Origin: Nocardioides insulae DSM 17944
Lineage (GTDB): Bacteria > Actinomycetota > Actinomycetes > Propionibacteriales > Nocardioidaceae
DNA length: 64,000 nt
NCBI RefSeq assembly: GCF_000422825.1
Contig: NZ_AUGU01000013.1
Location: forward strand, 682,001-746,000
Direction: 5' to 3'
Part shown: one piece after another, positions 1 to 64,000 of the stretch
Position numbering within the stretch: the first letter of the stretch is position 1
How the letters are laid out: each line of letters opens with the position of its first letter
Position numbers and translations under genes: made by a program
Notes under the pieces: model-generated
Told to the model about the DNA's origin: nothing
Databases searched by the model: none
What the model saw: only the letters and a program-made list of their open reading frames with translations

Positions 1-428
1 GGCACCGTCTGCACCGCGGAGACCCGCACGCCCGGGGCCCCGGACCCGAACACCGCCGGCGCCAGCGGGAGAGCCACGCGGGCCGAGACCCGGACGGTGA
101 CGGTCGAGCCCGGTTGCAGGCAGGCCTCGCTCGGCGTACACGTGATGCGGATCCGGGGCGCCACCCCCTCGACCCCCTGATCGGCCAGGGCCTGCCGGAC
201 CGCCGCCCGCGCCCGTTCCTGCCCTGCACCGGGCGAGGGGGCCAGCGAATAGGCCCGGGCTGCCGCCCGGGTGCCGTCACTGACCGCGAACGAGCCGCGT
301 TGCACCTCGAACACGCTGAGCAGCAGGTAGAGCAGCGGCACCATCAGGAGCAGGGCCAGCCAGGTGAACTCCACCATCGCGCTCCCCCGCTCGTCGATGC
401 GCCGCTGGTCGGCGCCCCGCCGGGTCAC
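1..428 (-). CDS. TadE-like pseudopilin, 3' part cut by window edge
   Basis: About 142 residues are visible, reading leftwards from a GTG at 428 that overlaps the stop of the upstream tadE by four bases (GTGA). The N-terminus is basic and followed by the class III prepilin-like motif RGSAMVEF and a hydrophobic helix (about residues 15-40). This is the TadE/TadF/TadG layout: a glycine before the cleavage point and a glutamate at +5. The rest is an Ala/Val-rich pseudopilin body with a Cys pair (about residues 93 and 98). It should be an inner-membrane or minor-pilin component of the Tad pilus machine encoded immediately upstream. The C-terminus lies outside the window, so full length and TadE/TadF/TadG class cannot be decided. 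Confidence 0.8.
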   Translation of the reverse strand, partial: MTRRGADQRRIDERGSAMVEFTWLALLLMVPLLYLLLSVFEVQRGSFAVSDGTRAAARAYSLAPSPGAGQERARAAVRQALADQGVEGVAPRIRITCTPSEACLQPGSTVTVRVSARVALPLAPAVFGSGAPGVRVSAVQTV

Positions 429-817
429 GGGAACACCTCCCGCGTCGCATGCCCCTCCGCCTCGAGCGAGACCGAGGGTCCGAGGAAGCCGAGGGTGGGC
501 ACCTCGGCCCGCGCCCGCACCACCACGGTCGGGGCTCCGCCGACCGCCTCGAGGCGGGCCGAGACCTCGCGGGCGTACTTGCCCGCGAGTGCGCCCCGGA
601 TCTGATCCCTGGTGCGGGCCGCCCCTGCCGCCGGAGAGCGGTCGTACGCCGCGCCGTACCTGGCGCCCTCCGAGGCCGCCGCGGTGAGGGTGTTGCGCAC
701 GTGCAGCACGAGGCCCAACTGCAGCAGTCCGAAGAACAACGGCAACAACAGCAGCAGGACGAGGACGAAGTCGACCACGGCGGCGCCTCGCTCGTCACGA
801 CGGCGCCTGGGCGTCAC
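425..817 (-). CDS. tadE: TadE family pseudopilin
   Basis: A 130-residue protein with a short basic N-terminus, the motif ERGAAVVDF and a hydrophobic helix (residues 10-40), then a soluble domain. This matches the TadE family of pseudopilins that are matured by a prepilin peptidase and act with the Tad secretion ATPase. Position +5 after the predicted cleavage glycine is Asp rather than Glu. It overlaps both neighbours by four bases (ATGA with the pilin gene, GTGA with the next tadE-like gene), so it is translationally coupled within the operon. Family assignment is from motif and context. Its exact place in the pilus is inferred. Confidence 0.82.
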   Translation of the reverse strand: MTPRRRRDERGAAVVDFVLVLLLLLPLFFGLLQLGLVLHVRNTLTAAASEGARYGAAYDRSPAAGAARTRDQIRGALAGKYAREVSARLEAVGGAPTVVVRARAEVPTLGFLGPSVSLEAEGHATREVFP

Positions 818-1008
818 TGGACCGAGTTGAGCGCGCTGCGCAGCATCGAGGTGAGCTGCGGCTTGGCCAGGGCATAGAGCGCCGCCACGATCGATGCGGT
901 CATCACCGTCACCAGCACCCAGCCTGGTACGTCGCCACGCTCGTCGCGCGGGCGCGGTTGCGTGAGCGCGTAGCGGAGGCGCAGCAGGTGGAGGGTGAGC
1001 TGATCCAT
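814..1008 (-). CDS. Flp-type pilin-like small membrane protein
   Basis: A 64-residue protein with a basic, Arg-rich first 25 residues, then ERGDVPGW and one hydrophobic helix (about residues 29-50), ending in a short polar tail. Size and position between tadC and tadE match the Flp/DUF4244 pilin slot of actinobacterial Tad loci. The usual Glu at +5 after the cleavage Gly is missing; the residues are D-V-P-G-W. If this is the major pilin, its processing or packing signal is non-standard. It could instead be an accessory membrane peptide. Its last four bases overlap tadE. Confidence 0.65.
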   Translation of the reverse strand: MDQLTLHLLRLRYALTQPRPRDERGDVPGWVLVTVMTASIVAALYALAKPQLTSMLRSALNSVQ

Positions 1009-1044
1009 GGCGAGTGCCTTTCCGAGAGGGGTGTTGATGCGCGC

Positions 1045-1989
1045 TCAGGGCGCGACGATGTTGAGGCCGATCAGGCCCGGCCAGAAGGCGACGAGGACGG
1101 TGATGGGCAGGACCAGGAAGACCACCGGGACCATCATCAGCACCTCTTTCCGCGCGGCCGACTCGATCAGCTCGCGGCGACCCGCCTCACGGACGTCGGC
1201 CGCCTGCGCGTGGAGGACGTCGGCCAGGGGCGTGCCGCGCTCGACCGCGACGGCGACTCCGGAGGCGAACCGCGCCACCAGCGGCAGCCCGGTGCGGGCC
1301 GCGAGCTGGTCGAACGCCGCCGCGACCGGCGCACCGGTGCGGATCGCGGCGAGCACCCGGGCGAGCTCTCGGGAGAGTTCGCCGCCGCTGCGGCGCACCA
1401 CCCGGTCCAGCGCCGTCGCCGGGCCCTCGCCGGCGGCCACCGCGAGCGCGAGCATCTCGGCGATGGTCGGGAACTCCGCCACGATCGCTCGCTCGCGTTG
1501 CTTGACCTGGCTGGTGAGGTGGGTGTCGCGGGACAGGACGCCGAGGACGAAGCCGAGGGCGCACAGCAGGAGCGAGGTCCAGGCGTCGGCCGAGGAGGTC
1601 AGCGCGCGGAGCAGGCCGTAGCCGGCCGCCACGGCGAAGCCGGCCAGGCCCCACAGCACCTGTTCGATCCTGAACTCGTGCACGCTCCGGTCGATCCCGG
1701 CGCGCTCGAGTCGGCGCCGGATGCTGGCGGCTCCCCCGAGCACCCGCTCGACGCCGTCCGCGCCGGCCCGTAGGACCGGGCCGAAGACCGCCCGGACCGC
1801 CGTGCCGCCGGGCCCGGCCGGTTGGGACACCGCGGCAGCGGAGGGCGCGGTGCTGGGGAGGTCGCGGAGGTAAGGAAGCACCCGGCTCTGCACCGACGTA
1901 CGACGCAGGGCTCGCGCCCGAGCCAGCACGAGCAGCAGCCCGCCGGCCACGGCCGCGCCCAGCAGGGCGCCGAGCATGGCGGGGCTCAC
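1045..1989 (-). CDS. tadC: Tad pilus inner-membrane platform protein TadC (T2SS F family)
   Basis: A 314-residue protein with an N-terminal membrane helix (residues 5-24), a central pair of hydrophobic segments (about 130-155), the GspF/T2SSF cytoplasmic domain with the typical EFPTIAEMLALAVAAGE stretch (about 170-190), and a C-terminal helix near 285-310. TadC and TadB form the membrane platform on which the TadA ATPase acts during pilin extrusion. The start overlaps the tadB stop by four bases. Length and order (A-B-C-pilin-E-E) are as expected for actinobacterial Tad loci. Confidence 0.88.
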   Translation of the reverse strand: MSPAMLGALLGAAVAGGLLLVLARARALRRTSVQSRVLPYLRDLPSTAPSAAAVSQPAGPGGTAVRAVFGPVLRAGADGVERVLGGAASIRRRLERAGIDRSVHEFRIEQVLWGLAGFAVAAGYGLLRALTSSADAWTSLLLCALGFVLGVLSRDTHLTSQVKQRERAIVAEFPTIAEMLALAVAAGEGPATALDRVVRRSGGELSRELARVLAAIRTGAPVAAAFDQLAARTGLPLVARFASGVAVAVERGTPLADVLHAQAADVREAGRRELIESAARKEVLMMVPVVFLVLPITVLVAFWPGLIGLNIVAP

Positions 1990-2849
1990 GACAGGATCCG
2001 CCGCTCGGTCGGGAGCCGGCCGATCCGCATCATCACGCGGTAGGCGACCACGCAGGCGAGCGCGGCCAACACCAGCACCACGACGCCGCCGGGAGAGGCG
2101 TAGCGGCCGATGACCTCGGACTGGAAGGACATCACGAGCAGCACCAGCCAGGGCGCCGCCACGGCTAGCCTCGCGCCGTTGACCGTCCAGCTCTGGCGGG
2201 ACTCGAGCTCGGATCGGGTGCGGGCCTCGTCGCGCAGGTAGCCGGAGAGGTTGCGCAGCAGTCGGCCGAGGTCGCCGCCCCCGACCTCCCGGGCGATGCG
2301 GAGACCCTCCACGACCCGGTCACCGACGGGGTCGGCGAGGACCCGCTTGAGCCCGTCCAGCGACTCTCCGAACCGTCCGGAGACCTGGTAGTCGAGGGCG
2401 AAGCGGGCGAAGGCCGGCCGCAGCGGCTCCGGCCCGCGGACAGCGAGCCCTCCGACCGCCTCTGGCAGCGAGAGCCCCGCCCGCACCGCGGAGGCGAGGT
2501 TGTCGACCGCCTCGGGCCACACCTCGGCGAACTCGGCCTGACGCCGCCGGGCACGCCCGGTCACCAGCCCGACCGGCAGGTAGCCGCCCATGATCGCGAA
2601 GGTGAGCGACACCGGCAGGGTCTGGGACACGACCTGGATGCCCAGGAACGCGACCAGGCCACACCCCGCACACACGACCCAGAACGCGCGGGCCGAGGTG
2701 GTGCCCATCCCGGCCCGCGCCAGCAGCCGGTCGGTGCGGCCCGGGCCGGCCGACCGGGGAGGGCCCTCCGCCCGGTGGCGAGGAAGCGCGAAGGCGGACC
2801 AGATCAGGAGCAGCCCGACGCCGACGCCGAGCCCGAGAAGCGCACCCAT
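1986..2849 (-). CDS. tadB: Tad pilus inner-membrane platform protein TadB (T2SS F family)
   Basis: A 287-residue protein with an N-terminal membrane anchor, a hydrophobic pair at about residues 55-95, a T2SSF domain (VWPEAVDNLASAVRAGLSL near 110-128), and two C-terminal membrane segments (about 228-275). It should form the second half of the TadB/TadC platform. It starts seven bases after the tadA stop and ends in a four-base overlap with tadC, so the genes are co-transcribed and probably coupled. No missing segment is visible. Confidence 0.87.
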   Translation of the reverse strand: MGALLGLGVGVGLLLIWSAFALPRHRAEGPPRSAGPGRTDRLLARAGMGTTSARAFWVVCAGCGLVAFLGIQVVSQTLPVSLTFAIMGGYLPVGLVTGRARRRQAEFAEVWPEAVDNLASAVRAGLSLPEAVGGLAVRGPEPLRPAFARFALDYQVSGRFGESLDGLKRVLADPVGDRVVEGLRIAREVGGGDLGRLLRNLSGYLRDEARTRSELESRQSWTVNGARLAVAAPWLVLLVMSFQSEVIGRYASPGGVVVLVLAALACVVAYRVMMRIGRLPTERRILS

Positions 2850-2856
2850 GTCGCCC

Positions 2857-4116
2857 TCAGCCGGCCAGCAGGCGGGTCGGGTCGAGGCCGATCCGGGTGA
2901 ACCGCTCCACCCGGGGCGGCATGCCGCTGCCGCGGCGTAGCTCGGATCCGCGTCGCTCGAACAGGGTGGCGGTCTCGATCACATCCCCCTCGGCCCGCCC
3001 CGGCACGGCCACGATCTCCTCGACCCGGCGCACTCCCCGCTCGTCCAGACCGAGGTGCACCACCAGGTCGACACTGGTCGCGACGGTGGGGACGACGAAC
3101 CTGGCCGAGATGTTCTCCCCCGCCAGGAGCGGGAGTGTGCAGAGCTTGACCAGGGCCTCCCGGGCGGAGTTGGCATGAACCGTGCCCATCCCGGGCAGAC
3201 CTGCGTTGAGGGCCAGGAGCAGGTCGAGTGCCTCCTCGGCGCGGACCTCGCCGATGATCAGCCGACTGGGCCGCATCCGCAGGCTCTCCTTGACCAGGTC
3301 ACGCAGGGTGATCGCACCGGTGCCCTCCAGGCCCGCCTGGCGGGTCTGCATCGGCACCCAGTCGGGGTGCGCGAACCGCAGCTCGAAGACCTCCTCTGCG
3401 GAGATCACCCGGTCACCGCCCGGGATCGCCGCGGCCAGGCAGTTGAGCATGGTCGTCTTGCCGCACTGGGTGCCACCGCTCACCATGATGTTGAGCCCGG
3501 CGCGCACCGAGGCCTCCAGGAAGGCCGCCGCCTGGGCCGTCATCGAGCCGAGCTCGACAAGATCGACCAGGCGGGCGGCCCGGACGACGAACTTGCGGAT
3601 ATTGATCGCCGAGAAGCCTCGGGTGATGCCGTCCAGGACGACGTGCAGGCGGTGCCCGGCAGGAAGCATGGCGTCGACGAACGGCTGGGAGCGATCGACC
3701 CGGCGGCCGCTGGACTTGAGCATCCGCTCGACCAGCTCGTCGACCTGCTCGGCGGTCAGCACCAGGTTGGTCAGCTCGTGCCGGCCGTTCCTCGCGACGA
3801 AGACCCGGCTCGGATCGTTGACCCAGATCTCCTCCACGGTCGGGTCGTCGAGGAACGGCTGCAGCGGCCCGAAGCCGGAGACCCGCGCCACCAACTCGCC
3901 GACCACCGCCTCGGGGTCATCGACCGGCGCGACCGCGCCGGTGAGGCTGCGCTGGTCGTGCGCCAGGACCGCCTGCTCGGCGATCCGTCGGACCAGGCCG
4001 GTCTCCCGCTGGGGGTCGACGCCCTCCCTGCGCACGAGCTCGCGCACCCGCTGATCGAGCTGCGCCAGCAGATCTTCAGGGCGCGTGGTGGAGGTAAGGG
4101 TCATCGCCGCATCCAT
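2857..4116 (-). CDS. tadA: Tad/Cpa secretion ATPase (TadA/CpaF family)
   Basis: A 419-residue cytoplasmic ATPase of the GspE/PilT superfamily that powers Flp pilus assembly. The N-terminal half has the CpaF pattern (GFGPLQPFLDDPTVEEIWVN). The Walker A loop reads GGTQCGKTT (about residue 215), and the Walker B/Asp-box region RPSRLIIGEVRAEEA is near 285, followed by the family histidine motif GTVHANS. The Q-C pair inside the P-loop is uncommon but keeps the GxxxxGKT spacing. It is the first gene of the operon. A second ATG four codons inside could be the true start, and the Shine-Dalgarno does not settle it. The usual upstream CpaE-like gene is absent here and lies near 19 kb. Confidence 0.92.
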   Translation of the reverse strand: MDAAMTLTSTTRPEDLLAQLDQRVRELVRREGVDPQRETGLVRRIAEQAVLAHDQRSLTGAVAPVDDPEAVVGELVARVSGFGPLQPFLDDPTVEEIWVNDPSRVFVARNGRHELTNLVLTAEQVDELVERMLKSSGRRVDRSQPFVDAMLPAGHRLHVVLDGITRGFSAINIRKFVVRAARLVDLVELGSMTAQAAAFLEASVRAGLNIMVSGGTQCGKTTMLNCLAAAIPGGDRVISAEEVFELRFAHPDWVPMQTRQAGLEGTGAITLRDLVKESLRMRPSRLIIGEVRAEEALDLLLALNAGLPGMGTVHANSAREALVKLCTLPLLAGENISARFVVPTVATSVDLVVHLGLDERGVRRVEEIVAVPGRAEGDVIETATLFERRGSELRRGSGMPPRVERFTRIGLDPTRLLAG

Positions 4117-4269
4117 TCCCGAGATTGGACATCGTGGCGGAGAATGTAACCCGCGTCACCCGGTCCCGGAACCCGTCCGTCTCGGGCTGTGGATAACCGC
4201 GGTGGGACGCGGCGCCCCGGCGGCCCCCTCGCGGAGAGGGCACCTACCACCGTCGGGACCGGGGTGGGC

Positions 4270-5052
4270 TCAGCCGACCAGGTGGATGAGGTCCTTCACC
4301 GAATCGACCACCTCGGTGGGGCGGTACGGGTAGCGCTCGACGGCCTCCCGGCGGGTGGAGCCGGTCAGCACCAGATAGGTGCGCAGGCCGGCCTCCAACC
4401 CGCTGACGATGTCGGTGTCCATCCGGTCGCCCACCATCGCGGTGGTCTCCGAATGGGCGTCGATCCGGTTGAGCGCGTTACGCATCATCAGCGGGTTGGG
4501 CTTGCCGACGTAGTAGGGCTTGCGGCCAGTGGCGGTGGAGATCAGCGCGGCCACCGACCCGGTCGCCGGGAGGGTGCCGTGCTGCGAGGGCCCGCTGGGA
4601 TCGGGATTGGTGGCCAGGAAGATCGCGCCGGCCTCGATCAGCCGGATCGCCCGGGTGATCGCCTCGAAGGAGTAGGTGCGGGTCTCCCCCAGGACGACGT
4701 AGTCGGGGTCGCGGTCGGTCATGACGTAGCCGACGTCGTGCAGGGCGGTGGTCAGCCCCGCCTCACCGACGACGTACGCCGAGCCGCCGGGCCGCTGGTC
4801 GAGCAGGAACTGCGCGGTGGCCAGCGCGGAGGTCCACAGCGCCTCCTCCGGGACGTCGATGCCCGACCCGAGCAGCCGGGCGCGCAGGTCCCGCGGGGTG
4901 AAGATCGAGTTGTTGGTGAGCACCAGGAACTTGCGCCCCGAGGACTTCAGCGCCTCGATGAAGTCGGTGGCGCCGGGCAGCGGCACCTCCTCGTGGACGA
5001 GTACGCCGTCCATGTCGGTGAGCCAGGTCTCGATCGTCCCTGTGGCGGTCAT
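4270..5052 (-). CDS. HAD-IIA family phosphatase (NagD-like)
   Basis: A 260-residue soluble HAD phosphatase. Motif I is [12 protein letters not shown] (nucleophile Asp near residue 13) and motif II is VLTNNS. A C2-type cap is followed by motif III/IV around [14 protein letters not shown] and [10 protein letters not shown]. This is the NagD/PGP/pyridoxal phosphatase layout. The family dephosphorylates small phosphometabolites; the substrate cannot be read from sequence. It stands alone between the Tad operon and the NlpC/P60 gene on the same strand, about 150 bases before tadA is reached upstream. Confidence 0.9.
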
Positions 5053-5089
5053 GCCGCCAGTCTTCCAGGCCGGCCGAAGCCGGCGGAGG

Positions 5090-5653
5090 TCAGCGTCGCA
5101 CCGTGCCCGCGAACCAGTTGTTCCCCCAGATCTTCTCGGTGCGCACCCGGGTGCCGGAGTACGGCGCGTTGATCATCTTCGGGGCCCCGCCCCGGGCGCG
5201 GCCGGAGAAGATGCCCACGTGGTAGACGCCGCCGCTGCCGGTGAAGAAGACCAGGTCGCCGGGGCGCAGGTGCTTGCGCTTGATCCGCTTGGCCCAGCCG
5301 GCCTGCTGGCTCGAGGTGCGCGGGGTCCCCTTGAAGCCGGCCTTGCGGTAGGCGTAGTTGACCAGGCCGGAGCAGTCGAAGCTGCCCGGGCCGGAGGCGC
5401 CGTACCGGTAGGGGTCGCCCTTCTGGTTCTTCACGATCCGCAGCGCCTTGCGGACCTTGCGGGTGCGGCGCTCGCGGGCACCGATCTTCCGCTCCGACTG
5501 GAGCGCGGTGCTGCCGGAGACGGTCCGGGTGGTCTCGCTCGCGTGTGCCGTGGTGGCGGGGAGGGCGGCCAGGGTGCCGAGGCCGAGGGCGGCGACGAAG
5601 AGGAGTCGCACGAGCAGCGAGAGGCCGCCGGTGCGCAGGCTGAGGTAGGGCAT
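5090..5653 (-). CDS. Secreted NlpC/P60 (C40) peptidoglycan endopeptidase
   Basis: A 187-residue protein with a signal peptide (hydrophobic residues 11-37, cleavage near AHA-SE) and a short basic linker, then a C-terminal NlpC/P60 domain from about residue 65. The catalytic Cys is in GSFDCSGLV (Cys94) and the catalytic His in [11 protein letters not shown] (His145). The family hydrolyses D-Glu-gamma-mDAP bonds in stem peptides. The ATG has a good Shine-Dalgarno (GAAGGAA) directly 3' of a c-di-AMP riboswitch, so expression should follow c-di-AMP level, tying cell-wall hydrolysis to osmotic/potassium signalling. It is small, with no extra binding domain. Confidence 0.92.
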
Positions 5654-5669
5654 GCGTCGGATTCCTTCC

Positions 5670-5846
5670 CACGCCTGCGAAGTGAGCTGTCGGGTTCGGA
5701 CGAGAAGGTGCCCGGCCCACCGCTTGCGCGGCAGACTTCACCCCGAGTGACCGCGCCGAGCACGGCGTGGTCACGAGGAACGTGGGTCCCCCGCTCCTGT
5801 CCCTGAGGGGATAGCGGACCGGCTCGGGGGGACAGGATTCGGCGTG
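5670..5846 (-). promoter_or_regulatory. c-di-AMP (ydaO/yuaA-type) riboswitch
   Basis: On the minus strand the leader of the NlpC/P60 gene carries the ordered conserved blocks of the ydaO class: CGCCGAATCCTG at the 5' end, GAGCGGGGGACCCA, CGGGGTGAAGTC, and TCCGAACCCGACAGCTCAC followed by GCAGGCG. The outer P1 stem pairs CACGCC (5841-5846) with GGCGTG (5670-5675). Known actinobacterial members sit before resuscitation-factor and NlpC/P60 genes and turn them off on c-di-AMP binding. The 3' end is about 17 bases from the start codon. Motif-level identification is strong; the regulatory sign is from family knowledge. Confidence 0.9.
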
Positions 5847-5961
5847 CCCGACCGGTGTTGTTGACTTGTGGGAGCGCCAGCACGGTAACCATGCCAGGGG
5901 TGGGCTCCGCAAGACCCGAGGGCAATCGAACGCCGATCCGACCCCGCCGTTGTGGCGATCC

Positions 5962-6864
5962 TCACACCTGTCCGGCGAACAGATCGCCGTGTTCCGCGAC
6001 CCGGTCGAGCACCTCGTCGAACCGGAACTGGTCCAGTCCGAGCGGGTCCTCGGCACCGGCCGCGACCTCGGCCCAGGTGACCGGGGTGGCCACCGTCGGA
6101 CGCTCCCGCCCGCGCAGCGAGTACGGCGCGATGGTGGTCTTCGAGCCGGCGTTCTGCGACCAGTCCAGGAAGACCTTGCCGGAGCGGCGGCTCTTGGTCA
6201 TGGTGGCGGTGACCAGGTCGGAGTGGGACCGCTGGAGGCGCTCGGCGATCTCCTTGGCCAGCGTGGTGGTCGACTCCGGGGACGCCGGCTCCGGCAGGGC
6301 GGCGTACAGGTGGAGACCCTTGCTGCCGCTGGTGACCGGCCGGGCCTCCAGGCCGTGCTCGGCCAGTTCGTCCCTCACCAGAGCGGCGACCTGGCAGCAC
6401 TCGTGCAGCCCAGCGGGTTCGCCCGGGTCGAGGTCGATGACCAGCCGGTCGGCGCCGCGCGGGTGCCCGTCGTCATCGGCGGTCCACTGGTGCACGTGCA
6501 GTTCGAGCGCGGCCAGGTTGACCAGCCAGGTCAGGGTGGCCAGGTCGTCGACGATCGGGAAGCGGAGCGTGCCCGACCGCCTGTCCGCCGTCCGGGAGCC
6601 GGTGGTCGGCACCTCCACGACGTGCACCCAGGACGGAGTGCCCGCCGGCGCGTTCTTCTCGAAGAAGCTCTGGTCCGACACCCCGTGCGGCCAGCGGATC
6701 CGGGTGACCGGCCGCCCCGCCAGGTGCGGCAGCAGCACTTGGCTGACGCGTGCGTAGTAGTCGAGCACCTCCCCCTTCGTGGTACCGGTGCGCGGGTAGA
6801 GCACCTTGTCCAGGTTGGTCAGACGCAGGGTCCGCCCCTCGACCTCGACGTGCACCTCACTCAC
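5962..6864 (-). CDS. ligD: NHEJ DNA polymerase/primase (stand-alone LigD POL domain)
   Basis: A 300-residue archaeo-eukaryotic-primase-like polymerase of bacterial non-homologous end joining. The N-terminus TNLDKVLYP is typical of LigD POL. FFEKNAP is at 68-74, and the catalytic aspartates are in RLVIDLDPGEP (Asp144, Asp146), with a third acidic site later. It fills gaps at broken ends and prefers ribonucleotides. It lies 63 bases downstream of the ligase-domain gene on the same strand and is divergent from ku. The polymerase and ligase modules are separate genes, and no phosphoesterase module is seen in the window. Confidence 0.9.
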   Translation of the reverse strand: MSEVHVEVEGRTLRLTNLDKVLYPRTGTTKGEVLDYYARVSQVLLPHLAGRPVTRIRWPHGVSDQSFFEKNAPAGTPSWVHVVEVPTTGSRTADRRSGTLRFPIVDDLATLTWLVNLAALELHVHQWTADDDGHPRGADRLVIDLDPGEPAGLHECCQVAALVRDELAEHGLEARPVTSGSKGLHLYAALPEPASPESTTTLAKEIAERLQRSHSDLVTATMTKSRRSGKVFLDWSQNAGSKTTIAPYSLRGRERPTVATPVTWAEVAAGAEDPLGLDQFRFDEVLDRVAEHGDLFAGQV

Positions 6865-6927
6865 TGCTGCCTCCCGACCGGGGTGGATGTGCCCGGTGAC
6901 TTGGTCCGGTGCTGTCCGGACGCCGGC

Positions 6928-7845
6928 TCACCGCAGGTCCTCCGGACTCAGATCATCGCGGACCGTGATGAACGCCGGCTGCCGCAACCGGTCGTACCCC
7001 TGCCCATGGGTCTCCACGTCGACCACCAGGAGGGGCTGGCACCAGTGCGTGCCGAGGGTGTCCACGCGCGGCACCTCGTCGGTGAACGGGCTCGTCTCGG
7101 CCGGGGTCAGCAGCTCCCGGAGCAGCCGACCCTCCCGTGCACCGATGCCGCTGCCCACCCTTCCCCGGTAGGACAGCCCCGCGGCCCCCACCTCACCGAC
7201 CAGGAGCGCGCCGAGCCGCTCGGCGCTGTCGACCTGCGGACGCCAGCCGCCGACCACATAGGAGCCGCGGAAGCGGTGCGCGAACTTCAGCCACGCGGTC
7301 GAGCGCTCGCCCGGGCGGTACGCCGACGCCCGTCGCTTCGACACGATCCCCTCCAGCCCCTGGGCACGCGTCGCGTCGAGCAGCATCGCGCCGTCGTCGT
7401 AGGTCGGCGGCACCTGCCAGGCGCCCAGGTCGAGGCCCTCGAGCAGGCTCCGCCGCTCCTCCCACGGCAGCGGGGTGAGGTCCCGCCCGTCCAGGTGCAG
7501 CAGGTCGAAGACCATGTACGTCGCGGGCACCTGCTCGGCCAGCCTGGCGGCGGTGCGCGCCGAGGCGACGTGCATCCGCTCCATCAGGGTGCGGAAGTCG
7601 GGGAGCCCCCGCTGGTTGAGCGCGATCACCTCGCCGTCGACCACGACGGATCGGTCGGGCGCGCCGCCGACCAGTTCAGGCCAGGCCACGGCGCGGTCAC
7701 GGGCGTTGCGCGTGGTCAGACGCAGTGTGTCGCCGCGCAGGTCGCCGACCAGCCGGACGCCGTCCCACTTGACCTCGTGCGCCCACTCCTCGCCGGGGGG
7801 CACGCGTGTGCCCGGCGTGGCCAGCATCGGCGGGATCGGGGACAT
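6928..7845 (-). CDS. ATP-dependent DNA ligase (LigD ligase module)
   Basis: A 305-residue ATP-dependent ligase. The adenylation motif I is HEVKWDGVRL with the AMP-accepting Lys26. The nucleotidyltransferase domain continues to about residue 185 (EGIVSKR is motif IV/V), and an OB domain follows. It should seal breaks held by Ku together with the neighbouring POL protein. It is divergent from ku across a roughly 80-base gap, so the two may share a control region. Length fits a single-module LigC/LigD-type ligase. Whether it acts as LigD-LIG or as a LigC-type repair ligase cannot be settled from sequence alone. Confidence 0.9.
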   Translation of the reverse strand: MSPIPPMLATPGTRVPPGEEWAHEVKWDGVRLVGDLRGDTLRLTTRNARDRAVAWPELVGGAPDRSVVVDGEVIALNQRGLPDFRTLMERMHVASARTAARLAEQVPATYMVFDLLHLDGRDLTPLPWEERRSLLEGLDLGAWQVPPTYDDGAMLLDATRAQGLEGIVSKRRASAYRPGERSTAWLKFAHRFRGSYVVGGWRPQVDSAERLGALLVGEVGAAGLSYRGRVGSGIGAREGRLLRELLTPAETSPFTDEVPRVDTLGTHWCQPLLVVDVETHGQGYDRLRQPAFITVRDDLSPEDLR

Positions 7846-7924
7846 GCCCCCATCCTGCCGGGTGCGCGATCAGGGGACACGGCGGATACTGGTGTCCGTC
7901 TCTTCCCCGATGAAAGGCAGAACC

Positions 7925-8785
7925 GTGCGAGCCATCTGGAAGGGCGCGGTCAGCTTCGGCCTGGTGAGCGTGCCCGTGAAGCTGTACTCCGCGACCGAGT
8001 CCCACGATGTCGCCTTCCGGCAGGTGCACTACAAGGACGGCGGCCGGATCCGCTACCAGCGGGTGTGCTCCATCGACGGCGAGGAGGTGCCGTACGCCGA
8101 CATCGCGAAGGGCTACGAGACCGAGGACGGCGAGATGGTGATCCTCGACGAGGACGACCTCGCCTCCCTGCCCTCGACCTCCTCGCGGGAGATCGCGGTG
8201 GAGAAGTTCGTGCCGAGCGAGCAGATCGACCCGATGCTCTTCGAGAAGAGCTACTACCTCGAGCCGGAGAAGACCGGGGCCAAGCCCTACGCCCTGCTCC
8301 GCCAGGCCCTGCTCGAGGCGGACCGGATGGCGGTGGTCACGGTCGCGCTGCGACAGCGCACCACCGTCGCCGTACTCCGGGTCCGGCCGACCGAGACCGG
8401 CGATGTGATCGTGCTGCAGACCATGATGTGGCCCGACGAGGTCCGCACCCCGGACTTCTCCGTCGACCTCGACGAGATCGGTGAGGTCAAGGAGCAGGAG
8501 GTGGCGATGGCCCGGATGCTGGTCGAGACCCTGGCCGGCGACTTCGAGCCGGCCGAGTTCGAGGACGACTACGCCGACGCCGTCCAGGCACTGGTGCAGG
8601 CCAAGATCGAGGGCGGTGAGGTCCAGCGCACCGAGACCTCCACGAAGAGCTCCGGCGAGGTGGTCGACCTGCTCGCCGCCCTCCAGCGATCGGTGGCGGC
8701 CGCCAAGTCGAAGCGCGGAGAGGAGTCCGACGCCGACGGCGACGAGGAGAGCGAGGAGGGCTCACGCCGCTCCAGCGCCAGCTGA
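7925..8785 (+). CDS. ku: Ku, NHEJ end-binding protein
   Basis: A 286-residue homodimeric Ku ring protein that binds DNA ends and recruits LigD. The GTG at 7925 was chosen because the family begins with (M/V)RAIWKGAVSFGLV and an AAAGG ribosome site sits about 10 bases upstream. The reading frame stays open much further upstream without Ku similarity. The core Ku domain spans roughly residues 1-235. The acidic/basic C-terminal tail (SKRGEESDADGDEESEEGS) resembles the variable tails used for LigD contact or DNA threading. It is divergent from the ligase/polymerase genes, giving a compact NHEJ locus. Confidence 0.93.
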   Translation: MRAIWKGAVSFGLVSVPVKLYSATESHDVAFRQVHYKDGGRIRYQRVCSIDGEEVPYADIAKGYETEDGEMVILDEDDLASLPSTSSREIAVEKFVPSEQIDPMLFEKSYYLEPEKTGAKPYALLRQALLEADRMAVVTVALRQRTTVAVLRVRPTETGDVIVLQTMMWPDEVRTPDFSVDLDEIGEVKEQEVAMARMLVETLAGDFEPAEFEDDYADAVQALVQAKIEGGEVQRTETSTKSSGEVVDLLAALQRSVAAAKSKRGEESDADGDEESEEGSRRSSAS

Positions 8786-8799
8786 CCACCCACGCCCGC

Positions 8800-8847
8800 C
8801 GAACTCGTCGAGGCGCGTCTCCGCGCTCACCGGCCTCGACGAGTTCG
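8800..8847. terminator. Bidirectional terminator hairpin between ku and glutamate dehydrogenase
   Basis: A perfect 15-bp inverted repeat (8800-8814 CGAACTCGTCGAGGC with 8833-8847) with an 18-base loop lies in the gap between two convergent genes. No U-tract follows, as is common in high-GC actinobacteria. Its symmetric position would serve both genes. Confidence 0.7.
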
Positions 8848-8858
8848 ACCGGGGCAGA

Positions 8859-11800
8859 TCAGTCCAGCAACCCGCGGACGGCACGGACGCCGACCGAGAG
8901 CCGGGCCAGGTCGGACTCGCCGTCGGCACAGATCTGCTGGAGCGTCTCGGCGGCCCGGCCCACCTGCATGGCCTCCTGGTCCTCCCAGGTGGCGATCCGC
9001 GCCGGTGCGGAGTCCTCGCTCGCGGTGTGCGCCAGCACCTGCGCGGTGAGCTGGGCGTGGACGGAGTACAGGTCGTCGCGGATCGCCGCCCGCGCCATCG
9101 TGGTCCAGTTGTCGGTGCGAGGCAGCGCCACGATCCGGTCGAGGATCGCGGGCAGCCCGAGCCGCTCCCCCAGGGCGAAGTGCACCCTCGCCACCTCGTC
9201 GGGCTCGAGCCCGTCTCGGAGCGCGGTGTCCACGATCCCGAGCAGGGCGTAGGACGGGTCGAGGGTGGCGACCCGGGTCGCCAGCTTCTCGGGGACGCCG
9301 GCCTTCACCAGCCTCGCCTCGCGGGCGAGCATCGCCTCCAGTTCCCGGCCGGTGAGCAGGTCCGGCAGGGCGGCCAGCGTCTGCAGCACCGGAGCGACGA
9401 ACGCCCCGAACGTCGGGTCGTCGTCCACCGGGTGCTGCTGGGTGACCAGCCACCGGGTGGCCCGCTCGACCAGGGTGCGCATCTCGATCCGGATCCGGGT
9501 CTGCACGGAGGCGTCGACCTGGTGGTCGAGGGCGCGGACCTCGGCGAGCAACGGCGCCGACCCGTACACCCGCCGGGCGACGAAGTTGGCCCGGGTGAGC
9601 TGCGCGGTCGAGGCGCCGGACTCCATGGTGAGCCGCGGCCAGAAGGTCATCCCGGCCCGGTCGACCAGGTCGTTGACCACCTGGGTGACCACGATGTCGC
9701 GGCTAAGCGGGTGCGCGACGATCTGCTCGGTGAACCGCTCCCGGATCTCCGCCGGGAAGTAGTCGACCAGTTCGTCGCGGAAGCTGGGGTCGTCGGGCAG
9801 GTCGGTGGCCTCGAGTTCGCGGGCCAGCTCGATCTTGGTCCACGCCATCAGGACGGCGAGCTCGGGCACGGTCAGCACCCCTCCGGCCTCCAGCCGGCGG
9901 CGTACCTCCTTGCGCGACGGGAGCCCCTCGACCTCACGGTTGAGCACGCCGCGGCCCTCCAGGCGGCGCATCCACTCCTCGTGCACGTGGAGCAGGGACG
10001 GAGCGTGGGCCACGGCGCTGGCGAGGGCGAGGTTCTGCTCCTCGTTGTCGCGCAGCACCAACGTGGCGACCTCGTCGGTCATCGTGGCGAGCAGCGCGTT
10101 GCGCTGCTTGAGGGTGAGATCCCCGGCCGCGACCACCCGATCGAGCAGGATCTTCAGGTTGACCTCGCGGTCGGAGGTGTCCACGCCGGCGGAGTTGTCG
10201 ATGAAGTCGGTGTTGATCCTGCCGCCGGCGCCGTCGGCGCCGAGTCCGGCGTACTCGACGCGCCCGGCCTGGGTGAGGCCGAGGTTGCCGCCCTCACCGA
10301 TGATCGTGGCCCGGACGTCGCGGCCGTCGACCCGGACGGCGTCGTTGGTCTTGTCGCCCACCGAGGCGTGGGTCTCCTCGGAGGCCTTCACGTAGGTGCC
10401 GATGCCGCCGTTCCACAGCAGATCGACGGGAGCGCGCAGGATCGCCCGGATCAGCTCGTTGGGCGGCAGCAGGACGACGTCCTCCTCGAGCCCCAGGGCG
10501 GTGCGCATCTGCGGCGAGACCGGGATGGCCTTGAGGGTGCGCGACCAGATCCCGCCGCCCTCCGAGATCAGGCCGCGGTCGTAGTCCTGCCAGCTCGACC
10601 GCGGCAGGTCGAAGAGGCGGGACCGCTCGGCGAAGGAGACGGCCGGGTCCGGTGTCGGGTCGAGGAAGATGTCACGGTGGTCGAAGGCGGCTACCAAGCC
10701 GATGTGCTCGGAGAGCAGCATCCCGTTGCCGAAGACGTCTCCGGACATGTCGCCGACCCCGACCACGGTGAAGTCGTCCCGCTGGCAGTCGAGTCCGCGC
10801 TCGCGGAAGTGGCGTTGCACGGAGACCCAGGCGCCCCGGGCGGTGATGCCCATCGCCTTGTGGTCGTAGCCGACCGAGCCGCCCGACGCGAACGCGTCGC
10901 CGAGCCAGAAGTCGTACTCCGCCGACACCTCGTTGGCGAGGTCGGAGAAGGTCGCGGTGCCCTTGTCGGCGGCCACGACCAGATAGGGGTCGTCCCCGTC
11001 GTGCCGCACCACCCGGGGCGGAGGGACCACGCGCCGTTCGCCGCCGTCGTCGACGCGGTTGTCGGTCAGGTCGAGCAGGGAGCTGATGAACAACCGGTAG
11101 CAGGCCCTGCCTTCGGCCAGCCAGGCCTCGCGGTCGCCGACCGGCGGCAGTTGCTTGGGCACGAACCCGCCCTTGGCCCCCACAGGCACGATCACGGTGT
11201 TCTTCACCATCTGGGCCTTGACCAGGCCGAGCACCTCGGTGCGGAAGTCGTCGCGCCGGTCCGACCAGCGCAGTCCGCCACGGGCGATCTTGCCGAAGCG
11301 CAGGTGGACGCCCTCCACGCGCGGGGAGTAGACGAAGATCTCGTACTCCGGGCGAGGCTCGGGCAGATCCGGGATCGCGGTGGGGTCGAGCTTGATCGAG
11401 ATGGAGGGACGGTCGCGGTAGTAGTTGGTCCGCAGGGTCGCCCGGATGTGGGTGAGGTAGGACCGCAGCACCCGGTCGTGGTCGAGACTGGCCACGGCGT
11501 CCAGGGCCTCGGCGATCCGGCCGATGAGGTCCTCGACCCGGCGCTCCCGCTCCTGCGCCGAAGCGGCCTCGCGCGGGCCGGCAAGGTCGGCGAGGTCGGG
11601 ATCGAAACGGGCCTCGAAGAGCTGGACCAGCAGGCGGGTCAGCGCGACGTTGCCGAGCAGCGAAGCCTCGATCGTGGACAGCGTGAAGGGCGTGCCACCC
11701 TGCCGCATGAACTTGGCGTAGGCCCGGAGCACGGCGACCTGTCGCCACGGCAGACCGGCCCCCATCACCAGGGCGTTGAAGCCGTCGACCTCGGCCGCCC

Positions 11801-13826
11801 CCTGCCACAGCGCTCGCACGGTGTCGGTGAACAGGGTGCGGGCGTGGTCGGACTCGACGTCGATCCCCACCCCCGGGTCCGACTGGTCGTAGCGCAGGCC
11901 GAAGTCGTAGATGAAGCAGCGCCGCTGCTCGCGCACATCTCCCACCAGCAGCTCGTAAGGGCGCTCGTCGGTCACCTCGACCCCGGTGCAGGCGAGGATC
12001 GGGAGCACCTCGGAGAGGGACAGCGGCTCACCGACGCGGAACACCTTGAGCCGGAACTCGCCGGGGCCGGCGTCGGGCGTCTGCAGGAGCAGCAGGTCGA
12101 TGCCACCTCCGCCCTCCTCCAGCCGCGCGACCCGGCCGAGGTCGGAGGCGCCGGTGCGGGCGCCGTAGTCCTCCTTGTAGCCCTCCGGGAAGGCGTCCAG
12201 GTAGCGGCGCCCCAACCGCGCGCCGACCTGCTCGCCGAACTCCGCGTCGAGGGCTGCGGCGAGGTCGTCGCGCCAGCTGCGCGAGGCCTCCTGGAAGCGT
12301 CGCTCCAGGTCGACCAGGTCGACCTCCGGCAGCCGGCCCTCGAGCAATTCGCTGTCCGGCACGTGCACCACGAAGTGCACCCGTGCCGTGGTGGACTCGC
12401 TGATCCGGACGGTGAACTCGATGTCCTCGGCGTGCAGTTGCTCGGTGAGGATGCGGGAGAACCGCTCCCGCACCTGGGTGCTGTAGCGGTCGCGGGGCAG
12501 GGTGACCAGCACGGAGACGTAGCGCCCGTAGGTGTCGTTGCGGACCAGGATCCGCAGCCGGCGCCGTTCGCGAGCCTCCATCGCCGCCTCGGCCATCGGC
12601 GCGAGCTCGTCGACGGGGGTGTGGAACAGCTCGTCGCGGGGGTAGGACTCCAGGGTGTCGATCAGCATCTTGCCGGCATGGCTGGCCGGGTCGAACCGGC
12701 TGTACTCCAGCACCGCGGCGACCTTCTCCCGGAGCAACGGGATCCGGTGCAGCGACTCCGTGTACGCCGCACTGGAGAACAGGCCCAGGAAACGACGCTC
12801 CCCCACGACCTCACCACGCTCGTCGAAGCGCTTGACCCCCACGTAGTCGAGGTACGCCGGCCGGTGCACGGTCGCGCGGGAGTTCGCCTTCGCCAGCACC
12901 AGCAGCTTCTGCTCGCGGGCCTTGACCCGGACCGGCTCGGGGAGCCGGCCACTCGCGCTCAGGTCGGGGTCGGCACGCAGGATGCCCAGCCCGCTCCCGG
13001 CGTGCGCCCGCAACGCCTCCTGGCCGGGCTCACCGACCAGGTCGTACTCACGGAAGCCGAGGAAGGTGAAGTGGTCGTCGGCGAGCCACTCCAGCAGGTC
13101 GGTGCTCTGCCGCAGTTCCTCGGCGTCCACGGAGCTCGGCGGGTCGGACCGGAGATCGGCGACGATCCCGTCGAGCCGGTCGGCCATCTTGTCCCAGTCC
13201 TCGACCGCCTCGCGGACGTCGCGGAGCACCCGCAGCAGGTCGCCGACGAGGGCGTCCTCGTCGGCCTCCGCGAGCCGGTCGATCTCGACGTGCATCCAGG
13301 ATTCGCGCACCAGCCCCTCGGCGGGTTCGCGCGAGCCGTCCTCGACCGCGTGCATCGCTACCAGGGCACCGGCGACGTCGCGCTCGACGTCGAAGCCGGG
13401 GTGGATCACCAGGTGCACCTCGCGCAACTGGCGGGAGAGCTCCATGGACACCGAGTCGACCAGGAACGGCATGTCGTCCACGACGATCTCCACCACCGAG
13501 TGCGACCCGGCGGACCAGCCGTGATCTCCCGGGGTCGGCGTCTCCACCCGCACCGAGGCGGTGCCCTGTGGCCGGGTCTGCGCCAACCGCAGATGCGATG
13601 CGAAGGCGCCGTACAGGTCGCCGGCGGTGCGATCCTCGAGATCCTCCGGCGCGACATGGCGATAGTAGGCCGCCATCAGCGGCTCCGCATCGTCGCGCGC
13701 GGGCCCTCCGGACCCGCGTGAGGAGCGGGCCAGATCGGCCGCCTCCCTCACCAGCGCCGTCTTGAGACCTTCCAGGGGCAGGGCTGCGTGTTGCGTCGAC
13801 GTTGACACTCCATGAGCGTAGGTCAT
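8859..13826 (-). CDS. NAD-specific glutamate dehydrogenase, large type
   Basis: About 1655 residues, the size of the L-180/GDH2 class (the mycobacterial enzyme is about 1600). It converts glutamate to 2-oxoglutarate and ammonia with NAD. An N-terminal ACT-like regulatory half is followed by the catalytic half, with KIARGGLRWSDRRDDFRTE, the KNTVIVPVGAKGGF lysine region and GDMSGDVFGNGML of the nucleotide site. The ATG at 13826 was taken as start; an in-frame GTG/ATG series continues 14 codons upstream to 13868, and a GTG slightly downstream is also possible. The gene stands alone, ending against ku. In mycobacteria this enzyme is inhibited by GarA; no such gene is visible here. Confidence 0.93.
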   Translation of the reverse strand: MTYAHGVSTSTQHAALPLEGLKTALVREAADLARSSRGSGGPARDDAEPLMAAYYRHVAPEDLEDRTAGDLYGAFASHLRLAQTRPQGTASVRVETPTPGDHGWSAGSHSVVEIVVDDMPFLVDSVSMELSRQLREVHLVIHPGFDVERDVAGALVAMHAVEDGSREPAEGLVRESWMHVEIDRLAEADEDALVGDLLRVLRDVREAVEDWDKMADRLDGIVADLRSDPPSSVDAEELRQSTDLLEWLADDHFTFLGFREYDLVGEPGQEALRAHAGSGLGILRADPDLSASGRLPEPVRVKAREQKLLVLAKANSRATVHRPAYLDYVGVKRFDERGEVVGERRFLGLFSSAAYTESLHRIPLLREKVAAVLEYSRFDPASHAGKMLIDTLESYPRDELFHTPVDELAPMAEAAMEARERRRLRILVRNDTYGRYVSVLVTLPRDRYSTQVRERFSRILTEQLHAEDIEFTVRISESTTARVHFVVHVPDSELLEGRLPEVDLVDLERRFQEASRSWRDDLAAALDAEFGEQVGARLGRRYLDAFPEGYKEDYGARTGASDLGRVARLEEGGGGIDLLLLQTPDAGPGEFRLKVFRVGEPLSLSEVLPILACTGVEVTDERPYELLVGDVREQRRCFIYDFGLRYDQSDPGVGIDVESDHARTLFTDTVRALWQGAAEVDGFNALVMGAGLPWRQVAVLRAYAKFMRQGGTPFTLSTIEASLLGNVALTRLLVQLFEARFDPDLADLAGPREAASAQERERRVEDLIGRIAEALDAVASLDHDRVLRSYLTHIRATLRTNYYRDRPSISIKLDPTAIPDLPEPRPEYEIFVYSPRVEGVHLRFGKIARGGLRWSDRRDDFRTEVLGLVKAQMVKNTVIVPVGAKGGFVPKQLPPVGDREAWLAEGRACYRLFISSLLDLTDNRVDDGGERRVVPPPRVVRHDGDDPYLVVAADKGTATFSDLANEVSAEYDFWLGDAFASGGSVGYDHKAMGITARGAWVSVQRHFRERGLDCQRDDFTVVGVGDMSGDVFGNGMLLSEHIGLVAAFDHRDIFLDPTPDPAVSFAERSRLFDLPRSSWQDYDRGLISEGGGIWSRTLKAIPVSPQMRTALGLEEDVVLLPPNELIRAILRAPVDLLWNGGIGTYVKASEETHASVGDKTNDAVRVDGRDVRATIIGEGGNLGLTQAGRVEYAGLGADGAGGRINTDFIDNSAGVDTSDREVNLKILLDRVVAAGDLTLKQRNALLATMTDEVATLVLRDNEEQNLALASAVAHAPSLLHVHEEWMRRLEGRGVLNREVEGLPSRKEVRRRLEAGGVLTVPELAVLMAWTKIELARELEATDLPDDPSFRDELVDYFPAEIRERFTEQIVAHPLSRDIVVTQVVNDLVDRAGMTFWPRLTMESGASTAQLTRANFVARRVYGSAPLLAEVRALDHQVDASVQTRIRIEMRTLVERATRWLVTQQHPVDDDPTFGAFVAPVLQTLAALPDLLTGRELEAMLAREARLVKAGVPEKLATRVATLDPSYALLGIVDTALRDGLEPDEVARVHFALGERLGLPAILDRIVALPRTDNWTTMARAAIRDDLYSVHAQLTAQVLAHTASEDSAPARIATWEDQEAMQVGRAAETLQQICADGESDLARLSVGVRAVRGLLD

Positions 13827-13927
13827 CCGCGGTCGTGTCCGGGCGCGGACGAGGGGGTCCGGTCGCAAGAGTGTCTTGGATCCGAGACGCGCTCGCGTCC
13901 CGCTGGCCGACGGGCATGATGGGCACC

Positions 13928-14419
13928 ATGACGACTCACCTCGCCCACGAGATCCGGTACGCCGCCCCCCTCGACCAGGTGGCGGCGATGCTGGGAGACC
14001 CCGCCTACCGCGAGGCGGTCTGCGATGCCCAGAAGGTCGTCCGCCGCACCGTCACCGTCAGCGGCGAACCCGGCGTCGGCACCGGCCGCGAGGTGATCGT
14101 CGACCGGGCCATGTCCGCCCAGGGCATCCCCTCCTTCGCCAAGAAGCTGGTCGGCGAGGAGATCCAGATCGTGCAGCGCGAGCAGTGGGCGAGCGAGTCC
14201 GCGGCCGGCGTGGAGGTCACCATCCCGGGCAAGCCCGGGTCGATGTCCGGGCAGGCCACCCTCACCGAGGACGCCGGCAGCACCGTGTACCGCATGGACC
14301 TGGACATCAGCGTGTCCATCCCGTTCGTCGGCGGCAAGGTCGAGCAACTGGTGCGCGACCTGATGCTCAAGGCCCTCGCCAGGGAGGAGCGGGTCGGCAC
14401 CCGCTGGCTCGCCCGCTGA
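13928..14419 (+). CDS. DUF2505 family protein
   Basis: A 163-residue soluble protein with the SRPBCC-like DUF2505 pattern: an N-terminal THLAHEIRYAAPLDQVAAML segment, alternating strands, and a C-terminal amphipathic helix (VGGKVEQLVRDLMLKAL). Actinobacterial members are common but have no defined role; a lipid or small-ligand cavity is suggested by the fold. The ATG at 13928 was chosen because homologues start at this conserved segment, although two in-frame ATGs lie 9-12 bases upstream. It is divergent from glutamate dehydrogenase. Confidence 0.75.
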   Translation: MTTHLAHEIRYAAPLDQVAAMLGDPAYREAVCDAQKVVRRTVTVSGEPGVGTGREVIVDRAMSAQGIPSFAKKLVGEEIQIVQREQWASESAAGVEVTIPGKPGSMSGQATLTEDAGSTVYRMDLDISVSIPFVGGKVEQLVRDLMLKALAREERVGTRWLAR

Positions 14420-14465
14420 GGCCGGATTCGTCGGCCGTGGACCTCGGCCGGGCGGTCTGACCGGC

Positions 14466-14813
14466 TCAGGAATCGATCAGGTCGGGGATCTCCTGGGTCG
14501 CGAACCAGGCGAGATCCTCGTCCGGGTCTGCGTCCGCGGGGCGCGCCTCCGCGTCGGCGTGCACCGCCACCACCTCGCGCAGCGGCACCTCGCCCGCAGC
14601 GCTCTCCACCTCCACGACCACCACCACTCGCCGACCGGGCTCGCCCGCCAGACGGGCGAGCGAGTCCTCGGCCGCGGACATCAGCGCGGCATACTCCCCC
14701 TCCTCGGAGGTATCGGGCGCGAGATAGCCCGCCTCCGTGGACGGGATCCGTCCGGCCGCGTGCCAGGCGGCCAGGTCCGCGACCGTGGCGGGCAGGTAGA
14801 TGCGAGTGGTCAT
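14466..14813 (-). CDS. DUF6912 family small protein
   Basis: A 115-residue acidic protein beginning MTTRIYLPATVADLAAWHAAG, which resembles the actinobacterial DUF6912 family. It has no membrane segment or signal and no recognised active site; the C-terminal third is Asp/Glu-rich. The ATG at 14813 is preferred over an in-frame GTG three codons upstream. It converges with the DUF2505 gene and follows the wax-ester synthase gene on the same strand by about 40 bases. Function unknown. Confidence 0.65.
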   Translation of the reverse strand: MTTRIYLPATVADLAAWHAAGRIPSTEAGYLAPDTSEEGEYAALMSAAEDSLARLAGEPGRRVVVVVEVESAAGEVPLREVVAVHADAEARPADADPDEDLAWFATQEIPDLIDS

Positions 14814-14853
14814 GCGGGGCACCGTTCGACGCGAGACGAGCTAGCGGCTGGGT

Positions 14854-16302
14854 TCATGGGGCGATCTTGCCCGACCGGCGTCCGCGGCGGAGACGGCGGC
14901 GTCCCGACGTGGTGTCGTCGAGCTCGTCCAGCGCCTCGCGCAGGCATTGACCCAGCACCTCGTCGTCCGGCACCAGGTCGCGGTCGGCGGTGATCCCGAA
15001 GAAGACCTTCCCGTCGTAGGAGGTCACTCCGACGGCCAGCGCGTGACCGGGGAGCAACGGGTGCACCGGGTAGCTGGCGGTCATCGGCGCACCCGCGGCG
15101 TACAGGGTGCTCTGCGGCCCGGGCACGTTGACCACGCTGATCTGGAAGCTGCGCGGCTGAGCCGCGGCCACCCGCGCCCCCATCGCATGGAAGGTCGTCG
15201 GCGCGAACCCCGCATAGCCGGCCAGACGTTGCGCCGGGACGGCCCGCTCGGAGGCCCGGTGCTTCTCGAAGGAGTACGACACCTGGTGGAGACGGACGAC
15301 TGCGCTGGGTTCACCGATCGGCAGGTCGACGAGGTGGGGGGCGATCTGGGTGCCCATCGAGGTGGCCTCCAGTTCCTCGTCGAGCACGCTCACCGGCACC
15401 AGGGCCCTGATGGTGCGGAGCCCGGCCAGTGATTCGGCCCGGGTCATCAACCACCCGCGCAGACCACCGGCGACCACCGCGAGGACGACGTCGTTGACCG
15501 AGCCACCGTGTGCTTCGCGCACCCGCTGGTAGGCACTGAGCTCGGTCTCCACGAACGTGACCCGGCGCTGCCGCGACAGCCGGCCGCCGATCGGCGTGGG
15601 TCGGGACGGCGTCCGGCCGACGACGGTCCGCGCCACGCGCGCCACCCGGCGACGTGAACGGCGCATCCCCCGCAGGACCCCGGTCCCCGCACCCTCCACG
15701 GTGTGCCGCAGGGTGCCCGGATTCGTGAGGTTGTCCTGCACCGCGTCGAGCACCAGCGCCAGCGAGGACGGTGTACCGCGCGGCGCCCAGGCCTCCTCGC
15801 CCAGCGGCCGTCGGTCCGGCGCGTTGTCCAGCAGCAACTGACCGAGGTCGACGGTGTCGACCCCGTCGACCAGGACCTGGTGGGTCTTGGTGAGCAGGGC
15901 CACCCGGCCTCCGGCGAGTCCCTCCACCAGGTAGGCCTCCCACAGCGGCCGGCTCCGGTCCAGCGGACGCGACACGATCCGGGCCACCAGGTCCCGGAGC
16001 TGGTCGTCGCCACCGGGACGCGGCACCGCCGAGCGGCGTACGTGATAGTCGAGGTCGAAGCCGGGGTCGTCGACCCAGACCGGGTGGGCGAGCCGGCCAG
16101 GAACCACCTGCACGCGCTTGCGGTAGCGCGGCAGGAACTCCAACCGTTCGGCCACCAGATCCAGCAGCGCGTCGAACGCGAGCCCGGGCTCGCCGCCACT
16201 CCCGCCGGGGTCGAAGATCTGGACGGTCGCATTGGTGCGCGGCGCCGTCTCGCTCTCGTCCCGCAACAGGCCCGCGTCACGCGGGGTCAGTCGTTCCCCC
16301 AT
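14854..16302 (-). CDS. Wax ester synthase/diacylglycerol acyltransferase (WS/DGAT)
   Basis: A 482-residue bifunctional acyltransferase of the actinobacterial WS/DGAT family, which makes triacylglycerol or wax esters from acyl-CoA. The N-terminal segment (LTPRDAGLLRDESETAPRTNATVQ) is typical. The catalytic HHxxxDG motif appears as THQVLVDG (about residue 140), keeping the second-position pattern H-x-x-x-x-D-G but with Gln for one His. The second half has PLP/NVPGP-type motifs (SVVNVPGPQSTLY near 408). If the first His of the pair is essential, activity may be altered, though single-His variants exist in the family. It is divergent from the lipoprotein gene. Confidence 0.88.
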   Translation of the reverse strand: MGERLTPRDAGLLRDESETAPRTNATVQIFDPGGSGGEPGLAFDALLDLVAERLEFLPRYRKRVQVVPGRLAHPVWVDDPGFDLDYHVRRSAVPRPGGDDQLRDLVARIVSRPLDRSRPLWEAYLVEGLAGGRVALLTKTHQVLVDGVDTVDLGQLLLDNAPDRRPLGEEAWAPRGTPSSLALVLDAVQDNLTNPGTLRHTVEGAGTGVLRGMRRSRRRVARVARTVVGRTPSRPTPIGGRLSRQRRVTFVETELSAYQRVREAHGGSVNDVVLAVVAGGLRGWLMTRAESLAGLRTIRALVPVSVLDEELEATSMGTQIAPHLVDLPIGEPSAVVRLHQVSYSFEKHRASERAVPAQRLAGYAGFAPTTFHAMGARVAAAQPRSFQISVVNVPGPQSTLYAAGAPMTASYPVHPLLPGHALAVGVTSYDGKVFFGITADRDLVPDDEVLGQCLREALDELDDTTSGRRRLRRGRRSGKIAP

Positions 16303-16503
16303 CGGCCCCCCCCTACTCCGTCGTTCCCGCGGTCATCATGCCCCGACAGCCGCCCTCGGTGACCCACCTCACCGAAGATCCTTGCGGTGGGCCCAGCTTT
16401 CTTGGACGGCTCTCAGATTGTGCTGCGATGGTGGCAGAACTCCGGTCGCGCCGATCGTGCGTCCGGGCTTTGATCTCCCTGCATTCCGCGAGAAAGGCGA
16501 ACC

Positions 16504-16869
16504 ATGCGGCGCACCCTGGCCGTCCTCACCCTCCTCGTCGGCCTGTTCGCGCTGACGGCGTGCGGCAGTGACGACGACACCGCGGACGGGGCCGGCTCGT
16601 CGGAGCCGGTGACCATCCAGGTCGAGTTCTCCGGAGACACCGTCACCCCCAACGGCGAGCGGGTCGAGGTGCCGCTGGGTCAAGACGTCGAGTTCGAGGT
16701 GAAGGCGGACGCGCCGGGCGAGCTGCACATCCACGCCGATCCCGAGAAGACCCTCGAGTACGACGCCGGCACCACCGTGGTGCAGGCCGGATCCTTCGAC
16801 CGGGCCGGGATCTACGAGGTGGAGTCCCACGCGCTGGACAAGACCATCGTCCAGCTCGAGGTGAGCTGA
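16504..16869 (+). CDS. Cupredoxin-like lipoprotein
   Basis: A 121-residue exported lipoprotein: signal sequence residues 1-19 with lipobox LTAC, a short Asp-rich spacer, then a single beta-sandwich-like domain (about 34-121) resembling cupredoxin/EfeO-N folds. No classical Cys/Met copper ligand set is visible; the only histidine cluster is GELHIHADPE, so metal binding is uncertain. It is followed 32 bases later by a polytopic membrane protein on the same strand, suggesting a two-gene unit in which the lipoprotein is the outer-face partner. The ATG has a purine-rich GAGAAAGG site. Confidence 0.72.
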   Translation: MRRTLAVLTLLVGLFALTACGSDDDTADGAGSSEPVTIQVEFSGDTVTPNGERVEVPLGQDVEFEVKADAPGELHIHADPEKTLEYDAGTTVVQAGSFDRAGIYEVESHALDKTIVQLEVS

Positions 16870-16901
16870 CCACGCGGTTCAGCCCGACTGAGCACTCCCC
16901 C

Positions 16902-18278
16902 ATGCCCGCACCCATCCCCATGACCGCCACGGCCTCCTCGAGTGACCTGATCCTCGCGCACGGCGTCGGTGGTGCCAAAGACCTCCCACTGCCCCCCGAA
17001 CTGGCGATCGTCGGCGCGGTCGCGGCGATGGCCGTCTCGTTCGTCGTCCTGGCCTTCGCCTGGCGCACCCCCCGGTACGCCGGCGAGGCCTCCGGCCGGC
17101 CCGCATGGACCTGGCTGGCGACCATCGTCGACTCGGCCGTCTTCCGCTGGTCGCTCAAAGCGGTGGGGCTGCTGGTCCTCGTCTACCTCGTCGTGGCCGC
17201 CCTGTTCGGCCAGGACCTGCTGATCAACCCGCTGATCGGCATCTTCTACGTGTGGTGGTGGGTCGGCATCCCCTTCGCCTCGGTGCTCGTGGGACCGGTG
17301 TGGCGGGCGATCAGCCCGATGCGCACCCTCAACGACGGGCTCACCCGACTCATCGGCGCAGACCCCGGACAGGGCATGCTCACCTACCCGGCCCGATTGG
17401 GGTACTGGCCCGCCGCGATCGGGCTCTTCCTCTTCGTCTGGCAGGAACTGGTCAACCCCGATGGGGTCTCGATCTCCTCGGTGCGGCTGTGGTGCGCGGT
17501 CTATGTGGCCGTGATGCTGGTGGGTGGTCTGCTCTTCGGTTCCACGTTCTACCGGTACGCCGATCCGTTCGAGGTCTTCTCCGAGCTGGCGGCCAAGCTG
17601 TCGGTCTGGGGACGCCGGGAGGGCCGGCTCGTCGTCCGCAGCCCCTTGGCCAACCTGGACACGGTCGACCCGGGGTTCGGCCTTCCGGCGGTGGTCTGCG
17701 TGCTGTTCGGGTCGACGGCCTTCGACTCGTTCAGCGAGTCGTCCTACTGGGTGCGGTTCGTGCAGGGCAGCGAGTGGATGAACCGTCACGACTGGTCGCT
17801 CACCGCGGTGGGCACCGTGACGCTGATGGCCTTCTGCGTCGGAGTCGGAGCGATCTTCGCGCTCGGCACCATGCTCACCGGCATCGACGAGCGGACCCGG
17901 CGACGTGACCTGCCGCGCCTGTTCGCGCACTCGATGGTGCCGATCATCGTGGGCTACGTCGTGGCCCACTACCTCTCACTCCTCGTCGAGACCGGTCAGC
18001 AGACCCTGATCCAGGCCAGCGATCCCCTCTCGACCGGCGCGAACATCCTCGGTACCGCCGATCTGAAGGTGCGCTACGTCCTCTCCGACCACCCCACCCT
18101 GCTCGCCACCCTCAAGGTGATCGCGGTCGTGACCGGGCATGTGCTCGGAGTGGTCTCCTCACACGACCGGGCCCTGAAACTGCTTCCGGCCAAGCATCAG
18201 CTCTCGGGTCAGCTCTCCCTGCTGATCGCGATGATCGGCTTCACCGTCGGTGGTCTGTTCCTGCTGTTCTCGTCCTAG
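16902..18278 (+). CDS. Polytopic membrane protein of unknown function
   Basis: A 458-residue integral membrane protein with about ten to twelve hydrophobic helices (from about residue 32 to the end) and no transporter signature I can name. Members are sometimes labelled fenitrothion hydrolase in actinobacterial annotation; I see no hydrolase motif to support that label. It is linked to the preceding cupredoxin-like lipoprotein, so a membrane complex handling a small molecule or metal is possible but unproven. The start could instead be the ATG six codons in. Confidence 0.65.
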   Translation: MPAPIPMTATASSSDLILAHGVGGAKDLPLPPELAIVGAVAAMAVSFVVLAFAWRTPRYAGEASGRPAWTWLATIVDSAVFRWSLKAVGLLVLVYLVVAALFGQDLLINPLIGIFYVWWWVGIPFASVLVGPVWRAISPMRTLNDGLTRLIGADPGQGMLTYPARLGYWPAAIGLFLFVWQELVNPDGVSISSVRLWCAVYVAVMLVGGLLFGSTFYRYADPFEVFSELAAKLSVWGRREGRLVVRSPLANLDTVDPGFGLPAVVCVLFGSTAFDSFSESSYWVRFVQGSEWMNRHDWSLTAVGTVTLMAFCVGVGAIFALGTMLTGIDERTRRRDLPRLFAHSMVPIIVGYVVAHYLSLLVETGQQTLIQASDPLSTGANILGTADLKVRYVLSDHPTLLATLKVIAVVTGHVLGVVSSHDRALKLLPAKHQLSGQLSLLIAMIGFTVGGLFLLFSS

Positions 18279-18644
18279 GACAGCGCTGAACTGGACCGAC
18301 GAGCGCCACGACGTCCGGTGGGTACGCCGAAGTGCCGCCGCAGGGCCGCCGAGGCCGGGCGTGCTGGCCGGTCCACTGGTGCGGCTGGTACGTGCCGGCG
18401 AGGAGGTGGCCGAGCCCGGGGCCGCGTACCTGCGCATCGCCCTGCTCGTGTCGGCTCACCTCGAACGGGGCGAGGGCTCCCCCGCGCTCCATCCCGTCGT
18501 GGTGAGTCACCCCGCCGGGGTGGCCGATGAGTTGGACGATCACGACCGGTGACGACGGGGTCCTCGGCCCGGCCCGGGCGGGGAACAGCGAGCCGCGCGG
18601 ACCGTTCCGCGCTCCCGAGTGCGGAGGAGACTGCGGGGACCCGG
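18279..18644. other. Intergenic stretch with a possible MATE-transporter remnant
   Basis: No intact gene is convincing here. On the plus strand, 18355-18450 reads LAGPLVRLVRAGEEVAEPGAAYLRIALL, which resembles the conserved inter-helix segment of MATE efflux transporters. The flanking sequence in all three frames lacks the expected neighbouring helices and runs into stops. I read it as either a short decayed fragment or chance. The remainder is GC-rich with no clear promoter or hairpin. Confidence 0.3.
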
Positions 18645-19925
18645 TCAGCGGGCGCTGCGTCCGGCCAGTGCCCTGCGCAGCCGCTCACGACCGGGCCCGG
18701 TGCGCCGCCTCGGCCGGGTGGACAGCGGCATCACCGCGTCCGCGAGACCCGCCACCGCAGAGGCCAGTGGAGACTCGGGGGCCGCCTCGACCAGGGTGCG
18801 CCCGGAGACCAGGGCCCGGTCGACCGCCGTACGGTCGTCGGGGAGGACGTGCAACGGCACCGGTCCGACCACGCCCGTGAGCATCTCCGCCACCGCGGTC
18901 TCGGACCAGCCGAGCGAGTTCCGCATCCGGTTGACCACCACCCGGACCGGTGTGCCGGACATCCGCTCACCCAACTCGACCAGCCCGCGCGCCAACCGGG
19001 TCAACCCGACCGGGTCGGCCGCGCCGACCACGACGATCTCATCGGCGTGGTCGAGGGCGGTGAGGGTGAGGTGGTGTCGGCCTGGCCGACCGGCGAGATC
19101 GGCGGCCGGGTCGTCCTCCAGACAGAACCCGGTGTCGAGGATGGTGCTGCCGCGGCGGCGGGCCTGATCCAGCAGTTGCTCGAGCGCACCCGCGCGCACC
19201 TCGGTCCAGCGGTCGGCTCGCGGGAGGCCGGTGACGACGCCCAGGTGCGGCCCGATGGTGCGCGGGATGGTGAGGAAGCGCTCCGAGAGCTCCCCCGACG
19301 CCGCGAGCCGGGCGGCGGCGAGGAGGCCGGAGACCTCGTCGAGGATGCCGAGACACTGCGCCACCGCCCCACCGAAGGGGTCGGCATCGACCAACAGGGT
19401 GTCCTTTGAGCGGGCCGCCAACTCGGCCGCGAGTGCGGTGGCGACCAGGGTGCGCCCCGGGGCACCGGCCGGGCCCCAGACCGCCACCACCCGCCCGGTC
19501 TGCGCGGATCCCGAGGCGGCGGGCGCGGCGTAGGCCTCTTCGAGCAGGTCGGGGGCGACGGTCGCCGGCTCATCGGCACTGGTGAGGGCCTCGAGGACCC
19601 CGTCGGGGTCGTCCTCGGGCACAAGAGTGCGAAGCCCGACCCGTGTGGCGCGCGCGGCCATCACCTCGGCGCCGAGACCACCGGGCACGATCGCCACCGG
19701 CCGCACGCCATGATGCTGCAGTTGGGCGACGACCGTGGCGTCGATCCCGGGAGCCTCGAGGCCCAGCACTGCTGCGTCCGCCTGCCCCGACGAGGCGGCG
19801 GCAAGGAGGTCCTCGACGTCGACACACCGCTTGAGAACGGCCACTGCACGATGGCGATCGAGCACGGCGAGCACCTGGGACTCCCAGGCCGCCCCGGCAC
19901 CGAGGATCAGGGTCACGACCGGCAT
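18645..19925 (-). CDS. CpaE-like pilus-associated P-loop protein (MinD/ParA superfamily)
   Basis: A 426-residue protein with an N-terminal receiver-like domain (about 1-130) and a MinD/ParA-type domain (about 145-400). The deviant Walker A region reads GPAGAPGRT: both lysines expected in KGGxGKT are absent. A good Walker A' follows (TLLVDADPFGG). CpaE-like proteins localise pilus machinery, and the mycobacterial equivalent (Ssd) lies directly upstream of the Tad ATPase. Here it sits about 14.5 kb away from the other tad genes and follows the CpaB-like gene by ten bases. ATP use is doubtful given the P-loop. Confidence 0.8.
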   Translation of the reverse strand: MPVVTLILGAGAAWESQVLAVLDRHRAVAVLKRCVDVEDLLAAASSGQADAAVLGLEAPGIDATVVAQLQHHGVRPVAIVPGGLGAEVMAARATRVGLRTLVPEDDPDGVLEALTSADEPATVAPDLLEEAYAAPAASGSAQTGRVVAVWGPAGAPGRTLVATALAAELAARSKDTLLVDADPFGGAVAQCLGILDEVSGLLAAARLAASGELSERFLTIPRTIGPHLGVVTGLPRADRWTEVRAGALEQLLDQARRRGSTILDTGFCLEDDPAADLAGRPGRHHLTLTALDHADEIVVVGAADPVGLTRLARGLVELGERMSGTPVRVVVNRMRNSLGWSETAVAEMLTGVVGPVPLHVLPDDRTAVDRALVSGRTLVEAAPESPLASAVAGLADAVMPLSTRPRRRTGPGRERLRRALAGRSAR

Positions 19926-19935
19926 CGCAGGCTCC

Positions 19936-20640
19936 TCACGCCCTCGCGACGATGGTCAGGGACGGGGCCTGCATCGTCGCCATGGCGGCGAAGTACCTCT
20001 CCGCGTCCTGCTCGGGCACGGCCAGGACCACCTGCCGACGCCCCGAGGTGCCGAAGCTGTCGGCCATCGCGGGGGCCTCGACCACGCCCGCCTCGCTCAG
20101 CACCGGCCCCGCGCCACCGCGCGGCAGGTCACGCCCGCTCTGCGGGTCCGCGAGATAGACGTCGACCACCGATCCGGGGCCGACCGAGGACGGCACCTGC
20201 TCCGGCTCAGCGGCCACCGGCACCTCGACGAGTCCGGTGTCGCTGCTCTGGGTGACCGCGCTCCTGGGCAGGAGCTCACCCGCGCTCACCGAGTGTCGGA
20301 CCCGCAGGTCACCGGGGACCGGCGCCTGGGCCGAGAAGTACCGATCGACCTGACCGGGATCGGCGAAGCGGACCTGCTGCACCACCAGGTCCTCGCTGCC
20401 CAGCTCGGCGCCGGCGGCGACGTCCGAGCTCACCGCCCACACGCCCACGGTGTCGTCGACCGACGCGAACAGGCGCGAGCCGACCACCACGGACACCGCC
20501 ACGATCGCCACCCCGATCCATAGTCGCGGGTCGCGCCAGCCGGGACGGCGGGGTCGCTTCGCGACCGGGGCGCCGGCATAGCCGGTCGGTTCGGTGTGGG
20601 CGGAGGGGCCGCCATCGGCCCCCGTGAGGTTCCCGAGCAT
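19936..20640 (-). CDS. SAF-domain protein, CpaB/RcpC-like pilus component
   Basis: A 234-residue protein: cytoplasmic N-terminus, one membrane helix (about residues 36-54), then an SAF domain (VSSDVAAGAELGSEDL) and a beta-rich periplasmic/outer part typical of CpaB/RcpC, which work at the outer face in pilus assembly. The ATG at 20640 was chosen because the open frame upstream lacks family similarity and would run into the divergent HTH gene. It pairs with the CpaE-like gene ten bases downstream, forming a second small Tad unit. Confidence 0.78.
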   Translation of the reverse strand: MLGNLTGADGGPSAHTEPTGYAGAPVAKRPRRPGWRDPRLWIGVAIVAVSVVVGSRLFASVDDTVGVWAVSSDVAAGAELGSEDLVVQQVRFADPGQVDRYFSAQAPVPGDLRVRHSVSAGELLPRSAVTQSSDTGLVEVPVAAEPEQVPSSVGPGSVVDVYLADPQSGRDLPRGGAGPVLSEAGVVEAPAMADSFGTSGRRQVVLAVPEQDAERYFAAMATMQAPSLTIVARA

Positions 20641-20806
20641 GTGTGACACCGGCGTATCATCACTCAGCTCGCCGTGCTCCGCGACCCATGATCCACAGGC
20701 TGAGGCAGGAGGCTCCCGCCGCACCCCGCCGGCCGGGGTGAGGGCACCGTCCACAGAATCTCCGGGGTCCCTGCGGAGGATCGCGGTGGAGTGGGACCAT
20801 GTGAGC

Positions 20807-21049
20807 ATGCCAGGGACTCCGCGCTTCTTGACCCTTGCCGACGTGGCCGAGGTCCTCAACACCTCTTCGGCCCAGGTCTACGCGTTGGTTCGCCGCGGTG
20901 AGCTGCCCGCGATCAAGATCGGGGGTCGCGGTCAGTGGCGGGTGGAGGCGGAGAAGCTGGAGGAGTACATCGAGCAGGCCTACCACGCCACCGAGGCGTT
21001 CGTGGCCGATCACCCGTTCGTGGAGGCCGACACCACCCGGGAGGAGTGA
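20807..21049 (+). CDS. Excisionase-family helix-turn-helix DNA-binding protein
   Basis: An 80-residue protein consisting almost wholly of an HTH_17/MerR-like winged helix: FLTLADVAEVLNTSSAQVYALVRRGELPAIKIGGRGQWRV, then a helix KLEEYIEQAYH and an acidic tail. Such proteins act as small transcription factors in actinobacteria as well as excisionases. There is no integrase or phage gene nearby, so a regulatory role, perhaps of the divergent CpaB/CpaE-like pair, is more likely. An in-frame GTG at 20801 is better spaced from GGTGGAG and could be the true start. Confidence 0.8.
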   Translation: MPGTPRFLTLADVAEVLNTSSAQVYALVRRGELPAIKIGGRGQWRVEAEKLEEYIEQAYHATEAFVADHPFVEADTTREE

Positions 21050-21209
21050 GCTCGGGCAGGTCCCTCGTGTCGACGATGTGGTGGCTCGGCGGCCCCATCA
21101 CCGCCGGACCGCCCGGTCCCTCACCACCTGACGCCGGGGACGACGAGCCGGTCGCCACCACGCCGAGTGCCACCATGCCGGGTGACACCACGCCGATGAG
21201 CCGCGGCGC

Positions 21210-22637
21210 CTAGCCGACCTGGCCGTCGAGGGTGACGTCGACCTTCTCGGTCTGTCCCTCCCTCTCGACCGTGAGCCGGATCGTCTCGCCGGGCTGGTGG
21301 GTGCGGATCGCCACGATCAGCGCGATCCCGTCGGTCACCCGCTGGCCGGCCACCTCGACCACCACGTCACCCGCCTGGAGGCCGGCGTCCGCCGCCGGGC
21401 TGCCGTTGTTGACCGACTGCACACGAGCGCCCTCGGTGGCAGGCCGGGTGTCGACCTGGGCGCCGATGACGGGGTAGCGCGCCTCGCCGTTGTCGATGAT
21501 CTGTTGGGCCGTCACCTTGACCTGCTCGACGGGGATCGCGAACCCCACTCCGATGTTGCCGGAGTCGCCCATCCCGCCGGCGGTCGCGATGGCGGTGTTG
21601 ACGCCCACGACCTGCCCGAGCATGTTGGTCAGCGGCCCGCCGGAGTTGCCCGGATTGATCGCGGCGTCGGTCTGGATGGCGTTGATGTAGGAGAGGTCGT
21701 CGCTGGTGTCGCCGGTGGTGACCGGCCGCTGCAGTGCGCTGACGATGCCCGAGGTGACCGTCGAGGAGAGTCCCAGCGGCGACCCGATCGCGACCACCGG
21801 TTCACCTACCTTCAACGCATCCGCGGATCCGAGGGCGGCGGGGGCCAGGTCCTTCGCGCTGGGCACCGAGAGCACCGCGATGTCATAGACCGGAGAGGTC
21901 CCGAGCACCACCGCGTCGTGCTCGTTGCCCTTGTGGTCGATCACGCTGATCCGGCCGCCGTCCGAGACGCCCGCGACGACATGGTTGTTGGTGATGATCT
22001 GACCCCGGTCGTTGAGCACGAACCCGGACCCGGTCGCTCCAGAACCATCGGACTGCGATCCCGCGATGATCTGCACGGTGGAGGGCAGCAGGGCATCGGC
22101 CACCGACACCACGCTCGCCTCGGCGGCATCGACCGGTGCCGGTTCGGAGTTGCCCACGTCACCGGTGCGGCCACTGGTCGTCACCACCGGGGAGGACTCG
22201 TCCTGCAGGGTCGCGCCGACATAACCCCCGGCCACACCGAGCACCAGGGCGAGGGCGGCCACCGCGGGCCAGACCCAGCCGCTGACCCGGGCACGCTTGT
22301 CCGAGCCGGGCTCATCCCCCGGTCGATCCGGGGGGAACCACCCGGGCCCCGACCACGGGCCCGGTCCCCGCGAAGGTGTGGGCGGCGGACCCGGTGGAGG
22401 CAGCCCAGGCCCGGACGGTCGCGGCCCGGAGCCTGAGACGCCGGGCGTCAGTGGCTGCGTGGCCGCCGGGTCCCCGACACCGGCGGACTCGCTGGCCGCA
22501 CTGCGGTGGCCGGGTGGTGGGCCACCCACGAAACCCGGCCGCGCACCCGGAGGGGCGAAGCGCGCCTGCTCGGGCGGGACCACCGAGGGGTCCCAGGTCG
22601 GCGGAGTCGTCTCCGGGTCGCGATCACTCACACCCAC
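21210..22637 (-). CDS. htrA: HtrA/DegP-family membrane-anchored serine protease with PDZ domain
   Basis: A 475-residue protein with a long Pro/Gly-rich cytoplasmic N-terminus (about 1-120), one membrane helix (about 125-148), a trypsin-like protease domain and one PDZ domain (about 380-470). The catalytic triad is visible: His in NNHVVAG, Asp in VYDIAVLSV, Ser in NPGNSGGPL. It degrades misfolded exported proteins and in mycobacteria acts on the anti-sigma factor. It is third in the sigE-rseA-htrA order, 96 bases after rseA. The start is GTG; another GTG lies two codons in. Confidence 0.92.
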   Translation of the reverse strand: MGVSDRDPETTPPTWDPSVVPPEQARFAPPGARPGFVGGPPPGHRSAASESAGVGDPAATQPLTPGVSGSGPRPSGPGLPPPGPPPTPSRGPGPWSGPGWFPPDRPGDEPGSDKRARVSGWVWPAVAALALVLGVAGGYVGATLQDESSPVVTTSGRTGDVGNSEPAPVDAAEASVVSVADALLPSTVQIIAGSQSDGSGATGSGFVLNDRGQIITNNHVVAGVSDGGRISVIDHKGNEHDAVVLGTSPVYDIAVLSVPSAKDLAPAALGSADALKVGEPVVAIGSPLGLSSTVTSGIVSALQRPVTTGDTSDDLSYINAIQTDAAINPGNSGGPLTNMLGQVVGVNTAIATAGGMGDSGNIGVGFAIPVEQVKVTAQQIIDNGEARYPVIGAQVDTRPATEGARVQSVNNGSPAADAGLQAGDVVVEVAGQRVTDGIALIVAIRTHQPGETIRLTVEREGQTEKVDVTLDGQVG

Positions 22638-22733
22638 ATTGTGTCCCGTCGGTGGGGACGCGTCCGCCCCTACCCTCGCCCGGGCGGGTGATCGGCCCGG
22701 CTGACCGGTGCCTGCGGAGCGGCCCCGGTCGGG

Positions 22734-23204
22734 TCAGCGCAGCCCGGGATCGCCCGGCTGGAACCGCGGGGACGGGGGCGTGCTGGCCGGCGTGGTGGTC
22801 GTGTCGGACACGTGCCGGGTGACGAGCGGCAACTCGTCATTGACCGTCGGCGCCGACGCCGGGGCCGCCCCGAGTGCCAGCACTCCCATCATCGCCGCGC
22901 CGACCGCGCCGCCGCCGAGCACCGCCAGGCCGACGGCGGTACGGCGCGGCGGGGCGTCGAACTCCAGGCATGCCTCGAGCGGCAGATCGGGACGGAGCAG
23001 CGCTCCCTTGAGCCCGGCGGGGAGTGCGGTCGCGTCACCGCCACCGAGTCCGGCGAGCCGCCGCTTCACCCATCCCTCGCGCTCGACGTGGTCACGACAC
23101 TGGTGACAGTCGTGCACGTGCTGCCAGGCCCGCTCGGCGTCCTCCGCACTGAGCTGCCCGTCCAGGAGTGCGCTGGCGCGAGACCCGAGATGCCCGCCGA
23201 TCAT
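22734..23204 (-). CDS. rseA: Zinc-finger anti-sigma factor of SigE (RseA-like)
   Basis: A 156-residue protein with the ZAS anti-sigma motif H-x3-C-x2-C (His29, Cys33, Cys36 in QHVHDCHQC), a linker, one membrane helix (about 90-115), and an extracytoplasmic Thr/Pro-rich tail. It should hold SigE inactive until surface or redox stress. It overlaps the sigE stop by four bases (ATGA), ensuring balanced synthesis. The mycobacterial RseA also has the ZAS motif but is mostly cytoplasmic; the hydrophobic segment here suggests a membrane-anchored form. Confidence 0.88.
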
Positions 23205-23797
23205 GCGTTGGTCCCCCAGCCGAGGACCTGTGGTCCGGAGTAGCGCAGCCGCCCCTCGCCCGGCGCGCGGTGCGCCAGCGCCTTGCGCAGCATCGCCCGC
23301 CCACGGTGGATCCGGGACCGCACGGTGCCCAGTTTCGCCCCGAGGATCTCGGCGATCTCGTCGTAGGAGAGCCCTTCGACGTCGCAGAGGACCACCGCGG
23401 CCCGGAAGTCCGGGGGCAGGGTGGCCAGGGCGCTCTCGATGTCGTCGTCGAAGCGCTGGTCGGCATAGGCCACATCCGGCGCCGGCGTACTGCTGGTGAG
23501 GCGGTCTGCCCGCTCGTCGGAGAGTGCGTCGAAACGGATCCGCTGCTTGCGCCGGGCCTGATCCAGGAACAGGTTCGTGGTGATCCGATGCAGCCACCCC
23601 TCGAACGTGCCGGGGGTGTAGCCGTCCAGGGATCGGAAGACACGGACGAAGACCTCTTGGGTGAGGTCCTCGGCGTCGTGCCGGTTGCCGGTGAGTCGGT
23701 AGGCCAAGCGATAGACCCGGGCGGAGTGCTGCTCCACCACCTCGTCCCAGGAGGGCACACCAGGAGCAGGCTCGCGGACCTGCGGCTGGTCAGTCAC
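23201..23797 (-). CDS. sigE: ECF sigma factor SigE
   Basis: A 198-residue group 4 sigma factor. Region 2 is at about residues 23-90 ([27 protein letters not shown]), and region 4 at about 125-180 ([23 protein letters not shown]). It directs the envelope-stress regulon. The GTG at 23797 was chosen for its AAGGAG ribosome site eight bases upstream and because the longer open frame upstream carries no sigma similarity. It is first of sigE-rseA-htrA, with an ECF-type promoter of its own at 23887-23912, and is divergent from an O-methyltransferase as in Mycobacterium. Confidence 0.93.
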
Positions 23798-23886
23798 AGT
23801 TCTGCTCCTTGCTCGCAACGGGGATCTCACCGGTGAGGGTCTCCTGACCGTAATGGAGCTCCCTGAAAGGAGCCTGTGAAAGTGAC

Positions 23887-23912
23887 AACGCCACTCGCGC
23901 CCGATCCGTTCC
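23887..23912 (-). promoter_or_regulatory. ECF-type promoter of sigE (likely autoregulated)
   Basis: On the minus strand GGAAC (23908-23912) and CGTT (23887-23890) are separated by exactly 17 bases, matching the GGAAC/CGTT consensus of SigE/SigH-type ECF factors. It lies about 90 bases before the sigE start codon. Autoregulation by SigE is inference from consensus and position. Confidence 0.65.
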
Positions 23913-23979
23913 CCGTGCGGCTCGCCCGTCCGGGGAGTGTGGCTCCGCGCACACGGGCGGCACACGATAGGTTGAGCCC

Positions 23980-24621
23980 ATGCGCGACTTCCCGGCCCCG
24001 ACCGCCGCCACGTGGAGCTACGCCGAGACCTTCGTGCCCGAGGACGACGTCCTCGCCGCCGCGCGGGCCCGTGCCGAGGAGGTCGGTGCGACCGCGATCG
24101 GCTCCGGTGTGGGAGCGGCCCTGCGCTTCGTCGCGGCCGCCCTGGACGCGCGTGCCGTGGTCGAGGTCGGGACCGGAGCCGGCGTGTCCGGGCTCTGGCT
24201 GCTGCGCGGGATGCACGCCGACGGCGTCCTCACCACGGTCGACATCGAGGCCGAGCACCAGCGTCTGGCGCGGGAGTCGTTCGCCGAGGCCGGTTTCCGA
24301 ACCCAGCGGGTGCGCACCATCTCCGGCGCGGCCCTGGACGTCCTCCCCCGCCTCACCGACGGGCACTATGACCTGGTCTTCTGTGATGCCGAGAAGGCGG
24401 AGTACTCCTCCTACCTCGACGAGGCGCTGCGACTGCTGCGTCCCGGCGGCGTGGTGGCCTTCGACAACGCACTGTGGCACGACCGGGTCGCGGACCCCGC
24501 CCAGCGGGACGAGCAGACCGTGGCGATCCGCGACCTGGGTCGTGCCGTGCTCGACCACGACGACCTGATGCCCGTGATGCTCCCGCTGGGCGACGGCCTG
24601 CTGGTGGCCAAGAAGCTCTGA
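23980..24621 (+). CDS. SAM-dependent O-methyltransferase (catechol/caffeoyl-CoA type)
   Basis: A 213-residue class I methyltransferase. Motif I is [16 protein letters not shown] (about 60-75), the acidic ribose-binding residue is in [10 protein letters not shown], the metal/catalytic region is [16 protein letters not shown] (about 130-145), and a late [11 protein letters not shown] follows. This is the Methyltransf_3 layout, usually Mg-dependent on catechol-like hydroxyls. The substrate is unknown. The same gene lies divergent from sigE in mycobacteria (Rv1220c, from memory), so the pairing is old. Confidence 0.88.
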
Positions 24622-24632
24622 CCGGAGGCGGC

Positions 24633-26168
24633 TCAGCCGCCCACGCCGGACAGCGGCTGCTCCGAGCCGAGCCAGGTGAGGAGCAGGCGTGCCCCGAACC
24701 CGGTCGGCCCCTCGGTCCACTCGAACTCGTCCTTCGCGGCGTCACCCACCGAGGCGATGTCGAGATGCGCCCACGGCACCTCGCCCGTGAATGCCTGGAG
24801 GAAGAGCGCGGCCGTGATCGCACCGGGGCCTCCGGCGGCGTTGTCCGCGTCCGCGATCTTGCTGGCCAACTTGTCGGCGTAGGTCGAGGTCAGTGGCATC
24901 CGCCACACCGGCTCACCCGAGGCCAGACCGGCGCTCTCCAGGTGACCGGCGAGCGCGTCGTCGTCGGCGAAGTAGCCGCCGAGATTCTGGCCGAGCGCGA
25001 CCTTCATCGCACCGGTCAGGGTGGCGATGTCGACCAGGGCGGCGGGCTGGAGGTGCGCGACGGCGTACGCCAGGGCGTCGGCCATCACCAGCCGCCCCTC
25101 GGCATCGGTGTTGGTGACCTCGCTGGTGCGTCCGTCGTAGTGACGTACGACGTCGCCGGGCCGCAGGGCATTGCCGGACACGGCGTTCTCGGCGGCGGCG
25201 ATCAGGCCGACCACCTTGACCGGGCAGCCGACCTGGGCCAGGGCGGCCATGGTGGAGATGACCACGCCACCGCCGGTCATGTCCCGCTTCATGGTGCGCA
25301 TGCCCTCGCCGGGCTTGATCGAGAGCCCACCGCTGTCGAAGGTGATCCCCTTGCCGACCAGCACCACCGTGGGTGTGGACCGCTTGGCCTTCGCGGGGGC
25401 GTAGTCGAGGCGGATCAGTCGGGGCGGGGTCACCGAGGCCTGTCCGACCCCGACCAGGCCACCGAAGCCCTCCTCGGCGAGCTGGGTCTCGTCCCACACG
25501 GTGCAGGTGAGGCCGTGCTCGGCCGCGATCTGGGCGGCCTGCTCGGCCAGCCAGGGCGGATTCTTGATGTTGGAGGGGGTGGTGGCCAACCGCCGTGCCT
25601 GCCAGGACGCGGTGGCGATGGCGACCGCCCGGCCCAACGCGGCCTGGTGCTCCTCGCCGATCTCGGCGAGGCGGACCTCGGCCACCGGCACCGATTCGGC
25701 ACCGGCGGCACGCCACACGAACGTGAACGACCCGAGCACCAGCCCGGCGACGAACGGCTCGATCGCGCGGTCGGGGTCGAGCGCGGGGATGGTGGTGGTC
25801 AGCTGCTCGGTGTCGCGCACGACGCGGGCGACCGCCGCTCCCGCCCGGCGGAAGTCGTCGGGGCGCTGGGCCCCGACCCCGACGAGCAGGATCCGGCGCA
25901 GCTGGGGCTGACCGGACGCGCCCGACGGCGTGACGTACGTCGTCACCTCGCCGGCCTTCCCGGTGGCACCCTCGACCTCGAGCACCCCGAGCAGGTCCAG
26001 CTCCTCGGCGAGCGCAGCGGCCCCGGGCCCGAGGACCAGGGCGTCGGACTCGTCGGCCGGGAGCACCGGCACGGCGATCACCTCGCCGCGGGTCACCGAG
26101 TCAGGACCGGTGCCGGCCAGGGTGAAGCGCGGGGGCGTCACCTGGGCCGGCAGCTCACCCAACGACAT
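24633..26168 (-). CDS. pepA: Leucyl aminopeptidase, M17 family
   Basis: A 511-residue cytosolic di-zinc aminopeptidase. An N-terminal macro-like domain precedes the catalytic M17 domain, with GKGITFDSGGLSIKPG (metal/Lys site, about 265-280) and the family signature NTDAEGRLVMADAL (about 345-358). It releases N-terminal residues from peptides and may help recycle cysteinylglycine from mycothiol/glutathione-type adducts. It starts inside the end of the DUF3117 gene (14-base overlap) and converges with the methyltransferase gene, leaving an 11-base gap. Confidence 0.93.
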   Translation of the reverse strand: MSLGELPAQVTPPRFTLAGTGPDSVTRGEVIAVPVLPADESDALVLGPGAAALAEELDLLGVLEVEGATGKAGEVTTYVTPSGASGQPQLRRILLVGVGAQRPDDFRRAGAAVARVVRDTEQLTTTIPALDPDRAIEPFVAGLVLGSFTFVWRAAGAESVPVAEVRLAEIGEEHQAALGRAVAIATASWQARRLATTPSNIKNPPWLAEQAAQIAAEHGLTCTVWDETQLAEEGFGGLVGVGQASVTPPRLIRLDYAPAKAKRSTPTVVLVGKGITFDSGGLSIKPGEGMRTMKRDMTGGGVVISTMAALAQVGCPVKVVGLIAAAENAVSGNALRPGDVVRHYDGRTSEVTNTDAEGRLVMADALAYAVAHLQPAALVDIATLTGAMKVALGQNLGGYFADDDALAGHLESAGLASGEPVWRMPLTSTYADKLASKIADADNAAGGPGAITAALFLQAFTGEVPWAHLDIASVGDAAKDEFEWTEGPTGFGARLLLTWLGSEQPLSGVGG

Positions 26169-26322
26169 CCTTCAGGGCCGCGCCGAGCGCGGTGGCCTCG
26201 TCGGGCTTCAGTTCGACGACCAGGCGGCCGCCACCCTCCAGAGGCACGCGCATGATGATGCCGCGCCCCTCCTTGGTGACCTCCAGAGGACCATCTCCGG
26301 TCCGGGGCTTCATCGCCGCCAT
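26155..26322 (-). CDS. DUF3117 family protein
   Basis: A 55-residue protein: MAAMKPRTGDGPLEV at the start, KEGRGIIMRVPLEGGGRLV in the middle, KDVVG at the end. This is the highly conserved actinobacterial DUF3117 family (Rv1211 in M. tuberculosis, from memory), whose role is unclear although a calmodulin-like link has been proposed. A GATGAGG ribosome site precedes the ATG. Its last 14 bases overlap pepA in another frame, implying coupling. Confidence 0.93.
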   Translation of the reverse strand: MAAMKPRTGDGPLEVTKEGRGIIMRVPLEGGGRLVVELKPDEATALGAALKDVVG

Positions 26323-26448
26323 GCGCAACCTCATCTTTCAGCGTCCTGGGAGGGGCCCGGCACACGCCGGACCCGAACGGGTGAAGCCATTATCCCCCAT
26401 CGCTGATGTGCGAGAACACACACCCCGCGTCCGGCCGTCGGTGAGCGC

Positions 26449-26871
26449 TCACACCGCCGAGGTGACGTAGCCGAGCGTGAACACGACCGCGGCCACCACC
26501 ATCCCGAGGTGGCCGGCCAGCGAGAGCCAGAGGTTGCCCACCCGATGCTCGTGTCCCCCGCGGGCGCGGCGGCCTCGGGCGGGCTTCCAGCGCATCAGGA
26601 TCAGCAGGCCGGCGGCGGCGACCACCCACCAGCAGCCGAGCGCGAGCACACCGATCAGGTCACCGGCTCCGACGTCGTCGGGGAGGAGCAGGAAGGTGAC
26701 CCAGAGCAGGACCGCCACGGCGCCGGCCACGGTGTGTACGCCGAGCAGCGCGGGGCCCACCCGGTGGTCGCCTCGGCCCCGACCGAGCAGCATCCGGGTC
26801 AGCACCACCACCGCCGCGGCCAGGACCGTGCAGAGGTAGACGAGGATCGCCGTGACAGACACGCTCGGCAT
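26449..26871 (-). CDS. Small four-helix membrane protein, unknown function
   Basis: A 140-residue protein with four hydrophobic helices (about residues 3-25, 35-60, 70-92 and 113-135) and a basic loop (KPARGRRARGGHEHR) before the last. No family recognised. The ATG at 26871 is chosen over an upstream in-frame start because it begins just before the first helix. It lies 19 bases after the DivIVA-domain gene on the same strand, at the end of the dapE operon. Confidence 0.6.
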   Translation of the reverse strand: MPSVSVTAILVYLCTVLAAAVVVLTRMLLGRGRGDHRVGPALLGVHTVAGAVAVLLWVTFLLLPDDVGAGDLIGVLALGCWWVVAAAGLLILMRWKPARGRRARGGHEHRVGNLWLSLAGHLGMVVAAVVFTLGYVTSAV

Positions 26872-26890
26872 TGTGACCCAGGTTGCCGCC

Positions 26891-27178
26891 TCAGTCCTCT
26901 TCCTCACCACCCCGGCCGCCCTCGCGGGCGGCCGGAGGCCCGTCGAGCTCCTCGGCGAGGCGGCTCAGGAGGGCATCCACCTCCGCCATCCGGTAGCCGC
27001 GGACGGCGAGGGGGAAGCGCACCCGGCGCAGGTCGGTGCCGGTCAGCGGCCGGGCCGACGGCACCAGGGTGTCGGGGCTGTCGTCGTACGCACGGGACAT
27101 GGGCGCTCCGCGTCCGGCGGCGACCAGCGCGATCCCGCCCATGGCGAGCACGATCACGATGGCGAAGACCCACATCAT
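26891..27178 (-). CDS. DivIVA-domain membrane protein
   Basis: A 95-residue protein: one N-terminal membrane helix (about 2-22), a linker, then the DivIVA N-terminal motif VRFPLAVRGYRMAEVDALLSRLAEEL (about 53-78) and an acidic, Gly/Glu-rich tail. The motif is the membrane-curvature/pole targeting module of Wag31-type proteins, but the long coiled coil is missing. Related small proteins occur beside dapE and the LOG-like gene in many actinobacteria. A role near growth or division sites is inferred. Confidence 0.8.
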   Translation of the reverse strand: MMWVFAIVIVLAMGGIALVAAGRGAPMSRAYDDSPDTLVPSARPLTGTDLRRVRFPLAVRGYRMAEVDALLSRLAEELDGPPAAREGGRGGEEED

Positions 27179-27185
27179 CGGCGGA

Positions 27186-27911
27186 TCACCGCGAGTCCCG
27201 GGCCTTGACCATCAGCTCGACCATCTCCTCGACGTCATCGGTGAGGGTGAGCATGTCGAGGTCGCTCTGCTTGATCCGCCGATCGGCGAGCATGCTCTTG
27301 CTCATCCACTCCAGCAACCCGTGCCAGTGCTCGGTGCCCATCAGCACGATCGGGAACTGGGTGATCTTGCGGGTCTGCGCCAGGGTCATCGCCTCGAAGA
27401 GCTCGTCGAGGGTGCCGAGCCCGCCCGGCAGCACGACGTACCCCTGGGAGTACTTCACGAACATCATCTTGCGCACGAAGAAGTAGCGGAAGTGAAGGCC
27501 GAAGGTGACGTGGTCGTTGACGCGGTCCTCCCAGGGCAGCTCGATGCCCAGACCGACGCTCTCACCCCCGGCCTCGGTGGCACCGCGGTTGGCAGCCTCC
27601 ATCGCTCCCGGGCCGCCCCCGGTGATCACGGTGAAGCCGGCCTCGGCGAGTGCGGCGCCGACCTCCACTCCGAGGCGGTACGACGGGTGATCGGCGGGCG
27701 TGCGCGCGGAGCCGAAGACCGAGATGGCCGGCCCGATCTCGGCCAGGTCGTTGAAGCCCTCGACCAGTTCGGCCTGCATCTTCATCACCCGCCACGGGTC
27801 GGTGTGGACCCAACTGCTGGAGTCGGTGGTGTCCAGCAGCCGCTGGTCGGTGGTGCTGCCCTCGGGGCGGCCCTGGGTGGGCTTGGGTCCGTGTCCGGTA
27901 CGGCGGGTCAT
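27186..27911 (-). CDS. TIGR00730/LOG-like Rossmann-fold protein
   Basis: A 241-residue protein of the LOG family. GGGPGAMEAANRGA (about 103-116) and the signature PGGLGTLDELFEAMTL (about 160-175) are intact, as in cytokinin-riboside 5'-monophosphate phosphoribohydrolases. Bacterial members hydrolyse AMP-type nucleotides or are of unknown role; the mycobacterial homologue Rv1205 makes cytokinins. A polar N-terminal extension of about 40 residues precedes the domain. The ATG at 27911 overlaps the dapE stop by four bases, so the two are coupled. Confidence 0.88.
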   Translation of the reverse strand: MTRRTGHGPKPTQGRPEGSTTDQRLLDTTDSSSWVHTDPWRVMKMQAELVEGFNDLAEIGPAISVFGSARTPADHPSYRLGVEVGAALAEAGFTVITGGGPGAMEAANRGATEAGGESVGLGIELPWEDRVNDHVTFGLHFRYFFVRKMMFVKYSQGYVVLPGGLGTLDELFEAMTLAQTRKITQFPIVLMGTEHWHGLLEWMSKSMLADRRIKQSDLDMLTLTDDVEEMVELMVKARDSR

Positions 27912-29020
27912 GCCGGCTCCTCGGTCTGATCGGTGCGGGTGTCGGGAAGGCTGGTGAGCCACGTGCGCAGAGCTTCCTCGCAGTGCCTCAGCTCCGCGAC
28001 GGGCACGTGCTCCTCCTGTTTGTGCGCCAGCAGCGGGTCGCCGGCGCCGTAGTTGACCGCGGGCACGCCGAGGGCGGTGAAGCGGGCCACGTCGGTCCAG
28101 CCGAACTTGGGCGCGACCCGGCCGCCGACGGCCTCGATGAAGGCGCTGGCGGCCGGTCGGTCGAGACCGGGAAGCGCCCCGGGCGCGAGGTCGGTGACGG
28201 TCAGGTCGTACCCCTCGAAGAACTCCTGCACGTAGGCGAGGGCCTCCTCCTCGGTGCGGTCGGGGGCGAAGCGGTGGTTGACCGTGACGACGCACTCGTC
28301 GGGGACGACGTTGCCGGCGACGCCGCCGGAGATGAACACCGCGTTGAGGCCCTCGTGGTACGTCAACCCGTCGATGACCGGCCGGCGCGGCTGATAGGCC
28401 TGGAGCCGGTTGAGGATGTCGGCGGCGCCGTGGATCGCGTTGACCCCGCGCCATGAGCGGGCGGAGTGGGCGCGCTCGCCCTGCGTGCGGACCTCGACCC
28501 GGAGGGTGCCCTGGCAGCCGGCCTCGACGGAGGCGTTCGAGGGCTCCATGAGGATCGCGAAGTCCCCGGCGAGCAGGTCCGGGTCCGACTCGGCGAGGTG
28601 CCGCAGGCCGTTGTGCTCGGCGGCGATCTCCTCGGCGTCGTAGAAGAGCAGGGTGAGGTCGCGCACCGGCTCGCGGACGGTGTGCGCCAGCCGCAGGATG
28701 ACCGCGTCGTTGCCCTTCATGTCGCAGGTGCCCAGGCCGTAGAGCAGATCACCCTCCAGGCGACTGGGCAGGTTGTCGTTGACCGGCACGGTGTCGAGGT
28801 GGCCGGCCAGGATCACCCGCTCGCCGGTGGGGTTGGCGGCACCGAGCTCGGTGCGGGCCACCACGGTGTTGCCGCGCCGGGTGACGTGCAGATGGGGTAG
28901 CTCCCGCAGCGCGGCCTCGACCGCGTCGGCGATCGGCTCCTCCCCCAGGCTGACCGACTCGATGTCGACGAGTTGGCGGGTGAGCGTCACGACGTCCTGG
29001 GCGAGATCGATCCTCGGCAT
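27908..29020 (-). CDS. dapE: Succinyl-diaminopimelate desuccinylase
   Basis: A 370-residue M20-family amidohydrolase that releases L,L-diaminopimelate for lysine and peptidoglycan. Metal-binding elements are visible: AGHLDTVPV (first zinc His/Asp), GLGTCDMKG, and YDAEEIAAEHNG with the catalytic Glu pair; a later His is near LLAHKQEEH. The ATG at 29020 is preferred over a TTG four codons upstream. It heads the dapE-LOG-DivIVA unit and lies 12 bases after the tetR-type gene, so some read-through is likely. dapC and dapD are elsewhere in the window. Confidence 0.92.
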   Translation of the reverse strand: MPRIDLAQDVVTLTRQLVDIESVSLGEEPIADAVEAALRELPHLHVTRRGNTVVARTELGAANPTGERVILAGHLDTVPVNDNLPSRLEGDLLYGLGTCDMKGNDAVILRLAHTVREPVRDLTLLFYDAEEIAAEHNGLRHLAESDPDLLAGDFAILMEPSNASVEAGCQGTLRVEVRTQGERAHSARSWRGVNAIHGAADILNRLQAYQPRRPVIDGLTYHEGLNAVFISGGVAGNVVPDECVVTVNHRFAPDRTEEEALAYVQEFFEGYDLTVTDLAPGALPGLDRPAASAFIEAVGGRVAPKFGWTDVARFTALGVPAVNYGAGDPLLAHKQEEHVPVAELRHCEEALRTWLTSLPDTRTDQTEEPA

Positions 29021-29032
29021 GGCCACAGTCAA

Positions 29033-29803
29033 TCAGGCACGAGGTCGGCGGGGCTGACGACCCAGATGGACGAGCACCCCGTCGATGATCCGGGCGAGTC
29101 CGAACTCCAGTTCCCGGGCCGGGTCGCTCGCCGCCTGGTAGGCCTCACCTGCCGCCTGGCCGACCCGTCCGGCGATGGGGTAATCGCGCCCGGCCATCAC
29201 CCGCCCCAGCTCGCCGGAGTTGGCCTCCCACCACTCGAGCTCACTCATCCCCATCTCCCGCTCGGCCAATCGAGCACGGTGCGCGGATCCCGCGGCGTTG
29301 CCGGCGAACCCGGTCAGCAGGGCGATCGTCTGGTCCATCTCGATGTCGTCCAGGCCGATCCCCTCGACGGCCCCGAGCTGCCACTCGTACCGCTCGGCCG
29401 ACGCGGGCCCCAGCCAGGCGCGGAGGCCGACGACGTCCAGGATCCAGGGGTGGGCCAGGCAGTCGTCGTACTGCACCCGGGCGACCATCTCCAGTCGGTC
29501 GGCGAGGTCCTCGGGCAACTCCGGGAGCGTCCGGCGGGCGAGCACCTGGTCGACCATCAGCACGATCAGGTCGCCGCGGCTCGGCACATAGGTGTAGAGG
29601 CTCATCACGCCCAGCCCGAGCTCCTTGGCGAGCACTCGCATCGACAGCGCCGCCAGCCCGTCGCGGTCGGCCAGGTCGATGCCGGCGTCGACCACGGCGT
29701 CCACGCTCAGCCGCTGTCGCGGGCCGCGACGGGTCGGCGTCTCGGCCGGCGCGGCGACATGTCGCCAGAGCAGTTCGAGGGAGGGGTCCGGGTCGCGTGC
29801 CAC
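29033..29803 (-). CDS. TetR/AcrR-family repressor of the adjacent ABC exporter
   Basis: A 256-residue regulator: HTH at about residues 32-78 (ALSMRVLAKELGLGVMSLYTYVPSRGDLIVLMV), then a ligand domain resembling the TetR C-terminal class. Residues 1-30 are a polar extension. It is divergent from a two-gene ABC-2 exporter, with two matching palindromic operators between them, so it most likely represses both itself and the exporter until a substrate binds. The inducer is unknown. dapE follows 12 bases downstream on the same strand. Confidence 0.9.
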   Translation of the reverse strand: MARDPDPSLELLWRHVAAPAETPTRRGPRQRLSVDAVVDAGIDLADRDGLAALSMRVLAKELGLGVMSLYTYVPSRGDLIVLMVDQVLARRTLPELPEDLADRLEMVARVQYDDCLAHPWILDVVGLRAWLGPASAERYEWQLGAVEGIGLDDIEMDQTIALLTGFAGNAAGSAHRARLAEREMGMSELEWWEANSGELGRVMAGRDYPIAGRVGQAAGEAYQAASDPARELEFGLARIIDGVLVHLGRQPRRPRA

Positions 29804-29822
29804 GTTGCCACTCTAGCGACGT

Positions 29823-29878
29823 CGTACGGCGTACGGAATAAATGCTCGCGTGGAGCAGTTCACTCCGTACGCCGTACG
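29823..29878. promoter_or_regulatory. Double TetR-type operator between tetR-like gene and ABC exporter
   Basis: Two 15-base arms are exact reverse complements: CGTACGGCGTACGGA (29823-29837) and TCCGTACGCCGTACG (29864-29878). Each arm is itself near-palindromic (CGTACG-N-CGTACG). Centres are 41 bp apart, about four helical turns, so two dimers would sit on one face. This fits dual repression of divergent promoters. Confidence 0.75.
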
Positions 29879-29895
29879 CCAAAGGAGATCCACCC

Positions 29896-30837
29896 ATGCC
29901 TCCGCCTCCCCTGCTGGCGCGTGCCGTCCACAAGCGGTACGCCGACACCACCGCCCTCGACGGGCTCGACCTCGAGATCGCCTCGGGCACCATCCACGCC
30001 CTCCTGGGCCCGAACGGTGCGGGCAAGAGCACCGCCGTCAACGTCTTCAGCACGCTCACCCGGCACGACCGCGGCGAGGTCCTCGTCGCCGGCCACGACG
30101 TGCGCCGCCAGGCCGCACGGGTGCGCGCGGAGATCGGCCTGGTCGGGCAGGCGACCGCCCTCGACCCGATGCTGCACGGCCGGGAGAACCTGGTGATGTT
30201 CGGCCGCCTGCACGGGCTGGCGAACTCCGCGGCCCGCGACCGCGCCGCGGAACTGCTCGAGGGGTTCGGTCTCGCCGACGCCGCGGACCGGAAGGTGTCG
30301 ACGTACTCGGGCGGGATGCAGCGTCGCCTGGACATCGCCGCCGCTCTCATCAGGCGGCCTGGCCTCCTGTTCCTGGATGAGCCCACCACCGGACTCGACC
30401 CGCGCGGGCGGCTGGACGTGTGGGCGGCCATCCGCCGGGTCGTGGAGCAGGGCACCACGGTGCTCCTGACCACGCAGTACCTCGACGAGGCAGATCAGCT
30501 CGCCGACCGGATCACCGTGCTGGGCGCCGGTCGGGTGATCGCCGAGGGCACGGCGGGCGAACTCAAGGACGGCCTGGGTGGGGACCGGGTGATCGTGACG
30601 GTGCCCGACGCGACGGCGTTCGCCCGGATGGTCGATCTGCTGGACGGGGAGCCCGATCCGGATCGCCGTCAGGTCACGGTCGCGGCCGGCCCGGCGGGCG
30701 GGACGCACACCCTGATGACGGTGGTCCGCTCCCTCGACGCCGCCGGCATCCGGGTCGACGACCTGGTGCTGCGGCGCCCCACCCTGGACGAGGTCTTCCT
30801 CCACCTCACCGCCCCGACGACAGGAGTCTCACGATGA
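29896..30837 (+). CDS. ABC-2 exporter ATP-binding subunit (DrrA-like)
   Basis: A 313-residue ATPase with Walker A GPNGAGKST (about 38-46), signature SGGMQRRLDIAAAL (about 138-151), Walker B LLFLDEPTTGLDP (about 158-170), and the DrrA-type C-terminal domain. It powers export of drugs, antibiotics or lipids by the partner permease. The ATG follows a strong AAAGGAG site and lies just after the operator. It overlaps the permease start by four bases. Substrate unknown; DrrA homology suggests hydrophobic drugs. Confidence 0.92.
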   Translation: MPPPPLLARAVHKRYADTTALDGLDLEIASGTIHALLGPNGAGKSTAVNVFSTLTRHDRGEVLVAGHDVRRQAARVRAEIGLVGQATALDPMLHGRENLVMFGRLHGLANSAARDRAAELLEGFGLADAADRKVSTYSGGMQRRLDIAAALIRRPGLLFLDEPTTGLDPRGRLDVWAAIRRVVEQGTTVLLTTQYLDEADQLADRITVLGAGRVIAEGTAGELKDGLGGDRVIVTVPDATAFARMVDLLDGEPDPDRRQVTVAAGPAGGTHTLMTVVRSLDAAGIRVDDLVLRRPTLDEVFLHLTAPTTGVSR

Positions 30838-31625
30838 GCGCGCTGAGCACTGCGGCCCGGCAGACCTGGGTGATCACCCAGCGTGACCTCAAGTACTGGC
30901 AGCGGGAGCCCTGGGCCCCGATCTTCAACCTGGCCTTCAGCATCATGCTGCTGCTGGTCTTCGGCTATCTCTTCGGCGGCGCGATCGAGATCCCGGGCGG
31001 CGGCGACTATCTGGACTACCTGCTGCCCGGCATGTTCGCCCTCTCGATGCTCTTCGGCGTCGAGACGACGATGGGCGCGATCACCGCCGACACCAAGCGC
31101 GGGATCACCGACCGGTTCCGCTCCCTGCCGATGAGCGGGGTGACCGTCCCGCTCGGACGCGCACTGGCCGACCTGCTCAACTCCGCGGTGCAGCTCGCGG
31201 TCCTGATGGTCGGCGGCCTGCTGGTGGGCTGGCACGTGGACGGCGGATGGGGCGCGGCCATGCTCGCGGTCGGACTGCTGCTGTGGTTCCGGCTGGCGAT
31301 GCTGTGGATCGGCATCTACCTGGGACTCACCTTCCGCGCGGAGGGTGCCCTGATGGCGGTGCAGGTGCTGGTCTGGCCGCTCGGCTTCCTGTCCAACCTG
31401 TTCGTGGCGCCCGAGACGATGCCGGGCTGGCTCGGGTTCCTGGCGCAGTGGAACCCGGTCTCGGCCACCGCCGCCGCCTGTCGCGAGCTGTTCGGCAATC
31501 CCACCGGCCTGTCCGACGGCGTGCTCGCCACCTACGCCGTACCGCTGGCGCTGGCCTGGCCACTCCTGCTCATCGCGATCTTCGCTCCCCTGTCCGCCCG
31601 CGCCTACCGGCGCCTCTCCAAGTGA
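30834..31625 (+). CDS. ABC-2 exporter permease subunit (DrrB-like)
   Basis: A 263-residue membrane protein with six hydrophobic helices (about residues 29-48, 62-80, 108-135, 140-165, 172-195, 232-255) and the ABC-2 motif ITADTKRGITDRFRSLPMS in the coupling-helix region. It forms the pore for the ATPase encoded directly upstream (ATGA overlap). It is the last gene of the TetR-controlled unit; a long imperfect hairpin follows. Confidence 0.9.
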   Translation: MSALSTAARQTWVITQRDLKYWQREPWAPIFNLAFSIMLLLVFGYLFGGAIEIPGGGDYLDYLLPGMFALSMLFGVETTMGAITADTKRGITDRFRSLPMSGVTVPLGRALADLLNSAVQLAVLMVGGLLVGWHVDGGWGAAMLAVGLLLWFRLAMLWIGIYLGLTFRAEGALMAVQVLVWPLGFLSNLFVAPETMPGWLGFLAQWNPVSATAAACRELFGNPTGLSDGVLATYAVPLALAWPLLLIAIFAPLSARAYRRLSK

Positions 31626-31631
31626 CCCCGG

Positions 31632-31692
31632 GTAGCCCGGGACGGAAAGCACGTCCGAACACCCTCCGAGGGCGCTCTTCGTCCCGGACTAC
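31632..31692. terminator. Imperfect inverted repeat between ABC permease and azlD
   Basis: GTAGCCCGGGACG (31632-31644) pairs with CGTCCCGGACTAC (31680-31692) with one G-T type mismatch, enclosing 35 bases that contain a smaller CCTCCGAGG hairpin. It sits in the gap of convergent genes and overlaps the azlD stop. A bidirectional terminator is likely, but the large loop lowers confidence. Confidence 0.45.
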
Positions 31693-32003
31693 ACCAGCCG
31701 CACCAGGGCGGCGACGGCGGCAGCACCGAAGACCACGACCAGGAACGGGGCCCGCAGCAGCAGCATGACCACGGCCGCGGCGAGTCCGACCACCCGGGCG
31801 TCCAACACCAGGGCCCGCCCCTCCCCGAGCACCTGTACGGCGATCAGCGCCGCGAGCAGGGCCACCGGGATCAGGGCCGCCACCCGGGTGGCCAGCGGGT
31901 GGGCCAGCACCCGCTCGGGCACGGAGAGGCCGGCCAGCTTCAGGGCGTAGGAGGCGACCCCCGACACCAGGATCGCGGCCCACAGCACCGCCTGCTCGCT
32001 CAT
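31689..32003 (-). CDS. azlD: AzlD-type small subunit of branched-chain amino acid exporter
   Basis: A 104-residue protein with three or four hydrophobic helices and the AzlD pattern (GVASYALKLAGL near the start). AzlC and AzlD together export branched-chain amino acids and their analogues; AzlD is the small partner. Its start overlaps the azlC stop by four bases. It is the third gene of the regulator-azlC-azlD operon. Confidence 0.88.
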   Translation of the reverse strand: MSEQAVLWAAILVSGVASYALKLAGLSVPERVLAHPLATRVAALIPVALLAALIAVQVLGEGRALVLDARVVGLAAAVVMLLLRAPFLVVVFGAAAVAALVRLV

Positions 32004-32740
32004 CTCGCCTCCCGCTGGCCGGCCTCGGCAGGCGCGTCGGTGGCGTCAGCGGCATGCGGGATGAACAGCCCGACCGCCACGGCCACGACCCCGCCGAGGA
32101 TGACCGGGACGCCGGCCGGGCTCAACGGCACCAGGCCGGTGGCGACCGCCGCGCCGATCAGGGCGACGATCCGCTGCGGCCAGGCGGTGAGCCGCGGCCA
32201 GAGCAGCGCGAGGAAGGCGGCGCCCACGGCTGCGTCCAGGCCGAAGGTGCGGGGGTCGCCCATCGCCTGCCCGGCCAGGGCACCGATCAGCGTCATCAGG
32301 TTCCACAGCACGAAGATCGACCAGCCGGTGAGCCGGAAGGCGAGCCGGGTGAACCGCTCACCGTCGTCGTCGGGCTGCCCCAGCGCCATCGCGGTGGACT
32401 CGTCGATCACCACCTGGGCGTGGACGAGCCGGCGCCAGCCGCGCAGGTGCAGACGGGGTGCCAGGGCGAGCCCGTAGAAGGCGTTCCGACTGGCCAGCAG
32501 GGTCGAGGTGAGAGCACCCGCCCACGGCGAACCGCCGGCGGCGATGACGCCGGCGAAGGCGAACTGGGAGGCGCCGCTGAAGACCAGCAGGGACAGCGCG
32601 CAGGCCTGCCAGACATCCATCCCCGAGGCCGTGGCCAGGGCGCCGAAGGAGACGCCGTACGCACCGGTGGCGATGCCGACGCCGAGGGAGTCGACGACGA
32701 CCTCGCGCCGGGAGGTGCTCGACGCCGTCACCGTGCTCAC
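32000..32740 (-). CDS. azlC: AzlC-type branched-chain amino acid exporter large subunit
   Basis: A 246-residue membrane protein with about seven helices and the AzlC signature stretch (GIATGAYGVSFGALATASG at residues 21-39, FSGASQFAFAGV near 54-65, and ASRNAFYGLALAP near 84-96). It exports valine/isoleucine/leucine analogues with AzlD. It overlaps the upstream regulator by four bases, so the three genes are one transcriptional and translational unit, which is reached by transcription from ileS upstream. Confidence 0.9.
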   Translation of the reverse strand: MSTVTASSTSRREVVVDSLGVGIATGAYGVSFGALATASGMDVWQACALSLLVFSGASQFAFAGVIAAGGSPWAGALTSTLLASRNAFYGLALAPRLHLRGWRRLVHAQVVIDESTAMALGQPDDDGERFTRLAFRLTGWSIFVLWNLMTLIGALAGQAMGDPRTFGLDAAVGAAFLALLWPRLTAWPQRIVALIGAAVATGLVPLSPAGVPVILGGVVAVAVGLFIPHAADATDAPAEAGQREAR

Positions 32741-33306
32741 CGCCCGCCCCGGTGCTCGCTGATCAGCACCGCGGTGGTCTCCGGCTCGAGCGCCTCGAAC
32801 ACGTGCGGCTCGGCCCCGGAGTAGGTGATGTAGTCGCCCGGTCCGAGCTCGACCGGCGCAGCGGCGGGCCCTACCCGGGCGCGGCCGACCCCGATCACGA
32901 CGTGCTCGACCACGCCGGGCATGTGGGGGTCGGACTCCCTGACCGACCCCGGCGAGGCCACGATGCGGTAGAGGTCCCGGCGGACCTGCGGCGGCGCCGC
33001 GGACAGCACGGTCGCCTGGAACGACGCGACGTCGGAGACGACGGCGACCCCCTCGTTCCGGCGGATCACGGTGGCCGGCGCCTGCGCCGGCTCGACCAGG
33101 TCGGCGAAGGGGACGTCGAGGGCCACCGAGAGCGCCCAGATCGTCTCGACGCTGGGATTGCCGGCCCCCGCCTCCAGCTGCGAGAGCGTCGACTTCGAGA
33201 TGTCCGCACGGCGGGCGAGCTCCGCCTGGCTCAGCCCGACCCGCTCCCGGTGAGTGCGCAGCGATCGCGCGATCACCGGGAGCAGGCTCTGCCTGTCAGC
33301 TGTCAT
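32737..33306 (-). CDS. XRE-family regulator with cupin domain, adjacent to azlCD
   Basis: A 189-residue regulator: XRE helix-turn-helix at about residues 12-66 (ERVGLSQAELARRADISKSTLSQLE), then a cupin sensor domain (about 110-185, with HMPGVVEHVVIG and LGPGDYITYSGAEPH). This architecture often controls amino-acid export or polyamine genes. The ATG at 33306 is chosen because the HTH follows directly; upstream in-frame sequence has no similarity. It overlaps azlC, implying control of its own operon, with an amino-acid-related ligand as the likely signal. Confidence 0.88.
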   Translation of the reverse strand: MTADRQSLLPVIARSLRTHRERVGLSQAELARRADISKSTLSQLEAGAGNPSVETIWALSVALDVPFADLVEPAQAPATVIRRNEGVAVVSDVASFQATVLSAAPPQVRRDLYRIVASPGSVRESDPHMPGVVEHVVIGVGRARVGPAAAPVELGPGDYITYSGAEPHVFEALEPETTAVLISEHRGGR

Positions 33307-33353
33307 GCGTCCATTATGCCGAACGATTCGTTCGCCACCAAGGACGTATCGGC

Positions 33354-36300
33354 TCACGCCTTGCTGAGAAGGATCCCCGCCTTGTCGCCGGCGCCGACCG
33401 TGCTCTCGGTGCGGCTCTCGGTGCGGCTCTCGGTGCGGCTCTCGGTACGGCTCTGGGTCGACCCGACCTCCTCGGCGTCCCCCGCGGTGGCCTCCTCGGC
33501 CACCCGGTACGACGTCGCCAGGGTCTCCTCGGCGATGAGCTGCTCGTGCTCGGTGGCGGCGGCACGGACCGCCTCACCTCCGAGGATGGTCAGCTGGATC
33601 CGGTCGCTGACGTCGAGGCCGGCGTCCCGGCGGGCCTGCTGGACCGCGCGCACGAGGTCGCGGGCCACGCCCTCCCGGGCGAGCTCGGGGGTGACCTCGG
33701 TGTCGAGCACCACGAAGCCCCCTCCGGTGCCGCCCGGCAGCATTCCGACCGCCACGTCGTCGGAGGCCGCTCCGGCCACCGTCTCGAGGGTGTACTCCCC
33801 CTCGACCAGGGCGAGCCCGCCCGAGACGACCGAGCCGTCGGCCTGGACCGACCAGTCGCCGGACTTGGAGCCCTTGATCGCCAGCTGGACGTCCTTGCCG
33901 AGCCGCGGCCCCGCGGCACGGGCGTTGACGCTGAGCTTCTGGCCGACGCCGTACGACGCCGCCTCGGGGTCGTCTGCGGTCAGCACACGCACCTGCTTGA
34001 CATTGACCTCGTCGGCCACGATCGACTCGAAGCCGCCGAGGTCGGCACCGACGACCGTCAGCCGGGACAGCGGCAGCCGATTGCGCAGCTGACGGGCCTT
34101 GCGCAGCGCGCTGGTGGCCGAGCAGACGTCGCGGACGTGGTCCATCCCGACGGCGAGGTCGTCGGCGGCCGGCAGGTCCTCGGCCGCGGGCCAGTCGGCC
34201 AGGTGGACCGAGCGACCGCCGGTGAGGCCGCGCCAGATCTCCTCGGCGGTGAGTGGGAGCAGCGGAGCGGTCACCCGGCAGAGCACTTCGAGCACGGTGT
34301 AGAGGGTGTCGACCGCGTCGGCCGAGCCCTCCCAGAACCGGTCGCGGCTGCGGCGGATGTACCAGTTGGTCAGCACGTCCAGGAAGCCACGGGTCTGCTC
34401 GCAGGCGTCAGCGACCCGCAGCTCCTCCATCGAGGTGGTGATCTCCTCGACGAACTGCCGCGTCTTGGCCAGCAGGTAGCGGTCCAGCGGGTCGGTGCTG
34501 TCGGTGCGCCAGCTGCCCTCGACGCCGGCGGCGTTGGCGTAGAGCTGGAAGAAGTACCAGCTGTTCCACAGCGGGATCATCACCTGGCGCACCGAGTCGC
34601 GGATGCCCTGCTCGGTCACCACCAGGTTGCCGCCGCGCAGGATCGGGCTGGACATGAGGAACCAGCGCATCGCGTCGGCGCCGTCGCGGTCGAAGACCTC
34701 GTTGACGTCGGGGTAGTTGCGCAGGCTCTTGGACATCTTGTTGCCGTCCGAGCCGAGCACGATGCCGTGGCAGATCACCGAGCTGAAGGCCGGCTTGTCG
34801 AACAGGGCGGTGGCAAGGATGTGCAGCGTATAGAACCAGCCGCGGGTCTGGCCGATGTACTCGACGATGAAGTCGGCCGGGAAGTGGTGGTCGAACCACT
34901 CGGCGTTCTCGAACGGCACGTGGCTCTGCGCGTACGACATCGACCCGGAGTCGAACCACACGTCGAGCACGTCGCTGACCCGGCGCATCGTGGAGCGGCC
35001 GGTGGGGTCGTCCGGGTTGGGCCGGGTGAGGTCGTCGACCCACGGGCGGTGCAGGTCGCGCTCGCCGTCCCGGTTGCGCGGGAGGCGGCCGAAGTCACGC
35101 TCGATCTCCTCGAAGGAGCCATAGACGTCGATGCGGGGGTACTCCGGGTCGTCGCTCTTCCACACCGGCACCGGGCTTCCCCAGAACCGGTTGCGGGTGA
35201 TCGACCAGTCGCGGGCGTTCTCCAGCCACTTGCCGAACTGCCCCTCCTGGATGTGCTCGGGCACCCAGCGGATCTGCTTGTTCAGCTCCATCATCCGCTG
35301 CTTGATCGCGGTGACCTCGACGAACCAGCTGCTCACCCCCTTGTAGATCAGGGGCTCGCGGCAGCGCCAGCAGTGCGGGTAGGAGTGGTCGTAGGTCTCC
35401 CGGCGGAGCAGGATCGTCCCGGCCGTGACGCTGCCGCGCTCCTGCTCGCCCCGGGTGGCGGCCTTGAGGTGATCGATGATCTGCAGGTTGGCGTCGAAGA
35501 CCAGCATGCCGGCGTACTCGTCGACCGGGTGGGTGAACCGGCCGTCCTTGCCCACCGGCATCACGGCGGTGATGCCCTCCCGGTCGGTCACCTCCTTGTC
35601 GACCTCACCGAACGCGCCGGCGGTGTGCACCACGCCGGTACCGTCCGTGGTGGTGACGGCGTCGTCCGCGGCAACCACCCGGAAGGCCTTGTCGTGGCCC
35701 AGGAAGTAGGAGAACGGCGGCGTGTAGGTCCGCCCGACCAGGTCGGCGCCGCGGTAGCGGCCCAGGATCTCGGGCTCCTCGCCGAGCTCGCGGGAGTACG
35801 CCGACAGGCGAGCCTCCGCGAGCAGGTAGCGGGCGGTGGTCTCGGTGCCCGGGACGTCGGCCTCGACCACGACGTAGTCGATCTCGGAGCCGACCATCAC
35901 GGCCAGGTTGGAGGGCAGGGTCCACGGCGTGGTGGTCCAGATCAGGACGTGTGCCCCGTCGAGCACCGGGTCCTCGCCGGTGGCATCGAGCGGGTAGCCG
36001 ACGGTGACCGCGGGGTCCTGCCGGTTCTGGTAGACGTCGTCGTCCATCCGCAGCTCGTGGTTGGACAGCGGGGTCTCGTCGTTCCAGCAGTAGGGCAGGA
36101 CGCGGAAGTCCTCGTAGATCAGGCCCTTGTCGTAGAGGCCCTTGAACGCCCAGATCACCGACTCCATGAAGTCGGGATTCATCGTCTTGTAGTCGTTGTC
36201 GAAGTCGACCCAGCGGGCCTGACGGGTGACGTAGTCGCGCCACTCGCCGGTGTACTTCAGCACCGAGCCGCGACAGGCGTCGTTGAACCTGTCGATGCCC

Positions 36301-36671
36301 ATCTCGACGATCTCGTCGGTCGTCTTGATCCCGTTCAGCCGCATCGCCTCGAGCTCGGCCGGCAGACCGTGGGTGTCCCAGCCGAAGCGCCGCTCCACCC
36401 GCTTGCCGCGCATGGTCTGGAAGCGCGGCACGATGTCCTTGACGTAGCCGGTGAGCAGGTGCCCGTAGTGCGGCAGGCCGTTGGCGAACGGCGGGCCGTC
36501 GTAGAAGACGAACTCGTTGCGCCCGTTCTCCCCCGGGTCCCGCTGGTCCACCGAGGCCTGGAAGGTGCCGTCCTGCGCCCAGTAGGCCAGGATCCGCTCC
36601 TCGATCTCCGGGAACGACGGCGAGGAGGGAACGACGTTGCGGTGGTCCGAGGTGACCTTCGGATAGGCCAT
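33354..36671 (-). CDS. ileS: Isoleucyl-tRNA synthetase, long (type 2) form
   Basis: A 1105-residue class I synthetase. [16 protein letters not shown] carries the HIGH motif (about 49-64), the CP1 editing domain runs from about 190 to 390, KMSKS is in [13 protein letters not shown], and the anticodon domain follows. Type 2 enzymes like the mycobacterial one are generally less sensitive to mupirocin. The ATG at 36671 was chosen because it begins with the conserved MAYPKV segment and lies just after the T-box leader. The C-terminal tail is unusual, with RTES repeats and a polar end (see repeat). The first downstream gene is the azl regulator, 47 bases on. Confidence 0.95.
33408..33455 (-). repeat. 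12-bp tandem repeat encoding RTES units in the IleRS tail
   Basis: On the plus strand three exact copies of GGTGCGGCTCTC and a fourth with two changes (GGTACGGCTCTG). They encode repeated R-T-E-S in the C-terminal extension of IleRS. Perfect copies suggest recent slippage; the extension lies outside the conserved enzyme fold. Confidence 0.9.
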
Positions 36672-36684
36672 GGGCGGTGTCTCC

Positions 36685-36880
36685 TGGGCTGGGCGATCGA
36701 ACGGGACCCAGGGACGACATCTCTGCCGCGGTACCACCCTGCTTGCATCCTGACCTCGGATGCCTCTTCCTTCACGGCTGTGACGGGCCTACCCGCCGGG
36801 TTCTAGTTGCTCGCGCGTTCTTCCCGGGGCTCGCCGCTGATGACGGCTCAGACGCCTGTGCTCTCGATGGTACGGCGAAC
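36685..36880 (-). promoter_or_regulatory. T-box leader of ileS (tRNA-Ile sensing)
   Basis: The minus strand leader contains the T-box core AGGGTGGTACCGCGG (36726-36740) about 60 bases before the start codon, preceded by the AAGGAAGAGGCATCC region and a Stem I candidate with an ATC specifier triplet (36839-36841, in CGTCATCAGCGGCGAGC). ATC is the expected isoleucine codon. Actinobacterial ileS T-boxes are translational, sequestering the ribosome site when tRNA-Ile is charged. Outer boundaries are approximate. Confidence 0.88.
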
Positions 36881-36922
36881 GCCCGGTGAGGAGAAACCCG
36901 GATTGCCCTCCGACTCCGTGGC

Positions 36923-37753
36923 TCACGAGTCGAAGTCCGTGCTGCGGCTCACGGTCTCCCAGGTGTCGAGGTCGTCCTGGATCGCCGCCAGCGAGGCACG
37001 GATCCGGTCGGAGGCGTCATTGCCCAGCACCAGCAGGTACGGCGGCCGGCCCGACTCGACGGCGTCGATCACCGCGGCCGCTGCCTTGGCCGGGTCGCCG
37101 GGCTGGGTTCCGTGGACCGTGCTGTGCTCCTTGCGTCGACGGCCGGCGGTGTCGGCGTAGTCGTCGATCGGAGTGCCGGCCTGGGTGAGGGAACGGCCGG
37201 CGAAGTCGGTGCGGAAGCCGCCGGGCGCCACGGCGAAGGCGGTGAGGCCCAGCGGCTCGACCTCCTGCCGCAGGGAGAGCGTCAGCGCCTCGATGGCCGC
37301 CTTGACCGCCGCGTAGTAGCCCGACCCGGCCGGGGAGGATCGCGCCGCGACCGAGGAGATGTTGACGATCGTGCCGACACGGCGGGCCCGCATGCCGGGC
37401 AGCACCGCCTGGATGGTGCGGACCGCACCGAACAGGTGGGTCTCCCAGAGCCGGCGCACCGCCTCGTCCTCACCCTCCTCGACGGCGGCACGATGGCCGT
37501 ACCCCGCGTTGTTGACCAGGACGTCGATGCCGCCGAACCGTTCTTCGGCCGCGGCGACCGCGGCGGTGACCTGGGCGTCGTCGGTGACATCGAGTTGAAG
37601 CGCGAGAGCGGTCTCGGGATGGGCCTCGACGAGGTCGCGGACCCGATCGACATCGCGCGCGGTGACGGCGACCCGGTGGCCGCGTTCGAGGGCGGCCAGG
37701 GCGAAGGCCCGGCCGAGGCCGGTGGAACAGCCGGTGATGAGCCAGGAGGACAT
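36923..37753 (-). CDS. Short-chain dehydrogenase/reductase (classical SDR)
   Basis: A 276-residue NAD(P)-dependent oxidoreductase: TGCSTGLGRAFA nucleotide loop (residues 7-18), NNAGYG (about 83-88), catalytic Ser in VNISSVAA and YxxxK in GYYAAVKAA. The RD pair after strand 2 (TARDVDR) favours NADP. Substrate unknown. The ATG at 37753 has an AAGAGG ribosome site. It follows the AAA ATPase gene by about 30 bases on the same strand, so the two probably share a promoter, and it ends just upstream of the ileS leader. Confidence 0.9.
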   Translation of the reverse strand: MSSWLITGCSTGLGRAFALAALERGHRVAVTARDVDRVRDLVEAHPETALALQLDVTDDAQVTAAVAAAEERFGGIDVLVNNAGYGHRAAVEEGEDEAVRRLWETHLFGAVRTIQAVLPGMRARRVGTIVNISSVAARSSPAGSGYYAAVKAAIEALTLSLRQEVEPLGLTAFAVAPGGFRTDFAGRSLTQAGTPIDDYADTAGRRRKEHSTVHGTQPGDPAKAAAAVIDAVESGRPPYLLVLGNDASDRIRASLAAIQDDLDTWETVSRSTDFDS

Positions 37754-37782
37754 GGGTGCCTCTTCTTGTCGACGGGTCGCGC

Positions 37783-38970
37783 TCAGGCGGGCGCGCGGTG
37801 GCGGACGAACTCGGCGAAGCCGGGGAGGGTGAAGCGGACCAGGCCGTGGCCGACCGGCTCGATCACGCCCTTCTCGATCAGGCTCTCGCGGGGGACGCTG
37901 AGGGCGCGCGAGTCGGTGCCGAGGCGGGCGGCGATGGCGGCACGGCCGACGTTGTCGTCGCCGAGGTCGGCCATCGCCCGGATGAAGCCGCGCTCCGCGG
38001 GCGAGGCGACGCCCCACCGGGCGCGGTACATCGCGTCCAGTTGGCTCTGGGCCGCCGGTACGCCGGCCCGGACGTGCTCGGCGGTCAGGATGTCGCCCGC
38101 CTCGGGGGACGCGGCCCGCCAGGTGGCGCTGCCGAGCAACTGGAGCAGATAGGGGTGGCCGCGACACTCGTCGGTGACGAGTTCGAGGGCGTCGGCGCTC
38201 CAACCGATCTCGAGCGTCTCGGCGGGCGCGGTCAACAGGGCGCGGGCATCCTCGTCACTGAGCAGGTCGAGGGCGGCGAAGTCGCTACGCTCGCCGAAGG
38301 TGGCGGCGCGGGTGATCGCCTCGGGGGTGACGGGCAGCCCGGCGGCGACGACGGCGACGGGATGCCGCTCGCGTTCGCCGGAGAGGTTCTGGATGGCGTT
38401 GAGCAGGACGCCGAGGTCGTCGGCCGAGGCCGCGTGCAGCTCATCGAGGAAGAGGATCAGTCCGGCACCGTGCTCGCCGCGTGCCAGGGTGGCGGCGTCG
38501 TGCAGCAGGTCCTCGAGGGCTCCGATGGGTGCCCGGTCCGGGGCCGGCGGCGGGGCATCCGGATCGAGCGCGATCTCCCCCTTCACCCTCACCCCGGGCG
38601 GGCCGACCTCGATGCTCACCCGGTCGAGCCGCTCCCGCCAGCGGCGCCGGACGGGTTCCTCGGCGACCACGCCGGCGGAGACGAGCGCGCGGTCGGTGGC
38701 ATGGGCCAGTTCGGGGAGGAAGGGGAGTTTGCGTGTGCACGCCACCCACGCGCACACGCACCCGACCGCGGCGGCCTGCTGTTGCGCCGTACGCAGCAGG
38801 GAGGTCTTGCCCACCCCGCGGGGGGCATGGAAGACCAGCAGCGGTCCGCCCATCTCTCCGAACGTCGCCACCCGGCTCACCCGGTCGCGGACGCGCTGGA
38901 GTTCGATCTCGCGACCGATCAGCACTCGCGGCACCTCGCCCGGAGTGTAGGGATCGGGGATGGGCGGCAT
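37783..38970 (-). CDS. AAA ATPase of ORC/STAND-like type, unknown role
   Basis: A 395-residue ATPase: an RGREIELQRVRDRV-type lead-in (IGREIELQRVR at about 18-28), Walker A HAPRGVGKTSLL (about 48-59), Walker B ILFLDELHA (about 173-181), sensor-like ERSDFAALDL, and a C-terminal winged-helix-like region. Such lone ORC1/Cdc6-like AAA proteins are common accessory genes in actinobacteria, some with transposition or defence partners, but no such partner is nearby; the next gene is an SDR. A strong GAGGAGG site precedes the ATG. The promoter carries a symmetric element that suggests tight control. Confidence 0.75.
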   Translation of the reverse strand: MPPIPDPYTPGEVPRVLIGREIELQRVRDRVSRVATFGEMGGPLLVFHAPRGVGKTSLLRTAQQQAAAVGCVCAWVACTRKLPFLPELAHATDRALVSAGVVAEEPVRRRWRERLDRVSIEVGPPGVRVKGEIALDPDAPPPAPDRAPIGALEDLLHDAATLARGEHGAGLILFLDELHAASADDLGVLLNAIQNLSGERERHPVAVVAAGLPVTPEAITRAATFGERSDFAALDLLSDEDARALLTAPAETLEIGWSADALELVTDECRGHPYLLQLLGSATWRAASPEAGDILTAEHVRAGVPAAQSQLDAMYRARWGVASPAERGFIRAMADLGDDNVGRAAIAARLGTDSRALSVPRESLIEKGVIEPVGHGLVRFTLPGFAEFVRHRAPA

Positions 38971-38980
38971 CCGACCTCCT

Positions 38981-39022
38981 CGAAATACTTCTTGATACCT
39001 CCCCGAAGTATAAGGAGGTATC
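38981..39022 (-). promoter_or_regulatory. Palindromic promoter/operator of the AAA ATPase gene
   Basis: A 9-base inverted repeat GATACCTCC (38994-39002) / GGAGGTATC (39014-39022) flanks a 11-base centre containing GAAGTATA; a second inverted match (AATACTTC at 38984-38991 against GAAGTAT at 39005-39011) is interleaved. Read on the minus strand the centre gives a TATACT -10-like box. Unusually AT-rich for this window. It is likely a repressor site over the promoter. Confidence 0.5.
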
Positions 39023-39095
39023 CGAGGGCGGTCGGGACTACGCGTGCGCGCGGCGGGTCACGTCGTGTTCATCGGCATCGGGTAGGTATGTCGCT

Positions 39096-40604
39096 ATGAG
39101 CAGCCACTCCGGACCGGAGGCGCGGTTCGCCCCCGGCCACCAGGCCCCGACACCGGACCTGCTCGCTCTGGAGGGGGTCCGGGAGACCCGCCTCCAGCCG
39201 CAGGTCGAACTGGTCGCCGACCACTACGACACCGCCGACAAGGTGCTGGCCCGGGCGGGAGTGACGCTGGAGCGCAGGGTCGGTGGGGACGACGAGGGAT
39301 GGCACGTCGAGGTCACCGCAACCCGGGGACGGCTGGAGACGAGGTGGCCGCTCGAGCGTTCCACCCACACCCCGCCGAAGCCGGCCAGAGACCTGGTGTC
39401 GGGCTGGACCCGCGGACACCCGTTGATACCGGTGGCCACCGTGACCGTCCACCGCACCGCCACCCTCCTCCTGGCCGAGAACGCCGCCGTCCTCGCGGAG
39501 TTCGCCGACGACCGGGTCACCGGCAACACACCGGACGGCGGGAGCGTGACCTGGCGGGAGTGGCGGATCACCCAGGTCGAGGGCGGCCACGACCTCCTCT
39601 CCGCAGCGGCCCACCACCTGGAGGGCAACGACGTCCCCCGCGCGACCACGACCCCGGTGCTCGCCCGCGCACTCGGGGACCGAGTGGAGGCCCGCCCGCA
39701 CCTGCCTCGCCCGAAGCCCGGGAAGCCCGCCTCCCGCCTGGTTCACGCGGGCCTCGCCGAACTGGTCGACACGCTGGCGCGGCTCGACGTCCAGGCTCGA
39801 CGTGGCACCGAGGAGGGCGTGCACGAGATGCGTGTCACCGTTCGCCGCCTCCGCGCCCTGCTGGCAGCCACCAGGAAGGTCCTCGACCGGGAGGCGACCG
39901 ACCCCGTGCGGGCCGAGCTGAGGTGGCTCGCGGGGGTCCTCGGGGAGGTCCGGGACGCCACCGTCGTCCACCAGCGGCTGCGGGCCCTGGTCGGGGAGGA
40001 ACCGCCTCGGCTGGTACACGGACCGGTCCTGCGACGGCTGGCGACGGCGTACCGGAGCCGTGGCCGCGCCGAGCTCGGCAGCGCCCTGGAATCGGCACGC
40101 TATTTCGCCCTACGGGACCGGCTCGACGCCCTCGTGGCGACACCCCCCTGGGCCGAGCACGCCGGCGATCCCGCGGGCAAGGTCGCGGCGAAGATGCTCC
40201 ACAGGGAGCTCGAGCGGGTTCGCGCCAGGGCCGAGAGCGCCGCTGCGCACGACGACGCCCCGGAGGCGCTTCACGAGCTCCGCAAGGCCGTCAAGCGTTT
40301 TCGGTACGTCGCCGAGGCGGTCGAACCGATCGGCGGGAAGCCCGTGCGCCGACTGGCCCGCCGAGCGCACGAGACGGCGACCCACCTGGGGGATCTGCAG
40401 GACACGGTGCTGACCAGGTCCGAACTGGTCCGCCTGGCCCGCGCGGCCGCGGCCGACGGCGAGCCCACCTTCACCTACGGGCGGCTGCACCACCGCGAGG
40501 AGCAGGCCCAAACAGACCTTCTCGACGCCCACTCGACCCGGGACACGATGCGGTCGCTGACCACTCGCACCGACAAGGCCGCCCACGCCCTGCGGCACCG
40601 GTAG
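39096..40604 (+). CDS. CYTH-CHAD domain protein (polyphosphate-related)
   Basis: A 502-residue protein: an N-terminal CYTH-like domain (about 30-210, HYDTADKVLARAGVTLERRVGG) and a C-terminal CHAD helical domain (about 225-490) with its conserved histidines in EGVHEMRVTVRRLRALLA and EALHELRKAVKRFRYV. CHAD binds inorganic polyphosphate, and CYTH enzymes act on triphosphates. The usual ExExK motif of CYTH is not visible at the N-terminus, so enzymatic activity may be lost while polyphosphate binding is retained. The ATG at 39096 was chosen at the start of the conserved region. It is divergent from the AAA ATPase. Confidence 0.85.
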   Translation: MSSHSGPEARFAPGHQAPTPDLLALEGVRETRLQPQVELVADHYDTADKVLARAGVTLERRVGGDDEGWHVEVTATRGRLETRWPLERSTHTPPKPARDLVSGWTRGHPLIPVATVTVHRTATLLLAENAAVLAEFADDRVTGNTPDGGSVTWREWRITQVEGGHDLLSAAAHHLEGNDVPRATTTPVLARALGDRVEARPHLPRPKPGKPASRLVHAGLAELVDTLARLDVQARRGTEEGVHEMRVTVRRLRALLAATRKVLDREATDPVRAELRWLAGVLGEVRDATVVHQRLRALVGEEPPRLVHGPVLRRLATAYRSRGRAELGSALESARYFALRDRLDALVATPPWAEHAGDPAGKVAAKMLHRELERVRARAESAAAHDDAPEALHELRKAVKRFRYVAEAVEPIGGKPVRRLARRAHETATHLGDLQDTVLTRSELVRLARAAAADGEPTFTYGRLHHREEQAQTDLLDAHSTRDTMRSLTTRTDKAAHALRHR

Positions 40605-40717
40605 GGCCACCGGGCCGGGAGGAACGGCGAGCCGACGGCACGCCGAGCCCGGTCGGCGGCTGACTCGACGGCCGCCCGCTTCGACCGGTGCGGGAAGGTC
40701 TCCTAGACTCGGTCGGC

Positions 40718-41650
40718 GTGACTGCCGCATGGGGCTTCGGCCTGACGACGTACGCCGCTGACAACACCGTCCTGGACGTGTGGTTCCCCGAGCCCGCGCT
40801 CGGCGAGAAGCCCGCCGAGGCCACCGCCCCGGCCGAGCTGACCACCCTCGAGAGCACCGATGAGGCCCGCCGGGTCCGGACCGTCGTCGAACTGGTCGAG
40901 GCCGATCTGGACTCCGCCCCGGCCACCACCCAGGACGTGTGGCTGCGCCTACACCTGCTCTCGCACCGTCTGGTCGCCCCCCACGGGCAGAACCTGGAGG
41001 GCGTCTTCGGCCTGCTCACCAACGTCGTGTGGACCTCGGCCGGCCCCTGCGCGGTGGCCGGCTTCGAGCTGACCCGAGCCCGACTGAAGGCCGAGGGCCG
41101 GCACGTCACCGTCTTCGGGATCGACAAGTTCCCCCGCCTGGTCGACTACGTGACCCCGGCCGGCGTACGCATCGCCGATGCCGACCGGGTCCGGCTCGGC
41201 GCCCACCTCGCCGAGGGCACCACCGTGATGCACGAGGGCTTCGTCAACTTCAACGCCGGCACCCTGGGCGCCTCGATGGTCGAGGGCCGGATCTCGGCCG
41301 GCGTGGTGGTGGGCGACGGCTCCGACGTCGGCGGCGGCGCCTCGATCATGGGCACCCTGTCCGGGGGTGGCAAGCAGGTGATCTCGATCGGCGAGCGCTG
41401 CCTGCTCGGAGCCAACGCCGGGATCGGCATCTCGCTCGGCGACGACTGCGTGGTCGAGGCCGGCTGCTACGTCACGGCCGGCACCCGGGTCACGGTACTC
41501 ACCGACGAGGCACCCCAGGTGGTCAAGGCCGCGCAGCTCTCCGGCGCATCCAACGTGCTCTTCCGCCGCAACTCCGTCTCCGGCGCGATCGAGGCGCTCG
41601 CCTGGAAGAGCGAGGGCGTCGCGCTCAACGCCGCCCTGCACGCCAACTGA
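40718..41650 (+). CDS. dapD: Tetrahydrodipicolinate N-succinyltransferase
   Basis: A 310-residue enzyme of the succinylase branch of diaminopimelate/lysine synthesis. The N-terminal part ([22 protein letters not shown]) is the actinobacterial form; the central part is a left-handed beta-helix of hexapeptide repeats (about 165-265), with the conserved [17 protein letters not shown] and [18 protein letters not shown]. The GTG at 40718 is the start. It is divergent in sense from dapE, which in mycobacteria is its direct neighbour but here lies 11.7 kb away. Confidence 0.93.
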
Positions 41651-41707
41651 GCACGCCCCCACCCACCTGACCACCAGCTGACCTCCGGCCACCGCCCCTC
41701 CCCGACG

Positions 41708-42553
41708 ATGAAGCGACTCCTGGCTGCCGTCGTCCTCATCGGGGTGGTGGCCGCGGTGGCGGTGGCGGCCTGGCGCCAGCTGGGCGGGCAGCCGACGGTA
41801 CCGCGGTCACAGACCTGCACCGCCGTGGTCGGCGACCTCGCCGCCCGGCTGGACCTCGACCAGTCCGGGAACGCCGCCCTCATCGTGGCGCTGTCGGTAC
41901 GCCGCGGACTGCCCGCCCGGGCCGGCACGATCGCCCTGGCCACGGCGATGCAGGAGTCGAAGCTGTACAACATCGACTACGGCGACCGTGACTCGCTCGG
42001 GCTCTTCCAGCAGCGCCCATCGCAGGGCTGGGGCACCCCGGCGCAGGTGCGGGACCCGGTCCACGCCACCGAACGGTTCTACGACGGGCTGGTGACGGTC
42101 GGCGGCTACGAGTCGATGCCGATCACCGACGCGGCGCAGGCCGTGCAGCGCTCGGCCTATCCCGAGGCCTACGCCCAGCACGAGAGCGCCGCACGTGCGC
42201 TGGCCTCGGCGCTGAGCGGTCAGTCGCCGCGGGCGCTGACCTGCGAGCTCGACCCGCCGGCGGAGGGCCACCCGGCCGAGGTACGTCGGGATCTGGAGAC
42301 CGCCTTCGGGGCGACGATCGGCACGCCCGTCGTCCGCGGCCGCAGCGTCACGGCGGCGGTCGGCACGCCGGATCACGGCTGGGCGATGGCCCACTACTTG
42401 ATCGCCCGGGCCGAGCGGCTCGGGATCAGCCGGGTCGCCTATCACGGCTGGGCCTGGTCGGCGGCGGACTCCCCCGAGGGGTGGGTCCGCACCGAGGACA
42501 CCGTCCGCGGCCGGCTGAGCGCCACCGTGGCGGGGCCGGCGCCGAGCGCGTGA
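41708..42553 (+). CDS. Exported lysozyme-like protein, catalytic Glu kept
   Basis: A 281-residue protein anchored by one N-terminal helix (residues 5-22). Residues 36-180 form a lysozyme/transglycosylase-like domain: ALATAMQESKL (candidate catalytic Glu83) followed by DSLGLFQQRPSQGWG (95-109), bounded by Cys37 and Cys179, a likely disulfide. Residues 190-270 form a second domain resembling the C-terminal domain of the next gene, but without its metal ligands. Homologues are often mislabelled heavy metal transporter. It should act on peptidoglycan outside the membrane, but this is untested. It is followed 46 bases later by a paralogue. Confidence 0.7.
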   Translation: MKRLLAAVVLIGVVAAVAVAAWRQLGGQPTVPRSQTCTAVVGDLAARLDLDQSGNAALIVALSVRRGLPARAGTIALATAMQESKLYNIDYGDRDSLGLFQQRPSQGWGTPAQVRDPVHATERFYDGLVTVGGYESMPITDAAQAVQRSAYPEAYAQHESAARALASALSGQSPRALTCELDPPAEGHPAEVRRDLETAFGATIGTPVVRGRSVTAAVGTPDHGWAMAHYLIARAERLGISRVAYHGWAWSAADSPEGWVRTEDTVRGRLSATVAGPAPSA

Positions 42554-42599
42554 GAGCAGGCGATATCCACCCCTCGCCCTTGGAGACGCCCGGCAGGAT

Positions 42600-43493
42600 G
42601 TGGAGGTGAGCGCGCGTCCCGTGGTTGTGGTGGTCGCGGCGCTCGCCCTGGTCGCGGGACTGCTCGTGGGCGGCTTCCTGATCGTCCGCCAGCTGGACCC
42701 GACCGCGGATCGGACCTGCGAGGCCACCGTGGAGGATCACACCACCACGCTCGACCTCGAGGAGGGTGCGGGCGCCGGCCTGGTGGCAGCTGTCTCGGTC
42801 GGCGAGCGACTGCCGGCCCGGGCCGCCACGATCGCCCTCACCGTCGCACTCACCGACGAGGACCTCGCCGAGCTCCCCGGTGGCGCGCTCGCCTGGGCCC
42901 GGGACTTCTACCCGCGCCTGAGTGCGGTGCAGGGCTACCGGGAGCTCGACGTACCCGAGGCCGCGGCCGCGGTGACCGGTGACTCCCCCGACCGGTATGC
43001 CGACCAGGAGTCCGACGCGCGGGCGCTGGCCTCCGCGCTGACCGGCCAGTCGCCGGAGGCGTTCACCTGCGACACCCGCGCCGACTTCCCCGAGGCCAGC
43101 GACGAACTGAACGACAACGGCCTGGTCCCGCGTGCCCAGGCCGTGCTGGACGACGTCCAGGAGGTGATCGGCGACATCCCGGCGGGAGGGTTCGCCCCGG
43201 AGGGGGTGGCGACCGGCCACATCGAGGGGTCGGCCCACTACGAGGGCCGCGCCGTCGACCTGTTCTTCCGCCCGGTCACCCCGGCCAACCAGCGGCACGG
43301 CTGGGCGGTGGCGCACTACCTGGTCAGCCAGACCGAGCGTCTGAAGGTGGCGACGGTGATCTTCGACGACCGGATCTGGAGCAGCGGGTCCCGCTCCGGT
43401 CAGGGCTGGCGCGACTACGAGGCACCCGATGGTCCGGGCGATCGCGCCATCCTCGAGCATCGCGATCACGTGCACGTCGACGTGGCCGACTGA
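42600..43493 (+). CDS. Exported paralogue with LAS-type D-Ala peptidase motif
   Basis: A 297-residue paralogue of the preceding protein: N-terminal helix (7-30), lysozyme-like domain with Cys40 and Cys157, and a C-terminal domain from about 165. The lysozyme-like domain has lost the catalytic segment (TVALTDEDLAEL where its neighbour has ATAMQESKL). The C-terminal domain has the M15/LAS metallopeptidase pattern SxHxxGxAxD (S211-A-H213 to D220, GSAHYEGRAVDL) and HxH (H290, H292 in RDHVHVD). So it is probably a zinc D,D- or L,D-peptidase-like protein. Start is GTG at 42600; a GTG two codons in is possible. Confidence 0.7.
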   Translation: MEVSARPVVVVVAALALVAGLLVGGFLIVRQLDPTADRTCEATVEDHTTTLDLEEGAGAGLVAAVSVGERLPARAATIALTVALTDEDLAELPGGALAWARDFYPRLSAVQGYRELDVPEAAAAVTGDSPDRYADQESDARALASALTGQSPEAFTCDTRADFPEASDELNDNGLVPRAQAVLDDVQEVIGDIPAGGFAPEGVATGHIEGSAHYEGRAVDLFFRPVTPANQRHGWAVAHYLVSQTERLKVATVIFDDRIWSSGSRSGQGWRDYEAPDGPGDRAILEHRDHVHVDVAD

Positions 43494-43653
43494 CCGGTCC
43501 GGGGACCGCGCGGCCGCTGGGCCCGATCCTCGCGGACCGGAGCTGCGCTAAGCCACGCCCCAGGCTGATCCCCCGAGCCGAGGGTAGGTCCGCACCCGGA
43601 CGCGGAATCCCCCGGCTTCGGGCCGACCCGCTCTCGGTACGCCGGCTCGAGGG

Positions 43654-44760
43654 TCAGGCGGTCAGCCGGGCGACGGCGGCGTCGATCCGCTCGTCGGTGG
43701 CGGTGAAGGCCACCCGCACGTGGTCGGAGCCGGCCGGCCCGTAGAAGTCGCCGGGGGCGACCAGGATGCCGAGCTCGGCCAGCCGGGCCACGGTGTCCCA
43801 GCAGTTCTCCCCGCGGGTGGACCACAGGTAGAGCGAAGCCTCGGAGTGGTCGATGCCGAACCCGGCGTGGACCAGGGCGTCGCGGAGCTTGGCCCGGCGG
43901 ACGGCGTACCGCGCGTGCTGCTCGTCGGCATGCTTGTCATCGGCCAGGGCCGCCGCCATCGCGTGCTGTTGCGGGCCGGGCAGCATCAGGCCGAGGTTCT
44001 TGCGCACGGCGAGCAGCTCGCCGATCACCGCCGGGTCACCCGCGACGAAGGCACACCGGTAGCCGGCCAGGTTGGAACGCTTGGAGAGCGAGTGCACCGC
44101 CAGGATGCCCTCGTGCGAGTCGCCGCACACGCTCGGGTGCAGAACCGAGACCGGCGAGTGGTCCTGCTCCCAGGAACACTCGATGTAGCACTCGTCGGAG
44201 ATCAGCAGGGTGCCGCGCTCACGGGCCCAGTCGACGACCTTCTTCAGGTGCTCGACCGGGAGGACCCGGCCGGTCGGGTTGGACGGGCTGTTGAGCCACA
44301 GGATCCGAGGCACCTCCGGACCGACCGCGGTGAGGCTGTCGGTGGCCAGGGCACGGGCCCCCGCCAGCGCCGCGCCCACCTCGTAGGTCGGGTAGGCCAG
44401 TTCGGGGTAGACGATCAGGTCGCCGGCACCGACGCCCAGATGGGTCGGCAGCGAGGCGATCAGCTCCTTCGAACCAACCACCGGGAGCACCGCGTCGGCC
44501 CCGAGGCCGGTGACGCCGTGCCGCCGGGCCAGCCAGTCGACCGCCGCCTGCCGCACCCCCGGGATCCCGACCGTGGTCGGGTAGCCCGGTGAGTCGGCGG
44601 CCTCCCGGAGGGCGACCTGGGCCACCTCCGGGGTGCCGTCGACGGGGGTGCCGACGGAGAGGTCGACGATCCCGTCAGGGTGCCGACGCGCCGTGGCGGC
44701 GTACGCCGTCAACTTGTCCCATGGGAAGTCGGGCAGACGGCTGGAGACTGGTCCTGGCAT
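43654..44760 (-). CDS. dapC: Succinyldiaminopimelate aminotransferase
   Basis: A 368-residue PLP-dependent class I aminotransferase of the actinobacterial DapC type. The PLP lysine is in HSLSKRSNLAGYR (about 228-240), with SNPTGRVLP and the C-terminal Arg (VRVAFT) for the substrate carboxylate. It converts N-succinyl-2-amino-6-oxopimelate with glutamate, between DapD and DapE steps. It follows fdxA by eight bases on the same strand, an arrangement shared with mycobacteria (fdxC-dapC, from memory). It converges with the hydrolase-like gene across a 160-base gap rich in imperfect inverted repeats, possibly a terminator. Confidence 0.92.
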   Translation of the reverse strand: MPGPVSSRLPDFPWDKLTAYAATARRHPDGIVDLSVGTPVDGTPEVAQVALREAADSPGYPTTVGIPGVRQAAVDWLARRHGVTGLGADAVLPVVGSKELIASLPTHLGVGAGDLIVYPELAYPTYEVGAALAGARALATDSLTAVGPEVPRILWLNSPSNPTGRVLPVEHLKKVVDWARERGTLLISDECYIECSWEQDHSPVSVLHPSVCGDSHEGILAVHSLSKRSNLAGYRCAFVAGDPAVIGELLAVRKNLGLMLPGPQQHAMAAALADDKHADEQHARYAVRRAKLRDALVHAGFGIDHSEASLYLWSTRGENCWDTVARLAELGILVAPGDFYGPAGSDHVRVAFTATDERIDAAVARLTA

Positions 44761-44768
44761 CGAGGGGG

Positions 44769-45092
44769 TCAGTCCTGGTTCTGCGGGGGCAGCGCGGCGA
44801 TCATCGGCGCGTCGGCGTCGATCTCACCCATCTTCGCGGCTCCGCCGGGCGAACCGATCTCCTCGAAGAACACCACGTTGGCGTCGTAGTAGTCCTTCCA
44901 CTCCTCCGGGGTGTCGTCCTCGTAGAAGATCGCCTCCACGGGGCAGACCGGTTCACAGGCGCCGCAGTCGACACATTCGTCGGGCTGGATGTACAGCATC
45001 CGCTTGCCTTCGTAGATGCAGTCCACCGGGCACTCGTCGACGCAGGCACGATCCTTCACGTCGACGCACGGCTGGGCGATGACATAGGTCAT
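44769..45092 (-). CDS. fdxA: 7Fe ferredoxin (3Fe-4S/4Fe-4S)
   Basis: A 107-residue ferredoxin with the FdxA/FdxC cluster pattern: [17 protein letters not shown] for the first cluster and [12 protein letters not shown] for the second. The C-terminal 45 residues form the usual acidic extension. It carries low-potential electrons in the cytoplasm; its partner is unknown. The ATG at 45092 was chosen for the GGAGGAGG ribosome site and the family start MTYVI. It is co-transcribed with dapC. Confidence 0.95.
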
Positions 45093-45146
45093 CTCTTGGT
45101 CCTCCTCCAGGAGTCGAGCTCGTTGGGACCAGCCTAGTATCCCGGG

Positions 45147-46178
45147 GTGACCGATCGCCCAAACCCCCGTCCCGCTCCACCTGGTGAGACCGAGCACGGC
45201 ACTCCCACCGGGGCTCACCGCCTGGGGCCGCACGTGATCGGCCAGCGCGTCGTCGTACGCCGGATCCTGCGCGATCCCAGCGGCGGAGTGCGGCGCGGCC
45301 CCACCGGTGGCCCCGCCTTCACCGACGTCCTCGGCGTGTGCCTCGCGTGGGGTGAATCACACTGCGAGATCGCCCCGGACGACGCGGAAGTCGTGCGGAT
45401 CGCCCTGGCCGACATCGTCTCCGGCAAGCCGGTGCCGCCGCGCCCGTCCGCTCGGGCGCGGGTGGGCGTGCGCGAGGCGGAGCTCCACACGGCGTCGCTG
45501 TGGCCGCACCTGCAGGTCGAAGGACTGGGTGAGTGGCAGCTCCGGCTCGACCCCGCCCCTGTCGGCCGGCCCCTCAAGCGGGCGAACTCCTGCCTCGCGA
45601 TCGGTGACCCCGGTCTACCCCTCACCGAGGCGCTGCTCCGGGTGGTCGACCACTACGCGGCCCACGGTCGACCCGCGCTGGTGCAGGCCGAGCGGTCCGA
45701 GGACGGCACCCCGACCGAACTCGAGAGTGCCCTCGAGGCGGCCGGCTGGGAGCGCGTCCCGGGCGGCGACAACGACTTCCTGCTGGGCTCCCTCGCCCGG
45801 GCACGGCGGCTGGTCTCCCGGGCCGGCGCGGACTCCTCGGCGACCCCGGTCGCTCCTCGCGAGCGGTGGGAGATCGACGGCGACCACGCAGTGCTCATCC
45901 TGGGCGCCCGGGCTCCCTACGACGGCGACGACTGGGTGATCGCGCGCGCTGCCCTGGACGGTGTCTGGCTGGGGCTGCACGGCCTCGCCGTCGCCGCCGA
46001 ACACCGGCGTCGCGGACTCGGCCGGCTGGCCCTGGCAGGGCTGCTGGAGTGGGGAGCGGAGCAGGGTGCGCGCACGGTGTGGCTCCACGTGGAGCCGGAC
46101 AACCTCGCGGCGTACCGGCTCTACGAGCAGGCCGGGATGCAGCGCCACCACTCGTGCTCCTACTGGCGGCCGGCCTGA
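45147..46178 (+). CDS. GNAT acetyltransferase with N-terminal extra domain
   Basis: A 343-residue protein. The N-terminal part (about 30-100) has an SH3-like look ([27 protein letters not shown]) as in Rv0428c-type proteins; the middle is a degenerate GNAT-like lobe; the C-terminal GNAT domain (about 240-340) has the acetyl-CoA loop [15 protein letters not shown] and [17 protein letters not shown]. The acceptor is unknown. Start is GTG. It is divergent from fdxA. Confidence 0.85.
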
Positions 46179-46209
46179 TCCGGCACCCTCCCCGGCCCGC
46201 GCGACGAGG

Positions 46210-48063
46210 TCAGCCGGTGGCCGGCCGCCCGGCACCGGCCTGCTGACCGGGCTGACGTGGCTGCTGCGGCTGCGCCGGCGGCTTCGGGGTGGTGCGACAC
46301 TCCACACTGTCGGAGGCGGTGTAGGCGGTGTGGAAGACCTCCCGATCCACCACCGCGTCAGAGCCCGGTTTGCGGAAGACCCGGGTGACATCGATGTCGA
46401 ATCCGCTCCAGCCGGTGTGCGGCTCGCAGGCCGGATCGTCCCAGATCACGCGGGTGGCCGGGGAGCGGTAGTTGTAACGCTCACCGGTGACCGACTCGAT
46501 GTCCCAGGTCTTGGTTGAGTAGAGCGACACCGTGACCGCTCCCTCCCGGGAGTAGGTCGAGGGGACCACCTCGGTGTCCACCAGGACGCCGTGGTCGGTG
46601 TTGTTCTTGAAGCGCAGGTCGAGGGCGCCCCACACCACCGTCGCCTCCCGACCGACCGGGTAACGATCGATGTAGAAGGAGTGCGGCTTGTGCTCGACGT
46701 CCTCGAGGCCGGCGAAGAACATCGCGTTGAACAGGGTGGTCGCCATCTGGGAGACACCACCGCCGAGATCCTGCTTGAGCACACCGTCGCTGATGACGTA
46801 GCCGGCCGTGAAACCGTTGTCGAGGGTGCGCTCGCCGACGATGTCGTTCATCGAGAAGGTCTCGCCCGGCTGGAGCACCGTGCCGTCGACGAGCTCGGCC
46901 GCCCGACCGATGTTGACGTTGCGATACTCGGCATGGGGGTAATGGGTGGTGAACGTCGAGACCCGGCGGTTGATCCCCAGCTTGCGGGCCTCGGCGGTGG
47001 TGACGTCGGGCTCGGCCACGGTGCTGGGCACCTTCATCCGGCGCTGGCCCTCCGGCTTGACCACCAGGGCGAGGAAGGACTCCTCGATGTCGGCAGGGCT
47101 GTAGGTCACGCCCGGCTTCGCGGGGACGACCTTCGGCTTGCCGTCGACCAGTCGGACCGTGGCGTCCACGGCCTGGGAGGCGTCGCCGGAGACCGCGTCG
47201 TCCACCAGCTTGCGCAGCCGCTCCGATCGCAGGGTGGGCACGAGTGCGCCGTCCTCGGCTGTCATCGCGAGCGCCGCGGAGTAGTCGGCGGGGCTCAGCG
47301 TGACCGGAGACTTGCCGAACACGAGGGTGACCGGTGCGGTCATCGCAGGGTTGGCGAAGGTACGACGCGCCTCGTCCACGTCGGCCGCATCGATGTCGGG
47401 CGCCACCTCGTGCTGCTCGACCTCGACCGTGCGCTCCTCGCCCTCGGCGAGGTAGCCGCCCACCAGGGCGTCACGCAGTTGCTCGGTCTCGACCCCCCGG
47501 CCCAGCTCGGGCTCGGTGGTCACCACCCCGCGGGAGGTGAAGGTGATCGAACCGTCGACGGGCGCCGTCCCGGCCTGCTTCTCCACCTTGGCGGCGATCG
47601 CGTCGAGGGCGCCCTGATCGACGCTGACCACGGCCTCCACGCCGGTGCCTCCGGTGTAGTGCTCCCACAACCGGCGCGGATCCCAGCTGTGCTCACCGCC
47701 GGCCTGGGCGACGGTCGCGGCGTAGTCGATCTGCAGGCCCGCCTCGGCGGGATCGACGACCACCCGGCGCTCGCCGACCACGATGGTCACCGGCTGCTCC
47801 AGCCGATCACCGAGCTCGCTCTCGAGGGTCTTCTCCGCCTGGGCGGAGGTCTGGTCGCCGATGTCGACACCTGCCACCTCGGTGCCGTGCGGCAGCTCGT
47901 CACCGGCGAGGTAGTAGGCCGCCGCCCAGCCGCCACCGACCAGGACGGCGAGCGCGACCACGACAGCGATCACGGTCCACCCGCCGGCGCGCTCCTTGCG
48001 CACAGGGGCGTCGCTCGGCTCGGGGCTGGACCCGGGAGGGGTGCCGGGTGTCGACTTGCTCAC
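46210..48063 (-). CDS. VanW-family exported protein with PG-binding-4 domains
   Basis: A 617-residue protein: cytoplasmic Pro-rich N-terminus, one membrane helix (about 29-50), two tandem PG_binding_4-like/YoaR regions (about 60-310), and a VanW domain (about 390-520; YPHAEYRNVNIGRAAELVDG, LQPGETFSMND, GGGVSQMATTLFNAMFF), ending in a Pro/Gln-rich tail. VanW proteins are linked to glycopeptide-resistance clusters but their role is unresolved; a cell-wall attachment or L,D-linkage function is plausible. It converges with the GNAT gene. Confidence 0.9.
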   Translation of the reverse strand: MSKSTPGTPPGSSPEPSDAPVRKERAGGWTVIAVVVALAVLVGGGWAAAYYLAGDELPHGTEVAGVDIGDQTSAQAEKTLESELGDRLEQPVTIVVGERRVVVDPAEAGLQIDYAATVAQAGGEHSWDPRRLWEHYTGGTGVEAVVSVDQGALDAIAAKVEKQAGTAPVDGSITFTSRGVVTTEPELGRGVETEQLRDALVGGYLAEGEERTVEVEQHEVAPDIDAADVDEARRTFANPAMTAPVTLVFGKSPVTLSPADYSAALAMTAEDGALVPTLRSERLRKLVDDAVSGDASQAVDATVRLVDGKPKVVPAKPGVTYSPADIEESFLALVVKPEGQRRMKVPSTVAEPDVTTAEARKLGINRRVSTFTTHYPHAEYRNVNIGRAAELVDGTVLQPGETFSMNDIVGERTLDNGFTAGYVISDGVLKQDLGGGVSQMATTLFNAMFFAGLEDVEHKPHSFYIDRYPVGREATVVWGALDLRFKNNTDHGVLVDTEVVPSTYSREGAVTVSLYSTKTWDIESVTGERYNYRSPATRVIWDDPACEPHTGWSGFDIDVTRVFRKPGSDAVVDREVFHTAYTASDSVECRTTPKPPAQPQQPRQPGQQAGAGRPATG

Positions 48064-48123
48064 CTCACGAGGGTAAGAGACGGCACCGACAACCTCGTAC
48101 TCTTGACCAACCCGAGGACGCCG

Positions 48124-48498
48124 TCAGGAGCGCTCGGCCGGCACTCGTGAGCCTCCCGGGCGGGGCAGGGTGCCGATGGTCACGATGATCACGAGCAGTC
48201 CGGTCGCGAGGTAGGCGTAGCCGAGCAGGTCCCCGCTGACCAGGAAGTCACCCTCGGGCCGCGGTGCGACGAAGAACACCAGCGTGCCCACCCACCCGGC
48301 TCCGAACGCCACCCGCGGCCACCCCGCTGGTGCGACCCGGAGCATCAGCCCCGTGACGAGGGCCCCCAGCGCGAACCCCCACCACAGCGAGTGCAGGACC
48401 GCCGTCGCGAGCCCGACCCCCACGCCGACCGGCAGCAGCCCGAGGGCCACGGCCATGCGCGGGACCGTGCGCGCGGATGGCGTCGCCCCGGCCGGCAC
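48124..48498 (-). CDS. Small membrane protein (DUF6113-like)
   Basis: A 124-residue protein with about four hydrophobic segments (residues 15-40, 42-55, 62-77, 90-110). Its size and position directly after mshB fit the DUF6113 family of actinobacteria. Start GTG immediately after the mshB TGA, so coupled. Function unknown; the link to mycothiol is by location only. Confidence 0.65.
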   Translation of the reverse strand: MPAGATPSARTVPRMAVALGLLPVGVGVGLATAVLHSLWWGFALGALVTGLMLRVAPAGWPRVAFGAGWVGTLVFFVAPRPEGDFLVSGDLLGYAYLATGLLVIIVTIGTLPRPGGSRVPAERS

Positions 48499-49425
48499 TC
48501 AGGGCCGATCCGGGGCCAGACCCGCGAACAGGTCGGTCTCGAGACCGTGCTCCCCCTGCGGTCCGGGCGCACCCTTGGCCAGGCGGTAGTGCTCGACGCC
48601 CCAGATGGTGTTGCCGAGGTTGTTGGAGAGCGCGAAGAACGGACCGTCCACCGTGATCTGCGTGGGATAGGCCCGCATCGCGTCCATCTTGAGCTCGGCG
48701 AACGGCGTCGCGTCGATCTCGGCGGCGAGATCGGCGTCGGGGCTCGCCATCGGGATCCGGCCCTCGGGGTCCATCCCCTCGAAGGTGGTCTCGTCGCCGG
48801 CCGCCCGCAGCTCGCGCAGGCCTGCGCGCATCCGGCTCTCCGACATCGCGGTCCAGTAGATCTTGGCGATGTCCCAGGGCTCACCGAGCTCGCGACGGTA
48901 GGACGGCACCGCGGCCAGCTGGGCGGCGTACATCGCCACTCGGTGAGCCTGGATGTGGTCGGGGTGGCCGTAGTGACCGAACTGGTCGTAGGTGACGAGC
49001 ACCTGCGGCCGGACCTCGCGGATGATCGTGACCAGGTGGTCGGCCGCCTCGGTGAGATCGGCGTACCAGAAGGCGTTGTCGTGGATCGTGTCGGCCGCGA
49101 TGGCGTGGCCGTCGGCGTGCCACTGCATGCCGGAGTCGCGGTAGGTGCCGAAGCCGCCGAGCCAGCGGTGGTCGGTGACGCCCAACTCCTTCATCGCCGC
49201 GGCGATCTCGCCCCGCCGGTGCTCCCCGAGCGCGTCCTCCTGGTCGGCGGCCAGGTGGGCCAGCTCGGGCACCAGGATCTCGCCCATCTCGCCCGCGGTG
49301 CAGGTGACCAGGGTGACCCCGGTGCCTTCGGCGATGTATTTCGCCATGGTGGCGCCGTTGGCGATGGTCTCGTCATCGGGGTGGGCGTGGACGAGCAACA
49401 GTCGCTGGGCGGGCCGTTCGGTCAT
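48499..49425 (-). CDS. mshB: GlcNAc-inositol deacetylase of mycothiol biosynthesis
   Basis: A 308-residue zinc LmbE/PIG-L enzyme. HAHPDDET (residues 13-20) supplies zinc ligands and the catalytic Asp; the third ligand is in FGHYGHPDH (about 150). The sequence follows mycobacterial MshB throughout (AGEMGEI, WADADLT-like [11 protein letters not shown]). It removes the acetyl group of GlcNAc-Ins, an early step in mycothiol synthesis, the main thiol of actinobacteria. It is the first gene of a two-gene unit with DUF6113. Confidence 0.93.
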
Positions 49426-49499
49426 GGGCTCCAGGGTACGGCGGTGCCGCGGCCCCGGGACGGTCGGGCCGGGCGGTGGCCGAGGCTCCTGCCTGCGCC

Positions 49500-50237
49500 T
49501 TACCCGTGCGGTCGCTTGATCCGCCGCGGCGCCTCGGGCAGGTCGAGCGGTGCTGGGGCCGAACGGGCGGGCTCCCCGGCGGCGTCACCACTCCGGTCCA
49601 CGCTCCGATCACCGGTCAGATCGTCGGTGCGGTCGGTGGGCGCGTCGCCGGGGTCCAGCCAACCGTCGTACTCCTCGATGAGGAGTTCGACCGTGATCGC
49701 GGGAGCATCGGTGAGCACCGCCCAGGGGTGGTCCTCCTCGTCGTCCTCACCGGCCAGTCGCTCACGCACCAGGTGCGCGGTCCAGCCCTCCCGGTCGAGC
49801 CGCCGCCGCACGGCCTCGGCGTCCTCCTGGTCGAAGAGGACCGCCCGGAGCATCGGGGGTTCGAGAGCGGCCGCGACCTGCGCGAGGAACGGCAGGTCGG
49901 CATCGGCCCACGGCACGGTGTCGAGTTCCTCGGCGCCGAGCCAGCGGAGGTCGTCGTGCTCGGTGGCGACCGGCTCTCCGTCGACCAGCCGGGCGAGCGC
50001 CACGGCGAGCACGTGCTCGTCGTCCACGCGGACGCGCGGACCGAGCCACTCGGTCACCCGGACGGTGACCCCCAGCTCCTCCCCCAACTCCCGGATCAGC
50101 GCGGCGTCGGCCTCCTCCCCCGGCTCGACCTTGCCGCCCGGGAACTCCCAACGCCCGGCCATCGCGACCGGCCGGGTGCGCCTGGCCGCCAGCACGCGTC
50201 CGGCCCGCAGGATCGCCGCGCCCACCACCAACCTCAT
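49500..50237 (-). CDS. Nudix hydrolase (MutT-like) with C-terminal extension
   Basis: A 245-residue protein. The N-terminal 130 residues are a MutT-type Nudix domain with the box [20 protein letters not shown] (about 34-53) continuing to ELG; it probably clears oxidised nucleotides or similar NDP-X. Residues about 130-200 form a second small domain ([19 protein letters not shown] onwards) not part of canonical MutT, and the tail from 200 is a polar, Asp/Pro-rich linker. The function of the extension is unknown. The gene stands about 75 bases from mshB. Confidence 0.9.
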
Positions 50238-50299
50238 GTGCCGAGGGTACGAGGTCGATCACCCGTCACGGTCACGGTCCCGCGGCTAGGTTGATCGGC

Positions 50300-51337
50300 A
50301 TGGAGGAGTACGCCGGTCCCGCGGTGGTGCTCGACCCCGAGGATCGAGTCCCGGTCACCGCGCTACAGCGAGCGTGCCCCCGCACGGGGCTCGAGGGAGT
50401 ACGGCAGGACCTGCACCGTCGGCTGCACCGGAGCGTGGCGCCCGGCCTGCTCGTCCGACGCGCGCTGCGCTGGGACGCCGCCGATCAGGCCGACCGCCGC
50501 TGGTGGCCGCAGGGCATCACCTCCATCGACGACCTCCTCCTGGTCTCGTGGTACGCCAAGACCGGCGAGGGGGTGCGGATCAGCGTGGTCGACCCGGCCA
50601 CCCGGCGCTACCGGCACGTGCTCCTGGTCGAGCCGGTCACCGAGGACGGCCGGCTCGAGCTCCGCCCCGTCCGGATCCATGCGGGCGGGCTGGCCTGGAC
50701 GCCGCCGTACCTCCAGGTCGCGGCGACCGCCCGGGGGCTGGTGAGCGCACGACCGGCCGATCTGGTCCGGGTGCCCGACGCGCTGCGCTCGCGCTGGGAG
50801 ATCGCAGGACACCGCTATCTGCTCCCGGTCGCCCGAAGCGTCCGTGGGGTCGCCGCGAGGGACGCGGACCGGCTGCGGTTCTCCTTCCTGGGGCTGGACC
50901 GGGAGGTGGGGCCGGCCGAGCTCGTGGTCGGCGAGTACGGCGGCGGGGCGATGTCGCGGCGGGTGGCCCGCTTCCCCCTCGACCCGGCCACCGGCCTGCC
51001 GGTGAGCGGCCCCGACGGACTCGCCCGCCCGCGCAGCGTGGAGTTGCCGGGGCCGCTGCGGATGCAGGGCATCGCGGTGACCCCGGAGGGTCTTGCCGTG
51101 ACCACATCCCACGGTCTGCGCCCCGGCACGCTGTGGACGAGCGCGACCGGCAGAATCGAGGCCCTGCGCCCGTATCGATGGGCCACCCCGCCGGGCCCCG
51201 AGGACCTGCACTGGAAGGACGGACTGCTGTGGACCGCGACCGAGCATCCGCACCTGCGTTGGATCGTCGGGCTCGTCCCGCCCGGCCGCCGATGGTCCTG
51301 TGGGGCCTGCTCTGCGCCGCGATCGTCTCGGAGGTGA
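50300..51337 (+). CDS. Hypothetical protein with propeller-like repeats
   Basis: A 345-residue soluble protein I cannot assign. The N-terminal 100 residues are alpha/beta mixed; the remainder has repeating strand patterns (LLLVSWYAKTGEGVRISVVDP, GIAVTPEGLAVTTSHGL, LHWKDGLLWTATEHPHLRW) suggesting a beta-propeller or sandwich. No signal peptide. The ATG at 50300 follows an AGG-type site, chosen over an ATG three codons upstream. Its last 46 bases overlap the first SMR gene in another frame, implying coupled expression. Confidence 0.6.
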   Translation: MEEYAGPAVVLDPEDRVPVTALQRACPRTGLEGVRQDLHRRLHRSVAPGLLVRRALRWDAADQADRRWWPQGITSIDDLLLVSWYAKTGEGVRISVVDPATRRYRHVLLVEPVTEDGRLELRPVRIHAGGLAWTPPYLQVAATARGLVSARPADLVRVPDALRSRWEIAGHRYLLPVARSVRGVAARDADRLRFSFLGLDREVGPAELVVGEYGGGAMSRRVARFPLDPATGLPVSGPDGLARPRSVELPGPLRMQGIAVTPEGLAVTTSHGLRPGTLWTSATGRIEALRPYRWATPPGPEDLHWKDGLLWTATEHPHLRWIVGLVPPGRRWSCGACSAPRSSRR

Positions 51338-51627
51338 CCGCCTCGCTCGCCCTCAAGGCGGCCCTCGACCACCCGTCCTGGTACCTCGTGGTCGCGGCCG
51401 GCTACGTGGGTGCGTTCGCGCTGCTGGCCCTGGTGCTGCGTGCGGGCATGCCCCTGGGCGTCGCCTACGGGATCTGGGGCGCCCTCGGGGTCGCCTGCAC
51501 CGCCGTGGGCGCGACCCTGGTCTTCGGAGAGTCGCTCACCGCCACCATGCTGGCCGGCATCGTGCTGGTGATGGCCGGCGTCCTCCTGGTGGAGTTCGGA
51601 CGCCAGAAGGGACAGGTGCGGCGGTGA
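51292..51627 (+). CDS. SMR-family multidrug transporter subunit 1
   Basis: A 111-residue four-helix membrane protein of the small multidrug resistance family. The membrane-embedded Glu is in IVSEVTASLALK, and the helix 3 pattern GVAYGIWGALG is typical. Paired SMR proteins form antiparallel heterodimers that expel cationic drugs, guanidinium or polyamines. It begins inside the 3' end of the hypothetical gene and overlaps its partner by four bases. Confidence 0.9.
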   Translation: MVLWGLLCAAIVSEVTASLALKAALDHPSWYLVVAAGYVGAFALLALVLRAGMPLGVAYGIWGALGVACTAVGATLVFGESLTATMLAGIVLVMAGVLLVEFGRQKGQVRR

Positions 51628-51950
51628 CCGCGGCCCTGCTCCTGGCCGGAGCCATCCTCAGCGAGGTCGGCGCGACCCTCGGTCTGCGGATGGCCGCCCT
51701 GCGCCGGCCGCGGTGGTACACCGTGGTGGTGGTCGGTTACCTGACGGCCTTCACCCTCCTCGCCCTCACCCTCCATGCGGGGATGCCGCTCGGTGTGGCG
51801 TACGGCGTCTGGGCCGCCACCGGCGTCGCCCTGACCACCCTGGCGAGCCGGGCCCTGTTCGGTGAACCGGTGACCGGTGTGATGGCTGCTGGCATCGCCC
51901 TGATCGTCGGTGGAGTGCTCCTCATCGAGTTCGGCGCTGCCGCCGCCTGA
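51624..51950 (+). CDS. SMR-family multidrug transporter subunit 2
   Basis: A 108-residue SMR protein and close relative of the gene before it: SEVGATLGLRMA carries the Glu in helix 1 and GVAYGVWAATG the third helix motif. Start GTG in a GTGA overlap with subunit 1. Basic loop residues differ between the pair (AALRRPRWYT here, DHPSWYL there), as expected of heterodimeric SMR pairs in which charge bias fixes opposite orientation. Confidence 0.9.
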   Translation: MTAALLLAGAILSEVGATLGLRMAALRRPRWYTVVVVGYLTAFTLLALTLHAGMPLGVAYGVWAATGVALTTLASRALFGEPVTGVMAAGIALIVGGVLLIEFGAAAA

Positions 51951-52041
51951 GTGGGCCGGCCCCGCGCCCGCCTCCCCGTCGAGGACGGATCGGCCTCGCT
52001 CCCCTTCCCGGAGGTCGGGGCGGCGCGGCGTACGGCGCGGG

Positions 52042-52857
52042 CTACTGCGGCCGCGGCTGGCGGGCGAGCTGGCGGCTCTGCGCGACCAGCCGGCCGGCGG
52101 AGTCCCAGACCTCGGCGTCCTCCTCGAACATCCCGCCGGCGACGTTGCGGGTCGAGTGGCGCACCTTCAGCCAGCCGGGGGCAGGCTTGGCACGCACGTG
52201 CACGGTCAGTTCCATCGTCGGCGCCCAGCCCGGCATGCCCAGGTCGAAGGTCACCGGGGGCAGCAGGTCCACGACGCTGAGCAGGCTGATCACGTCGGGC
52301 TCTCGGCCGTCGGCGAGCCGGAACCAGCCGGCGAACTCGCCCCGCCCCGTCGGCTCGCCCTGAAGCCAGCCCATCTGCTCGGGAGGGAAGCGCAGCTCGA
52401 ACCGGTCGGACATCGACGGCTGATCGGGGTCGGGGGTGACCAGTCGCCGCGCGGCGCACTCCTCCACCGGCGGGAGGGAGAACTCCTCGGCAGTGGTGCG
52501 GACGTCGCTCCCGAGGGTGTCCAGGTCGCCGTAGCTGGCCAGGGCGGTGATCCGCGGCCCCGCCGCCTCGCCGTCGCCCTGCCACAGTTCGGCGGCGACC
52601 GTCGCGACCGAGCCGCCGCGACGGCGTACGTTCGTCGAGACGGTCGCCGGCCCCGGCGTGCCTGGGCCGAGGTAGTAGGCGCTGATCGAGATCGGGTCCG
52701 GCTTGTCCGGCACCTCCTGCCGGATCGCATTGCCGATCACGGCGAGGAGGTACCCCCCGTTGAGCCCCCCGCCCACGCTCCACCCGGGAGAGAGGTCGGC
52801 GGCATAGAGACCCTCACCCTTGGAGGTCGAAGCGATCTGCGCGTCGTACTCGGCCAT
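52042..52857 (-). CDS. Acyl-CoA thioesterase, double hot-dog
   Basis: A 271-residue protein of the TesB/4HBT-like double hot-dog family: YAADLSPGWSVGGGLNGGYLLAVIG (about 18-42) forms the first hot-dog start, and the second repeat runs from about 150 (FAGWFRLADG). It should hydrolyse acyl-CoA, releasing fatty acid. It converges with the SMR pair. The ATG is followed by the standard N-terminus; no signal. Confidence 0.85.
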   Translation of the reverse strand: MAEYDAQIASTSKGEGLYAADLSPGWSVGGGLNGGYLLAVIGNAIRQEVPDKPDPISISAYYLGPGTPGPATVSTNVRRRGGSVATVAAELWQGDGEAAGPRITALASYGDLDTLGSDVRTTAEEFSLPPVEECAARRLVTPDPDQPSMSDRFELRFPPEQMGWLQGEPTGRGEFAGWFRLADGREPDVISLLSVVDLLPPVTFDLGMPGWAPTMELTVHVRAKPAPGWLKVRHSTRNVAGGMFEEDAEVWDSAGRLVAQSRQLARQPRPQ

Positions 52858-53048
52858 GGCAGCAACTTAGCGCTCGTTCAGTGACCCGGGACCACCTGAC
52901 CGGAATCCGATCACCTCGCGTCGCCGACCGCGCCCGGTGCGACCGGGTGGTCTCGGCCACGACCCGCCCCTCCGAGTCACGCGCCATCGATTTCCCGACC
53001 GCCGACGGGACGAGGTGGCGTTGCGAACGGGTCGCGCCCGACGTAGGT

Positions 53049-53066
53049 TATAAGTATCTACTTATA
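53049..53066. promoter_or_regulatory. 18-bp palindromic ArsR-type operator
   Basis: TATAAGTATCTACTTATA is an 8-bp inverted repeat around a 2-bp centre, standing out as AT-rich in this window. It lies 11 bases before the SRPBCC start codon, and the gene after that encodes an ArsR regulator. It likely covers the -10 region, allowing autorepression of the operon. Confidence 0.7.
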
Positions 53067-53077
53067 GAGGAGACGTC

Positions 53078-53725
53078 ATGACCACCACCGACCCCGTCGC
53101 CGCTGCCGGACTCGTGACCCGCGAGATCCACACCGGAAGCCGCGAGGACCAGACCACCCGCGTGCTCGTGGCACGCCGTACCTACCCGGCCGCCCAGGCC
53201 GACCTCTGGAGCGCCCTCACCGAGGCCGAGCGGATCCCGCGTTGGTTCCTGCCGGTCAGCGGCGACCTGGAGGTCGGCGGCCGCTATCAGTTCGAGGGCA
53301 ACGCGGGCGGCGTCGTGGAGCGGTGCGTGCAGCCGGACTCCTTCGCGGTCACCTGGGAGTTCGGCGGCCAGGTGTCCTGGCTCGAGATCCGACTGCACCC
53401 CGACGGGCCGGATGTCACCACGCTCGAACTCGTGCACGAGGCCGTCGTCGACCCCGACTTCTGGGCGCAGTTCGGCCCGGGAGCCGTCGGGGTGGGATGG
53501 GACGGAGCACTGCGCGGCCTCGGGCTCCACCTGGAGAGTGGCGCCGCCCTGGACGCCGCCGAGGTCGAGGCCTGGACGCTCTCCCCCGACGGCGTCGCCT
53601 TCACCCGGGCTGCGGCGACCGGTTGGGGTGAGGCCGCGATCGCGGACGGCGACGACACCACCGCCGCCCGCGAGGCCGCCGAGCGCACCCTCGCCTTCTA
53701 CACCACGCCGCCCACCGAGGAGTGA
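53078..53725 (+). CDS. SRPBCC (AHSA1-like) domain protein
   Basis: A 215-residue protein with the START/AHSA1 pattern: RRTYPAAQADLWSALTEAERIPRWFLPVSGDLEVGGRY (about 28-66) and the VTWEFGG strand, then a C-terminal helix. Such proteins bind hydrophobic ligands. It is preceded by GAGGAG just before its ATG and followed one base later by an ArsR regulator; SRPBCC-ArsR pairs are a common small stress/detoxification operon. Ligand unknown. Confidence 0.85.
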   Translation: MTTTDPVAAAGLVTREIHTGSREDQTTRVLVARRTYPAAQADLWSALTEAERIPRWFLPVSGDLEVGGRYQFEGNAGGVVERCVQPDSFAVTWEFGGQVSWLEIRLHPDGPDVTTLELVHEAVVDPDFWAQFGPGAVGVGWDGALRGLGLHLESGAALDAAEVEAWTLSPDGVAFTRAAATGWGEAAIADGDDTTAAREAAERTLAFYTTPPTEE

Positions 53726-53726
53726 G

Positions 53727-54143
53727 GTGTCCTCCCCCGGCGAGGTGTTCGCGGCACTGGGCGACCCGGTACGCCGCCACCTCCTCACCCTGCTCGTCCA
53801 GGGCGAGCTTTCGGCGGGCTCCCTCGTCGAGCAGGTGCGGGCCCGTCAGCCGATCTCCCAGCCGGCGGTGTCCCAGCATCTCCGGGTGTTGCGCGAGTCC
53901 GGCCTCGTGACGGTCCGCACCGACGGTTCCCGGCGGATCTACGCCCTGGACCCGGCCGGCATCCGGGCCGCGGGCGCCTGGCTGGCCGCCCTGCTCGATC
54001 CGCTGGCCGGCGTCGAGCAGCCGCTGGACGCGCTCGCCACCGAGCTCGCCCGCGGTCGGCGCGCCGCCCGCCGTACGGCACACCGAACGGCTCCCGCGCC
54101 CGACACCTGGCCGCGACAGGCTCGGCCGACGACCGGCGCCTGA
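53727..54143 (+). CDS. ArsR-family repressor
   Basis: A 138-residue winged-helix regulator. The HTH runs from about residue 8 to 75 (VFAALGDPVRRHLLTLLV, ISQPAVSQHLRVLRESGLV, then wing VRTDGSRRIYAL), and the basic tail is Arg-rich. No metal-binding Cys motif is present, so it senses a non-metal signal or acts as a constitutive repressor. GTG start one base after the SRPBCC stop region. It probably binds the palindrome at 53049-53066. Confidence 0.88.
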   Translation: MSSPGEVFAALGDPVRRHLLTLLVQGELSAGSLVEQVRARQPISQPAVSQHLRVLRESGLVTVRTDGSRRIYALDPAGIRAAGAWLAALLDPLAGVEQPLDALATELARGRRAARRTAHRTAPAPDTWPRQARPTTGA

Positions 54144-54189
54144 CCGCTCCCCGGACGGGTCGGGGACACGGCCGTGCGTTCGATTAGCC

Positions 54190-54225
54190 TTCCCCCAGCG
54201 CCCCGGGCCGTGGGTGCTGGGGGAA
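54190..54225 (+). promoter_or_regulatory. Hairpin overlapping the antiporter ribosome-binding region
   Basis: A perfect 10-bp inverted repeat TTCCCCCAGC (54190-54199) / GCTGGGGGAA (54216-54225) with a 16-base loop ends next to the AAGGG ribosome site (about 54224-54228), eight bases before the ATG at 54235. It could hide the site from ribosomes, or be a terminator of the ArsR operon. A switchable element is possible. Confidence 0.5.
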
Positions 54226-54234
54226 GGGACGCCG

Positions 54235-55812
54235 ATGACGACCGCCGCGATCTATCTGGTGGCGGCCTGTGCGGCCGGCGTCCTGGCCAAGGCGGTGCGG
54301 CTGCCACCGCTGGTGGGATTCCTCGTCGCCGGCTTCGCGCTGCACGCTGCGGACGTCGAGGAACTGCCGGGGCTCGAGGTGATGGCCGAGCTCGGTGTCA
54401 CGCTGCTGCTCTTCGGCATCGGGCTCAAGCTGGACGTGCGCTCGCTGCTTCGCCCCGACGTCTGGTTCACGACGCTGGCCCACCTCGGCTACAGCGTGCT
54501 GATCGGCCTGGCCCTGCTGCTCGGCCTCGCCCCGCTCGGCTTCGCCGTCCTCACCGACGCCGACCTGACCGAGCTCGCCGTGCTCGCGATGGCGCTCTCC
54601 TTCTCCTCCACCGTGTTCGTGGTCAGGGTGCTCGACGACCGCCGCGACCATCTCACCCTGTACGGCCGGATCGCGATCGGCATCCTGATCATGCAGGACA
54701 TCGTCGCGGTGATCTTCCTCAGCTTCACCAAGGGCCATCCGCCCACCGTGTGGGCCTTCGGGCTGGTCCTGCTGCTGCCCTTCGCCCGGCTCGCCCGCCG
54801 ACTGTGGGACCACCTGCACTCGATCGAGCTCACCGCCCTCTTCGGGCTCACCATGGCGCTGGTCCCCGGCTACTGGCTCTTCGAGGAGGTGGGTCTCAAG
54901 GGTGACCTCGGTGCACTGGTGATGGGGACCCTGCTGGCCTCCCATTCGCGGGCGCCGGACCTCTCCAGGATGCTGCTCACCGCCAAGGAACTGCTGTTGG
55001 TGGCGTTCTTCGTCGGCATCGGCCTGCACGGCATCCCCTCGGCCGAGGGCCTCGCGCTCGCCTCGCTCCTGCTCGTGCTGCTCCCGCTCCAGGGCCTGGG
55101 GTACGCCGCGATGCTGTGGGTCCTCCGGCTCCGCTACCGCACCGCGGTGCTGGCCTCGCTCTCGCTCACCAACTTCTCCGAGTTCGCGCTGATCGTGACC
55201 GCGGTCGGCGCCTCCGCCGGATTCATGTCCGAGGAGTGGCTCGTCATCCTCGCCGTCAGCCTGGCCCTGAGCTTCCTCGTCGCAGCCGTGGTCAACAACC
55301 TCGCCCCGCAGATCTCCGCCTGGGTCACCCGACGCCTGCCCGACCAGGAGCCCGCGAGGCTCAAGCCGGAGGACCGGCCGATCGACCTGGGCGACGCCCG
55401 AGCCCTGGTGCTGGGGATGGGACGTGTCGGCCAGGCCACGGTCACCCAGTTGCGCGACGCCTACGGGATGAAGACGATCGGTGTGGAGCACGACTCCCCG
55501 CGTGCCGAGGACCTGCGTAACCGGGGCTTCCGGGTGGTCGAGGCCGACGCCACCGACATCGACTTCTGGCACCGGGTGCATCGCGCCCCCGACGTCGAGC
55601 TGATCGTGCTCGCAATGCCCTTCCACGGTGAGAACGTGCTGGTCGTCGAGCTCCTCCGCAAGATGGGGTTCGCCGGTGCCGTCGCCGCGATCGCGCAGCG
55701 CGACGACGAGATCGAGGAACTGAAGAAGCACGGCGCCACCGCGGTCTTCAACCTGTACGGCAGCGCCGGGCACACCCTCGCCGACGAGGCAGCCCGGGTC
55801 GCGCTCCGCTGA
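54235..55812 (+). CDS. CPA2 cation/proton antiporter with RCK domain (KefB-like)
   Basis: A 525-residue protein: Na/H exchanger domain with about twelve helices (residues 1-370; the ion site motif MALSFSSTVFVVRVL is near 113-127), then a cytosolic TrkA-N/RCK domain (about 392-510) with the nucleotide loop VLGMGRVGQATV. It should move K+ or Na+ against H+ and be gated by NAD(H) or a similar ligand. The ATG is next to a hairpin that may control translation. It lies downstream of the ArsR gene by 90 bases. Confidence 0.9.
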   Translation: MTTAAIYLVAACAAGVLAKAVRLPPLVGFLVAGFALHAADVEELPGLEVMAELGVTLLLFGIGLKLDVRSLLRPDVWFTTLAHLGYSVLIGLALLLGLAPLGFAVLTDADLTELAVLAMALSFSSTVFVVRVLDDRRDHLTLYGRIAIGILIMQDIVAVIFLSFTKGHPPTVWAFGLVLLLPFARLARRLWDHLHSIELTALFGLTMALVPGYWLFEEVGLKGDLGALVMGTLLASHSRAPDLSRMLLTAKELLLVAFFVGIGLHGIPSAEGLALASLLLVLLPLQGLGYAAMLWVLRLRYRTAVLASLSLTNFSEFALIVTAVGASAGFMSEEWLVILAVSLALSFLVAAVVNNLAPQISAWVTRRLPDQEPARLKPEDRPIDLGDARALVLGMGRVGQATVTQLRDAYGMKTIGVEHDSPRAEDLRNRGFRVVEADATDIDFWHRVHRAPDVELIVLAMPFHGENVLVVELLRKMGFAGAVAAIAQRDDEIEELKKHGATAVFNLYGSAGHTLADEAARVALR

Positions 55813-55880
55813 CCACCTCCGCTGACCACCTCGGCCGGGGCCGGGTGCGGCCTCGCGCCGTGAGTGCGGCCTCCCCGACC

Positions 55881-56339
55881 TCAGCGGCGCCGCTGGGAGG
55901 GCGGCCCGAGCCAGCGCGGGACCGAGCTGCGGTAGTCGTCGTAGTCCTCGCCGAAGTTGGCGGTCAGCGCCTCCTCCTCGGGAGGGATCTGGAACCGGTC
56001 GAGGTAGACGACGAACGCGGCCGCCGGCAGGACCGCGACCGGCCGGCCGCGCCACACGGCATGGGCGACCAGCAGCCCGGTCATGCCGAGATACATCGGG
56101 TTGCGGGTGAACCGGAACGGCCCGGAGGTCACCAGCGTGCTGGCCCGATCGGGATGCACCGGGTCGACGGTGGTCCCGTGCCGGTAGAACTCGCGTGACC
56201 CGGCGGCCGCCACGACCACCGCAGCGCCTGCGGTGGCGGCGGCGAGCCCTGCCATCACCGCGCCCCCTCTGCGCTCCCCCGCGAGCACGCGCTGTCCGGC
56301 GAGGGCGCCGAGCACCAGGACCGGAGGTGGGACGTGCAT
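55881..56339 (-). CDS. Isoprenylcysteine/phospholipid methyltransferase-family membrane protein
   Basis: A 152-residue ICMT/PEMT-like enzyme: helices at about 28-48 and 84-110, with the SAM-binding signature GPFRFTRNPMYLGMTG (about 73-88) and EEEALTANFGEDYDDYRSSVPRWL (about 121-143). The family methylates lipids, small carboxyl groups or metabolites. The substrate is unknown. It converges with the antiporter gene and is divergent from a LysE-type exporter. Confidence 0.85.
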   Translation of the reverse strand: MHVPPPVLVLGALAGQRVLAGERRGGAVMAGLAAATAGAAVVVAAAGSREFYRHGTTVDPVHPDRASTLVTSGPFRFTRNPMYLGMTGLLVAHAVWRGRPVAVLPAAAFVVYLDRFQIPPEEEALTANFGEDYDDYRSSVPRWLGPPSQRRR

Positions 56340-56474
56340 GAACCCACGGTGCCAGCACGCTGCCCCTCGGCGCCACCGGTGGCAGAGGAGATCGCGGTCG
56401 TATCTGCGCCCGCGCCGGCGGCTCCGAGAAGCCGGGGGCCGCCGAGCCGGCGAGCGTCGACCGAGGGGGTGCCG

Positions 56475-57113
56475 ATGGAGTCAGGAGTCCCGAGTACCGC
56501 CGTGCTCGTCGCCTTCAGCGGTGCCTCGCTCCTCGTGCTGATCGTGCCCGGCCCGTCGGTCGTCTACGTGGTCACCCGCAGCCTCGCCCAGGGACGGCGG
56601 GCCGGCCTGTGGTCGGCGCTCGGACTCGAGACCGGGGCCGCCCTGCACGTGGCCGCGGCGACCATTGGCCTGGCCGGGGTGCTCGCGGCCTCCGACCCGG
56701 CGCTGACCGCGGTCCGCTGGGCCGGGGCGGCGTACCTGGTGTGGCTGGCGGTGCGCGAGTTCTCGGCCGCCGGTCGGGTTCGCTCAGGGACGCCGGCGGC
56801 GCACGGACCGGCCCGTCCACTCCGCCTGGTCCGTGACGGGATCCTGATCGACGTCCTCAACCCCAAGACGGCGACCTTCTTCCTCGCGTTCCTGCCCCAG
56901 TTCGTCGTCCCCTCACACGGCGGCGTGGCGACCCAGTTCGCCGTCCTCGGCCTGGTCTTCGTCACCCTGGCCGGGCTGGTCGACGGTGCGTACGCCGTCC
57001 TCGCCGGCCGCTTCTCCCCGCGCGTGCGGTCCGCAGGCGGGCCCGGGCGCCACCTCGGGACCGCCGTCGGCGGGATCTACCTCGCCCTGGCGGGGGTCGC
57101 GGTCCTGGCTTGA
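56475..57113 (+). CDS. LysE/RhtB-family amino acid exporter
   Basis: A 212-residue membrane protein with six helices and the LysE signature (IVPGPSVVYVVTRSLAQGRRAG at residues 23-44, and the LNPKTATFFLAFLPQF stretch near 124-139). It exports amino acids such as homoserine lactone or threonine; exact substrate not predictable. The ATG at 56475 with GAGGGGG nearby begins the conserved region; the frame upstream is open but unrelated. Confidence 0.9.
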   Translation: MESGVPSTAVLVAFSGASLLVLIVPGPSVVYVVTRSLAQGRRAGLWSALGLETGAALHVAAATIGLAGVLAASDPALTAVRWAGAAYLVWLAVREFSAAGRVRSGTPAAHGPARPLRLVRDGILIDVLNPKTATFFLAFLPQFVVPSHGGVATQFAVLGLVFVTLAGLVDGAYAVLAGRFSPRVRSAGGPGRHLGTAVGGIYLALAGVAVLA

Positions 57114-57147
57114 CTCAGTCGTCCCGCCGGGTCAGACCCTCAACCAC

Positions 57148-57606
57148 TCAGCCACCCACGTGGAGCGCGAGCCTGTCGAGCGAGGCGCGGAGACGCTCGG
57201 CGGTCGTGGCTCGGGCCCGGGGGACGCGGCTCTCGTCCTGGAGGTCGGTCCAGTCGTAGGTGTGGGTCACCTCGGTGCGGGAGTCATCCAGCGGGCGCAG
57301 CTCCCAGCGCCACAGATGGCCCAACGGCTCGCCGCCGGGCTCGGCCGGGCACCAGGCGATCCGGCGCCCCTCCTCGAACTCGACCACGTGGTTGTGCCGT
57401 TCCCGCGCCTTGGTGGTCGTCATGACGAAGACATCGCCCACCGCCCGGACCCGCTGCCCCGGCTCGGCCCGGGAGAGGTTGTCGTTGCCGTCCCAGGCCG
57501 GCTGCAGCGCCGGGTCGGCGATCTGCTCGAAGATGTCAGCGGCCGGCCGCTCGATCACCCTGCTGGCCCGCGCCACCCGCTGCTCGGCTTCCATACCGGC
57601 TTCCAT
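57148..57606 (-). CDS. SRPBCC family protein (polyketide cyclase-like)
   Basis: A 152-residue single-domain SRPBCC protein: ASRVIERPAADIFEQIADPALQPAWDG (about 14-40), RVRAVGDVFVMTT, and EVTHTYDWTDLQD near 112-124. It probably binds a hydrophobic small molecule; no catalytic residues can be named. A second ATG four codons downstream could be the start. It converges with lysE and is divergent from the Na+/H+ antiporter. Confidence 0.82.
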   Translation of the reverse strand: MEAGMEAEQRVARASRVIERPAADIFEQIADPALQPAWDGNDNLSRAEPGQRVRAVGDVFVMTTTKARERHNHVVEFEEGRRIAWCPAEPGGEPLGHLWRWELRPLDDSRTEVTHTYDWTDLQDESRVPRARATTAERLRASLDRLALHVGG

Positions 57607-57686
57607 GCCGACAGTGTGTCACCGTCCCAGGATCGGCCGCGCGATCGCGTCGCCATACCCCTCCTCGGTCCCTAGAGTGAGGCCGC

Positions 57687-59402
57687 ATGGAGCCGCACTT
57701 CGTCACGGTCGCTGGCGCGGGCCTGGCCATCATGATCGCAGCGGCGGTCTTCGCCCGGCGTACCGGCGTGGCGGCCCCCCTGCTGCTGGTCACCCTCGGG
57801 ATCCTGGCCAGCCTGGTGCCCGGGGCGCCGACGATCGAGGTCGACCCCGAGCTCATCCTGGCCGGCGTCCTGCCGCCGCTCCTCTACTCCTCGGCGGTCG
57901 AACTCCCGGTCATCGACCTGCGCCGTAACTTCGGCCTGATCGCCTGGCTCTCGGTGGCGATGGTGATCATCTCCGCGCTGGTGATCGGGGTGGCCGTGCA
58001 CTGGGTGTTCCCGGACATCCCCCTCGGACTCGCGATCGCACTGGGGGCCGTGGTGAGCCCCACCGATGCGGTCGCCGCGACCGCGGTGGGACGCCGGCTC
58101 GGGCTGCCGCCCCGGCTGATGACCGTGTTGGAGGGCGAGAGCCTGCTCAACGACGCCTCCGCGCTGGTGCTGCTGCGGACCGCGGTGGCGGGGCTGGCCG
58201 CGGCCGGCTCGTTCAGCCTCGGCCGGACCGTACTGGAGTTCGCCTGGGCGGTGGTCGGCGCCGTCGTGGTCGGTGCGCTGATCGGCTGGATCACCGCCCT
58301 GCTCCGGCGCCAACTGGACGACCCGGTGCTCAACACCACCATCTCCTTCGCGATCCCCTTCCTGGCGTACTTCCCCGCCGAGGAGGTGAACGCCTCCGGC
58401 GTCCTGGCGGTGGTGGTTGCGGGCCTGGCCACCGGGTCGCTGGGTGCCCGGTGGTTCAGCCCCCGCGACCGGGAGACCCAGGCGACCACCTGGACGACGG
58501 TCAACTTCGTGCTGGAGAGCGCCCTGTTCCTCGCCATGGGCTACCAGTTGACCGAAGTGGTGGACGCCGCCAACGCGGAGTCCGACTGGGGCACGATCGC
58601 CCGGGTGGTGGGGCTGGTGCTCGCGCTGCTGGTCGGCCTGCGGTTCCTCGGGCTGGCCTGGCCGGCGCTGAGTGAGCGGTTCGGGCGGGGCGGTCGCGGC
58701 GAGCACGTCCGCGCGCGGCTCGACCGGTTCGAGGAACACCTGGAGAACCTGGAGCCGACCGGCAAGCGCGAGGAGAACCGGGTCTCCTGGGCACGCCACC
58801 GGTTGGCCCGCGGCCGGGCCGACCTCGACTTCGAGGATCGCGAACCGATCACCGCCCGCGGCTATTTCGTCGTCGCGTGGGCGGGCATGCGCGGTGCGGT
58901 CACGGTGGCCGCCGCCCAGACCATCCCGGCCGGCACCCCGCACCGTTCCACAGTGGTCCTGATCGCCTTCCTCGTCGCGCTGGTCACCCTGGTCTTCTTC
59001 GGGCTGACCCTCCCGCTGGTGATCGCCAGGATGAATCTGCGCGCCCAGAGCAAGCAGGAGCAGCGCAACGCCGTCCTCGCCCTCACCCGGCAGGTGGGCG
59101 AGGCGGCCATCGAGTCGGTCGGGCCGGTGGAGGAGCAGACGGTGGACGGCGAGCCCCTGGACGACGCCGTACTCACCGCGATCCGGGACGGGTTCCTGCC
59201 CCGGATGCTCGGCGTCGCCCGCGAGCAGAACCGGCCGCGCCGGCACGACCTCGAGAAGCTGATGATCGTGCAGCGTCGCTACCTGGAGGCGATGCGGTCG
59301 GCGCTGTGGGTCGAGCGCAGCATCGGCGCCTACAGCTCCGGCACCTACCGCCACGTCGAGGCCACCCTGGACGCGCTGGACCAGCGGCTCGACTCGAAGT
59401 GA
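57687..59402 (+). CDS. CPA1-family Na+/H+ antiporter
   Basis: A 571-residue antiporter. The membrane domain (about 1-430) has the ion-binding signatures GAVVSPTDAVAATAVGRRL (helix 5, about 119-137) and EGESLLNDASALVL (about 145-158), typical of NhaP/CPA1. A large cytosolic C-terminal part (about 440-571) is mostly helical. It exchanges Na+ (or K+) for H+. Transcribed away from the SRPBCC gene and followed by a good hairpin. Confidence 0.93.
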   Translation: MEPHFVTVAGAGLAIMIAAAVFARRTGVAAPLLLVTLGILASLVPGAPTIEVDPELILAGVLPPLLYSSAVELPVIDLRRNFGLIAWLSVAMVIISALVIGVAVHWVFPDIPLGLAIALGAVVSPTDAVAATAVGRRLGLPPRLMTVLEGESLLNDASALVLLRTAVAGLAAAGSFSLGRTVLEFAWAVVGAVVVGALIGWITALLRRQLDDPVLNTTISFAIPFLAYFPAEEVNASGVLAVVVAGLATGSLGARWFSPRDRETQATTWTTVNFVLESALFLAMGYQLTEVVDAANAESDWGTIARVVGLVLALLVGLRFLGLAWPALSERFGRGGRGEHVRARLDRFEEHLENLEPTGKREENRVSWARHRLARGRADLDFEDREPITARGYFVVAWAGMRGAVTVAAAQTIPAGTPHRSTVVLIAFLVALVTLVFFGLTLPLVIARMNLRAQSKQEQRNAVLALTRQVGEAAIESVGPVEEQTVDGEPLDDAVLTAIRDGFLPRMLGVAREQNRPRRHDLEKLMIVQRRYLEAMRSALWVERSIGAYSSGTYRHVEATLDALDQRLDSK

Positions 59403-59422
59403 TCGGCCCTCCAGCGGCGGGC

Positions 59423-59453
59423 CGCCTCGGTTCGGGCTCCCCCGACCGAGGCG
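59423..59453 (+). terminator. Terminator hairpin after the Na+/H+ antiporter
   Basis: CGCCTCGGT (59423-59431) pairs with ACCGAGGCG (59445-59453); inside it CGGG and CCCC extend the stem with one bulge. It lies in the gap between convergent genes, so it may act in both directions. Confidence 0.65.
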
Positions 59454-59474
59454 CTCACCGCACCGGGTGTGGCC

Positions 59475-60587
59475 TCAGGACCAGACCTCGCCGGCGATCT
59501 CGACGACCGCCCGGACCTTGGCCCACTGCTGCTCCTCGGAGAGCAGGTTGCCCTCCTCGGTGGAGGCGAAGCCGCACTGGGTGCTCACCGCGAGCTGCTC
59601 CAGCGGTACGAACTTCGAGGCCTCCTCGATCCGCCGCTTCACCTCGACGGCGTTCTCCAGCTCGCCGTCCTTGGAGGTCAGCAACCCGAGTACGACGGTC
59701 TTCTCGCCGTGCGGCAGGTGCCGCAGCGGCTCGAAGCCACCGGCTCGATCGGTGTCGTACTCGAGGAAGTAGCCGTCGTAGTCGGTGCCGGCCAGCAGCG
59801 GCTCGGCGACCGGCTCGTAGCCACCCGAGGAGATCCAGGTGGAGCGGAAGTTGCCCCGGCACACGTGGGTCGTGATCACCATGTCCGCGGGCTTGTCGGC
59901 CAGGGCGCTGTTGACCAGCGCGGCGTACCGCTCGGCGAGGCCGTCGACCCGGATCCCGCGCTCGGCGGCCTTGTCGAGCTCGTCCTGCGAGCACAGGTAG
60001 GCCCACACGGTGTCGTCGAACTGCAGGTAGCGGCAGCCCTCGTCGTAGAACGCGCGGACAGCGGCGCGGTAGGCGGCGGCGAGGTCGTCGAAGAGCGCCT
60101 CGTGGTCCTCTCCGTACAGGTCGGTGCGGACGGCGTCGGCGTCGAGGCGGAAGTGCAGCACGGACGGCGAGGGGATCGAGATCTTCGGGGTGACGCCGGC
60201 GGGGACGTGGTCGCGCAGGAACCGGAAGTGCTCGAGCATCGGGTGGTCGGCCGGGAAGCCGATCTTGTCGTGCACCCGAAGCACCTGGTTCTTGGTGGCG
60301 ACGCCCTGGAACTGGATCCCGTGATCGGAGTCGACCAGCTCGACGCCGTCGAGCAGGCCGAGGAAGTCGTAGTGCCACCAGGAGCGGCGGAACTCGCCGT
60401 CGGTGGCGAGCCGGAGGCCGGCCTCGGCCTGCTTGGCGATGAGTTCGGTGATGGCGGCGTCCTCGACGGCCTTGAGCCCGGCCTCATCGATGACCCCCGC
60501 GTCGCGATCGCGACGGGCCTGGTGAACGTGGTCGGGGCGGAGGAAGCTGCCGACGATGTCTGCGCGGAAGGGAGGGGAAACACTCAC
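59475..60587 (-). CDS. MetE-like (cobalamin-independent methionine synthase C-domain) protein
   Basis: A 370-residue single-barrel protein resembling the C-terminal half of MetE. Zinc ligands are visible: His/Cys in TTHVCRGN (about 241-248), the Glu region DYDGYFLEYDTDRAG, and Cys in STQCGFAS (about 337-344). It lacks the N-terminal MetE half, so it is probably an alternative methyltransferase or archaeal MetE-like enzyme. Substrate may be homocysteine with a non-folate donor. It sits after sdaA on the same strand but a strong terminator lies between them. Confidence 0.87.
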   Translation of the reverse strand: MSVSPPFRADIVGSFLRPDHVHQARRDRDAGVIDEAGLKAVEDAAITELIAKQAEAGLRLATDGEFRRSWWHYDFLGLLDGVELVDSDHGIQFQGVATKNQVLRVHDKIGFPADHPMLEHFRFLRDHVPAGVTPKISIPSPSVLHFRLDADAVRTDLYGEDHEALFDDLAAAYRAAVRAFYDEGCRYLQFDDTVWAYLCSQDELDKAAERGIRVDGLAERYAALVNSALADKPADMVITTHVCRGNFRSTWISSGGYEPVAEPLLAGTDYDGYFLEYDTDRAGGFEPLRHLPHGEKTVVLGLLTSKDGELENAVEVKRRIEEASKFVPLEQLAVSTQCGFASTEEGNLLSEEQQWAKVRAVVEIAGEVWS

Positions 60588-60614
60588 CGCGTCAACCTAG
60601 CAAGGCCCCGCCCG

Positions 60615-60660
60615 GCCGGTTCCGGGGTCCCAGGTGTGTCCTGGGGACCCCGGAACCGGC
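60615..60660 (-). terminator. Strong terminator after sdaA
   Basis: Arms 60615-60634 and 60640-60660 form a 20-bp stem with one bulged G and a 5-base loop (TGTGT). It lies just past the 3' end of sdaA and before the metE-like gene, closing the gcvT-gcvH-glyA-sdaA operon. It is the longest stem in the window. Confidence 0.85.
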
Positions 60661-60674
60661 TCGGGGTCGGGTGC

Positions 60675-62078
<1,404 letters not shown>

Positions 62079-62126
62079 GGTGTCACCTCCTGGCAGTGGG
62101 ACCCGGAACCCGAGGGCGAGGTCATC

Positions 62127-63398
62127 TCACTGCCCCGGGTAGAGCGGGAAGGACGCGGCCAGCTTGGCGACCCGGTCGCGGAGCACGGCGGCGTCGTCGT
62201 CGTGCAGCGGGCCGGCCAGCGCGGCGGCGATGATGTCGGCGACCTCGGCGAAGGCGGCCGCGTCGAAGCCGCGGGTCGCCAGCGCCGGCGTACCGATCCG
62301 GAGGCCGGAGGAGACCATCGGCGGGCGCGGGTCGAACGGCACCGCGTTGCGGTTGACGGTGATGCCGATCGAGTGCAGCCGGTCCTCGGCCTGCTGGCCG
62401 TCGAGCTCGGAGTTTCGCAGGTCGACCAGGACCAGGTGGACATCGGTCCCGCCGGTGAGCACCGAGACGCCGGCCTTCTCGAGGTCGGACGCGGAGAGGC
62501 GCTCGGCCAGGATGCGGGCGCCCTCGAGGGTGCGCTCCTGCCGGTCCCGGAACTCGTCGCTGGCGGCGGCCTTGAACGCCACCGCCTTCGCGGCGATCAC
62601 GTGCTCCAGCGGACCGCCCTGCTGGCCCGGGAAGACCGCCGAGTTGATCTTCTTGGCCAGCTCCTTGCGGCTGAGGATCACGCCGCCGCGGGGACCGCCC
62701 AGGGTCTTGTGGGTCGTGGTGGTCACCACGTCCGCGTGCGGCACCGGGTTGGGGTGCAGCCCGGCGGCGACCAGACCGGCGAAGTGCGCCATGTCGACCA
62801 TCAGGTAGGCACCGACCAGGTCGGCGATCCGGCGGAACTCGGCGAAGTCCAGGGTCCGCGGGTACGCCGACCAGCCGGCCACGATCATCGCCGGGCGGTG
62901 CTCGAGCGCGAGCCGCTCCACCTCGGCCATGTCGACCCGGAAGTCCTGCTCGTCGACGTGGTAGGCCACCACGTTGTAGAGCTTGCCGGAGTAGTTCAGC
63001 CGCATGCCGTGGGTGAGGTGACCGCCGTGGGCCAGGTCCAGGCCGAGGATGGTGTCGCCGGGCTGGATCAGGGCGAACATCGCCGCCGCGTTGGCCTGCG
63101 CACCCGAGTGCGGCTGCACGTTGGCGGCCTCGGCACCGAAGAGCGCGGTGATCCGCTCGATCGCCAGGCTCTCGATCACATCGACGTTCTCGCAGCCGCC
63201 GTAGTAGCGACGACCGGGGTAGCCCTCGGCGTACTTGTTGGTCAGGACCGAGCCCTGGGCCTCCATCACCGCGACCGGAGCGAAGTTCTCCGACGCGATC
63301 ATCTCCAGGGTGGACTGCTGGCGCTCCAGCTCCGAGCGGACCGCCGCGTAGACGTCCGGGTCGAAGCTCTCGAGGTTCTGGTCGAGCATCGCGCTCAC
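62127..63398 (-). CDS. glyA: Serine hydroxymethyltransferase
   Basis: A 423-residue PLP enzyme that interconverts serine and glycine with tetrahydrofolate. The PLP lysine is in [15 protein letters not shown] (about 224-238), with the N-terminal [26 protein letters not shown] typical of SHMT. It overlaps gcvH by four bases. In this operon it joins the glycine cleavage system, with 5,10-methylene-THF as shared product. It may be a second SHMT specialised for glycine catabolism. Confidence 0.96.
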
Positions 63399-63766
63399 TC
63401 CCCGATCAGCTCGGCGTAGCCGGCCGCGTCGAGGGTGTCGGGCTCGCCGCTGACCTTGACGACGAAGAGCCAGCCCTCGCCGTACGGGTCGGAGTTGACC
63501 AGGCCGGCGTCGTCGCCGAGCTTGTCGTTGACCTTGACGACCTCACCGTCGGCGGGGGCGAACAGGTCGCTGACCGACTTGGTCGACTCCAGCTCCCCGC
63601 AGGCCTCGCCGGCGGTGATCTGGGCGCCGACCTCGGGGAGGTCGACGTAGACGACGTCACCGAGGGCGTCGGCGGCGTAGGCCGTGATGCCGACGACGGC
63701 GGTCTCGCCCTCGCGGCGCAGCCACTCGTGCTCGCTGGTGTAGGACAGGTCTGCGGGGATGCTCAT
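63395..63766 (-). CDS. gcvH: Glycine cleavage system H protein
   Basis: A 123-residue lipoyl carrier: [13 protein letters not shown] near the start, and the lipoyl-lysine loop in [15 protein letters not shown] (about 57-71, Lys64-equivalent). It shuttles the aminomethyl group between GcvP and GcvT. GcvT lies upstream by about 50 bases; glyA overlaps by four. Standard length. Confidence 0.95.
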
Positions 63767-63816
63767 GTGGGGTCTCCTGGGTCTGAGAAGGAAGGGCTAC
63801 TCGGGCGAGCGGTGGC

Positions 63817-64000
63817 TCAGCGAGCCCGGGTGTAGAACGGGAGCGGCACGACCTCGGCGTCCACGACGGTGCCCCGCACGGAGATCTGCAGGCGGGTGCC
63901 GGGAGTGCGCAGGTCCGGGCGCACGTGGGCGATGGCCACGGGGTGCCCCAGGGTGGGGGATGGCGAGCCGCTGGTGACCACGCCGATCTCGGCGCCGGTC
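63817..64000 (-). CDS. gcvT: Aminomethyltransferase (glycine cleavage T protein), 3' part only
   Basis: About 60 C-terminal residues are visible, ending in VRGTVVDAEVVPLPFYTRAR. The stretch TGAEIGVVTSGSPSPTLGHP and VAIAHVRPDLRTPGT is typical of the GcvT C-terminal barrel. The gene continues beyond the right edge. It is the first visible gene of the gcvT-gcvH-glyA-sdaA operon; any glycine riboswitch would lie outside the window. Confidence 0.93.
   Translation of the reverse strand, partial: TGAEIGVVTSGSPSPTLGHPVAIAHVRPDLRTPGTRLQISVRGTVVDAEVVPLPFYTRAR

Follow-up and report, generated by a model that had tools for sequence, protein, structure and literature searches.

Two adjacent exported paralogues in Nocardioides insulae: a probable division of a two-site peptidoglycan hydrolase

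Two neighbouring genes in the window (the whole stretch of 64,000 nucleotides of Nocardioides insulae DSM 17944 that was analysed) encode exported proteins that resemble each other and appear to have kept different hydrolase sites. An earlier note had read this arrangement as the subfunctionalisation of an enzyme that cuts both the glycan and the peptide of the cell wall, its two products possibly acting as a pair. How did two such complementary copies come to lie side by side, and is a division of labour the right description of them? We consider it likely that the two genes together represent a membrane-anchored peptidoglycan hydrolase in divided form, derived from a duplicated two-site gene through complementary losses.

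The two genes and their neighbours

Both open reading frames proposed for the pair were recovered on the + strand: gene 1 at 41708..42553 (281 aa) and, 46 bases further on, gene 2 at 42600..43493 (297 aa when read from GTG, an exact start that is unproven). Their products are paralogues, with 34% identity (E 6e-29) over most of their length, which bears out the full-length paralogy of the neighbours suggested at the outset. Each translation opens with a hydrophobic N-terminal segment, and domain 1 is bounded by two Cys in 230/230 distinct rows aligned; these two traits had been rightly noticed in both proteins, and the residue numbers attached to E83 in protein 1 and to S211, H213, D220, H290 and H292 in protein 2 are right on the translations. 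From the reading frames and the AlphaFold (AF2) models, both products are predicted to be membrane-anchored, the first with a live-looking GH184 domain and a dead LAS domain, the second with a dead GH184 domain and a live-looking LAS domain.

Upstream of the pair lies dapD (tetrahydrodipicolinate N-succinyltransferase; 40688..41650, + strand; Pfam THDPS_M, E 8.7e-21). A dapC-like aminotransferase gene (43654..44760, − strand; Pfam Aminotran_1_2, E 1.7e-43) is convergent with the pair, as is a ferredoxin-like gene; the names dapC and ferredoxin for these neighbours are putative. A dapC-like gene is found near the locus in many relatives too. Two antisense open reading frames, at 41807-42727 and 42426-43475, are likely artefacts of high GC content, the homology found being that of the + strand. 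A reading of the pair as one broken two-site gene was rejected, because both folds recur in the two proteins and neither lacks an N-terminal hydrophobic segment.

Two folds and one predicted site in each protein

The AF2 models have a mean pLDDT of 93.6 and a pTM of 0.86 for protein 1, and of 89.7 and 0.85 for protein 2; only the N-terminal segment is poor in each. According to these models, each protein is predicted to keep both folds, GH184 then LAS, and the domain that has lost its site would therefore be a folded remnant. In the alignments, the pair shows complementary site loss, of the peptidase ligands in protein 1 and of the muramidase segment in protein 2.

In protein 1, the GH184 domain runs from C37 to C179 (41816..42244, + strand; hmmsearch with KsGH184, E 5.3e-17; Foldseek with 8b2e, E 3.9e-6). 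The protein by itself already matches fungal GH184 muramidases by sequence (8b2h, E 4.9e-8; 8b2e, E 2.7e-6), the 57-row profile of its family matches them more strongly (hmmsearch; 8b2e, E 5.3e-17; 8b2h, E 5.4e-16), and the predicted fold superposes on 8b2e with Z 21.5 over 126 residues at 1.2 A (VIA-align). Glu83 (codon 41954..41956, + strand) pairs in the profile alignment (E 5.3e-17) with the catalytic Glu41 of KsGH184, residue 41 being a count along the alignment, and so stands at the muramidase active-site position, as had been claimed for it. According to PMC10394673, the E41A mutant of KsGH184 is inactive and bacterial members of GH184 are said to exist. Row conservation assigns the loop from D93 to R103 (DRDSLGLFQQR; 41984..42016, + strand) to the same site: D95, S96, F100 and R103 occur in 216/216 rows with Glu and D93 in 214/216, whereas the invariance of Glu itself is by construction, as it was the selection criterion for those rows. 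Sequence and model together point to a GH184 muramidase whose predicted active site is kept and looks live. The lysozyme-like domain first described thus holds as a hydrolase domain with a kept Glu, its family being corrected to GH184.

The remainder of protein 1 (residues 186-276; 42263..42535, + strand) is, on the predicted model, a decayed LAS fold. The fold is kept, with Z 11.9 to VldE 9flh over 89 residues at 2.4 A (VIA-align), but the active-site loops are gone and the alignment retains none of the zinc ligands. The earlier description of this C-terminal domain as one without metal ligands agrees with the alignment, to which the model adds that an LAS fold is still there.

Protein 2 presents the opposite picture. 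Its domain 1 (residues 39-149; 42714..43046, + strand) still superposes on GH184 8b2h (Z 14.7, 104 residues, 1.5 A; VIA-align, predicted model), but the active-site segment is deleted: Asp occupies the catalytic Glu position, the muramidase loop is missing, and A1 positions 95-103 are deleted in 11/11 second-type rows. The loss of the Glu region was therefore correctly recognised. Its LAS domain (residues 172-297; 43113..43490, + strand) is MT3/VldE-like, with Z 15.3 to VldE 9fln over 111 residues at 1.9 A in the predicted model (VIA-align). Protein 2 alone has no sequence match in the PDB; the 35-row profile of its family finds GH184 for domain 1 and the MT3 domain of VldE for domain 2 (9flh, hmmsearch E 2e-5). 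The predicted zinc ligands H213 (43236-43238) and D220 (43257-43259), both within 43236..43259 on the + strand, align with H301 and D308 of VldE; in the HRDHVH motif (43458..43475, + strand), H287, D289, H290 and the predicted zinc ligand H292 align with H370, D372, H373 and H375. According to PMC11667670, the zinc ligands of VldE are H301, D308 and H375, and Ala mutants of these three and of H370, D372 and H373 all lose zymogram activity. H213, D220, H290 and H292 would thus form one site, as the earlier note had supposed, both in the superposition on VldE (Z 15.3) and in the profile alignment on its essential residues.

Conservation across the family is consistent with this assignment. Equivalents of H287 and H290, which were not sorting criteria, occur in 134 rows of the two-site form, 11 of the second type and 3 intermediate ones, and a His at A1 position 229 and an Arg at A1 position 239 are invariant in the ligand-keeping rows (n=148). 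We regard the C-terminal domain of protein 2, on profile and model, as a putative LAS/MT3 (VldE-like) zinc peptidase with its predicted site kept and live-looking. However, the positions that the alignments equate with S291 and R294 of VldE are differently occupied: throughout the 148 ligand-keeping rows, Gly stands at the former and one of A, E, Q, D and S at the latter. VldE uses this Ser/Arg pair and VanXYg needs it. VldE cuts the L-Ala|D-Glu bond in the acceptor strand of crosslinked stems (PMC11667670), and its substrate is not confidently transferable to the present peptidase because the S291/R294 pair is missing here.

Two other readings of this domain were weighed. With the same history, the peptidase could be an M15-type D-Ala-D-Ala carboxypeptidase or DD-endopeptidase instead of an L-Ala|D-Glu endopeptidase, which seems to us rather unlikely. 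The SxHxxGxAxD form of protein 2, which we take to be M15-like, and the alignment with the S. albus G DD-peptidase (1lbu, Z 6.8) are points in its favour; so are the HxH motif, canonical for LAS metallopeptidases, and the active site of VldE, described as M15-consistent in PMC11667670. VldE is nevertheless much closer (Z 15.3; sequence E 2e-5), and the Pfam M15 model is absent from the 13 families matched by the 35 members at E up to 1, a search that remote homology may escape. Hedgehog (up to Z 7.9) and MepA (6.2) join 1lbu among the lower structural matches of protein 2, in VIA-align lists that are re-ranked Foldseek matches, so that families missing there may still be related. Of the original proposal, the C-terminal metallopeptidase of LAS kind is retained, and the M15 D-Ala peptidase gives way to VldE as the nearest relative. 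It is very improbable, in our view, that the C-terminal domain binds or stores zinc and has no enzymatic function, a reading that would also account for any 'heavy metal' labels. The latent state of VldE does hold up to four zinc ions (PMC11667670), and the Ser/Arg pair is absent here; yet all six residues essential to VldE activity are present, alongside a muramidase domain. As for such labels, the remark that homologues are commonly called heavy metal transporters found no echo, either among the 50 matches listed of 839 or in open-licence PMC literature, where nothing relevant was found.

The characterised relatives can be compared with each half of the putative two-site enzyme in turn. KsGH184 and TtGH184 resemble domain 1 of protein 1 in profile, fold (Z 21.5) and catalytic Glu, whereas the characterised GH184 enzymes are fungal and stand alone or with an SH3-like domain; the available part of PMC10394673 describes neither an LAS domain nor a split pair. 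VldE (Spr1875), an LAS/MT3 L,D-endopeptidase of Streptococcus pneumoniae, shares its fold (Z 15.3) and six essential residues with protein 2, but consists of LysM and MT3 without a muramidase domain (PMC11667670); S291/R294 are replaced here, and the invariant His at A1 position 229 is additional. Through the assignment made for VldE, the motif class is also shared with the MT3 of the mycobacteriophage TM4 tape measure protein and with the host proteins MSMEG3721 and MSMEG0642, both of which clear peptidoglycan in zymograms (PMC1796659). This MT3, likened to the present domain via that same assignment, sits in a phage tail protein or in separate exported host proteins, and not in a paralogous pair at dapD.

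The undivided form and the history of the pair

Within the genus, 194/196 genomes are matched with an E of 1e-10 or lower; the incomplete genomes G149 and G173 have no match at this first threshold and only weak C-terminal matches at 1e-5. Of the 145 genomes read, 111 carry a single two-site gene, a figure that understates the two-site form because the genomes without a full-length two-site match were read first and the sample is not random; among the 51 unread, 49 have a best E of 2.2e-142 or better. The split pair occurs in 11/145. Three further genomes (G018, G036 and G136) combine a two-site gene with a copy in which Glu has become Gln and the peptidase site is intact. The muramidase-type protein stands alone in 17/145, counted as losses from 19 genomes without peptidase site and without second copy after G086 and G091 were set aside. 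Three special genomes complete the count: G086, with a change of Asp to Glu only, G091, cut by a contig end, and G139, where the gene is broken into frames. The genus thus offers a natural series (two-site; two-site with a Glu-to-Gln copy; full split; muramidase alone) in which the undivided form is there to compare.

Both sites are conserved in that undivided form. D93, D95, S96, F100, R103, H229, S233, R239, H307 and H310 are invariant in the 134 distinct two-site rows and were not sorted on; E83, Q101, Q102, H235, D242, D309 and H312 are so by construction, having been used for sorting. With the undivided two-site form usual in the genus (111/145), the subfunctionalisation of a glycan-plus-peptide hydrolase is supported. 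The two genes of the pair are adjacent in 11/11 pair genomes, seven of which have them in a tandem arrangement and four in a tail-to-tail one. This neighbourhood is compatible with a retained role in structure or binding, but is no proof that the proteins touch. However, the data do not support the view that the two proteins must act as a pair, because the muramidase-type protein is often without a partner, as in the 17 genus genomes above.

The course of events may have been as follows. The ancestral form would have been one exported protein, with a GH184 domain for the MurNAc-GlcNAc glycan cut and an MT3/VldE-type zinc LAS domain presumed to cut a stem-peptide bond, by analogy L-Ala|D-Glu. 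A duplication in one lineage of the genus would have left two copies of its gene at the original site, with dapD on one side and dapC on the other. In copy 1 the muramidase site would then have survived, the peptidase losing its metal ligands and loops; in copy 2 it would have been the peptidase site that survived, the active-site segment of the muramidase being lost. Each copy would still fold as both domains, the dead ones probably being kept for structure, substrate binding or docking. The simplest reading of the history is one tandem duplication and complementary loss, some descendants having later lost the peptidase copy. Homology, predicted folds, conservation of the sites, adjacency, the intact two-site form and the clustering of most pair genomes are established here; we infer both activities, the exact bonds, the single duplication and any physical partnership.

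Peptidase-domain trees place the second copies in two groups, G000, G031 and G127 on one side and eight N. luteus-like genomes on the other, both among Nocardioides two-site rows. These trees were built on distinct rows, the careful peptidase tree on 46/148 and the muramidase test tree on 60/143, with a 17-row group named after the dapD tree had been seen. The dapD+dapC tree includes 86/141 genomes (42 with dapC and 44 without, one pair genome among these) and is not an independent species tree, because both genes neighbour the locus. In it, a 97* clade of 14 genomes unites 10 with the pair and four with the muramidase only, and includes 0 of the 55 placed two-site genomes; the genome of the window branches from an unresolved fork together with this clade and with a group of 31 genomes that are mostly two-site. 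G088 and G214 join the pair group when dapD alone is used, but not in the dapD+dapC tree. The starred branches of the latter require the muramidase-only label to have changed at least 4 times, gain and loss not being told apart; the peptidase site has accordingly changed state elsewhere without a surviving duplicate.

Selection on the four domains was estimated with a Nei-Gojobori script from 28 comparisons among eight related pair genomes. In protein 1 the median dN/dS comes to 0.053 for GH184 (live) and 0.289 for LAS (dead); in protein 2 it comes to 0.335 for GH184 (dead; highest single value 0.586) and 0.283 for LAS (live; 0.506). The highest single value across the four domains is 0.657. 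This indicates that, in this eight-genome group, the dead domains are under purifying selection, and a structural, substrate-binding or docking role has therefore probably been kept by them.

Against this background, two other histories deserve attention. The pair could have two or more origins, having arisen once in the eight-genome group and again in that of the window's genome; alternatively, copy 1 could be a GH184-only form, either old or imported, and copy 2 a later offshoot of a two-site gene. We see such histories as possible, though unlikely. The second copies form two groups in free trees and are united in 0/200 bootstrap trees, and the eight-genome first copies fall weakly with Intrasporangiaceae (support 81-83). 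GH184-only forms are also frequent in other actinomycetes (51 of the best 80 loci, in a ranking by likeness to first copies that favours them), and the muramidase site of a neighbouring copy was lost at least one more time, the Glu-to-Gln copies of G018, G036 and G136 being a separate case (99/98*). One origin is nonetheless not rejected, either for the second copies constrained to it (AU p 0.53, the constrained tree being 0.59 log units better) or for the wider-group first copies as one clade (AU p 0.455); moreover, an identical core segment is deleted in 11/11 second copies, and 10/11 pair genomes lie in one starred clade without placed two-site genomes. Our confidence in the split is slightly lower, and two origins appear less remote, because of the bootstrap result and the placement of the window's genome. 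It is decidedly less probable that copy 2, or the dead domains, are merely decaying, as parts of a redundant duplicate en route to loss with no labour divided. G006, G027, G070 and G081, inside the pair clade, have no second copy by whole-genome search, and conservation of the live GH184 domain far exceeds that of the others; but the unsorted catalytic residues (equivalents of H307 and H310) are intact in 11/11 second copies, the dN/dS values of both domains of protein 2, single maxima included, speak against decay, and adjacency is retained in both gene orientations.

The preferred reading, a duplicated two-site gene with complementary losses, recalls a known concept, the duplication, degeneration and complementation (subfunctionalisation) of multifunctional genes. 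The pair is like it in the complementary losses of two copies and in the two-function relative found in sister lineages; it is unlike it in that each copy holds a folded, selected remnant and that the peptidase copy has seemingly been lost again in some descendants. A further and tentative idea, doubtful as it stands, is that the two proteins are reciprocal pseudoenzymes of a hetero-oligomer, in which each dead domain would be a docking or substrate platform for the live domain of the partner, and the one-chain cutter would be rebuilt. If this were true, the dead LAS domain on many actinomycete GH184 proteins could be a module of general occurrence, so far unrecognised, with a regulatory or stem-peptide-binding role.

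The wider family

Outside the genus survey, the 80 named loci are the best 80 of at least 578 confirmed, ranked by likeness to first copies, and loci L241-L251 were outside the scoring. The 57 and 35 rows of the structure alignments comprise the window protein and proteins of loci L081-L160. Two-site proteins occur in 28 of these best 80 loci (Nocardioidaceae 21, Kribbellaceae 2, Jiangellaceae 2, Sporichthyaceae 1, no family 2) and the split pair in one (Nocardioides luteus). The muramidase site only is found in the 51 others (Streptomycetaceae 19, several Micrococcales families, others), a share favoured by the ranking on first copies. A dapD match accompanies 57 of the best 80 loci; it accompanies 0/19 in Streptomycetaceae, 18 of which have a dapC match instead. 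Class-wide, the profile finds a match at E 1e-25 in 77/148 genomes; the match covers nearly the whole profile in 70 and the GH184 part only in seven. Pfam and NCBIfam gave only weak matches on both proteins and their aligned families (best E 0.015). The locus points to a cell-wall hydrolase that is common in actinomycetes yet has no family model to match it, and that often lies beside DAP biosynthesis genes; many members retain a dead peptidase domain, the role of which is open to direct testing.

In open-licence PMC literature, no paper on the split pair or this locus was found, and nothing specific on the two-site enzyme; the two-site architecture has already been noticed in passing. Mobile elements carry relatives too. 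Matches to the two-site protein occur in 447 phage records, among them those of 195 Mycobacterium phages and 93 Gordonia phages, and in 392 plasmid records. Among the plasmid matches listed, the annotations are NlpC/P60, CHAP, M23 or hypothetical, or there is no listed feature. PHROGs gave no family for protein 2; for protein 1 it gave tape measure and endolysin families (best E 3e-44). Tape measure proteins of Streptomyces phages, matched in the GH184 part, account for 23 of the 25 phage matches listed; the other two are unannotated.

Probable partial splitting in three genomes

Comparison of sequences at three Nocardioides loci (L007, L016 and L178, from genomes G036, G018 and G136, respectively) revealed a two-site gene, whose product bears both the muramidase (GH184) and the peptidase (LAS) sites, together with an adjoining paralogue. 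In this paralogue, the muramidase glutamate is replaced by glutamine and the FQQR motif of the muramidase-site loop by FRQS, while the peptidase site is unbroken. This arrangement is a partial form of the same process as that seen in the window's pair, and constitutes a case distinct from that pair.

Variant two-domain proteins

GH184-like and LAS-like segments were both found within one 1049-aa open frame of genome G125 (locus L251; G125:C1:496559-498142), which suggests a far bigger two-domain protein. The two-site protein of locus L229 (genome G086) displays an Asp to Glu substitution at position 309 of alignment A1.

GH184 domains in phage and plasmid proteins

Among the phage matches listed, 23 of the 25 are Streptomyces phage tape measure proteins carrying GH184 domains, which were also detected, among the plasmid matches listed, in proteins labelled NlpC/P60, CHAP or M23. 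Muramidase is named in none of the 50 annotations of these listed matches.

Neighbouring genes and further LAS-like frames

Within the window, the pair is preceded by a CHAD-domain protein (38481-40604, + strand) and followed by a VanW/PG_binding_4 protein (46210-48063, − strand), perhaps another cell-wall gene. Beyond the window, a family profile search retrieved two extra, closely spaced open frames of the same genome (G000) matching the LAS part of the profile (G000:C2:525614-525835, E 4.4e-11; G000:C2:526722-527057, E 1.3e-10).
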